28,738 nt of DNA, taken from the IMG/VR virus record IMGVR_UViG_3300003702_000026, positions 1-28,738 of that record, one strand, 5' to 3'. Under the pieces are notes generated by a model. That model did not search any database, had not been told where the DNA came from, and saw only the letters and a program-made list of their open reading frames with translations. Source of the DNA: a virus. Shown here in pieces: positions 1 through 28,738 of this stretch. Within the stretch, counting starts at the first letter, position 1. Each line of letters begins with the position of its first letter. The translations under genes and the position numbers were made by a program.

Positions 1-1450
1 AAGCAGAACTAATAGTATACTCCATTGGATATGAACTTGTTTTTGCCTGATTTCGTAGCGAGCAGCAATATGTGCCTGTTAATGTACTCTTGACCCAGAA
101 GCTGAGCGTTACTGTCATCGCCTCCGCTGTGCCGAATGCAACATGCGCCATATCGTGCCCTTCGACGCGATGTTGCATAATAAGGTATTTACCGGACACG
201 TTTGTATCTGCTGTAGTGACATCATATTTCATTGAGTAATTGAATTTTATTCCAGCCTCAGCCGCGGTGGGCGTATCGCTGTCTTGCGTTACTGTAACAA
301 CACCATCATCGGTGCTGTTCCAAGTCCGCATCCTATCGATAGTGTAATCGCCGTTGCCGACAGCCGCGAAGGTGGTTCCTCTTTGTGATACCCTCATGTC
401 GCCGTTGATAAGCATATTGCCGGTGCCGCCTCCGCCGCCTGATGCAGCCTCGAGGCTGATTTGGCCGGTGCTATTGTTGTATGTTAGCACATAGTTGTCT
501 ACACCGCTGGCCATAGCTTGATCGGAATCAAAGCGTAGATTGCCGAGAAATACATCCCCGGTACCGCTGGTGACCAAATGAATATCCTGGTTAGTTACCG
601 CGCTTATAATATTATAACCGGCAATATCAAGATCACCGCCCAATTGGGGTGTTGTATCTTCTACAACATTACTAAGGCCGCCGGCGCCGGAATTATTAAC
701 AAAAGACAAGTTTCCTGAGCCATCAGTTTTTATAACTTGTCCATCATCACCGTCGGCGTTAGGCAGTGTAAAAACTACTGCGCTTGCTGTGCTAGTCGGT
801 GCTTGTATTTTTATACCATTTCCGGTTGTACCTTCTTCGAAGAATACATACGTTGTTCCGCGTAATCTAATACCATCAGTAAACAATACTTCGGGTTGTG
901 TACTGTCATATATGACGTTACCATTCGTATCTAAGCCTCCACCAAGTTGCGGTGTTGCATCTTCTACGATATTACTAAGGCCGCCTCCACCGCCTGCGCT
1001 GGCTTCGAGACTGATCTTACCGCCGGAGTTGTCATATGTTAACACATAGTTGTCTTGTCCAGAACCCACCGCCTGATCAGCATCAAAGCGTAGATTACCA
1101 AGTAATACATCACCAGTGCCGTTAGGTTCGATATCAATATTGCCGTTGCTGACACTTACTATCTTGTTACTGTTTACATCAAGGCTTCCGCCCAATTGGG
1201 GTGTTGTGTCTGCTACTATATTAGTTAGATAAGACTGTAAATCACTAATCTGAGATTCTGTAATACTTAACGCCGAGTTATTGACGCTGATTACGACATC
1301 ACCAGCTGTGTTTACTACTTTAGTAATACCAGTACTGGCGACAATATCGCTGTCTTCCAGTTTATCTGTGTTTATATTTGTAAGGTTACTATCCATCTCA
1401 GTGTGAGTGAGAGCTGAACCTTTTCCTAATCTTGTAATTATTGTGGCCAA
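1..1450 (-). CDS. Long tail fibre protein, N-terminal part (runs off the left end)
   Basis: A fibre protein open for 483 codons from a TTG start at 1450 to the window edge. The start is chosen because AGGAGG lies 8 bases upstream, directly after the stop of the preceding gene, and because it gives the typical opening MATIITRLGKGSALTHTEMD. The protein contains three degenerate repeats of the type V(E/A)D(T/A)TPQLGG.LD and two copies of a block with GTGDV.LGNLRFD followed by DNYVLTY. Then come Gly-rich linkers, a NMLINGDMRVSQRGT segment, a YTIDRMR segment and a carbohydrate-binding-like SFWVKS..TGTYC.SLRNQ region. These are familiar modules of receptor-binding fibres in aquatic phages. The C-terminus is missing here. 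The partial gene at the right end of the window carries the expected missing C-terminal type, so both are probably one gene cut by linearisation. Confidence 0.85.
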   Translation of the reverse strand, partial: MATIITRLGKGSALTHTEMDSNLTNINTDKLEDSDIVASTGITKVVNTAGDVVISVNNSALSITESQISDLQSYLTNIVADTTPQLGGSLDVNSNKIVSVSNGNIDIEPNGTGDVLLGNLRFDADQAVGSGQDNYVLTYDNSGGKISLEASAGGGGGLSNIVEDATPQLGGGLDTNGNVIYDSTQPEVLFTDGIRLRGTTYVFFEEGTTGNGIKIQAPTSTASAVVFTLPNADGDDGQVIKTDGSGNLSFVNNSGAGGLSNVVEDTTPQLGGDLDIAGYNIISAVTNQDIHLVTSGTGDVFLGNLRFDSDQAMASGVDNYVLTYNNSTGQISLEAASGGGGGTGNMLINGDMRVSQRGTTFAAVGNGDYTIDRMRTWNSTDDGVVTVTQDSDTPTAAEAGIKFNYSMKYDVTTADTNVSGKYLIMQHRVEGHDMAHVAFGTAEAMTVTLSFWVKSTLTGTYCCSLRNQAKTSSYPMEYTISSA

Positions 1451-1467
1451 TGCGGGATCCTCCTCTG

Positions 1468-1986
1468 TTATTTATAGCACCACCGGCTAAAATCATCGGC
1501 GGTGATCATGCATTTAATCTGCTTTGCCGGGCTTTGGCAATATACTTTCCAATATTGTTCTTTAAATCTTTTGGGCCGTCTAATCATGCTGCCTTTAATT
1601 GGGTGGTTGTGAAATCTATGTGCTGTGCCCAGCGTAATAACATCAAAACCTATACAGTGTATGTATCTGGGATTAAATTGTTGAGCAAGTTGGATACCCA
1701 TAATACCGGTTAAACTTTCAGTATTACTGCCCACTACTTCACTGACCTGCCACTTGGTACTCCACGGTGGCTTAGTATACAAGGGTATTCCCGGCGCGTT
1801 TTCGCGATTGTATTTTACCCAGTGTTCATCAGCAGCAACTATTAGATCAACGTCTACGGGTATCTGTTCCCAGTTTCCATTGGTGCTGATTATTCTTAGA
1901 TTCGGATCGATTCTGCTCCATTCGAAACTATACACAGTGGCACCGTTGCCCACTACTAAAAAGTCGAGTGGCGTTAGATCGGACAA
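1468..1986 (-). CDS. Possible Rossmann-type glycosyltransferase-like protein (DUF115/sialyltransferase-like)
   Basis: About 172 residues. The start is taken as TTG at 1986, with GGAG 8 bases upstream, just after the methyltransferase stop; a longer TTG-started frame extends to 2052 but has no good ribosome site. Near the N-terminus the protein reads LDFLVVGNGATV, a nucleotide-binding-like beta-strand/turn. It continues with IISTNGNW and VDLIVAADEHW, and later TGIMGIQLAQQF followed by IHCIGFD. This order (VGNG near the start, then a TG..A.QLA helix and an (I/V)..IGFD strand) recalls DUF115 and bacterial sialyltransferase-like Rossmann folds. I infer a sugar-transfer or nucleotide-sugar-binding role, possibly modifying the fibre or host surface. 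The assignment is weak. It lies between a DNA methyltransferase and the fibre gene in the same leftward transcription unit. Confidence 0.55.
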   Translation of the reverse strand: MSDLTPLDFLVVGNGATVYSFEWSRIDPNLRIISTNGNWEQIPVDVDLIVAADEHWVKYNRENAPGIPLYTKPPWSTKWQVSEVVGSNTESLTGIMGIQLAQQFNPRYIHCIGFDVITLGTAHRFHNHPIKGSMIRRPKRFKEQYWKVYCQSPAKQIKCMITADDFSRWCYK

Positions 1987-1999
1987 TGCTGCTTCTCCA

Positions 2000-3097
2000 T
2001 CAGGAATCCCATGCAAATAATTCCAGTGATTTAAGTTTGATCCAACCCTCAATTCTTTTCTCTGCTATATCGCAATAGTGCTTATCTAATTCAATTCCTG
2101 TAAATTCGTGTTCCAATTCCATTGCAGCCATTCCGGTACTACCGCTACCCACGAAAGGATCTAATACCTTGCTATTAGGCGGCGTTACTAATTTAATTAG
2201 GTATTTCATTAATGCAACCGGCTTGACTGTTGGATGGTGATTCCCCATCTGTTTTGCTTCTACTTCTTTAATTTGTGCTTTTGGATCGGCATTATGTTTG
2301 CTTGCCATTCTATAATCAAATCCGTGCGGTACTTGAAATTGTGGGCCTAATGCCGCATTGTGTGCTCTAATTTTATTCGTTAGACGATGGAAGCTAGTCC
2401 CAATACTTGGATCCCATAACGGATGCTTTTTCATTTCCCCGGGGTTATTAAAAGGTTCTGGATCTGGCAATTGTTCAAATCCACAATGCCTTTCTTTCCT
2501 GCCAACCTTTGGACAATAAAAGAACTTCTGATAACCTTCAACTTCGCCTATGATATTGGAAGGGAAACGACCTTCCGGCCTATTATCTTCTTCGTATGGA
2601 ATCCTACTCTCGTCTATATTAACAGCACCGACACCGTGTTCTAATACATTGTCTATACAGCTACCCTTAAATGGTTTCCTTGCCATTACAATAGGTTCGT
2701 GTGCGGGTTTTAATGCTGTCTTCCAACCTGCCCATTGTTTGGCGTCCGGCGATGTTGCACCGGGCCTCTTCTGTATAGCCTTACCTACATCTTGGGCCTT
2801 TGGAAAACCGGAACCATTCAGCCACATAATCTGATCGCGTATTTCAAAGCCGACTGATTCTATATTAGTTGCTAAATGATGATATGTTTTTGGTGCCGAA
2901 AAGGCGAGTATATATCCACCGGGCTTTAAAACTCTTAAGCATTCTTCCCAGGTTTCTATAGCGCCTGTATTCTTATCCCAGTCCTTGGCAAGGAATTCTA
3001 TGCCATAAGGGGGATCGGAAATAATGCTGTCAAAATAATTGTCGGGATATGTCTTGAGGACGGCAATATTATCACCGTTGATAATATTATAACTCAT
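2000..3097 (-). CDS. DNA methyltransferase, beta-class N6-adenine/N4-cytosine type
   Basis: A site-specific DNA methyltransferase of 365 residues transferring a methyl group from S-adenosylmethionine to adenine N6 or cytosine N4. Motif IV, SDPPYG, is near residue 30. An HPTVKP element and the SAM-binding motif I, VLDPFVGSGSTG, are near the C-terminus. Motif IV preceding motif I marks the beta (permuted) group. The start is the ATG at 3097, which overlaps the stop of the upstream gene as ATGA; a TTG four codons earlier is less likely. No restriction endonuclease gene is next to it, so it is an orphan in this window. Its likely job is to protect phage DNA from host restriction or to mark it for regulation or packaging. 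The target site cannot be told from sequence. Confidence 0.9.
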   Translation of the reverse strand: MSYNIINGDNIAVLKTYPDNYFDSIISDPPYGIEFLAKDWDKNTGAIETWEECLRVLKPGGYILAFSAPKTYHHLATNIESVGFEIRDQIMWLNGSGFPKAQDVGKAIQKRPGATSPDAKQWAGWKTALKPAHEPIVMARKPFKGSCIDNVLEHGVGAVNIDESRIPYEEDNRPEGRFPSNIIGEVEGYQKFFYCPKVGRKERHCGFEQLPDPEPFNNPGEMKKHPLWDPSIGTSFHRLTNKIRAHNAALGPQFQVPHGFDYRMASKHNADPKAQIKEVEAKQMGNHHPTVKPVALMKYLIKLVTPPNSKVLDPFVGSGSTGMAAMELEHEFTGIELDKHYCDIAEKRIEGWIKLKSLELFAWDS

Positions 3098-3282
3098 ATA
3101 ACTCTGCAATATGAGACTTTTTCAAGATTCTCTATTCTTTCTTCCTGAAGCCGCAACAGGCCCAGAAGCTGTTCATTTACGTCGGTCTGTTTATTTAAAC
3201 TCTGCGTTAACGTGTCCAGCTGGAGATTCAATTGCACCAATATCGTCCAGGGATCTTGACCGTCATATGCTGTATTCTTCAT
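3094..3282 (-). CDS. Small coiled-coil protein, function unknown
   Basis: 62 residues, rich in Leu, Gln and Glu with heptad-like spacing (ILVQLNLQLDTLTQSL and LLGLLRLQEERIENLEKV), so most of it should form a coiled coil. It is the first gene of the leftward unit, starting about 75 bases downstream of a good sigma70-type promoter, and overlaps the methyltransferase start as ATGA. The ribosome site is weak. No family is recognised. Position and translational coupling make it likely to be a real gene. It might be a small oligomeric structural or regulatory protein. Confidence 0.6.
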   Translation of the reverse strand: MKNTAYDGQDPWTILVQLNLQLDTLTQSLNKQTDVNEQLLGLLRLQEERIENLEKVSYCRVI

Positions 3283-3357
3283 TGTCTTATATTTATAGAA
3301 ATCTCAGAATATTCGCTTTTTGTAGGGGATTATGTGTGAAAAAATCATTATATGCGT

Positions 3358-3386
3358 ATATTATGGAGGAAAACGCGCTATGTCAA
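3358..3386 (-). promoter_or_regulatory. Leftward sigma70-type promoter for the minus-strand unit
   Basis: Read on the minus strand, a perfect TTGACA (3386-3381) is followed after 17 bases by TAATAT (3363-3358), four of six matches to the -10 consensus. It begins with CAGTTGAC, the same context as the three rightward promoters at 6038, 6423 and 6864. It lies upstream of the 62-residue gene and could start transcription of the whole leftward block. It overlaps the possible small rightward ORF at 3380. Confidence 0.55.
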
Positions 3387-3481
3387 CTGTAATTGGAGAG
3401 AAACGCGGGGGGAGTACAATTAACTATGATGATGATTGGAGATCAAACAAACAGGCAAATGAACGAAGCCCCCCGCACTAA
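3380..3481 (+). CDS. Possible 33-residue protein
   Basis: A short frame from ATG to TAA with GGAGG about 10 bases upstream. The product is polar and charged (MSTVIGEKRGG at the start, a DDDW centrally, ERSPPH at the end) and matches no family known to me. The frame spans a GCGGGGGG/CCCCCCGC inverted repeat and overlaps the leftward promoter, so it may equally be non-coding regulatory DNA. It is listed because the ribosome site is good and the frame fills the space before the HUH gene. Confidence 0.3.
   Translation: MSTVIGEKRGGSTINYDDDWRSNKQANERSPPH
3405..3476. repeat. Long-range inverted repeat GCGGGGGG / CCCCCCGC
   Basis: Eight bases at 3405-3412 are the exact reverse complement of 3469-3476, enclosing 56 bases. 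Such G- and C-runs are rare in this AT-rich DNA. The pair could form the base of a structured RNA or cruciform upstream of the HUH-like gene. Confidence 0.55.
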
Positions 3482-3507
3482 TATTTATCTATTCAGCCGG
3501 TATGAGC

Positions 3508-3528
3508 TGGAATTGATAGAAAATTCCA
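3508..3528. repeat. Hairpin upstream of the HUH-like gene
   Basis: TGGAATT (3508-3514) and AATTCCA (3522-3528) form a perfect 7-bp stem with a 7-base loop, about 85 bases before the start of the HUH-like gene. There is no T-run after it, so it is not a typical terminator. It could be a nicking-site hairpin or an operator. The rest of the 3283-3614 gap shows only the leftward promoter, the G/C-run repeat and the possible 33-residue ORF. Confidence 0.5.
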
Positions 3529-3614
3529 TCATATAGGCTACCTTTTATAAATAACTGTGGAGATCGAGATAACAAGGGTTTAAGGCAAGACCACAAGAGC
3601 GAAGGAGAAACAAA

Positions 3615-4079
3615 ATGACTATACCCCTCTACAGAAATTCATACGAGAAATGGCTAGATAGGCAACAGGACATCGCTGCAATTAACAGCTTGGAGCCTAC
3701 GCACGCCGTTACGTTTAACACCTATCTAATGCTTACATGCGGAAAAACACTGCAATTAGTGCGTGAATTCGAACGGCGAATGAATAGGCAAATATACGGC
3801 ACACAATCAAAACAAAAAACACATAGGCTTAACTGGATACACAATTTTGAATTAAAAAGCGGAAACGCACATATGCACAGCGTGGTAAAACTAAGTGATA
3901 GCGAAGCAATCATTTTTAACACACATGCAAGGCACATTTGGCACAAAGTAGTTAAACAAGGCACACAAGGCACACAAGGCACACAAGGCACAAAGGCAAA
4001 ATTATGGCTAGACGATTACTCAGCCGGCGTTGCTGTCTACATAACCAAAGGCGGCGCTATGGTAGGAACTACTGCTTAA
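3615..4079 (+). CDS. Small HUH-endonuclease-like protein, putative rolling-circle replication initiator
   Basis: 154 residues starting at ATG with GAAGGAGA 7 bases upstream. Three elements appear in the order and spacing of Rep proteins: motif I-like AVTFN (31-35), the metal-binding His-hydrophobic-His HMH (86-88) preceded by NFELKSGNA, and a YxxK motif YITK (142-145) carrying the presumed nucleophile Tyr142. FERRMNRQIYG before the HUH and a W..V region after it also resemble small HUH-like proteins of alphaproteobacteria and their phages. By family, such enzymes nick one DNA strand and stay linked through the tyrosine. Here it would act at a nearby origin, with hairpins and palindromes on both sides. 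A GTQ repeat (116-126) lies between the HUH and tyrosine motifs. The protein ends soon after YxxK, with no helicase domain. The fold assignment is fairly good; a role in replication is inference. Confidence 0.65.
   Translation: MTIPLYRNSYEKWLDRQQDIAAINSLEPTHAVTFNTYLMLTCGKTLQLVREFERRMNRQIYGTQSKQKTHRLNWIHNFELKSGNAHMHSVVKLSDSEAIIFNTHARHIWHKVVKQGTQGTQGTQGTKAKLWLDDYSAGVAVYITKGGAMVGTTA
3957..3998 (+). repeat. Tandem 9-bp repeat inside the HUH-like gene
   Basis: The 9-base unit AAGGCACAC recurs three times in a row and a degenerate fourth follows, encoding GTQ GTQ GTQ GT. The unit length is a multiple of three, so copy-number slippage would keep the frame and change linker length between the HUH and tyrosine motifs. 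Confidence 0.85.
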
Positions 4080-4137
4080 AGCGGCATAAGACAGAGAAAT
4101 CTGTAATTGGCATATGGCTAGTTACGATATGGGTAGT

Positions 4138-4159
4138 GACGCACTGAATTCAGTGTGTC
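4138..4159. repeat. 22-bp palindrome centred on GAATTC
   Basis: The two 11-base halves are reverse complements except for one G-T position (GACGCACTGAA against TTCAGTGTGTC). It lies 58 bases after the HUH-like gene and 2 bases before a second, perfect palindrome. It could be a terminator stem, a Rep-binding cruciform or an origin element. Confidence 0.75.
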
Positions 4160-4161
4160 CG

Positions 4162-4185
4162 CAATGAACATTATAATGTTCATTG
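4162..4185. repeat. Perfect 24-bp palindrome, possible terminator or origin cruciform
   Basis: The halves CAATGAACATTA and TAATGTTCATTG are exact reverse complements with no spacer. A short TTTT follows, so a transcript could form a hairpin and weak terminator for the HUH-like gene. The AT-rich centre also suits strand extrusion at a replication origin. Confidence 0.75.
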
Positions 4186-4214
4186 TTTTCTAAACTATGC
4201 AAAAACACCAGCCA

Positions 4215-4281
4215 ATCATATACTTTTATACTACCAATCATATACCCCACCTTACTCCTTACATCATATACTTTTATACTA
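4215..4281 (+). repeat. Iteron-like direct repeats upstream of the five-gene set
   Basis: ATCATATACTTTTATACTA occurs exactly at 4215-4233 and 4263-4281, and its first nine bases recur at 4237-4245. Start-to-start distances are 22 and 26 bases, near two helical turns. They could be binding sites for a replication initiator or regulator. Each full unit also holds TATACT, so they may be tandem promoter -10 elements for the gene at 4328. The whole 4080-4327 gap holds only these repeats and the two palindromes. Confidence 0.7.
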
Positions 4282-4327
4282 TCCATTATACATATGCTAA
4301 ATAATTATACAACAAGAAAGAACTGAT

Positions 4328-4630
4328 ATGAACGATCACGAACAAGCAAAAGCAACCAAAGCAGCCGGATGTAGGTTATACTACCTAAAAAACAAGGAAC
4401 ACCTTAAAGCCAAAGCAGCCGCTTACTACAAGGAACACCGAGAGCGGATAAAAGTCGATATGAGACGGCGCAGAAGGGAAACCGATACAACGGCCTACGA
4501 TACGGCATACCGAGCGGCTAATAAGGAAAAGCTACGGGTAAAGTCCGCTGCCTATTACAAAGCCAATAAAGAGATGATAGCAGCTAAAAGAAAAGAAGCC
4601 AAACGATTAGCAGCCGGAGTTGTCATATGA
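4328..4630 (+). CDS. Charged helical repeat protein (YY..NKE..K repeats)
   Basis: 100 residues, very basic, with repeated units such as YYLKNKEHLKAKAAAYYKEH and YRAANKEKLRVKSAAYYKANKE. A similar 'aromatic pair - Asn - Lys-Glu - Lys' repeat occurs in the genes at 5193 and 5459, so the three are paralogues. Repeats of this type are common in phage proteins and in N-terminal parts of some phage HNH proteins, but a function is not established to my knowledge. High charge and predicted helix suggest nucleic-acid contact. It opens a rightward operon of five genes coupled by ATGA overlaps. The ribosome site is weak (AAGAAAG). Iteron-like repeats precede it. Confidence 0.7.
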   Translation: MNDHEQAKATKAAGCRLYYLKNKEHLKAKAAAYYKEHRERIKVDMRRRRRETDTTAYDTAYRAANKEKLRVKSAAYYKANKEMIAAKRKEAKRLAAGVVI

Positions 4631-5196
4631 AACAAAACACACAGCAACAACGCCGCGAGCTATCTACCCTTGTATCTTCAATAACAAATGAAATAAAGTC
4701 AGAAGTATATACCCTAAAGATTCAAGATATAAAGCTGATCAAGCTCGCAATCAAGAACAGACTGGATAACCCCTCAATTGAATTCAATGCCAAAGAAACA
4801 ACATTTATTAAATCAGTACTAAACAACTTATCCGGCCGGACTAACCCAATGACTACAAAGCAACTGGTCTGGCTCCGATCAATATTGCAGAAATCAGAAC
4901 CAGACAATGCAGCGAATAAAGTAGCTGATTGGTTCCCAGTTATTTCAATGGGCAGTTTACTGCATCCGTGGGCATATAGCAAAAAGACAAGCGAAGTAGA
5001 TGAAGTAGCACTTTCATATGATGATACAGACTTACTCAGCAGGGAAATTGGAAAAGTATTGGGCTATGCCAGCCACAAATACACTGCTAAGCAAAGAGAG
5101 TTCCTTGAGTCGTTGTCCAAGCGCCTACCACACAATAGCAAAATTACAAGCAAACAGCTTAATTGGCTCTGGACATTACTGGACAAGCACAAATGA
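4627..5196 (+). CDS. Unknown protein with two internal T.KQL.W repeats
   Basis: 189 residues starting at the ATG that overlaps the previous stop as ATGA. It has an internal duplication: FIKSVLNNL followed by MTTKQLVWLRSILQK near residues 60-90, and FLESLSKRL followed by ITSKQLNWLWTLLDK at the C-terminus. The N-terminus is Gln-rich and polar; the middle holds SYDDTDLLSREIGKVLGYASHKYTAKQ. A related T.KQL.W motif begins the product of the gene at 6128. No enzyme motif is seen. The repeats are probably helical protein- or nucleic-acid-binding modules. It interrupts a series of three paralogous YY..NKE genes within the same operon. Confidence 0.7.
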   Translation: MKQNTQQQRRELSTLVSSITNEIKSEVYTLKIQDIKLIKLAIKNRLDNPSIEFNAKETTFIKSVLNNLSGRTNPMTTKQLVWLRSILQKSEPDNAANKVADWFPVISMGSLLHPWAYSKKTSEVDEVALSYDDTDLLSREIGKVLGYASHKYTAKQREFLESLSKRLPHNSKITSKQLNWLWTLLDKHK

Positions 5197-5462
5197 CCGA
5201 ATCAATAGAAAGACGTAATAAACGGTTAGCCTACCATCGCGCCTATTACATAGCCAACAAGGAAAAGCTATGTCAAATGCAAAAAGACCGATATCATGAA
5301 AATAGAGAAACAATCCTCGCTAAGCATGCAATATGGGCTAAAGATAACAGAGAATATCTCAACGAATATCACAGGGAATGGCGAGCAAAAAATCCCGAGA
5401 GATGGAAACAACTGAATATGAAGTCAAATGCAGCAGCGAAAGAAAGAGCTAAAGTGAAATGA
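5193..5462 (+). CDS. Charged helical repeat protein, paralogue
   Basis: 89 residues from the ATG at 5193 (MTESIERRNKRLAYHRAYY), which overlaps the previous stop as ATGA; a longer TTG-started frame is unlikely. It holds repeats YYIANKEKL, YHENRETI and KDNREYL, and ends with HREWRAKNPERWKQL. The last block is nearly identical in protein and DNA to the next gene, including 23 identical bases at 5383-5405 and 5682-5704, pointing to recent duplication. Basic and predicted largely helical; possible DNA or RNA binder. No function is assigned. Confidence 0.7.
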   Translation: MTESIERRNKRLAYHRAYYIANKEKLCQMQKDRYHENRETILAKHAIWAKDNREYLNEYHREWRAKNPERWKQLNMKSNAAAKERAKVK

Positions 5463-5758
5463 CCACCAAAGAAGAAAAAGCAGAGAGAAGACGCGACTGG
5501 GTAATCAAAAACAGAGAAAAACTCAGGCAATATTACAAAGATTACTACGCGAGAAATGAAGAAAAAATCAAGGCATATGCCAAGGCTTATTACGCAGAAA
5601 ATAGAGAAAAAATGAATGCGAAATATTCGGCTTGGCAAAAAGCACACCGGCCACACATGGTTGAATATCACCGAAAATGGAGAGCAAAAAATCCCGAGAG
5701 ATGGGCCGCGCTTCGTGATAAAGCAGTAAAAGCGTATAAATTGAGGAATAACAAATGA
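5459..5758 (+). CDS. Charged helical repeat protein, paralogue
   Basis: 99 residues from ATG overlapping the previous stop as ATGA. It has four repeats (NREKLRQYYKDYYARN, EEKIKAYAKAYYAEN, REKMNAKYSAWQKA, then HMVEYHRKWRAKNPERW) and a basic tail. It is the clearest member of the YY..N.EK repeat set at 4328, 5193 and 5459. Regular spacing of about 13-14 residues suggests a helical solenoid or extended helix. Role unknown. Confidence 0.7.
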   Translation: MTTKEEKAERRRDWVIKNREKLRQYYKDYYARNEEKIKAYAKAYYAENREKMNAKYSAWQKAHRPHMVEYHRKWRAKNPERWAALRDKAVKAYKLRNNK

Positions 5759-5976
5759 CCCCTTTCCTACGCAGAGCACTACAAACAATAAAAGAAAAAA
5801 AGCTGAGGGAAGCCCGGGACACAGCGGCTGCGGTTGCCGACTTGAAGAAGTTTGTGGCCAACACTGAGCCAGTTCTACCGCCGAACTGGGTTGAGCCAAC
5901 AAAGAGAATCATCGACTCAGAAATCCAAAATCTGTTGAAGAAGACGGGCTACATCTTGCCAGATCAAGAAAGTTAA
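5755..5976 (+). CDS. Small hypothetical protein, last of the coupled set
   Basis: 73 residues from ATG overlapping the previous stop as ATGA. The N-terminal half is a basic amphipathic helix (FLRRALQTIKEKKLREAR) continuing into AAAVADLKKFV. The C-terminal half holds PVLPPNWVEPTKRIID and ends LPDQES. No family is recognised. It closes the five-gene operon and is followed by a hairpin terminator. Confidence 0.6.
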   Translation: MTPFLRRALQTIKEKKLREARDTAAAVADLKKFVANTEPVLPPNWVEPTKRIIDSEIQNLLKKTGYILPDQES

Positions 5977-6001
5977 TGCTGAGGAATCCAGTGACCAGGT
6001 G

Positions 6002-6024
6002 TTGCCAATTGGCAATGGTTTTTT
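6002..6024 (+). terminator. Rho-independent-type terminator after the five-gene set
   Basis: TTGCCAATTGGCAA is a perfect 14-bp palindrome followed by TGG and a run of six T. It sits 26 bases after the last stop and directly before the first repeated promoter. Confidence 0.6.
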
Positions 6025-6037
6025 CTGTCAAAAACAG

Positions 6038-6073
6038 TTGACCTATAGCGTATATGTGCTACTATATAAGTAG
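6038..6073 (+). promoter_or_regulatory. Rightward promoter copy 1 with dyad over the -10 region
   Basis: TTGACC (6038-6043), 16-base spacer, TACTAT (6060-6065) preceded by TGC as in extended -10 promoters. CTACTATATAAGTAG (6059-6073) is an inverted repeat over the -10, a natural place for a repressor. The sequence from CAGTTGACC through AAGTAGGAAATGAGAAAGAAAT is repeated at 6423. Confidence 0.8.
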
Positions 6074-6127
6074 GAAATGAGAAAGAAATCACTATTGTAA
6101 AAAACCTCAAAAGGAGGTATCGAAAAG

Positions 6128-6400
6128 ATGAATAAGCTTTCCCTAACAGACAAACAACTTAAATGGGTGGTAGAGCAATTTTATGCGGCTGACATTGAAA
6201 CCCATGTTGACATTGATCCTGACCACAATCTTTCTTTCCAATTAATCGATTGGCAACAAAAGATACTCGAGGAACTTCCCGCGGATTTTTTATTCGATTG
6301 GCAAAAAAAGATGAGACGGGACTATCCCGATGATTACCTTGATGAAGACCTTAATGCTGTCTATAGGCCTAAAATTTACACTAAAAAACACCCGTTTTGA
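6128..6400 (+). CDS. Acidic small protein, function unknown
   Basis: 90 residues with a very strong ribosome site (AAGGAGGT, 9 bases before ATG). The N-terminus LSLTDKQLKWVVEQFY matches the T.KQL.W repeat of the gene at 4627. The rest is acidic and Trp/Asp-rich, with WQQKILEELPADFLF and WQKKMRRDYPDDYLDED. The final codons and the TGA lie inside the terminator hairpin at 6383-6412. It stands alone between promoter copy 1 and that terminator, a one-gene cassette. Small acidic early proteins of phages often act on host proteins; here that is only a guess. Confidence 0.7.
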   Translation: MNKLSLTDKQLKWVVEQFYAADIETHVDIDPDHNLSFQLIDWQQKILEELPADFLFDWQKKMRRDYPDDYLDEDLNAVYRPKIYTKKHPF

Positions 6401-6412
6401 GGTGTTTTTTTT
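6383..6412 (+). terminator. Terminator copy 1
   Basis: AAAAAACACC and GGTGTTTTTT form a 10-bp stem with an 8-base loop, ending in a T-run. The stop codon of the 90-residue gene lies in the loop. An almost identical hairpin ends the next gene (6804-6832). Confidence 0.85.
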
Positions 6413-6422
6413 CAAAAAACAG

Positions 6423-6458
6423 TTGACCTATAGCGTATATGTGCTACTATATAAGTAG
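6423..6458 (+). promoter_or_regulatory. Rightward promoter copy 2 with dyad over the -10 region
   Basis: TTGACC (6423-6428), 16-base spacer, TGC-TACTAT (6445-6450), identical to copy 1 including the inverted repeat CTACTATATAAGTAG (6444-6458) and the leader AAATGAGAAAGAAAT. It drives the gene at 6511. Confidence 0.8.
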
Positions 6459-6510
6459 GAAATGAGAAAGAAATGTTTCTTTTTTATATACGAAAGACGG
6501 AAAATCGAAA

Positions 6511-6780
6511 ATGACAAAAATGTTAGACAACATCAAAAATGCAGACCCAAAGACGCACTTATCTGCTAGCGAACTTCTATGCGTGCGAAACGCAATAATG
6601 AAAGCCTTAAGTGGTCTCGGCTTTGAGATAGGCGGCGGCGGCACATCGCTATGGTCCGAAAAGCCTGTATGTGATATCGGATTTAGCTGTGGCGACAGAT
6701 TGTTTGATATCGAATTGGCAGAAGTGTGGGCACCAAATGAATCAGATATGCCACTGGATAATGAGCTCCTTGATGCCTAA
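6511..6780 (+). CDS. Small protein, paralogue of the gene at 6950
   Basis: 89 residues. It shares with the gene at 6950 the opening (M.K.LD..KNADP), the block ELLCVRNAI..AL, and the block FEI...GT....PVCDI.FSC. The leaders are also alike (GACGGAAAATCGAAAATG). Residues PVCDIGFSCGDRLFDIELAE suggest a small beta-rich domain with two conserved Cys. The ribosome site is poor. It forms a one-gene cassette between promoter copy 2 and terminator copy 2. No function is recognised; likely an early or accessory phage protein. Confidence 0.65.
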   Translation: MTKMLDNIKNADPKTHLSASELLCVRNAIMKALSGLGFEIGGGGTSLWSEKPVCDIGFSCGDRLFDIELAEVWAPNESDMPLDNELLDA

Positions 6781-6803
6781 AAAATAGGCCTAGAATTTAC
6801 ACT

Positions 6804-6832
6804 AAAACACCCGTTTTGAGGTGTTTTTTTTT
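6804..6832 (+). terminator. Terminator copy 2
   Basis: AAAACACC and GGTGTTTT form an 8-bp stem with the same 8-base loop as copy 1, followed by a T-run. The preceding bases (GGCCTAGAATTTACACTAAAA) also match copy 1, showing duplication of a whole terminator segment. Confidence 0.85.
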
Positions 6833-6863
6833 GACAAAAACAGTTTTTTTCTGTCAAAAACAG

Positions 6864-6899
6864 TTGACAAACGGTAAATCCGTGCTACTATAATAGTAG
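6864..6899 (+). promoter_or_regulatory. Rightward promoter copy 3, consensus -35, dyad over the -10 region
   Basis: A perfect TTGACA (6864-6869), 16-base spacer of different sequence, TGC-TACTAT (6886-6891); a TATAAT also starts at 6889. The dyad CTACTATAATAGTAG (6885-6899) is symmetric at all but its centre. The spacer has diverged from copies 1 and 2 while the dyad is kept, which argues the dyad is functional. Confidence 0.8.
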
Positions 6900-6949
6900 G
6901 AAATGAGAGAGAAATGTTTCTTTTTCATATGAAAGACGGAAAATCGAAA

Positions 6950-7444
6950 ATGTCAAAAATATTAGACAAACTCAAAAATGCAGACCCAAGCATGGCTTGT
7001 GCCATGGGCTATACGGACGATAATGGAGACCCAAAGCCACGATCTGCTGATCAGATATCTGTTGCTGAACTCTCTTGCGTTCGGATGGCCATAACAGATG
7101 CGCTTGATCCCGCTGGTTCCATATCCAAAGCCTTTAAAGATCAAAGCTTTGAGATCTCGACTACCGGGACGACTTTTAGCGACCCCCCTGTATGTGATAT
7201 TACATTTAGTTGTGAAGGCAAAGAGTACTTCATCAGCTTGCGCGAAGCTGCGTCCTATCCGGAGCAGCTGGCCAGCCGCGCAAAAGATACGCAGCCGCTT
7301 AAGCGGCTCCTTAAGGAGCAAGCTAAATTCCCTAGTACTCAAAAACTATCACCTAGCGTGAAAGAGTACGTGATGAGCTTGAAAGCTGAGATTGTCAATC
7401 TCACATTGCAATTGCAAGCTGAGATCGACAAGGAGACAGTGTGA
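6950..7444 (+). CDS. Unknown protein, longer paralogue of the gene at 6511
   Basis: 164 residues from the ATG at 6950 (MSKILDKLKNADP). An in-frame ATG at 6914 exists, but alignment with the leader of the gene at 6511 shows that 6914-6949 is untranslated leader there. Compared with its paralogue it has an insert after KNADP and a longer C-terminus with two helical blocks (EQLASRAKDTQPLKRLLKEQ and VMSLKAEIVNLTLQLQAEI), the latter coiled-coil-like. It ends DKETV through the shared linker that also gives the start of the next gene. It heads a four-gene operon under promoter copy 3. Function unknown. Confidence 0.7.
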   Translation: MSKILDKLKNADPSMACAMGYTDDNGDPKPRSADQISVAELSCVRMAITDALDPAGSISKAFKDQSFEISTTGTTFSDPPVCDITFSCEGKEYFISLREAASYPEQLASRAKDTQPLKRLLKEQAKFPSTQKLSPSVKEYVMSLKAEIVNLTLQLQAEIDKETV

Positions 7445-7447
7445 TGA
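7430..7447 (+). repeat. Gene-junction linker copy 1 (AAGGAGACAGTGTGATGA)
   Basis: An 18-base sequence combining a ribosome site (AAGGAG), the codons for KETV, a stop TGA and the next ATG overlapping by one base. Exact copies lie at 7771-7788 and 8181-8198. Confidence 0.9.
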
Positions 7448-7785
7448 CGAACGATAATTTGATCCCCAACGACCCTAGGTTTCATTCGCGAATGAAAACA
7501 CGCCGCCAAGCAGGCGAGCAACTAAAAGAGTTGCTAGAACGAGAACGTAACGAGCTAGAAGACGAGTTCGTTGCAGACAACATTGTAATGCTTGTGCAAC
7601 GTGCTCAGCACGATGTATTACACGGCACTGGTAGCGTTCAAATGTGTGAGGATACTGATTTGGTAGCGGATGCGGTTGCTGAACAAATGAGAGGGATTAA
7701 TGGCCCCGGTTGGAAATACAGCACAGACGACGTAATTGAGCTAATTGATGAAGAGTCAGGCGTTTTCGACAAGGAGACAGTGTGA
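7444..7785 (+). CDS. Hypothetical acidic protein
   Basis: 113 residues from ATG at 7444, whose first base is the last base of the previous stop; AAGGAG lies 8 bases upstream. The N-terminus is basic then strongly charged and helical (RMKTRRQAGEQLKELLERERNELEDEF). A middle helix VADNIVMLVQRAQHDVLHGTG and an acidic C-terminus (STDDVIELIDEESGVFDKETV) follow. No family is recognised. It lies in the four-gene operon under promoter copy 3 and ends in the same KETV linker as its neighbours. Confidence 0.65.
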   Translation: MTNDNLIPNDPRFHSRMKTRRQAGEQLKELLERERNELEDEFVADNIVMLVQRAQHDVLHGTGSVQMCEDTDLVADAVAEQMRGINGPGWKYSTDDVIELIDEESGVFDKETV

Positions 7786-7788
7786 TGA
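7771..7788 (+). repeat. Gene-junction linker copy 2
   Basis: Exact copy of the 18-base linker at 7430. The identity extends three bases upstream (GAC) and two downstream (CA-type context). Confidence 0.9.
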
Positions 7789-8195
7789 CACACCTTCTAG
7801 TAGAATTACATTCACAACATCCTAACCTGTTGCTTGACTTGTATTTCACGTTTGTCGACTTTGATGGCAACGAGCGTAATTGGAGTATGGGAGATGTCCG
7901 CGGCTTTACTAACGATATGCGTGAGCGTTTGTTTGCCGAAGGCGACGATGTCGCGATTGCCACGGCAATGGCAGCACTTGACACGATGGAACGCAAAGGT
8001 AAAATCACACTTTCTGAAATCAACAATATCAGTTCCTACACGGTTGGAGCCTGTTTAAGCGATGGCAAGAACGGCATCTATGGTTTGAAACATGTTACTG
8101 GCAATATGTATCCGGCAGGTGGTTCCCCCCAGGACCGCCTGAAAGACTATGCGGCGAACAGGACCATATTCCCCAATGAAAAGGAGACAGTGTGA
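7785..8195 (+). CDS. Hypothetical protein
   Basis: 136 residues from ATG at 7785, coupled to the previous gene through linker copy 2. It opens MTHLLVELHSQHPNLLLDLYFTFVDFDGNERNW, then MGDVRGFTNDMRERLFAEGDDVAIATAMAALDTMERKGKITLSEINN. The C-terminal half is Gly-rich (GACLSDGKNGIYGLKHVTGNMYPAGG) and ends in EKETV. No known domain is recognised. It is soluble and mildly acidic, with no membrane segment. It is probably an accessory early protein. Confidence 0.65.
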   Translation: MTHLLVELHSQHPNLLLDLYFTFVDFDGNERNWSMGDVRGFTNDMRERLFAEGDDVAIATAMAALDTMERKGKITLSEINNISSYTVGACLSDGKNGIYGLKHVTGNMYPAGGSPQDRLKDYAANRTIFPNEKETV

Positions 8196-8198
8196 TGA
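8181..8198 (+). repeat. Gene-junction linker copy 3
   Basis: Exact copy of the 18-base linker at 7430 and 7771, joining the genes ending at 8195 and starting at 8195. Confidence 0.9.
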
Positions 8199-8416
8199 AA
8201 ATTCGTGATCCTAAAAATGATAAAATCAAAAGTAATTCTCAACAGTACCGCATTTTTGAACAGAAACTTAAATGTATTCATGAAGATTGTGAATCTTTAT
8301 TAACTATTTTTAAAGGACCCGGTGAGCGTAGTCTATGCAGGATGCACCAAAGGAACCTTCATGACTATGGCGGGTATGGTCGATTAGATAGTAAAAATAC
8401 ATTATCTTCTGGCTAA
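8195..8416 (+). CDS. Small zinc-finger-like protein
   Basis: 73 residues from ATG at 8195. It contains C..(4)..C (CIHEDC), then after about 17 residues LCRMHQRNLHDYGGYGRLD, giving a possible Cys-Cys-Cys-His zinc site. The C..H..L.DYGGYGRLD tail resembles small zinc-binding phage proteins, some linked to HNH-type endonucleases, but no HNH catalytic residues are evident here. It may bind nucleic acid. It is the last rightward gene before the convergent region; base composition is more AT-rich than in the two preceding genes. Confidence 0.6.
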   Translation: MKIRDPKNDKIKSNSQQYRIFEQKLKCIHEDCESLLTIFKGPGERSLCRMHQRNLHDYGGYGRLDSKNTLSSG

Positions 8417-8508
8417 ACTGAGCTCTTTCCAAATACAGCGAAATATCGGCCACTACAGACGCCTACAGTACGGTTATTTCTCCCCAAAAAACAGAAATTG
8501 CGTTATAT

Positions 8509-8520
8509 ACACCCGGGTGT
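8509..8520. repeat. 12-bp palindrome ACACCCGGGTGT in the convergent gap
   Basis: A perfect palindrome flanked by TATA and TTAGTATA, lying 90 bases after the last rightward gene. Without a T-run it is not a standard terminator. The 8417-8872 gap otherwise holds the strong terminator at 8592-8631, a partial inverted repeat GGAAATGAA/TTTCATTTCC, and tandem 19-mers near 8824. Confidence 0.5.
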
Positions 8521-8591
8521 TAGTATACTACACTTCCGCTCTATCGAAACCGGTTAAAATGCGTTATTTTCATAAACAATGAAATTCGATC

Positions 8592-8631
8592 AAAAAATAA
8601 GCCAGCAGTGTCGGACGACCTGCTGGCTTAT
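8592..8631 (-). terminator. Strong leftward terminator of the virion gene block
   Basis: ATAAGCCAGCAG (8597-8608) and CTGCTGGCTTAT (8620-8631) form a perfect 12-bp stem, extendable by GTCG/CGAC. Read on the minus strand the stem is followed by a run of T (TTATTTTTTG), a classical rho-independent terminator. It marks the end of the leftward late unit and also separates it from the rightward genes. Confidence 0.9.
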
Positions 8632-8823
8632 CCGGAAATGAACTACATAAATGGCAATTTAGTAAGGTGTTCGTGGAGAACTTTCATTTCCTTAATATAG
8701 AGCGGAGCCCACTCAGCCCTATATGTAACTTTATTTATGACCGGCGGATAAAGGAAAGTGAAGTTATAGATGTGCATCATAAAACTCCACCTTCCAACCC
8801 AGTATGGGGTTTCCCCCAGAGTA

Positions 8824-8861
8824 TTTACAAAAAAACCAAGTGTTTACAAAAAAACCAAGTG
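8824..8861. repeat. Tandem 19-bp repeat downstream of the last leftward gene
   Basis: TTTACAAAAAAACCAAGTG occurs twice back to back (8824-8842, 8843-8861), 12 bases past the stop of the leftward gene. Read leftward each unit contains CTTGG followed by seven T, so it may aid termination or reflect polymerase slippage. Confidence 0.85.
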
Positions 8862-8872
8862 TTCTTGCCGAC

Positions 8873-9298
8873 TTAACTAGCCGCTGCTGTAGCACCAAAG
8901 GCGACTACTTTCCAGTTAGTTCCATCATATACTACAAGGCATTTTGCTCCGGCGTTGCCATTGGTAGTCATTGCAACATCACCTTCAATAGGACTGGCAA
9001 TAGCTGTGGCAAGCTGAGCAAGTGTAAGTGGATCTAAATTAATAACATCCTCAACATTTACTCTATTACTTGCTGGTGTAATCTGTTCAGTTAGCAAGCC
9101 GCTGGTGGGCAAGTAAGTGGTGCTGATCTTACTTGACCCGTCCAGTGGTGCGACACCGCTCGCTTGACCTCTCCCAAGGATAATGTTAGAAATCTCATCT
9201 AAAGCAGCCTTTAAGTCTGCTCTGGCGCTTGCCGGCGAATCCGCGGCACTATCTAAGTTAGTTGTTATAATATTGGTTGTGTTTGCTGGCCAAGCCAT
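8873..9298 (-). CDS. Fibre-type appendage protein with MAWP N-terminus
   Basis: 141 residues with ribosome site AAAGGAGA. The N-terminus (MAWPANTT... TNLDSAADSPASARADLKAALDEISNII) matches those of the genes ending at 26643 and 27442, probably a shared docking domain. The middle resembles a short fibre shaft (GVAPLDGSSKISTTYLPTSGLL). The C-terminus (LVVYDGTNWKVV...AAAS) resembles that of the gene at 9310, ending VFYDGTNWRRMSDRAIAS. It is the last leftward gene. By position and composition it is a tail appendage or fibre; receptor binding is inferred. Confidence 0.7.
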   Translation of the reverse strand: MAWPANTTNIITTNLDSAADSPASARADLKAALDEISNIILGRGQASGVAPLDGSSKISTTYLPTSGLLTEQITPASNRVNVEDVINLDPLTLAQLATAIASPIEGDVAMTTNGNAGAKCLVVYDGTNWKVVAFGATAAAS

Positions 9299-9309
9299 TT
9301 AATTCTCCT

Positions 9310-9933
9310 TTAACTTGCTATTGCTCTGTCTGACATTCTACGCCAGTTTGTGCCATCATAAAATACTGGTATAGCACCTCCAGTTTCGTCTGTACAATAA
9401 TTTATAGCGCCTTCGCTTACAGTCAACCCGGCTAAACTTGCTACTGAATAACTTTGTAATGTTAGTGCTACTTCCGCAAATATTTGATTACTACCTTTAA
9501 GAGCAAGATTACTTCCTGGGCTGTTTACGGCAGGTGTGGTATCAACACCGTCTTTTGTTGATTCTATTGTAATTGTAATAGTATTGCTACCTGTACCATT
9601 AGTATAGAATTTTATTTCTTTTCCATCTAAACTATTATATATTTTTAGATCTTTTGTATCTAAATCTCCACCTAATTCAGGAGTTGTGTCTTCTACAATA
9701 TCACTAATGCCACTACCGGCACCACTGTCTGCTGACATTTGAAACTTGCTGGTAGCAGTATCATATTTCAAAATATAATTGTCAGTGGGCGATCCTGAAA
9801 TATTAAACATATCAATAACATCATTAACATTAGATACAGTTTTGTTTACATCTACCCTAGCACCACTAATGCTATCACTGTCAGCATCTGTAGTTGTTGT
9901 TACTGCTTTGTTACCACTGGGCCAAGTTACCAT
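9310..9933 (-). CDS. Fibre-type appendage protein
   Basis: 207 residues with a perfect AGGAGGT ribosome site. The N-terminus resembles the MAWP group (M.TWPSG...ARVDVNKTVSNVNDVI). It then has DNYILKYDTATSKFQM, a Gly/Ser linker and one IVEDTTPELGGDLDTKDLKIYN module of the kind repeated in the long fibre at the left end. The C-terminus ends in a FYDGTNWRRM segment. Composition is Thr/Ser/Asn/Asp-rich, typical of trimeric beta-structured fibres. It likely joins the tail tip with its neighbours. Confidence 0.75.
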   Translation of the reverse strand: MVTWPSGNKAVTTTTDADSDSISGARVDVNKTVSNVNDVIDMFNISGSPTDNYILKYDTATSKFQMSADSGAGSGISDIVEDTTPELGGDLDTKDLKIYNSLDGKEIKFYTNGTGSNTITITIESTKDGVDTTPAVNSPGSNLALKGSNQIFAEVALTLQSYSVASLAGLTVSEGAINYCTDETGGAIPVFYDGTNWRRMSDRAIAS

Positions 9934-9952
9934 AGTTTACCTCCTGGAATAT

Positions 9953-10615
9953 TTATAATGGCGCTATATCACCGTTAGCCAGGGTTTCGATACCAGCAAA
10001 ACCCAGTATTTCTATTCTTACAGTAGCATCAGTGTCACTCTTGCCCCAAGTATCAAGATCCACTATTTTAATAACCGGATTAGGTGTGCTAAGATCAGTT
10101 GCCCAAGCTTGGATATTGTTTGTTTCACTTTCACCGGCTCTAATCTGGATATCAGTTATTGTGGCAAATGTTCTTTGTAGTGTAAGTGTTCTTGCTCCAA
10201 CACTACCACCCAGTGTGCTGGTATCTACATCAACCTGAAGTTCACTAAGTGTCGGTGCTACATCAAATCCTACACTAGCACTTATTAAAGCGGGTGCGGC
10301 GCCGGCATTGGTTATTGTAACTGTGGGTCTAATATATCTTTTTGTAAAAGGTGGTGTAGCACTGGCCCAGGCGCTATCGTTGGCACTGGTTTCCCAGGTC
10401 CACACTAAGGTGCCCAGGGCGCTTGTTGATGTATGGGGAATACTGGGGCCAGCCTGCTCAAGATCTACCCGGGTGAGGGTATAAGCAAGCGTTGTGCTAA
10501 TACCTAAACCACTTCCAAAACCTCGCCAGTTTGTATAGGCACTCCAGGCAGTAAGATCACTCCAGTCAAACTCATCACTGTTATAGATTCTACCGTCGTC
10601 TGCTTCTACGGTCAT
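9953..10615 (-). CDS. Tail-tip-associated structural protein
   Basis: 220 residues starting with ATG overlapping the stop of the tail-tip gene as ATGA. It has Trp/Tyr-rich opening segments (DEFDWSDLTAWSAYTNWRGFG) and beta-rich sequence such as VTITNAGAAPALISASVGFDVAPTL. The C-terminal half holds WATDLSTPNPVIKIVDLDTWGKSDTDATVRIEI. It looks like a baseplate or tip accessory domain of immunoglobulin- or carbohydrate-binding-like type. The role is inferred from its place directly after the tip protein. Confidence 0.65.
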   Translation of the reverse strand: MTVEADDGRIYNSDEFDWSDLTAWSAYTNWRGFGSGLGISTTLAYTLTRVDLEQAGPSIPHTSTSALGTLVWTWETSANDSAWASATPPFTKRYIRPTVTITNAGAAPALISASVGFDVAPTLSELQVDVDTSTLGGSVGARTLTLQRTFATITDIQIRAGESETNNIQAWATDLSTPNPVIKIVDLDTWGKSDTDATVRIEILGFAGIETLANGDIAPL

Positions 10616-12729
10616 ACAATAACTCCTTCACTGACAGTTACACTGGTTGTAATATTTTGACCGCGGTTACTGGTTGTATAAACTGCGTTAGCATAATCAC
10701 TCGTGTATCCGGTTGCTGTTCTGTATCTAACACCCAGTGTATAACTAAAAGCACCATTGGCATTATTATTAAACTCAGGGAAGGCAAATACTAGACTACT
10801 GGGATTATCACTGGTTACTGGAATAGTTTGTTTAATACTTAGAGCCCGGTTTTCATTGTGCAGTCCGTGATCCTGTGCTATGTCAATATAATCATATTGG
10901 AAATAATCACTGGGCGGTGTCCAGTTAAGTGTAACATCATCATAGTTACCAGTCTCTGCGCTATTCCAATTGTTTCTTAAGAATGTTGCTGATAGACCGC
11001 TGGGATTATTAGTTGGTATTAAACCATCTACTCTTGTTGGACCAACCTGTTCCCTGTATGTTTCAGTACTACCAACAAAATTAGATTTGTAGGTATTTGT
11101 TAAATCACTGTCATATCTGTAGTTTAATTGTTTTGTTGGTAAACTAACCTGGTTTGCTGGTCTAAACACATATTCAGTGGGTTCGTGTTCTACAGCACCT
11201 ATGCTTATAGTATAATCACTTTCTATCTTCATACTCTGCACTCTGTATTTTACTGCTGAAAATCCTAGATTAGCATAGGTAATAGTGATTAAATCACCTA
11301 CTTCTACTTCGTGTAGTTCTGCTGTGGTTTTAAAACTGACTGTTTTCTTGTTTCTGCTTCTATATAGAATAATACTGGCTAGATCACCAGCAATAGCCGC
11401 TGAAGTAATATGATTAAAACTTACTTTGCGACTTAATCGTCTGCCAGCGTCACTATCAAGCAAACTAACATCTAAATCACTGTCTTGTTTAGGAAATATA
11501 ACTTCACTCATCTGCCAGTCGCTGGTTGGATCTGGAAAAGACAGTATGACTTGATTAAAGTGGTTTCTTGTAGTGCTGCCTTCAAGTTTAATACCATCAA
11601 CAAGGTGGTCTTCAGTAACTGCAAATACAATGTCACTGCTAACATCAACATTCTGACTATCTGTGCCATTGCCAGTATCCAGGAGTTTTATTTTAAACTT
11701 ACCTTGAACATAGGGCATACCAGATCTTGAATTTTTAAGCATTTTTTTAACATTGTTCATTAGTGTTTTGCCGCTATCGATAACAGCATTACTGGTTAGC
11801 ATTGGCCCAGTACCTCCACTTTGGTGATAGGTCACTGTTTCATCAAACTTGGTGCTGGCTATGTTAAAACTGGTAAAATGTATTCTATTATTTACTAAAC
11901 CTCTACCATATAAACTGTTTCTCAGATAATCTAATAGGTGATCTGCTGGATTTTCACTATATCTTGTAGTTTCATTATCATAGGTTACACCACCAGCTGT
12001 GGTTGCGTTTGCTATAAGTTTACCTCTTACAATAGCCTGCACCTTGGGTATACCACCAAATGGATTCTTTTCAGCATCATCCGCGGATGCAATCTTTTTC
12101 CACTGGAACCTCAGGGCTAGGTATGCTAAACCACTGAGTTTATGCTCTGAACTCCAGTTAGGCGATTCTTGTAGTAGTGTGCTACTAACCTGATCGCTGG
12201 TTCCCAGGAACTTTTCTATTTCAATTCGACCACTAAACATAGGATCATCACTAAGCACACCGTCAATGAATACTTCATCAATGCGGTCGATTTCACCTTC
12301 TGAGAGAACCAGTGCCACATACAAAAATTCATTGTTAGTGCCGGTTGTATCAACAAATACTCGGATACCACCGGTTTTTCTTGTACCATAAACTACTGGC
12401 ACACTTACTAGTGTTCCCTGTTTGTCAATTAGGATACCAGTGTTTTCATTCTGTGCTTGATCGAATGTATTAGGAACGACATCAAGTTCCGGAACATCGA
12501 ACATTCCCATAAGCCCATCGCCCAATAGGAAGGCAGCTCCTATTCCAATTGCGGCGCCAATAGCAGCCGCAGTGAGTAGAGATGCTGCGATAAGGCCTGC
12601 CGCAGCCGCACCGGCACCAATGCCAGCACCAAGTACGGCACCGATTAGAATAAGCGGTCCAGCAAAAGCAGGCGTAGCAAATAAACCTACACTCAGTAAA
12701 CTAGCAAGGGCAACTAAAAACTTACGCAT
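10612..12729 (-). CDS. Tail tip / central host-recognition protein, J-like, with signal-peptide-like N-terminus
   Basis: 705 residues, the largest protein after the tape measure. Position after the hub genes and segments such as LVSVPVVYGTRKTGG, YVALVLSEGEIDRIDEVFIDG, NPADHLLDYLRNSLYGRGL and the late VEVGDLITITYANLGFSAVKYRV are typical of lambda J-like or GTA-type tip proteins. The C-terminus has a fibronectin-III-like region (SGLSATFLRNNW, VTLNWTPPSDYFQYDYIDI). The first 24 residues look like a Sec signal peptide: MRK, a hydrophobic run, then ATPAFA before Gly. A Gly/Ala-rich hydrophobic stretch follows to about residue 70. That stretch may lie inside the tail lumen or insert into host membrane at DNA entry. 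The start overlaps the acetyltransferase end by 8 bases and has AGGAG upstream. Confidence 0.85.
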   Translation of the reverse strand: MRKFLVALASLLSVGLFATPAFAGPLILIGAVLGAGIGAGAAAAGLIAASLLTAAAIGAAIGIGAAFLLGDGLMGMFDVPELDVVPNTFDQAQNENTGILIDKQGTLVSVPVVYGTRKTGGIRVFVDTTGTNNEFLYVALVLSEGEIDRIDEVFIDGVLSDDPMFSGRIEIEKFLGTSDQVSSTLLQESPNWSSEHKLSGLAYLALRFQWKKIASADDAEKNPFGGIPKVQAIVRGKLIANATTAGGVTYDNETTRYSENPADHLLDYLRNSLYGRGLVNNRIHFTSFNIASTKFDETVTYHQSGGTGPMLTSNAVIDSGKTLMNNVKKMLKNSRSGMPYVQGKFKIKLLDTGNGTDSQNVDVSSDIVFAVTEDHLVDGIKLEGSTTRNHFNQVILSFPDPTSDWQMSEVIFPKQDSDLDVSLLDSDAGRRLSRKVSFNHITSAAIAGDLASIILYRSRNKKTVSFKTTAELHEVEVGDLITITYANLGFSAVKYRVQSMKIESDYTISIGAVEHEPTEYVFRPANQVSLPTKQLNYRYDSDLTNTYKSNFVGSTETYREQVGPTRVDGLIPTNNPSGLSATFLRNNWNSAETGNYDDVTLNWTPPSDYFQYDYIDIAQDHGLHNENRALSIKQTIPVTSDNPSSLVFAFPEFNNNANGAFSYTLGVRYRTATGYTSDYANAVYTTSNRGQNITTSVTVSEGVIV

Positions 12730-13174
12730 TTAATCTCCTAACTGCTATACTTCCTGCGGGTTCGAACTGCCAGGCACTTACTCGTCTCTGAAACACTTCT
12801 GGATTAAGGGCATAGTCACCTATTATGATTTCATCCATGTTGTGTTCTTTAGCCCAATTTACACTACGCTCTACAAATGCAGTGCTCCAATCACCTGTGC
12901 GATGTTCGGGCACCAAATAAAGTAGAAAAATATTCGCTGATAGATTACTTGTCCATGGCTGTTCTCCAGCAACTGTTAAACAAAAACCCAGTATTTCACC
13001 GTCGATGTCTAGCACATCCATATGTTTAAGTGGATTGATTACAGCGTTTCTAAAACTATCATGGGCATGATCTGCATTAAAATCAGCATGCTCCTGGAAT
13101 CTACTTCCAGCAAAATAAGATTCGCCTAGGTTTACTACACTTCTTGCATCTTCAATCGTTGCCAGTCTGATCAT
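12722..13174 (-). CDS. GNAT-family N-acetyltransferase
   Basis: 150 residues from the ATG at 13174 (MIRLATIEDARSVVNLGESYF), which overlaps the previous stop as ATGA; another ATG five codons upstream lacks a ribosome site. The beta1-alpha1 opening is typical of GNAT enzymes. A central LGFCLTV strand is followed by IFLLYLVPEHRTGDWSTAFVERSVNWAKEHN, where the V.PE.R...... A segment corresponds to the acetyl-CoA-binding motif A, slightly divergent from Q/R-x-x-G-x-G/A. It would transfer an acetyl group to an unknown amine. It sits between hub and tip genes, where lambda- and GTA-like phages usually have an NlpC/P60 peptidase. It may modify a virion protein, or a host target. Confidence 0.75.
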   Translation of the reverse strand: MIRLATIEDARSVVNLGESYFAGSRFQEHADFNADHAHDSFRNAVINPLKHMDVLDIDGEILGFCLTVAGEQPWTSNLSANIFLLYLVPEHRTGDWSTAFVERSVNWAKEHNMDEIIIGDYALNPEVFQRRVSAWQFEPAGSIAVRRLNA

Positions 13175-13743
13175 AGGTTTCTTCCCCATTTTATATCAAT
13201 TAGTTCACCGGTGCTGAATTCCATTCCACGATCGCCGGGAAAGAAACTTTGCTGACTAACATCATTTGTTCTTCTACCCTGTTGTAGTTCAAAGTCATAG
13301 AATACACTACTGCTTACAACACTAATGGTGCTATTTTTTTTAGTTTCGTTGATTTTATATCCCACTACTTCGCCGTCCCAGAGCAGTACTGGTGATCCTA
13401 CAATATCTAAACTACTGTCAAAGAATACTCTGTAGATACAAACTTGTTTATCGACAAAATCATTGTTTAGAAACAGGTCAGTAAAGGTTGAACTTACTCC
13501 TGTTAAAACAATGTTGATCTGGTTTACTCTAGCATCTATGGTTTCACTGATTAAATCAAAACTCAGTAGTTCACCGTTCGCTGAATAAGTGCCACTGCCA
13601 GCTGTGGGCGTGGTTGTAGTAATACTAAAAGGTGCGTTTGTTTGACGTTGTATACTGGGGAAATGTAGTTCTACTAGATCAGCAAGTATTAACTGATCTT
13701 TCGCCAGCTCCGCGTTTATTGTGCTTCCTAGGCCTCTTGCCAT
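13171..13743 (-). CDS. Tail hub / minor tail protein (lambda L- or GTA hub-like)
   Basis: 190 residues. It opens MARGLGSTINAELAKDQLILADLVELHFPS and has beta-rich sequence with GELLSFDLISETIDARVNQINIVLTGVSS. The C-terminus (FFPGDRGMEFSTGELIDIKWGRNL) resembles the end of DUF2163/DUF1833-type hub proteins. Gene order, one gene after the distal tail gene and two before the tip protein, fits a baseplate hub. It begins directly next to the stop of the previous gene. Family assignment is moderate, the structural role good. Confidence 0.75.
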   Translation of the reverse strand: MARGLGSTINAELAKDQLILADLVELHFPSIQRQTNAPFSITTTTPTAGSGTYSANGELLSFDLISETIDARVNQINIVLTGVSSTFTDLFLNNDFVDKQVCIYRVFFDSSLDIVGSPVLLWDGEVVGYKINETKKNSTISVVSSSVFYDFELQQGRRTNDVSQQSFFPGDRGMEFSTGELIDIKWGRNL

Positions 13744-14345
13744 TAAATTGCCTCACGAGCACTAAAACTAAATCCTGCGGTATCTGCCATGCCCAGGTTA
13801 AAATCAGCATTATTGTCTTCCAGAAACAGTGTAAAGGGCACTGAGTTTACTGTTACTGTTTCATCATTTGCTACACTAGCCAAAAGTGCTGGAAAAAACT
13901 GTATGCTTCCGGTGCCACTGCCAGTACTGGTAACATCAGCGGTTACCATATAAACCTTGCCGTGGCCACTGAACTTAATAAAGTCACCGGCTTTTAAAAT
14001 AGCTGTGCCAGTACTGGCACCATCAAAGTTAGCAGTAGTTACTCCAATACTTAAAGCACCATTGATCACTGGATCAGCGCCACTGTATTCTGTAATAGTA
14101 TTGCTGTGATCAGGAATAGTTGCTGTAAATGTTTCAAACTGGCCGCTTTGTTTTACAATAAAGGCCTGTAGTGGCAAAAAGGTTGCTGTTTTAGTTGGAG
14201 CATAGTCAAACTCAAGTGTCCAGTAATGACCGGCACCGCTTTTAACCTGACGCCTACCGTTAACACTATAGGTAATAATGTTTGGTGTTTGACTAGTTAG
14301 TCTAACTGTTCTTGCTACTGGTGATGCTGGTAAACTTCCGCTCAT
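13743..14345 (-). CDS. Distal tail / minor tail protein
   Basis: 200 residues overlapping the tape-measure stop by 4 bases. The N-terminus (SLPASPVARTVRLTSQTPNIITYSVNGRRQVKSGAGHYWTLEFDYAP) is characteristic of phage minor tail proteins that follow the tape measure. The middle holds ALSIGVTTANFDGAST..LKAGDFIKFSGHGKVYMVTADV, a beta-barrel-like segment, and the end is FNLGMADTAGFSFSAREAI. It likely closes the tail tube and joins it to the hub. Confidence 0.8.
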   Translation of the reverse strand: MSGSLPASPVARTVRLTSQTPNIITYSVNGRRQVKSGAGHYWTLEFDYAPTKTATFLPLQAFIVKQSGQFETFTATIPDHSNTITEYSGADPVINGALSIGVTTANFDGASTGTAILKAGDFIKFSGHGKVYMVTADVTSTGSGTGSIQFFPALLASVANDETVTVNSVPFTLFLEDNNADFNLGMADTAGFSFSAREAI

Positions 14346-16729
14346 ACCGGGCTCCTTCTGCCTTGTTGCTCAATACTTTCCCTAACAATATTAGTTATTA
14401 AACCTCGCCTTTGTAGAATTACCTGATCCAGGCCCTGAGCATCAATTGCTTGAATATTGAAATTAACGTTAACATCGCCCGCTCTAGTTTCACCACGATT
14501 AGGCATAATCTGACCACTACCACTAGGCACAAACATTTCAGGTCCGCTTTCGCCAACCATGTAGTTTTTACCACCAGTGACCGGCCCACCAAATCGTCTT
14601 CCAGTATACTGTTGGCTGGCAATAGTAGCAATCTGAGCAGCACCAACAGCAATAATTATACCAGCAAGCAGTGGACCAAATATACCGCCCTGAGCCAGTG
14701 CTTTTGTTACACCCTGGGCAATGTTGATAACAGCTTCTGCCATAGCAACACCTTTCATTAGCATAAAGGCTTCTTTACTGTGTTGTCCCAGTGCTGTTAA
14801 GGCTTGTTTGCCGCCTTCGATAATAAACTTTGCTTTTTCTTTTTCTGAAAACTTAGTAAAATCTAGTTCAGCATACTTACCAGACTTGAATTTGCCGAGT
14901 TGATTATCAAAGTTTCTCTGAGCAATTGCTGCTATGTTTTTAGCGTGTAGTTCACTTATTCGTTGTTGATAGTTGTTAAAGTCACTCTGCTTAAGATTAA
15001 ACTTTTCGTGATACTCTTTAAGAGCGAGTAAGCGTTCATCTTGAGCAAATATTTCTGCGTCGGTTTCGTTGCGTAAAGCAGCCTGAAGTGTTTCAAATCT
15101 ATCTGCTATTTGTTGTTTTTGGGCTTCTAGTTCTCTCGCTGCCGCTGCGGCTGCTCTTTCTGCGGCTTTTATTACCGCTTTCGCTGCTCTGTCTGCTGCT
15201 TTTTTTGCTTTTTCTGCTTCCTTCAATGCCTTTCCTGTATCAATGGGCCTCTCCATTGCAGCGCCAAAACCAATACCACCCTTTGCCTCAAATCCAGTCG
15301 CTTTTTTTGCTTCTTCAAGATCTACACCCGGTGTTTCTAGTGCTTTTGCAGCTTTGCGCTGTATTTCATCATATTCCTTGCCGGCTTCTTTTATATGATC
15401 AATAAAGTTTCCAACACTACCAGTAGCACTATCCCAGGCTGATGATATAGATGATCCAACACTACGTGCTACTTTTTCCAGTTTGTCCATACCAGGTATT
15501 AACCTCGCTACAAAGTTATAAACTGATCTCATAGCATTAACTACATGATTGAACATGTCAATCATAAAGTCTATTGCTTTACCGAATATGTCGCTTACCC
15601 AGTTTGTGAATTTAGCAAATGGTGCTCCTACAAGATAGTCAAAAGCAGCTCCTAACTGATGCAAACTTCGCAATAATCCATTGCTACCTACAATGTATGC
15701 TATTAAACCGGTGATTGCTAAAGCTATAGCAGTAAATGGATTGGCGAGCATAGCAGCATTGACGCCGAGCATTGCCGGAATTAAGTTTCTTAAACCAGCA
15801 GTAAAAGTTTTTATCAAACCCCCACCCTTCTTAAGACTTCTGTTAAGAGTAGACATGGCAATGTATAAAGTAGTTACTAATTTCATGCCTATTATACTCC
15901 ACAGAGCACCTTTAAACATCTCGAAGTTTTTTACTAGGAATACAAGAGCGTCATTCAACTTCTCGATAGCCGTACCTAAACCACGGCCCAGACTGTCTGC
16001 TAAAGCTCCATTCGCGTCAAGTAAATCTGTCATGTATACCAGAAGATTATTAAGGGCTGGAGTTAATCGGGTACCAATAGCATTGGCGGAGCTCCGTACC
16101 TGAATCATGAAGTTACTCATCAAAGTGCTGGTGTTGTCAAGTTTTTCTTGAGTAGCACCACCAAAAGTTTTGTGTAACCCTCTGGTTAGACCATCAAGAA
16201 TCCATTTCGCACCTTTAGCAGTGGCACCTACTCCAGCTATTTCTTTTTTGGTTAGATTCAATTCTTCTTTTAATATTTTTAGAATAGGAATACCACGATC
16301 TCCTAATCTGTTTATGTCTTCCATATTAAGACCACCTTCAGTTGTTCTAGCAAACAAATCAGTCATAGCAGCCAAAGCACCCATTTGATCTGTGGTAACT
16401 GCCGCAGTGTCAGTAAATACTGAAAGAAGTTCTCGGGTAGGTGTAATGCCGGCTGCTCTAAGTTTAATGAATGTCGTGGTTAGATCTTCAACACCGAATT
16501 GTGTTGATTTGGCAAAGTCTTCGATAACAGCGAATGCTTGTTTACCCAGCGTGGCAGTGCCATAAACACTTTTTAAACTATCAGTAAGATCTTCGAACGT
16601 GGCAGTAATTCTTACAATACTAGCTAACATTTGTGTGCCACCTATAGCGGCCAGAGCAGCACCGGCGGCACTAACCGCCCGGTTAAATCCCCCACTATCT
16701 AGTTTTAACTTTACGACTTGCGCGGTCAT
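14342..16729 (-). CDS. Tail tape measure protein
   Basis: 795 residues, mostly helical. It has the N-terminal tape-measure domain with ITATFEDLTDSLKSVYGTA, FGVEDLTTTFIKLRAAGI and a TTEGGLNMEDINRLGDRGIPIL segment. Hydrophobic segments lie around residues 270-350 (for example LIPAMLGVNAAMLANPFTAIALAITGLIAYIVG). An Ala/Lys/Glu coiled coil lies around 500-560, and a hydrophobic stretch around 660-710. By the usual rule of about 0.15 nm per residue it predicts a tail near 120 nm, a siphovirus tail. Its start lies inside the frameshift extension of the upstream chaperone gene, which is the normal layout. Confidence 0.95.
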   Translation of the reverse strand: MTAQVVKLKLDSGGFNRAVSAAGAALAAIGGTQMLASIVRITATFEDLTDSLKSVYGTATLGKQAFAVIEDFAKSTQFGVEDLTTTFIKLRAAGITPTRELLSVFTDTAAVTTDQMGALAAMTDLFARTTEGGLNMEDINRLGDRGIPILKILKEELNLTKKEIAGVGATAKGAKWILDGLTRGLHKTFGGATQEKLDNTSTLMSNFMIQVRSSANAIGTRLTPALNNLLVYMTDLLDANGALADSLGRGLGTAIEKLNDALVFLVKNFEMFKGALWSIIGMKLVTTLYIAMSTLNRSLKKGGGLIKTFTAGLRNLIPAMLGVNAAMLANPFTAIALAITGLIAYIVGSNGLLRSLHQLGAAFDYLVGAPFAKFTNWVSDIFGKAIDFMIDMFNHVVNAMRSVYNFVARLIPGMDKLEKVARSVGSSISSAWDSATGSVGNFIDHIKEAGKEYDEIQRKAAKALETPGVDLEEAKKATGFEAKGGIGFGAAMERPIDTGKALKEAEKAKKAADRAAKAVIKAAERAAAAAARELEAQKQQIADRFETLQAALRNETDAEIFAQDERLLALKEYHEKFNLKQSDFNNYQQRISELHAKNIAAIAQRNFDNQLGKFKSGKYAELDFTKFSEKEKAKFIIEGGKQALTALGQHSKEAFMLMKGVAMAEAVINIAQGVTKALAQGGIFGPLLAGIIIAVGAAQIATIASQQYTGRRFGGPVTGGKNYMVGESGPEMFVPSGSGQIMPNRGETRAGDVNVNFNIQAIDAQGLDQVILQRRGLITNIVRESIEQQGRRSPV

Positions 16730-17227
16730 GTGCTGCTTGCTCCTCCATCCTACAGATCTGAAAATATGCTAACCATAATTCCAGTTCCGGGAATGACATA
16801 TTTGCTGCTTGTTCAAGTGACATTTTTAATTCGCTAGCGACTCGGAGTAGCAGCATTAACTCCGGGTCTGTCTTTAGTTTTTTACCGTTTCTTCAACATC
16901 CATAGTATAGGTTTCCATTCCTTCATTGATAACCCCGGCTACTTCAATAATAACGGCCGGATCTACTTCATTTAAAAGAATAACCCTATCACTATTTCTA
17001 AACATTAGTTTGCCATCTTCATCTCTACATTTTACAACCAAACTCTCAACGAGGGCTTCTGTGATCTTGCCCTGTTGATGTAGATTTAAAATACGACTTT
17101 CATCTTTAAAACTGTTTACTGATTTAAAATAGATATTGGTATCCCAGGCACTAACATGGTATTCATTAAGGTCCTGATCTAATCTCGATCTAAAGTGGTC
17201 TGTTGCTTTTTTTAATACTGGGGTCAT
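16695..17227 (-). CDS. Tail assembly chaperone, -1 frameshift product (G-T type)
   Basis: The 117-codon frame at 16874-17227 ends with GTA AAA AAC TAA, which holds the slippery heptamer A AAA AAC (16883-16877) just before the stop. A -1 shift continues for about 60 codons: LKTDPELMLLLRVASEL, then KMSLEQAANMSFPELELWLAYFQ, ending at TAG 16697-16695 inside the tape-measure start. The extension has the look of known T domains (a WLAYF-type block). As in lambda G/GT, the short form coats the tape measure and the long form links it to tube protein. Coordinates cover the long product. Confidence 0.85.
16874..17227 (-). CDS. Tail assembly chaperone, short form (G type)
   Basis: 117 residues (MTPVLKKATDHFRSRLDQDLNEYHVSAWDTNIYFKSVNSF at the start, ending METYTMDVEETVKN). 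Small, acidic, helical chaperones of this size directly before the tape measure are the rule in siphoviruses. The segment WDTNIYFKSVNSFKDESRILNLHQQGKITEALVESLV..CRDEDGKLMF matches the general pattern of such proteins. The start overlaps the previous stop as ATGA. Confidence 0.85.
   Translation of the reverse strand: MTPVLKKATDHFRSRLDQDLNEYHVSAWDTNIYFKSVNSFKDESRILNLHQQGKITEALVESLVVKCRDEDGKLMFRNSDRVILLNEVDPAVIIEVAGVINEGMETYTMDVEETVKN
16877..16883 (-). promoter_or_regulatory. -1 programmed ribosomal frameshift site A AAA AAC
   Basis: The heptamer has the X XXY YYZ form and lies immediately before the zero-frame TAA. This gives the fused long chaperone described above. An obvious downstream pseudoknot could not be worked out by eye. 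Confidence 0.85.
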
Positions 17228-17523
17228 TTAAGTTTTCTCCTTGCTTTTAATGCTTGTATAGCAGGTTTAGTAATACCGCGTGGTCGTTGGCGACTGCTGC
17301 CCTTTTCCAGATACACAGTGTATGGTTGTGAATTATAAATCTCATAACCACTGCTCACCTTCTTAGACCGCCAACTACGGCGTGCCAGCCCATTGCGAAC
17401 CGGTGTATGTCTTTCGAGTGCATGTTGGACATCTCCGCTCAGAGCCCTAAGGTTTTTTACACCTCTGGCTTTGACGTCAGATTCCATTCGTCGAGTACTA
17501 GCAACCTTCCAGGATATTCTCAC
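17224..17523 (-). CDS. Tail completion / head-tail joining protein, HK97 gp10-like
   Basis: 99 residues, basic, from a GTG start. It has THE pattern TPVRNGLARRSWRSKKVSSGYEIYN followed by QPYTVYLEKGSSRQRPRGITKPAI, which is the typical core of HK97 gp10-like minor proteins (TPV.TG.LR.S....N...Y...LE.G.S.Q.P.G). Such proteins sit at the neck or tail terminator. Here the gene lies unusually after the tube protein rather than before it. It is translationally coupled to the chaperone gene by ATGA. Confidence 0.85.
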   Translation of the reverse strand: MRISWKVASTRRMESDVKARGVKNLRALSGDVQHALERHTPVRNGLARRSWRSKKVSSGYEIYNSQPYTVYLEKGSSRQRPRGITKPAIQALKARRKLK

Positions 17524-17535
17524 AGTGTATACCTA

Positions 17536-17958
17536 TTAGGCATCTGCTGCGTATGTTAAGTCACCTGTGCCCTGTGCTGTGAAACTGCCAGTTACAATAC
17601 CGTCAAAACTGCCGGTTACGCTGAAACCTGTTACAACTACGGCGCCACTAAGTTTAATGTTACCGGTACCAGTACCTTCTGGATAAAGGATAACTGCTCC
17701 CGCCGGATCACCACTGCCATCAGCAACTGCTTTCAATTGGCCGATATCGGTATACTGTGTAGCAGCATTCGTTGCTTCAAGTACTACATCACCGCTTACA
17801 GTGAATGTGTTTAGACCTTTTACATAGGTCCTGCTCTGGTCGCCCATAGCAGTTGTTTCGATTGTATCCATGGTCGTATCCAGTGTAAAGCTGGTGATTT
17901 CTGCTAAAGTTACACCACCGATACTAAGAACGCCCGCGGTTCCTCTGATTGCTGCCAT
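17536..17958 (-). CDS. Major tail tube protein
   Basis: 140 residues. Opening MAAIRGTAGVLSIGGVTLAEITSFTLDTTMDTIETTAMGDQSRTYVKGLNTFTVSGDVVLEA and closing FSVTGSFDGIVTGSFTAQGTGDLTYA are characteristic of TP901-1/lambda V-like tail tube subunits, which stack as hexameric rings around the tape measure. Composition is low in Cys and rich in Thr/Gly, as expected of an abundant virion protein. Confidence 0.9.
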   Translation of the reverse strand: MAAIRGTAGVLSIGGVTLAEITSFTLDTTMDTIETTAMGDQSRTYVKGLNTFTVSGDVVLEATNAATQYTDIGQLKAVADGSGDPAGAVILYPEGTGTGNIKLSGAVVVTGFSVTGSFDGIVTGSFTAQGTGDLTYAADA

Positions 17959-17961
17959 TGT

Positions 17962-18168
17962 TTATTCCTCCTTTGGCTCTGCTTTTACAGTGTCGACCAT
18001 GTGAAGTACCACTTGCTCATCTACTGTTATAATTTTCTTTTTACTTTTACTAGGTTTTTTTGTTTCAACTGGCGGGTCTAATAACTGCCAGCCGGCCTTT
18101 AATTTTGCGTCCACCAGATGTTCAGCAAAGTCTCTGCGCTTTCCGGTGTCATCTTTCATCCAAGTCAT
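17962..18168 (-). CDS. Small charged protein in the connector region
   Basis: 68 residues, Lys-rich (KKPSKSKKK in the middle) with an acidic end. The N-terminus MTWMKDDTGKRRDFAEHLVDAKLKAGWQLLDPP resembles short phage proteins encoded between connector and tube genes that often begin with a W..L.P..... repeat. It overlaps the previous gene by one base. Function unknown; a minor neck protein or assembly factor is possible. Confidence 0.65.
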   Translation of the reverse strand: MTWMKDDTGKRRDFAEHLVDAKLKAGWQLLDPPVETKKPSKSKKKIITVDEQVVLHMVDTVKAEPKEE

Positions 18169-18602
18169 TATAATTGTCCCCTTGTATATTGATAATCTAC
18201 TCTAACTGTGATTGTTACTTCACCCTGCGGTGGCTCGACATCATTATTTACCAAGATCTCAGTAACCTGCGTGTCCAGTGCGGTGCCACTACGAGTAACG
18301 TCACCCACCAGAGTTTCTTCAACCCTCTCGATAATATCGTTGCGCTGGCGATCAAGGTTTGCACCAGTAACATAACAAGTAACATTATAGAAAATACTGG
18401 CAAAGCGACTACCGCTACTGCCCAATAAACTAAGCGCGTCCCTGGTTTCGTTTTCTGTTGTGATATAGATAGCCGGGTATTGGCTTCTGGCGAGATTTTC
18501 ATGATCTATGGTCTCCCTTGTAACTACAATTGGCTTGGGATCACGCATATCCCTGAGCTCATCTAACATATTCTGAACAATGAGTTCTCTCTTATTGCTC
18601 AT
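18168..18602 (-). CDS. Tail terminator-like minor tail protein
   Basis: 144 residues starting at ATGA overlap with the upstream gene. It contains YPAIYITTENETRD, then a beta-strand block (FASIFYNVTCYVTGANLDRQRNDIIERVEETL) and ends with PPQGEVTITVRVDYQYTRGQL. Such RNDIIERVEE...V.Y.Y..G.L order is usual for tail terminator / lambda U-like proteins that cap the tube and bind the head connector. Position between head connector and tube genes agrees. Confidence 0.8.
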   Translation of the reverse strand: MSNKRELIVQNMLDELRDMRDPKPIVVTRETIDHENLARSQYPAIYITTENETRDALSLLGSSGSRFASIFYNVTCYVTGANLDRQRNDIIERVEETLVGDVTRSGTALDTQVTEILVNNDVEPPQGEVTITVRVDYQYTRGQL

Positions 18603-19054
18603 CTAACTAATCTCTGATAATTTACAGGAAGTTTTTCGGCATCTGTTACTGTGTCATCGCTATCCTGATCATATTCTACGCCATCCATGAGCACCTGAGT
18701 AAATTCTTCACTATAGCTGGATTTGTAAAACTTTAGCATTTCCATGAACCTGTCACTTTCAGGATCATGTCTCGTTAACTGAGGCAAGATATAATATCCT
18801 AAACAATGATAAACAGAAGCTCTTGTAAACTGACTTTCTGTTAACTTTGCTTCATCCATTTCTATAGCTTCTGTTAATTGACTAATATCTCTGTAACCCA
18901 GGCTTTTTCTCGGCCACCATTCTATTCTGAGTTTCCGGAAAATATCCTGTCTTGATTTTTCAAATAAACTTTCAAAATCCAGGATACCGTAGTCGCGAAT
19001 ATCTGTTACATATTCTTCTACATCTTGTAGTGTAATCATATCGGCTGTGGCCAT
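18599..19054 (-). CDS. Head-tail connector (adaptor-like) protein
   Basis: 151 residues from ATG at 19054, chosen over TTG at 19057 because GGAG lies 6 bases before it. Mainly helical: MITLQDVEEYVTDIRDYGI, FEKSRQDIFRKLRIEWWPRK and FTRASVYHCLGYYILPQLTRHDPESDRFMEMLKFYKSSYSEEFTQVL. The YY.EEF-like end and the place after the capsid gene fit a gp6/gp15-type adaptor that binds the portal. An 11-bp hairpin separates it from the capsid gene. Confidence 0.75.
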   Translation of the reverse strand: MATADMITLQDVEEYVTDIRDYGILDFESLFEKSRQDIFRKLRIEWWPRKSLGYRDISQLTEAIEMDEAKLTESQFTRASVYHCLGYYILPQLTRHDPESDRFMEMLKFYKSSYSEEFTQVLMDGVEYDQDSDDTVTDAEKLPVNYQRLVR

Positions 19055-19076
19055 CAACTTCTCCTTGCCCGGTATA

Positions 19077-19101
19077 CTGGGCGGGGATTGTCCCCGCCCA
19101 G
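19077..19101 (-). promoter_or_regulatory. GC-rich hairpin after the major capsid gene
   Basis: CTGGGCGGGGA and TCCCCGCCCAG form an 11-bp perfect stem with a 3-base loop, between the capsid stop and the ribosome site of the connector gene. There is no T-run after it, so it is more likely an mRNA 3'-end stabiliser or partial attenuator that favours capsid expression. Confidence 0.75.
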
Positions 19102-19134
19102 TTAACTGGTTATTATCGCTTAACTAGTTCTTAG

Positions 19135-19980
19135 TTACGAAATTGTCCCGTCTGATGTAACTGCTACACCATACGCGGCTTTTGTAACTGCCTGACCAAC
19201 AGTCATGCTGCCTACTAGTTCAAAAGCACGCATTTTTGCGTTACGCTGTTGTTCTAGTCTCACTTCACGACCGATAGCCATGCCGATTGCGTCCCGAGCG
19301 AACACACCACCAATATAACCGTCGGCGCTGACGCTAGCAACAGCGGTGCTTTCAATAACGGTTACACCAGCGATTGTGCCAACGAGGCCTGTTTCCAGGG
19401 CTTCATTACCACGATCACTGAGGTTAGCAATAGCGCCGCCGGAGTTGACCAGAGACTTCTTGAGGTTATAAACGGCTGCTGGATGGAACACACCGAAGTA
19501 TGGTCCTGGAGCATTAGCAGCGCGAAGAGTTGCTGCTGCCTGGAAGATCTCGTCTGCATCTAGCTCAGCAGCATCGTTGCCCTGAGTGTTTGAGAAGCTG
19601 CTGAATAGTGCGAACACATCAGTGTCCATTTTAACAGCAAGCGCCTCACCGATAACGCGGCCAACATCGGCAGCAATATTAAGTGCTGCTGATTCTAGCA
19701 TTAGATCGGTAATTGTTGTCATTATGCCTAGCTCTGCTAGTGTAATGTTAACACTTGTTGGGTTTAAAGCAGTATTTGCCAGAATCACTCCTTCAGTAGG
19801 GGCTGTAGCCGCCACTGATGGATAGACTGGAACTTGGAATGTTTTTCCGCCGCCCGTACCCAAATTATATGTACGCACAACTTCGCGACTTACAGAACGT
19901 TCCTGAGCCGTGAAAATTGCTTCTTGAAGAATATTGGTATAAAGTTCACTACCAACACTACTTGTAATTTCGTCTGCCAT
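19135..19980 (-). CDS. Major capsid protein, HK97-like
   Basis: 281 residues with a strong ribosome site. It opens MADEITSSVGSELYTNILQEAIFTAQERSVSREVV, followed by GGGKTFQVPVYP and a long Ala/Thr-rich region (LAELGIMTTITDLMLESAALNIAADVGRVIGEALAVKMDTDVFALF). Later it has GPYFGVFHPAAVYNLKKSL and GVTVIESTAV...YIGGVFARDAIGMAIGREVRLEQQRNAKMRAFELVGSMTVGQAV. This is the pattern of marine-type capsid proteins of HK97 fold. It directly follows the scaffold gene. No N-terminal delta domain is seen, which agrees with the separate scaffold. Confidence 0.92.
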   Translation of the reverse strand: MADEITSSVGSELYTNILQEAIFTAQERSVSREVVRTYNLGTGGGKTFQVPVYPSVAATAPTEGVILANTALNPTSVNITLAELGIMTTITDLMLESAALNIAADVGRVIGEALAVKMDTDVFALFSSFSNTQGNDAAELDADEIFQAAATLRAANAPGPYFGVFHPAAVYNLKKSLVNSGGAIANLSDRGNEALETGLVGTIAGVTVIESTAVASVSADGYIGGVFARDAIGMAIGREVRLEQQRNAKMRAFELVGSMTVGQAVTKAAYGVAVTSDGTIS

Positions 19981-19998
19981 GGTTTTCTCCTAAATGGC

Positions 19999-20682
19999 TT
20001 AACTTTCTTGCCTACGAGCCTCCCGGTGTTTCTTGTAGATTTCCCTGTGATCTCGTCGGTTAAGATCCAGATCAGCAATTTTAACTGATCCGGTATTAAG
20101 GGTAGCCTGATTTGAACTACCACTGCCTCCTGGAGTAGAAGCAACAAAATGTGGATTACTTGCTAACCATTCCTCGACATATCCTTCAACCGTAAGTGGT
20201 TTGCCGGAATCGTCATATCTAGGTCGGTCTTCGGTATCCAAAACTTCAACATCACCAGTTTCTGTTAATCTGACACTTTTGCCCAATAATTCAGCAACTT
20301 GTTCACTGTTGATAGCACGATGTTTACCAGCGGCGCTAATTAAAGCACCTGTAACCCTGACATTGTGAATTTGTTTTTGTAGATCCGATATCTGACTGTC
20401 CTTTTTTTGGACAGTTTCTTCGAGTATTTTCTCAAACTCACCTCGTCTTTTTTTAGCCTCCAGTTGTTTACCTTCCTCGGCTTTGATTAGTGTGTTATAG
20501 TGATCAACGTCAATACCTGAGTATTTTTTCTCTATTTTAGACCGTTCTCTGCTAAGTCGTTCCGCGACAATTCTGTCTAAATCTTCTTGTCTAAACAATT
20601 TTTCCTCGGGTTCGGATGTCGCTGTGTCCTGATCCTGAGTTTCGTCTACATTCTCTGTAGCCGCCAAGTTTTCGCTTGTCAT
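19999..20682 (-). CDS. Capsid scaffolding protein
   Basis: 227 residues. The N-terminus is acidic and disordered (Glu/Asp/Thr-rich). FRQEDLDRIVAERLSRERSKIEKKY is the typical scaffold opening, followed by a long coiled coil to about residue 110 (EFEKILEETVQKKDSQISDLQKQI). A segment ALISAAGKHRAINSEQVAELLGKSVRLTETGDVEVLD and an end rich in Arg/Lys/His follow. The basic C-terminal helix would bind capsid subunits. It directly precedes the capsid gene. It is expected to be released or degraded after assembly. Confidence 0.9.
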   Translation of the reverse strand: MTSENLAATENVDETQDQDTATSEPEEKLFRQEDLDRIVAERLSRERSKIEKKYSGIDVDHYNTLIKAEEGKQLEAKKRRGEFEKILEETVQKKDSQISDLQKQIHNVRVTGALISAAGKHRAINSEQVAELLGKSVRLTETGDVEVLDTEDRPRYDDSGKPLTVEGYVEEWLASNPHFVASTPGGSGSSNQATLNTGSVKIADLDLNRRDHREIYKKHREARRQES

Positions 20683-20704
20683 ATACCTATCTCCTACTGG
20701 GTTA

Positions 20705-21292
20705 TTATATATTTATAACCTTCGACCACTCCGGTTGCCTGGCTTTATACGCATGGGCATTGTTATTCTTCCTTATATGCCAGTGGCTTCTTGATCTTAT
20801 CGGTTTAAAACCGGGTAATTCTGGGGCTGTTTTATCTGGGGTTTCCAAGAATATTACTGGAATACTCAAAAACCACGCCGGATATGCATGGACCAAGTTC
20901 ATTATTTCGGGTACCTGAGTTACCTTTATCCAGTCCGCGGGTTCCGGCTTAAAATCTTCTATGGTTCGAACCTCGGCAAATTGGTTAAACATTCGTAAAT
21001 TAACTCTTAAGACCCCAAAACAACCGGGTTTCTCATACACAGTTTTTACCCTTCCTAGAAAAAGACTTTCGAGGCCGAGCTGACTACCAAGGAGTATGCC
21101 CAGGCCTGGGGCCGGTTCCGGAACTTTTGTTAATTGCCGGATAACACCGTGCTGAAAAGTTGTGTAAGTTAATAGTGGGTTTATCAAAGTTTTATATGTA
21201 CCTCTAACACTCCAGAATTTAGCTGATTCCGGAAGTTGATTCGCCTGGTTCGCCTGGTGCAGACAATACCCCTCCCTCAGTTTCGGTTTCAT
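20705..21292 (-). CDS. Unknown protein between portal and scaffold genes
   Basis: 195 residues from an ATG at 21292 with AAGGAG 9 bases upstream, overlapping the 3' end of the portal gene by 74 bases. A longer frame begins at 21316 and a TTG-started version at 21187. The gene fills the 536-base space before the scaffold, so something is probably encoded there. It has hydrophobic and aromatic blocks (VIRQLTKVPEPAPGLGILLGSQLGLESLFLG, EIMNLVHAYPAWFLSIPVIFLE) and a basic end (RSRSHWHIRKNNNAHAYKARQPEWSKV). No family is recognised. A minor head protein is suggested by position only. Confidence 0.55.
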   Translation of the reverse strand: MKPKLREGYCLHQANQANQLPESAKFWSVRGTYKTLINPLLTYTTFQHGVIRQLTKVPEPAPGLGILLGSQLGLESLFLGRVKTVYEKPGCFGVLRVNLRMFNQFAEVRTIEDFKPEPADWIKVTQVPEIMNLVHAYPAWFLSIPVIFLETPDKTAPELPGFKPIRSRSHWHIRKNNNAHAYKARQPEWSKVINI

Positions 21293-22652
21293 CGATTTGT
21301 GCTCCTTCAAGTTCACTTTGTATAACTTGCATTAATTCTTGATCATCTACTAAAATATCAGCATAATTCTGTCTGATTGCTTGCTGGAATGTTTTACTGG
21401 GCATGTTTACCAACATAGCATCTTGCAAGTTTTTTAGATCCTGCATGGTGTCTCTGGTATTATACATCTTCATATATTCAATTTTACCCTGCCATTCTAC
21501 GCCTTCCCAGTCAGCCCAGATATTCCAGATCTGTTCTTCGGTTAGTTCTAACCCGTGGGCTTTTTCTGTGAGTTTACTGTTTAGCAGTGTGAATTCCGTT
21601 TGTAGAGCCACGCCACTCTGACTTCTTGTAGCAGTATTTCTAATACCGCCTAAGTGAGCAAGTTTATCGATGGTTTCAACACAATGTTGCATACTTTCCA
21701 AGAGTCCGGCCATATTACTGTTACTAGGTTGTAGTAGATAGGGCTTTAAACCTTCGGGTAGCGTTTCCGGCAGGGTAATAATACTGCCCGCGCCGGCACT
21801 GGCTGTTACTGTATCTGTTTTTACTAAACTTGGATGATTGCTGATTCTTGCTAGTTGAATAAGTTCACTGTTTAGGTTAGCAATCTTTAATTGTTGATCG
21901 GCAATGTCGGCAATATCGCTGATACCAATACCTCTTACAAAACTTCTGTTATTATAAGCAATAACAATGGGAATATAACCCAGTGGATTTGGATATTCAG
22001 CAAGAATATCGGGTTCACCGGCGCGATCGTGCTTAACTACCCGGGTAGCATCGGGTGTATATATTCTATAGATCTGTGTGTTGTCATCATTAGTGGTTTC
22101 AAATATTTTTACATAGGTTAACTCATATTTTCCGGTTTCCCGCCTCGAGAAGTCCCAGTCTACAACATTGATGGGATTTACTATGCTGATATATGGTCTT
22201 ATACCCTGAAGTTCAGCTTGTGCTTGAGTTATTATGTCGACAGTGGGTTTATCCACTACGATCCAGGCAGTGCCGAATATACTGCTCATAGTCGCGACAT
22301 CATGCATAAAGTGATTAAAGTTTCTACCCTCGTAATCAGCATCTTTTAGGAAATCTACTACACTGGGTCTGTTTTGTAGGTTACCTAGATCTCTCTGAGG
22401 AGCATCTTTGAACAGGTAACTGGTATAAGTGCTAATAATGTTTCTACAATGATTATCTAATGGTGTTTCTGCCTTGCGATTTATATATTCGGTTTCAGTT
22501 TCATAGACATATCTGGTTAAATAATCACCGGATTTAAAATCCTCACCACCCATATAACTATCGTAGAGAAATCTCCAACGATTGTGTAGTTTACCGTGGT
22601 AAGGATGAACTCTTTCTAGGAGTTCATGGTTATAAGGTGTTGTAATGGCCAT
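21219..22652 (-). CDS. Portal protein
   Basis: 477 residues. Features typical of SPP1 gp6/DUF4055-like portals are a helical opening (HELLERVHPYHGKLHNRWRFLYDSYMGGEDFKSGDYLTRYVYETETEYINRKAETPLDNHCRNIISTYTSYLF in pieces), a DVATMSSIFGTAWIVVDKP block, PYISIVNPINVVDWDF, and a long stem helix near QQLKIANLNSELIQLARISNHPSLV. The C-terminus is polar. It forms the dodecameric DNA channel at one capsid vertex and docks the terminase. It follows the terminase genes as expected. Confidence 0.92.
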   Translation of the reverse strand: MAITTPYNHELLERVHPYHGKLHNRWRFLYDSYMGGEDFKSGDYLTRYVYETETEYINRKAETPLDNHCRNIISTYTSYLFKDAPQRDLGNLQNRPSVVDFLKDADYEGRNFNHFMHDVATMSSIFGTAWIVVDKPTVDIITQAQAELQGIRPYISIVNPINVVDWDFSRRETGKYELTYVKIFETTNDDNTQIYRIYTPDATRVVKHDRAGEPDILAEYPNPLGYIPIVIAYNNRSFVRGIGISDIADIADQQLKIANLNSELIQLARISNHPSLVKTDTVTASAGAGSIITLPETLPEGLKPYLLQPSNSNMAGLLESMQHCVETIDKLAHLGGIRNTATRSQSGVALQTEFTLLNSKLTEKAHGLELTEEQIWNIWADWEGVEWQGKIEYMKMYNTRDTMQDLKNLQDAMLVNMPSKTFQQAIRQNYADILVDDQELMQVIQSELEGAQIDETETEGGVLSAPGEPGESTSGIS

Positions 22653-22683
22653 ATATTTTGTTTCCCTCTTTATTTATTCGTAG

Positions 22684-23910
22684 CTACCGGATAGCTACCC
22701 CCCAAGAACCCAGCTCCGCTTGACGCTCAGTGGTATCCTGGATTGGATACATAAAATCGATACAGTATGTACCGGCATCAACTAAGTGATCCCAGCCTTG
22801 TGTTTTATCTATTTGATGTGTACCTGGTTTATATGTTAACTTTTCAAAACTTTCGCGTAATTGTCGGCAACCGGGATCGAGATAAAATCTGGATTCATCT
22901 AGGCTATTACGCATTAAACTATTTCCGGCATTAATCCTATCTCTAACAGGAGTGTGTTTTGGTTTATAACGCACTGGAAATCCAGCATTTTGTAAGATTT
23001 GTATATCAGTTCTACCACCCGCACTGGTTCTTCGCTGAGTACCGGATGGATCTGGATATATGGTTACTTTGGCGCCGTGATATCTAGTTCGTATTTCATC
23101 AACCATCTCATCTGTGTTACTACCCGGAATAACTATTTCGTCTATAGCCCATAAGCCACTGATCATATCAACAAATACTACAGCACTCATAGGATCAATA
23201 TTGAAGTCCATACCAATGTGTAGATTATCTCGACTACCGGTATATTCTTTTATTAGATCTGGTGACCAGTTATACATTACAAGTCCACTCCAGGTTTCGA
23301 AACTTGCCAAGAACTCCTGTTTGAATGTTCTGATATCAAGTTGTCGTTTAGCATTTTGGATTTCTTCCTGAGTAACATTGCCACCTTCTGCTGTAGTAAA
23401 CTGCCAGGTTTTCCAGTCTGGATCAGTTTGATGGCGATTAAATAGATCGTAAAACCAGTTACCAGTACCCTTGGGCGTTCCAGTGAACAAGGCATGCCCG
23501 GCTTCATCTGCCAGAGCAGGTCTTATAACTTCATAAAAGGTTGCGTCACTGATATCCGCCGCTTCATCAAGGACGCAGAACCACAGTTTATTACCCCGTA
23601 GACTATCCGGATTATCAGCACCTCTCAGTGCTATTGTGCTTCCATTTACTAAATCCAACCTTAAATCACTCTCATCTTTCTTTTCTACCCATCGTAAATC
23701 CTGTAATTTATATTTTAGAGGTGTCCACATAATCTGCTTGGCCATCCTGTAACTGGGTGCAATATACCAGACAGTTTTACCGGGCACACTGGCAAACCTA
23801 CATAATTCTCTAAGTGCCAGTGTAGTTTTACCAAATCTTCTACCTGCCGCTACCACTCTAAATCTACTGCTGTTCTGTGCTATCAGACTCTGTGGTTTCG
23901 TTAACTTCAT
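22684..23910 (-). CDS. Terminase large subunit
   Basis: 408 residues from ATG at 23910 (MKLTKPQSLIAQNSSRFRVVAAG). A longer in-frame opening to 23970 is unlikely, as it overlaps the small subunit gene and adds no family sequence. The ATPase has Walker A GRRFGKTT (23-30), Walker B FCVLDEA (111-117) and the coupling block FTGTPKGTGNWFYDLF. The nuclease domain shows GMDFNIDPMSAVVFVD, a VTIYPDPSGT strand and a final WDHLVDAGTYCIDF, supplying the three acidic metal ligands. It powers DNA packaging and cuts concatemers, so packaging substrate is expected to be multimeric DNA. It overlaps the small subunit gene. Confidence 0.95.
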   Translation of the reverse strand: MKLTKPQSLIAQNSSRFRVVAAGRRFGKTTLALRELCRFASVPGKTVWYIAPSYRMAKQIMWTPLKYKLQDLRWVEKKDESDLRLDLVNGSTIALRGADNPDSLRGNKLWFCVLDEAADISDATFYEVIRPALADEAGHALFTGTPKGTGNWFYDLFNRHQTDPDWKTWQFTTAEGGNVTQEEIQNAKRQLDIRTFKQEFLASFETWSGLVMYNWSPDLIKEYTGSRDNLHIGMDFNIDPMSAVVFVDMISGLWAIDEIVIPGSNTDEMVDEIRTRYHGAKVTIYPDPSGTQRRTSAGGRTDIQILQNAGFPVRYKPKHTPVRDRINAGNSLMRNSLDESRFYLDPGCRQLRESFEKLTYKPGTHQIDKTQGWDHLVDAGTYCIDFMYPIQDTTERQAELGSWGVAIR

Positions 23911-24310
23911 CTCGAATCCTATACTCCTCGCGTATATCAGAATCACTCCACGGCAACGGTTGCCGCTCATCTGAATTCTTTTCTCCTGTATCTGATTGTT
24001 GTAGATATTGTTTACCCAACCAGATCAACATGGTTTTATCTCCGTTAACAGCCAGATCAAATTGTGCTTGCCTGAGTCTTGCTTTACTTGCTGCTCTTGC
24101 CTGATCGAGTAAGCCCGGCCATCTTCGTCTAATCTGACTTCCATCGACGCCAAAGAACTTTCCCATTTCGTCGGTAGTACATCCTATTCTTGCCAGCTTT
24201 ATAACATCGTCGATATCGATCTCAGTTCTTCGTCTGCCCTGCCCACCTTTTTTAGGTTTACCGGTATCAATTCGATAGTCATCGGGAGTAGGCTGAACAT
24301 CTATGTCCAT
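23864..24310 (-). CDS. Terminase small subunit
   Basis: 148 residues. It has a GGQGRRRTEIDIDDVIKLARIGCTTDEMGKFFGVDGSQIRRRWPGLLDQAR segment, a helix-turn-helix that binds the packaging site. LRQAQFDLAVNGDKTMLIWLGKQYLQQSD is the family signature, and the end is acidic and polar (DIREEYRIRDEVNETTESDSTEQQ). It recognises DNA and regulates the large subunit. The start overlaps the previous stop by one base (TAATG); the end overlaps the large-subunit gene by 47 bases. Confidence 0.92.
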   Translation of the reverse strand: MDIDVQPTPDDYRIDTGKPKKGGQGRRRTEIDIDDVIKLARIGCTTDEMGKFFGVDGSQIRRRWPGLLDQARAASKARLRQAQFDLAVNGDKTMLIWLGKQYLQQSDTGEKNSDERQPLPWSDSDIREEYRIRDEVNETTESDSTEQQ

Positions 24311-24642
24311 TATACACTCCGGTTTTCTACTAATATCCTAAACTCGCGAGTTTCCGTTAGGGTGTTTACAGTGGTTGTTATTGTATTTGTGACTGTGTAA
24401 ACTTTATCAGCAGTTCCGGCACTTAATACTACACTAGCCGTCGTAGTAGTTTTACTGTTGCTGTCCGCTGTAAGTGCGCTTGCATCACCACTGATAGTAC
24501 TAACTGTAAAACTGCTAGTAGCTACTGTGTCATCTGTTGGTAACCAATTGGCCCAATCAACTGTATAATCTAAAATCGCGGTTGGTGATTTCCGGATAAA
24601 GATTCCCTGTCGGTCTCGTTCAAATCCTGTTAATGTCGTCAT
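24310..24642 (-). CDS. Small beta-sandwich virion protein
   Basis: 110 residues. The opening KSPTAILDYTVDWANWLPTDDTVATSSFTVS and close VVLSAGTADKVYTVTNTITTTVNTLTETREFRILVENR are a well-known phage domain of about 100 residues, often found near structural genes and thought to be an immunoglobulin-like virion accessory protein. It is coupled by ATGA to the long repetitive protein upstream and by TAATG to the terminase small subunit. Confidence 0.8.
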   Translation of the reverse strand: MTTLTGFERDRQGIFIRKSPTAILDYTVDWANWLPTDDTVATSSFTVSTISGDASALTADSNSKTTTTASVVLSAGTADKVYTVTNTITTTVNTLTETREFRILVENRSV

Positions 24643-26168
24643 ATGTTAATCCTTATATTCCCGGTGCCTAATAATGGCGGCACTGATATTTTGTATGTTC
24701 TTGTTTGGCTATCAACTATATAGATTCTGGAATCCGGTATCACCGCTATTGCGCGTGATTCACTATCAACCAGATGTGCTCTATATCTGTCAAAGACTTG
24801 CCGACTACCAATACTTACCACAACTGTTCCTAACCCTATTGTGGCTATGCCGCTGAGTGTGCCTGCCGCCGTGGTTAGTAGCTGACTTTGTAGATCGATA
24901 GTAGCAGGAACAGTGAATATATGATTACCCTGGACGGTAAATCCAGTTTGTAGTGGTATCGATATATTGCCGGGCAGTGTTAACTGTCCTAGTGCGCTTA
25001 CACTACTCTGAATATTAAGAGTGCTCGCCCCGCCGATCAACAATCCGCCGGTGACTGCTACGCTGAGTGTGCTATCTACACTGGGTTGGGCGCTGAGTAA
25101 GAAGCCGCCTAATACGCTTACGCTGCTCGTTGTGGTTATATTAACATCAGTGCTTAAGGTGAGGCTAGGAGTTACAGCCTCTACAGCACTGGTTATAATT
25201 ATACTGGGTAACCCACTGGCGGTAAAGCCACCGGTAGTAGCAGTTCTAAGTGTTATGGGAACATGAACACCGTCAAAGTTGCCCCAGACATTATCCGGCC
25301 AGTTGTCCCAATCGCCGCCCGCACCCACAGCATCCCATGTATAATCACCGGATTGTAATCTATAAGGATCGCCGGCTACATCATGAATCTGATTACCCAG
25401 TGTGCTTAAGGTTAGGCTACCAATGCTTACCACAATAGCAGGCTGAGTTAACCCAGCCGCGGTAACTACGCTACTTGTTATTGTAATGGTGCTACCGGCC
25501 GATTTAGTTACAGCGGCCACAGCAGTTATACTGCTGGTGGCGGCAATATTAACTGTAGCGAAGTCATAGTCTTCGCCGGCAACAACAGTAACCGTTCCCA
25601 TCGCGATGGTAGCTGTGCCACCTAACGTTAGGGTGGGTACGGCAAGAATCTGGAATGCTGCTTCTACAGTTAAGCTGGCTCCCAGTGTTAAGGTAGAGCT
25701 GGTTGCAACACTAACTTGACCGCTGATAGTTGAACTACCGGATCGTGTTCGAACACCCGCACTAGTGACACTAGTGGTGCAGGCAATGGTACTCGAACCG
25801 CTTAACGTTAGGATAGTGCTAGCTGTAACGCTAACTTGGCTACTGATAGTTGAACTGGCCGGGCGTGTTCGTACACCCTGACTAGTAACACTAGTGGTAC
25901 AGGCAATGGTACTCGCGCCACCCGGTTTAAGGGTAGCACCGGCAGTTACACTGCTAACACAGACAACGGTACTCGTACCACCCAATGTTAGGGTGGCACC
26001 AGCAGTTACACTGCTAGCACTGGTTACTGTAACTGTGGCGAAATCCTGATCTTCGCCAGTTACACTAACTGCTGCTGTTACTCTGATGCCTTCTTTGTAG
26101 TAATCCGAGGCAATATAATCGTCCTGGTTTTCTACAAAGGGCGCTACTATACCATATAAGGTAGCCAA
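24639..26168 (-). CDS. Large repetitive Ser/Thr/Val-rich structural protein
   Basis: 509 residues almost wholly of short beta-type repeats (SVTAGATLTLGG, SSTIACTTSVTS, SGQVSVATS). A 40-residue unit reading STIACTTSVTS.GVRTR..SSTIS.QVSV is tandemly duplicated, seen in DNA as a 120-bp period near 25723-25962. An interruption near the middle has DYTWDAVGAGGDWDNWPDNVWGNFDG, a Trp/Asp-rich block seen in other phage structural proteins. The C-terminus has FDRYRAHLVDSESRAIAVIPDSRIYIVDSQTRTYKI. It probably forms an extended beta-structured fibre or capsid/neck decoration. No adhesin motif is identifiable by eye. Confidence 0.75.
   Translation of the reverse strand: MATLYGIVAPFVENQDDYIASDYYKEGIRVTAAVSVTGEDQDFATVTVTSASSVTAGATLTLGGTSTVVCVSSVTAGATLKPGGASTIACTTSVTSQGVRTRPASSTISSQVSVTASTILTLSGSSTIACTTSVTSAGVRTRSGSSTISGQVSVATSSTLTLGASLTVEAAFQILAVPTLTLGGTATIAMGTVTVVAGEDYDFATVNIAATSSITAVAAVTKSAGSTITITSSVVTAAGLTQPAIVVSIGSLTLSTLGNQIHDVAGDPYRLQSGDYTWDAVGAGGDWDNWPDNVWGNFDGVHVPITLRTATTGGFTASGLPSIIITSAVEAVTPSLTLSTDVNITTTSSVSVLGGFLLSAQPSVDSTLSVAVTGGLLIGGASTLNIQSSVSALGQLTLPGNISIPLQTGFTVQGNHIFTVPATIDLQSQLLTTAAGTLSGIATIGLGTVVVSIGSRQVFDRYRAHLVDSESRAIAVIPDSRIYIVDSQTRTYKISVPPLLGTGNIRINI
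25723..25962. repeat. 120-bp tandem imperfect repeat within the repetitive gene
   Basis: The block beginning CTGATAGTTGAACT at 25723 recurs at 25843, and the first ~80 bases are nearly identical including GGCAATGGTACTCG. The period equals 40 codons. Degenerate copies continue on both sides. Confidence 0.8.
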
Positions 26169-26180
26169 GTCAGTTTAGCC

Positions 26181-26609
26181 TCAGTCTAAGGTAATTGTTA
26201 GATTGCCTGAGCTAATGACAAAGGTATCACCATCTGTGATGGATTTAGTTACTGACAAAGCACCCCAGGCAATTAGGTTACCGCCGCCATACGTGCCGCT
26301 GTCCCAGATACCTATATGGGTTACTGTACCCCAGTCGCCACCACTTGCTGAGGCAAACGTGATAGTAGCATTTGTTGTAATACTACCGGACGCTGCTGCG
26401 GCAAACTTTGTGTCAGCTGGGGTATAATCATTAATTTCAACCCGAGCATATGCGTTAGCATTTGCTACTTCTGTGATACTGGCATCAGTATTAACTGCTG
26501 TTGCCAGTCCTATATATAAATCAAAATCCTCGAAATTGCCATTGGAACCCTGTCCATGACGGAAAATATGATTTAAAACTTTGTTTTCTGAATAGTTTGA
26601 TAAACTCAT
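26181..26609 (-). CDS. Tail fibre-like protein (GIWD/GALT type)
   Basis: 142 residues. It shows the recurrent phage pattern YIGLATA....ASITEVANANAYARVEI, ITFASASGGDWGTVTHIGIWDSGTYGGGNLIAWGALSVTKSITDGDTFVISSGNLTITLD, known from many phage structural proteins annotated as tail fibre or minor tail. The C-terminal ITLD is the usual end. It has a strong ribosome site (AAGGAG). It lies in a cluster of appendage genes before the terminase. Confidence 0.85.
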   Translation of the reverse strand: MSLSNYSENKVLNHIFRHGQGSNGNFEDFDLYIGLATAVNTDASITEVANANAYARVEINDYTPADTKFAAAASGSITTNATITFASASGGDWGTVTHIGIWDSGTYGGGNLIAWGALSVTKSITDGDTFVISSGNLTITLD

Positions 26610-26642
26610 TATTTTAACTCCTTGTGTTTGTTTTTTACTGGG

Positions 26643-27437
26643 TTATGTTTTTATAAATCTACTTAATAAGCCGCCGCGGATATGATAATATCCACTGCCG
26701 TCGTCGTCGCCGTCCGGCGTCGAAGGCGAATTGCCGGTAGTCCAGCTTAAGGTGGCTTGTAGTTTTATATTCGTGGTAGAACTGAATGTATGCTCCGCGG
26801 CCATGGCAATATATACTACTTCCTGATGATCATTCGTTTGGCTTCCGCCGGGGTCTCCTTCGGCTAAATCTATATCATATGAGCCTGTATCCTGGGGGGT
26901 CATACTCACAATTGTCGTGGACGTGTCGGTATCTACAAGTTTTACGGTAAAATCCATTCCTGTAATTAAACCATCATACGGCGCCGGCGGTCCGCCGGCG
27001 ATTCGCGTGATACGAATTCCCACGAAGCCATTAATTTTTATAGCATAAGTGCCGGCAATGATATCCGGATTAATCAACTCGGTGACGGGACTACTGGGAT
27101 GAATATACTGGTTAGGGTCTACATATCCGGTATTATTCCATTCGAAATCATGTGTAGCACTAAAACTGCCGGTAGTGGTACTCCAGCTGGTGAAGGCGGT
27201 TCCAAGATTATGTCTCATATGAGCGGCCTGCGCCAGTGTTGTATCACTAACACCCCATTTACTGCCGTCCCAGGCCAAGAGCTGCTTGTCACTTGCACCG
27301 GTGAGATCTACATCATCGAATTCAGTGATTATACTGTTGGTATCCTGAACATGCTTTAGAATATCGGCTCTGGCAAATATTGGTGAGCCGACGTTGTTAT
27401 CCAGGTTTCCGGTACCGGTTATAGTTGGCCACGCCAT
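26643..27437 (-). CDS. Fibre-type appendage protein with MAWP N-terminus
   Basis: 264 residues. N-terminal docking-like domain MAWPTITGTGNLDNNVGSPIFARADILKHVQDTNSIITEFDDVDLTGASDKQLLAWDGSKW closely resembles the upstream gene. The rest is a beta-rich globular domain (FSATHDFEWNNTGYVDPNQYI, GTYAIKINGFVGIRITRI, HTFSSTTNIKLQATLSW), probably a trimeric TNF-like or jelly-roll receptor-binding head. It ends with a Gly/Asp-rich loop and LLSRFIKT. Role in host attachment is inferred. Confidence 0.75.
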   Translation of the reverse strand: MAWPTITGTGNLDNNVGSPIFARADILKHVQDTNSIITEFDDVDLTGASDKQLLAWDGSKWGVSDTTLAQAAHMRHNLGTAFTSWSTTTGSFSATHDFEWNNTGYVDPNQYIHPSSPVTELINPDIIAGTYAIKINGFVGIRITRIAGGPPAPYDGLITGMDFTVKLVDTDTSTTIVSMTPQDTGSYDIDLAEGDPGGSQTNDHQEVVYIAMAAEHTFSSTTNIKLQATLSWTTGNSPSTPDGDDDGSGYYHIRGGLLSRFIKT

Positions 27438-27441
27438 GTCT

Positions 27442-28035
27442 TTAAATCCTATACACTATAATGCTGAGATTACCGGTTGTACTCGTGCTTGTCGCTGTTA
27501 GATCGATACGAATATTACTGGTGCTGGCTAGTGTAAAACTATGAGCACTATTAATGCTGACCGGCGCGATATCATTTACTGTTACCATAGATGATATTGC
27601 AATATCATCTATTTTTGTGCCGGCTGTATCGTTATCTAAATCCAGGTCGCTGATGACGGGGGGATCACTAGTATGATATGCAGTTAATAAGCCCTGTATT
27701 AAAAATTGATAAGAGCCGGCAACTAAGCTTAAGTCAGCGCCACTTACACTGTTCACTAAATCGTATTCATCACTTTGTATGGTCCAGGTGCTGGGCGTCC
27801 ATGCGAGGTAGGCACTTATAGTGCCGGCACTGCCGCTGTTTATCCAGGAGCTGGTGGCACTATCATATGCCAGTGCTTGTCCATTAGCCGGACTGGTTAT
27901 GTTTACAGTACCAAACTCAGTAATAATATTATTAACATTATCGACATTCTGTTTGATATCAGCTCGAGCTGTGCCCGGGTTATCAGCGCCGCTGTCCAAG
28001 TTGGTTGTGCCGGCTTGAGTGGTGGGCCATGCCAT
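27442..28035 (-). CDS. Fibre-type appendage protein with MAWP N-terminus
   Basis: 197 residues. MAWPTTQAGTTNLDSGADNPGTARADIKQNVDNVNNIITEFGTVNITSPANGQALAYDSATSSW is the docking-like N-terminus shared with 26643 and 8873. The C-terminal domain has beta strands such as YDLVNSVSGADLSLVAGSYQFLIQGLLTAYH and SAHSFTLASTSNIRIDLTATSTSTTGNLSIIVYRI, parallel in layout to the C-terminal part of the downstream gene. The two are probably diverged duplicates with different receptor faces. Confidence 0.75.
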   Translation of the reverse strand: MAWPTTQAGTTNLDSGADNPGTARADIKQNVDNVNNIITEFGTVNITSPANGQALAYDSATSSWINSGSAGTISAYLAWTPSTWTIQSDEYDLVNSVSGADLSLVAGSYQFLIQGLLTAYHTSDPPVISDLDLDNDTAGTKIDDIAISSMVTVNDIAPVSINSAHSFTLASTSNIRIDLTATSTSTTGNLSIIVYRI

Positions 28036-28067
28036 CTAGCTTAACCTCTGCTTGTTAATAATAGTGT

Positions 28068-28379
28068 TCATGATGGTTTCTGTCCTCGTAGGGTTTTCTT
28101 AGCATCGTAATTGTCTCTAACTCTGCCGCTTGCAGGCGGTCCTACGTCGTCAAGGTAATCCTCGAACCAGCGCGGCATTTCCCCGTCTGTAGCTTGAATC
28201 AATTGAAGCCAATTGGGTTCCGGTTTAATATAAGCAGCAACGACAATACCCTGCTCTACTAGCTCTTCGTAGTCCATGTTGCCGGGGCTACAGGGAATGA
28301 ACATAGTCTTGCCGTTGACGTCGACTTTGATTGACGAATTGTTAGTGTTTGTATAAGTGGCGTTTGTAAATGTGCTCAT
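28068..28379 (-). CDS. Fibre-associated small protein (possible fibre assembly factor)
   Basis: 103 residues beginning MSTFTNATYTNTNNSSIKVDVNGKTMFIPCSPGNMDYEELVEQGIVVAAYIKPEP. The pattern 'sI.V...G...(V/I)P..P.N..Y.e(l/i)...gi.(I/V)A.Y..Pe' is common in small phage proteins encoded next to long tail fibres. The C-terminus is polar (WFEDYLDDVGPPASGRVRDNYDAKKTLRG). It starts three bases after the fibre stop. A chaperone or short fibre component is likely from context, unproven. Confidence 0.7.
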   Translation of the reverse strand: MSTFTNATYTNTNNSSIKVDVNGKTMFIPCSPGNMDYEELVEQGIVVAAYIKPEPNWLQLIQATDGEMPRWFEDYLDDVGPPASGRVRDNYDAKKTLRGQKPS

Positions 28380-28382
28380 AGT

Positions 28383-28738
28383 TTATAACTCCGCTCGCGC
28401 TGTTGCATGAATTTCGAATTTAATCAGCTCGTCAAATCTTTCGTTTGCGTTCGCGATAAGGCAACCTCCGCGGCCATCCTTGCGAATCTCGGCACTAGTC
28501 GACGACTCATCGTCGGCGGCCGTCCTCCACTGGCCGGTTGTACCACCGCCCGGTGAATATAAAGTAACCGACGGTGCGCCTCGCATCTCCGTCGGCAAGG
28601 ACCACAGGACCATGGGTTCAGTACTTAACGAGGCGTCTATTCCTTTGTCCTGCGTTGCTGGTAGCGAATGATCGAATTCAACGTCATCGCCGGGAACAGT
28701 GTCGTACCGGAATGTCTTCGCATAATACCTCTGGCACC
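28383..28738 (-). CDS. Long tail fibre protein, C-terminal part (enters from the right end)
   Basis: 118 codons open from the window edge to TAA at 28383. An internal ATG at 28613 would give only 76 residues and is not the true start. The frame opens CQRYYAKTFRYDTVPGDD and continues SLPTEMRGAPSVTLYSPGGG, a familiar C-terminal domain of long fibres that also carry NMLINGDM..SQRG and SFWVKS domains. Those preceding domains lie in the partial gene at the left end. If 1 and 28738 are joined the frame is kept (TGG codon across the joint), but about 90-100 residues of the usual domain would be missing. Confidence 0.85.
   Translation of the reverse strand, partial: CQRYYAKTFRYDTVPGDDVEFDHSLPATQDKGIDASLSTEPMVLWSLPTEMRGAPSVTLYSPGGGTTGQWRTAADDESSTSAEIRKDGRGGCLIANANERFDELIKFEIHATARAEL

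Follow-up and report, generated by a model that had tools for sequence, protein, structure and literature searches.

How a tailed phage can begin DNA synthesis when no replication enzyme is recognisable in its genome is the question raised by IMG/VR virus record IMGVR_UViG_3300003702_000026, whose 28,738 nucleotides, the whole stretch analysed here, are referred to as the window. A first-pass annotation of the sequence had read an open reading frame at positions 3615-4079 as a very small HUH-endonuclease-like Rep, and had proposed that the phage starts synthesis by nicking with this protein and leaves the rest to host enzymes, giving multimers for terminase. We therefore asked whether the protein is an HUH Rep, whether the genome contains anything else that could replicate it, and how probable the initiator role is.

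A real early gene encoding little more than a putative catalytic domain

The open reading frame at 3615-4079 on the plus strand (rep) is a real gene: it possesses a ribosome-binding site region (cgaAGGAGaaacaaa, 3600-3614, plus strand), with AAGGAG just upstream of its ATG start codon, and phage-like codon use. With a codon-use score trained on the phage's large genes, the rep frame scored best (+0.09) while the other five frames gave -0.64 to -0.98. It is the first gene of the plus-strand early cluster, and its 154-aa product is assigned as an HUH endonuclease with a single catalytic tyrosine on the combined basis of PHROG, HMM, alignment, fold and codon-use evidence. The motifs that the first-pass annotation had named are present in order at HAVTFN 30-35 (AVTFN 31-35), HMH 86-88 and YITK 142-145, and the PHROG and HMM matches described below put them beyond chance. 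The protein stops 7 residues past a GG pair, with almost nothing outside the catalytic domain, and contains low-complexity GTQ repeats between the motifs. A frameshifted tail was sought in the DNA behind rep and was not found, the reading frame being intact.

Sequence profiles and predicted fold point to the HUH superfamily

Pfam, NCBIfam and PDB sequence searches with the window protein alone gave no direct match, and searches of viral contigs, genome contigs, plasmids and phage records turned up no close homologue. PHROG searches matched it to phrog_10883 (E 2.6e-4) and to phrog_3419, 'rolling circle DNA replication initiation' (E 4.5e-4), two families that inovirus Reps match too. In a tblastn search of 50,697 phage records only two matches appeared, one of them in the filamentous phage XaF13, where the protein is annotated as 'replication gene A protein'; this match was weak in that search (E 9) and reached 1e-7 as a single pair; when the two proteins were aligned alone, NRQIYG, a W....E strand, HxH and YxTKGG were common to both. 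XaF13-like Reps were collected from viral contigs, and a leave-one-out HMM of these filamentous-phage Reps, built without the window protein, retrieved it at E 1.7e-6 among 7,339 ORFs, with the next unrelated ORF at 0.31. When the HUH strand was searched for as a degenerate DNA pattern, two unrelated sequences were hit, and scanning viral and genome contigs with the profiles returned inovirus Reps only, or nothing.

Across 10 aligned Reps, W74, E79, H86, H88, Y142, K145, G146 and G147 are invariant; these include the two histidines and the tyrosine singled out at first pass. The HAVTFN segment aligns with the motif I sequences FWTLTFR and FGTFTFR and falls on a predicted strand (29-35), the metal-binding H86-M-H88 lies on the central strand (84-92), and the Y142-I-T-K145 motif sits in a helix (136-144) predicted with low confidence. 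Pfam matches of the relatives were to REP_ORF2-G2P (9/10) and Phage_GPA (8/10), and the Rep profiles score E 1.5e-5 on P2 gpA, over its HUH motif and Y450/Y454, with a weak match to phiX174 A as well; the catalytic domain is thus homologous with that of the P2 gpA, phiX174 A and inovirus two-tyrosine group. Assignment as an IS200/IS605 Y1 transposase was rejected, since there is no Pfam Y1 match, the sequence relatives are Reps and likeness to TnpA exists at fold level only. The Rep_trans family, which uses an Asp/Glu metal site instead of HUH, was likewise set aside, the HUH motif being present and a Pfam match to that family being absent.

Single-sequence AlphaFold gave no usable model (pLDDT 34). 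An alignment-based model, which leans on inovirus sequences, reached pLDDT 63 and pTM 0.62, with pLDDT below 50 in the C-terminal helix carrying the tyrosine, and its order of elements, b1 (motif I)-a-b2-b3 (HUH)-a-b4-a (Tyr), is the Rep topology. The best solved Foldseek matches of this moderate model were AAV Rep nuclease domains and IS608-family TnpA, and VIA comparison gave Z 8.7 with AAV5 Rep (3.0 A over 117 residues) and Z 7.9 with SIRV1 ORF119 (PDB 2x3g; 2.8 A over 104 residues). High ranks in BFVD were held by Reps of microviruses, a parvovirus, CRESS viruses and two 'Siphoviridae sp.' records. The top natural Foldseek and VIA matches of this ferredoxin/RRM-like model are Rep nuclease domains; given that VIA also returns Z 7-9 against unrelated ferredoxin-like folds and that the tyrosine helix is of low confidence, the fold supports rather than proves an HUH assignment. 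Taken together, the sequence profiles and predicted fold uphold the HUH-Rep identity claimed at first pass, and the window protein almost certainly belongs to the HUH superfamily.

The first of two catalytic tyrosines is replaced

What the first-pass annotation missed is that the nearest relatives have two catalytic tyrosines and the window protein only one. Two tyrosines (Y-x3-Y) occur in 28/28 distinct relatives with a readable motif as well as in P2 gpA and phiX174 A. By contrast, the window Rep reads GVAVYITK, in which Gly138 occupies the position of the first tyrosine and only the second, Tyr142, is kept; V141 replaces the lysine that follows the first tyrosine in the same 28/28 relatives. 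The Y-x3-Y pair is therefore lacking, and the glycine substitution marks a related one-tyrosine variant rather than a member of the two-tyrosine class. In phiX174 protein A, one tyrosine initiates and the other terminates, and the one-tyrosine pT181 RepC is active and works as a dimer (review, PMC5714925). With a single tyrosine in place of the relatives' pair, the window Rep would need a second subunit to close a round, or rounds would not be closed. Judged from its sequence, this tailed-phage protein is a near-minimal Rep of the P2/phiX174/inovirus kind and, with its one tyrosine, a new variant.

No other replication enzyme is recognisable in a nearly complete genome

The left end of the window cuts the N-terminal part of a tail-fibre gene (2-1450, minus strand; phrog_4492 positions 785-917 of 1096) and the right end cuts a C-terminal part (28383-28736, minus strand; phrog_4492 positions 992-1095), while the corresponding halves lie 99 and 105 residues apart in two intact tail-fibre homologues. 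Because the two ends represent halves of one gene, the record is, as read from these sequences, permuted or circular and nearly complete, with about 0.3 kb (about 100 codons) missing from a genome of about 29.0 kb. No non-structural ORF tested matches a polymerase, helicase or primase above noise in PHROGs or Pfam, and no recombinase or SSB match was found among the other early genes. The rest of the early cluster (4328-8416, plus strand) encodes small proteins of 73-189 aa without a match to any replication enzyme, and unassigned early ORFs reach 189 aa at most; no relatives were found for the neighbour gene at 4627-5196. A helicase match (phrog_16) of the methyltransferase was rejected as weak and located in the methylase motif region. 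The claim that polymerase, helicase and primase are absent elsewhere thus holds by PHROGs and Pfam in a nearly complete record. Such an absence is nothing unusual among small phages: polymerase-free cyanopodoviruses exist, and viruses with dsDNA genomes under 40 kb tend not to encode a polymerase (PMC9860041).

Other features of the genome were recorded. At 1468-3109 (minus strand), an N4/N6 DNA methyltransferase gene overlaps a sialyltransferase-like gene (phrog_4603), and over part of its length the methyltransferase shares 65% identity with the enzyme of a sibling phage. An 88-nt unit is present at 6017-6104, 6402-6489 and 6843-6930, in copies that are 80-83% alike and that each carry promoter-like boxes (TTGAC...TACTATA) and a ribosome-binding site before a small gene; the genes at 6511-6780 and 6914-7444, downstream of such units, are paralogous at their starts. 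Three small basic paralogous proteins (4328-4630, 5163-5462 and 5459-5758; phrog_36724) contain repeated YYxxNKEK-like units and distantly resemble part of some HNH endonucleases.

Sibling phages lack both Rep and a recognisable initiator

Terminase, portal and tail genes link the phage to aquatic siphophages of about 29-32 kb, including DSL-LC06 and Pelagibacter phages. DSL-LC06 (proposed 'Nanhuiviridae') and HTVC026P are among the closest annotated phages, sharing the terminase (46-50% identity) and a tail protein with the window phage; unlike it, neither gives a Rep match, and the Pelagibacter phage HTVC026P encodes a protein with a DnaD domain. Eight sibling genomes (28.9-31.4 kb), namely the annotated DSL-LC06 and seven IMG/VR records whose genes were gone through one by one, all (8/8) show no Rep and no recognisable initiator. 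Searches of siblings found by terminase and portal, using the protein, PHROG and profiles, detected no Rep, two of these runs having no positive control; of the siblings' unassigned non-structural proteins, ten were compared with replication families and none matched. The DSL-LC06 record (OR003941) has no annotated replication gene; the paper describing this phage reports replication proteins present in all its genomes (PMC10611076). A group of siphophages of about 29-31 kb is thus without a recognisable replication initiator of any kind. Since the siblings are without recognisable replication enzymes and without Rep alike, the absence in the window is a trait of the lineage and argues only weakly for the role of rep. 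Moreover, with Rep missing from every sibling searched, the lineage can apparently do without it, and it is less certain that Rep is the sole initiator.

Candidate origin elements within and downstream of rep

In P2 and phiX174, the annotated origin or nick site lies inside gene A. Inside rep, AAGGCACA occurs five times at 3929-3992 (plus strand), four copies forming a 9-bp tandem array and one being out of phase, and nowhere else in the window. These could speculatively be iterons; part of the array encodes the conserved R106/W109, and coding constraint or slippage may explain the repeats. About 60 bp downstream of rep lies a 22-bp near-perfect palindrome (4138-4159), a candidate origin hairpin, followed by a 24-bp perfect palindrome, CAATGAACATTATAATGTTCATTG (4162-4185), a candidate origin hairpin or terminator; a palindrome as long as 24 bp appeared in 0/60 shuffles. 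A 26-bp perfect palindrome also occurs in coding DNA on the structural side of the genome (27587-27612). Beyond the downstream palindromes, a pair of 28-bp direct repeats (4215-4242 and 4263-4290, spanning 4215-4290) in A+T-rich DNA with no assigned ORF is a possible unwinding region. GC skew tracks gene strand and locates no origin, and consensus promoters and terminators near rep occur at chance level only. The phage origin is perhaps nicked beside the 4138-4185 palindromes or inside rep.

Proposed role of Rep and competing explanations

We consider it probable, at roughly two chances in three, that rep encodes a minimal HUH-family replication initiator of the phage. Rep would bind an origin in the phage genome, where Tyr142 would attack the DNA with a metal held by His86 and His88, and would remain on the 5' end, leaving a 3'-OH. 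Host DNA polymerase III, together with a host helicase of the Rep/UvrD/PcrA type and SSB, would then extend this end and displace the strand. A round could be closed by a second subunit in a dimer, as in pT181 RepC, or be left unclosed, and unclosed rounds would yield head-to-tail multimers that terminase could cut. Of the earlier proposal, the HUH-Rep identity is supported, and initiation by nicking followed by host synthesis, an inferred step, is the best explanation of the findings.

A true HUH endonuclease might nevertheless be accessory, the phage replicating by a host-dependent pathway with an unrecognised initiator, as its siblings must; the protein could then, for example, have been captured from a filamentous phage or plasmid and be used late, in recombination, in interference with competing ssDNA elements or as a transposase-like gene. 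We regard this as rather unlikely. In its favour, the eight sibling genomes show neither Rep nor a recognisable initiator, the inoviral nearest relatives make horizontal capture likely, and the unassigned 73-189 aa early proteins could contain an initiator. Intact catalytic motifs, the position of rep at the head of the early cluster, closest annotated relatives that are replication initiators, and a YxxK-GG context that is Rep-like rather than Y1-transposase-like argue against it. Far less probable is a degenerate or regulatory remnant that, having lost the first tyrosine, its following lysine and a C-terminal tail, binds DNA with no nicking role. The G138 and V141 substitutions, the end of the protein so soon after GG and the GTQ repeats would fit such decay, but His86, His88, Tyr142 and Lys145 are kept along with phage-like codon use, the frame is intact with no frameshifted tail, and activity with a single tyrosine is known from Reps such as RepC (PMC5714925). 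The least probable explanation, that a protein outside the HUH enzymes resembles them by chance in its motifs, draws on the lack of a Pfam, NCBIfam or PDB match by the protein alone and is countered by independent profile, alignment and fold evidence.

Within the preferred initiator reading, a bolder and distinctly tentative proposal, which we would sooner doubt than adopt, is that this lytic tailed phage replicates its genome of about 29 kb with the 154-residue one-tyrosine nickase as its sole replication protein, loss of the second tyrosine of a P2/inovirus-type ancestor favouring open-ended concatemers for packaging over closed unit circles. If Rep is the initiator, few known starters of dsDNA tailed-phage replication would be as small, and it would tie filamentous- and tailed-phage replication modules together; the natural loss of one of two catalytic tyrosines makes the purpose of the second directly testable as unit-circle release versus concatemer formation. 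The finding also points to an aquatic phage group of about 30 kb whose siblings have no recognisable initiator.

Comparison with known systems

The closest known counterparts, the Rep of Xanthomonas phage XaF13 and its inovirus relatives (phrog_10883), share the same domain and the NRQIYG, W....E, HxH and YxTKGG elements with the window Rep at 20-28% identity; by contrast, they are 206-268 aa long, have two tyrosines (YVSKYVTKGG) and belong to ssDNA filamentous phages. P2 gpA is likewise a rolling-circle HUH Rep of a tailed phage, but is 761 aa long with two tyrosines (GYIAKYISK), and phiX174 A has HUH and tyrosine motifs (FYVAKYVNK) in a larger, two-tyrosine protein of an ssDNA phage to which the profile match is weak. 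Two metagenomic tailed-phage records, compared by predicted protein structure, provide small Rep-like proteins that are larger than the window Rep: the 'Replication gene A protein' of Siphoviridae sp. ctOrJ23 (A0A8S5Q2C6, 245 aa) and the ORF2/G2P protein of Siphoviridae sp. cthae16 (A0A8S5URH3, 299 aa). SIRV1 ORF119 (PDB 2x3g, a 116-residue chain), a one-tyrosine dimeric Rep without a helicase domain, resembles it as a minimal HUH protein of a dsDNA virus; the likeness shown is structural, and SIRV1 is an archaeal rod-shaped virus with a linear hairpin-ended genome. The smallness noted at first pass is apparent beside P2 gpA, while small HUH Reps are known, the inoviral proteins being 206-268 aa and SIRV1 ORF119 smaller than the window Rep itself.
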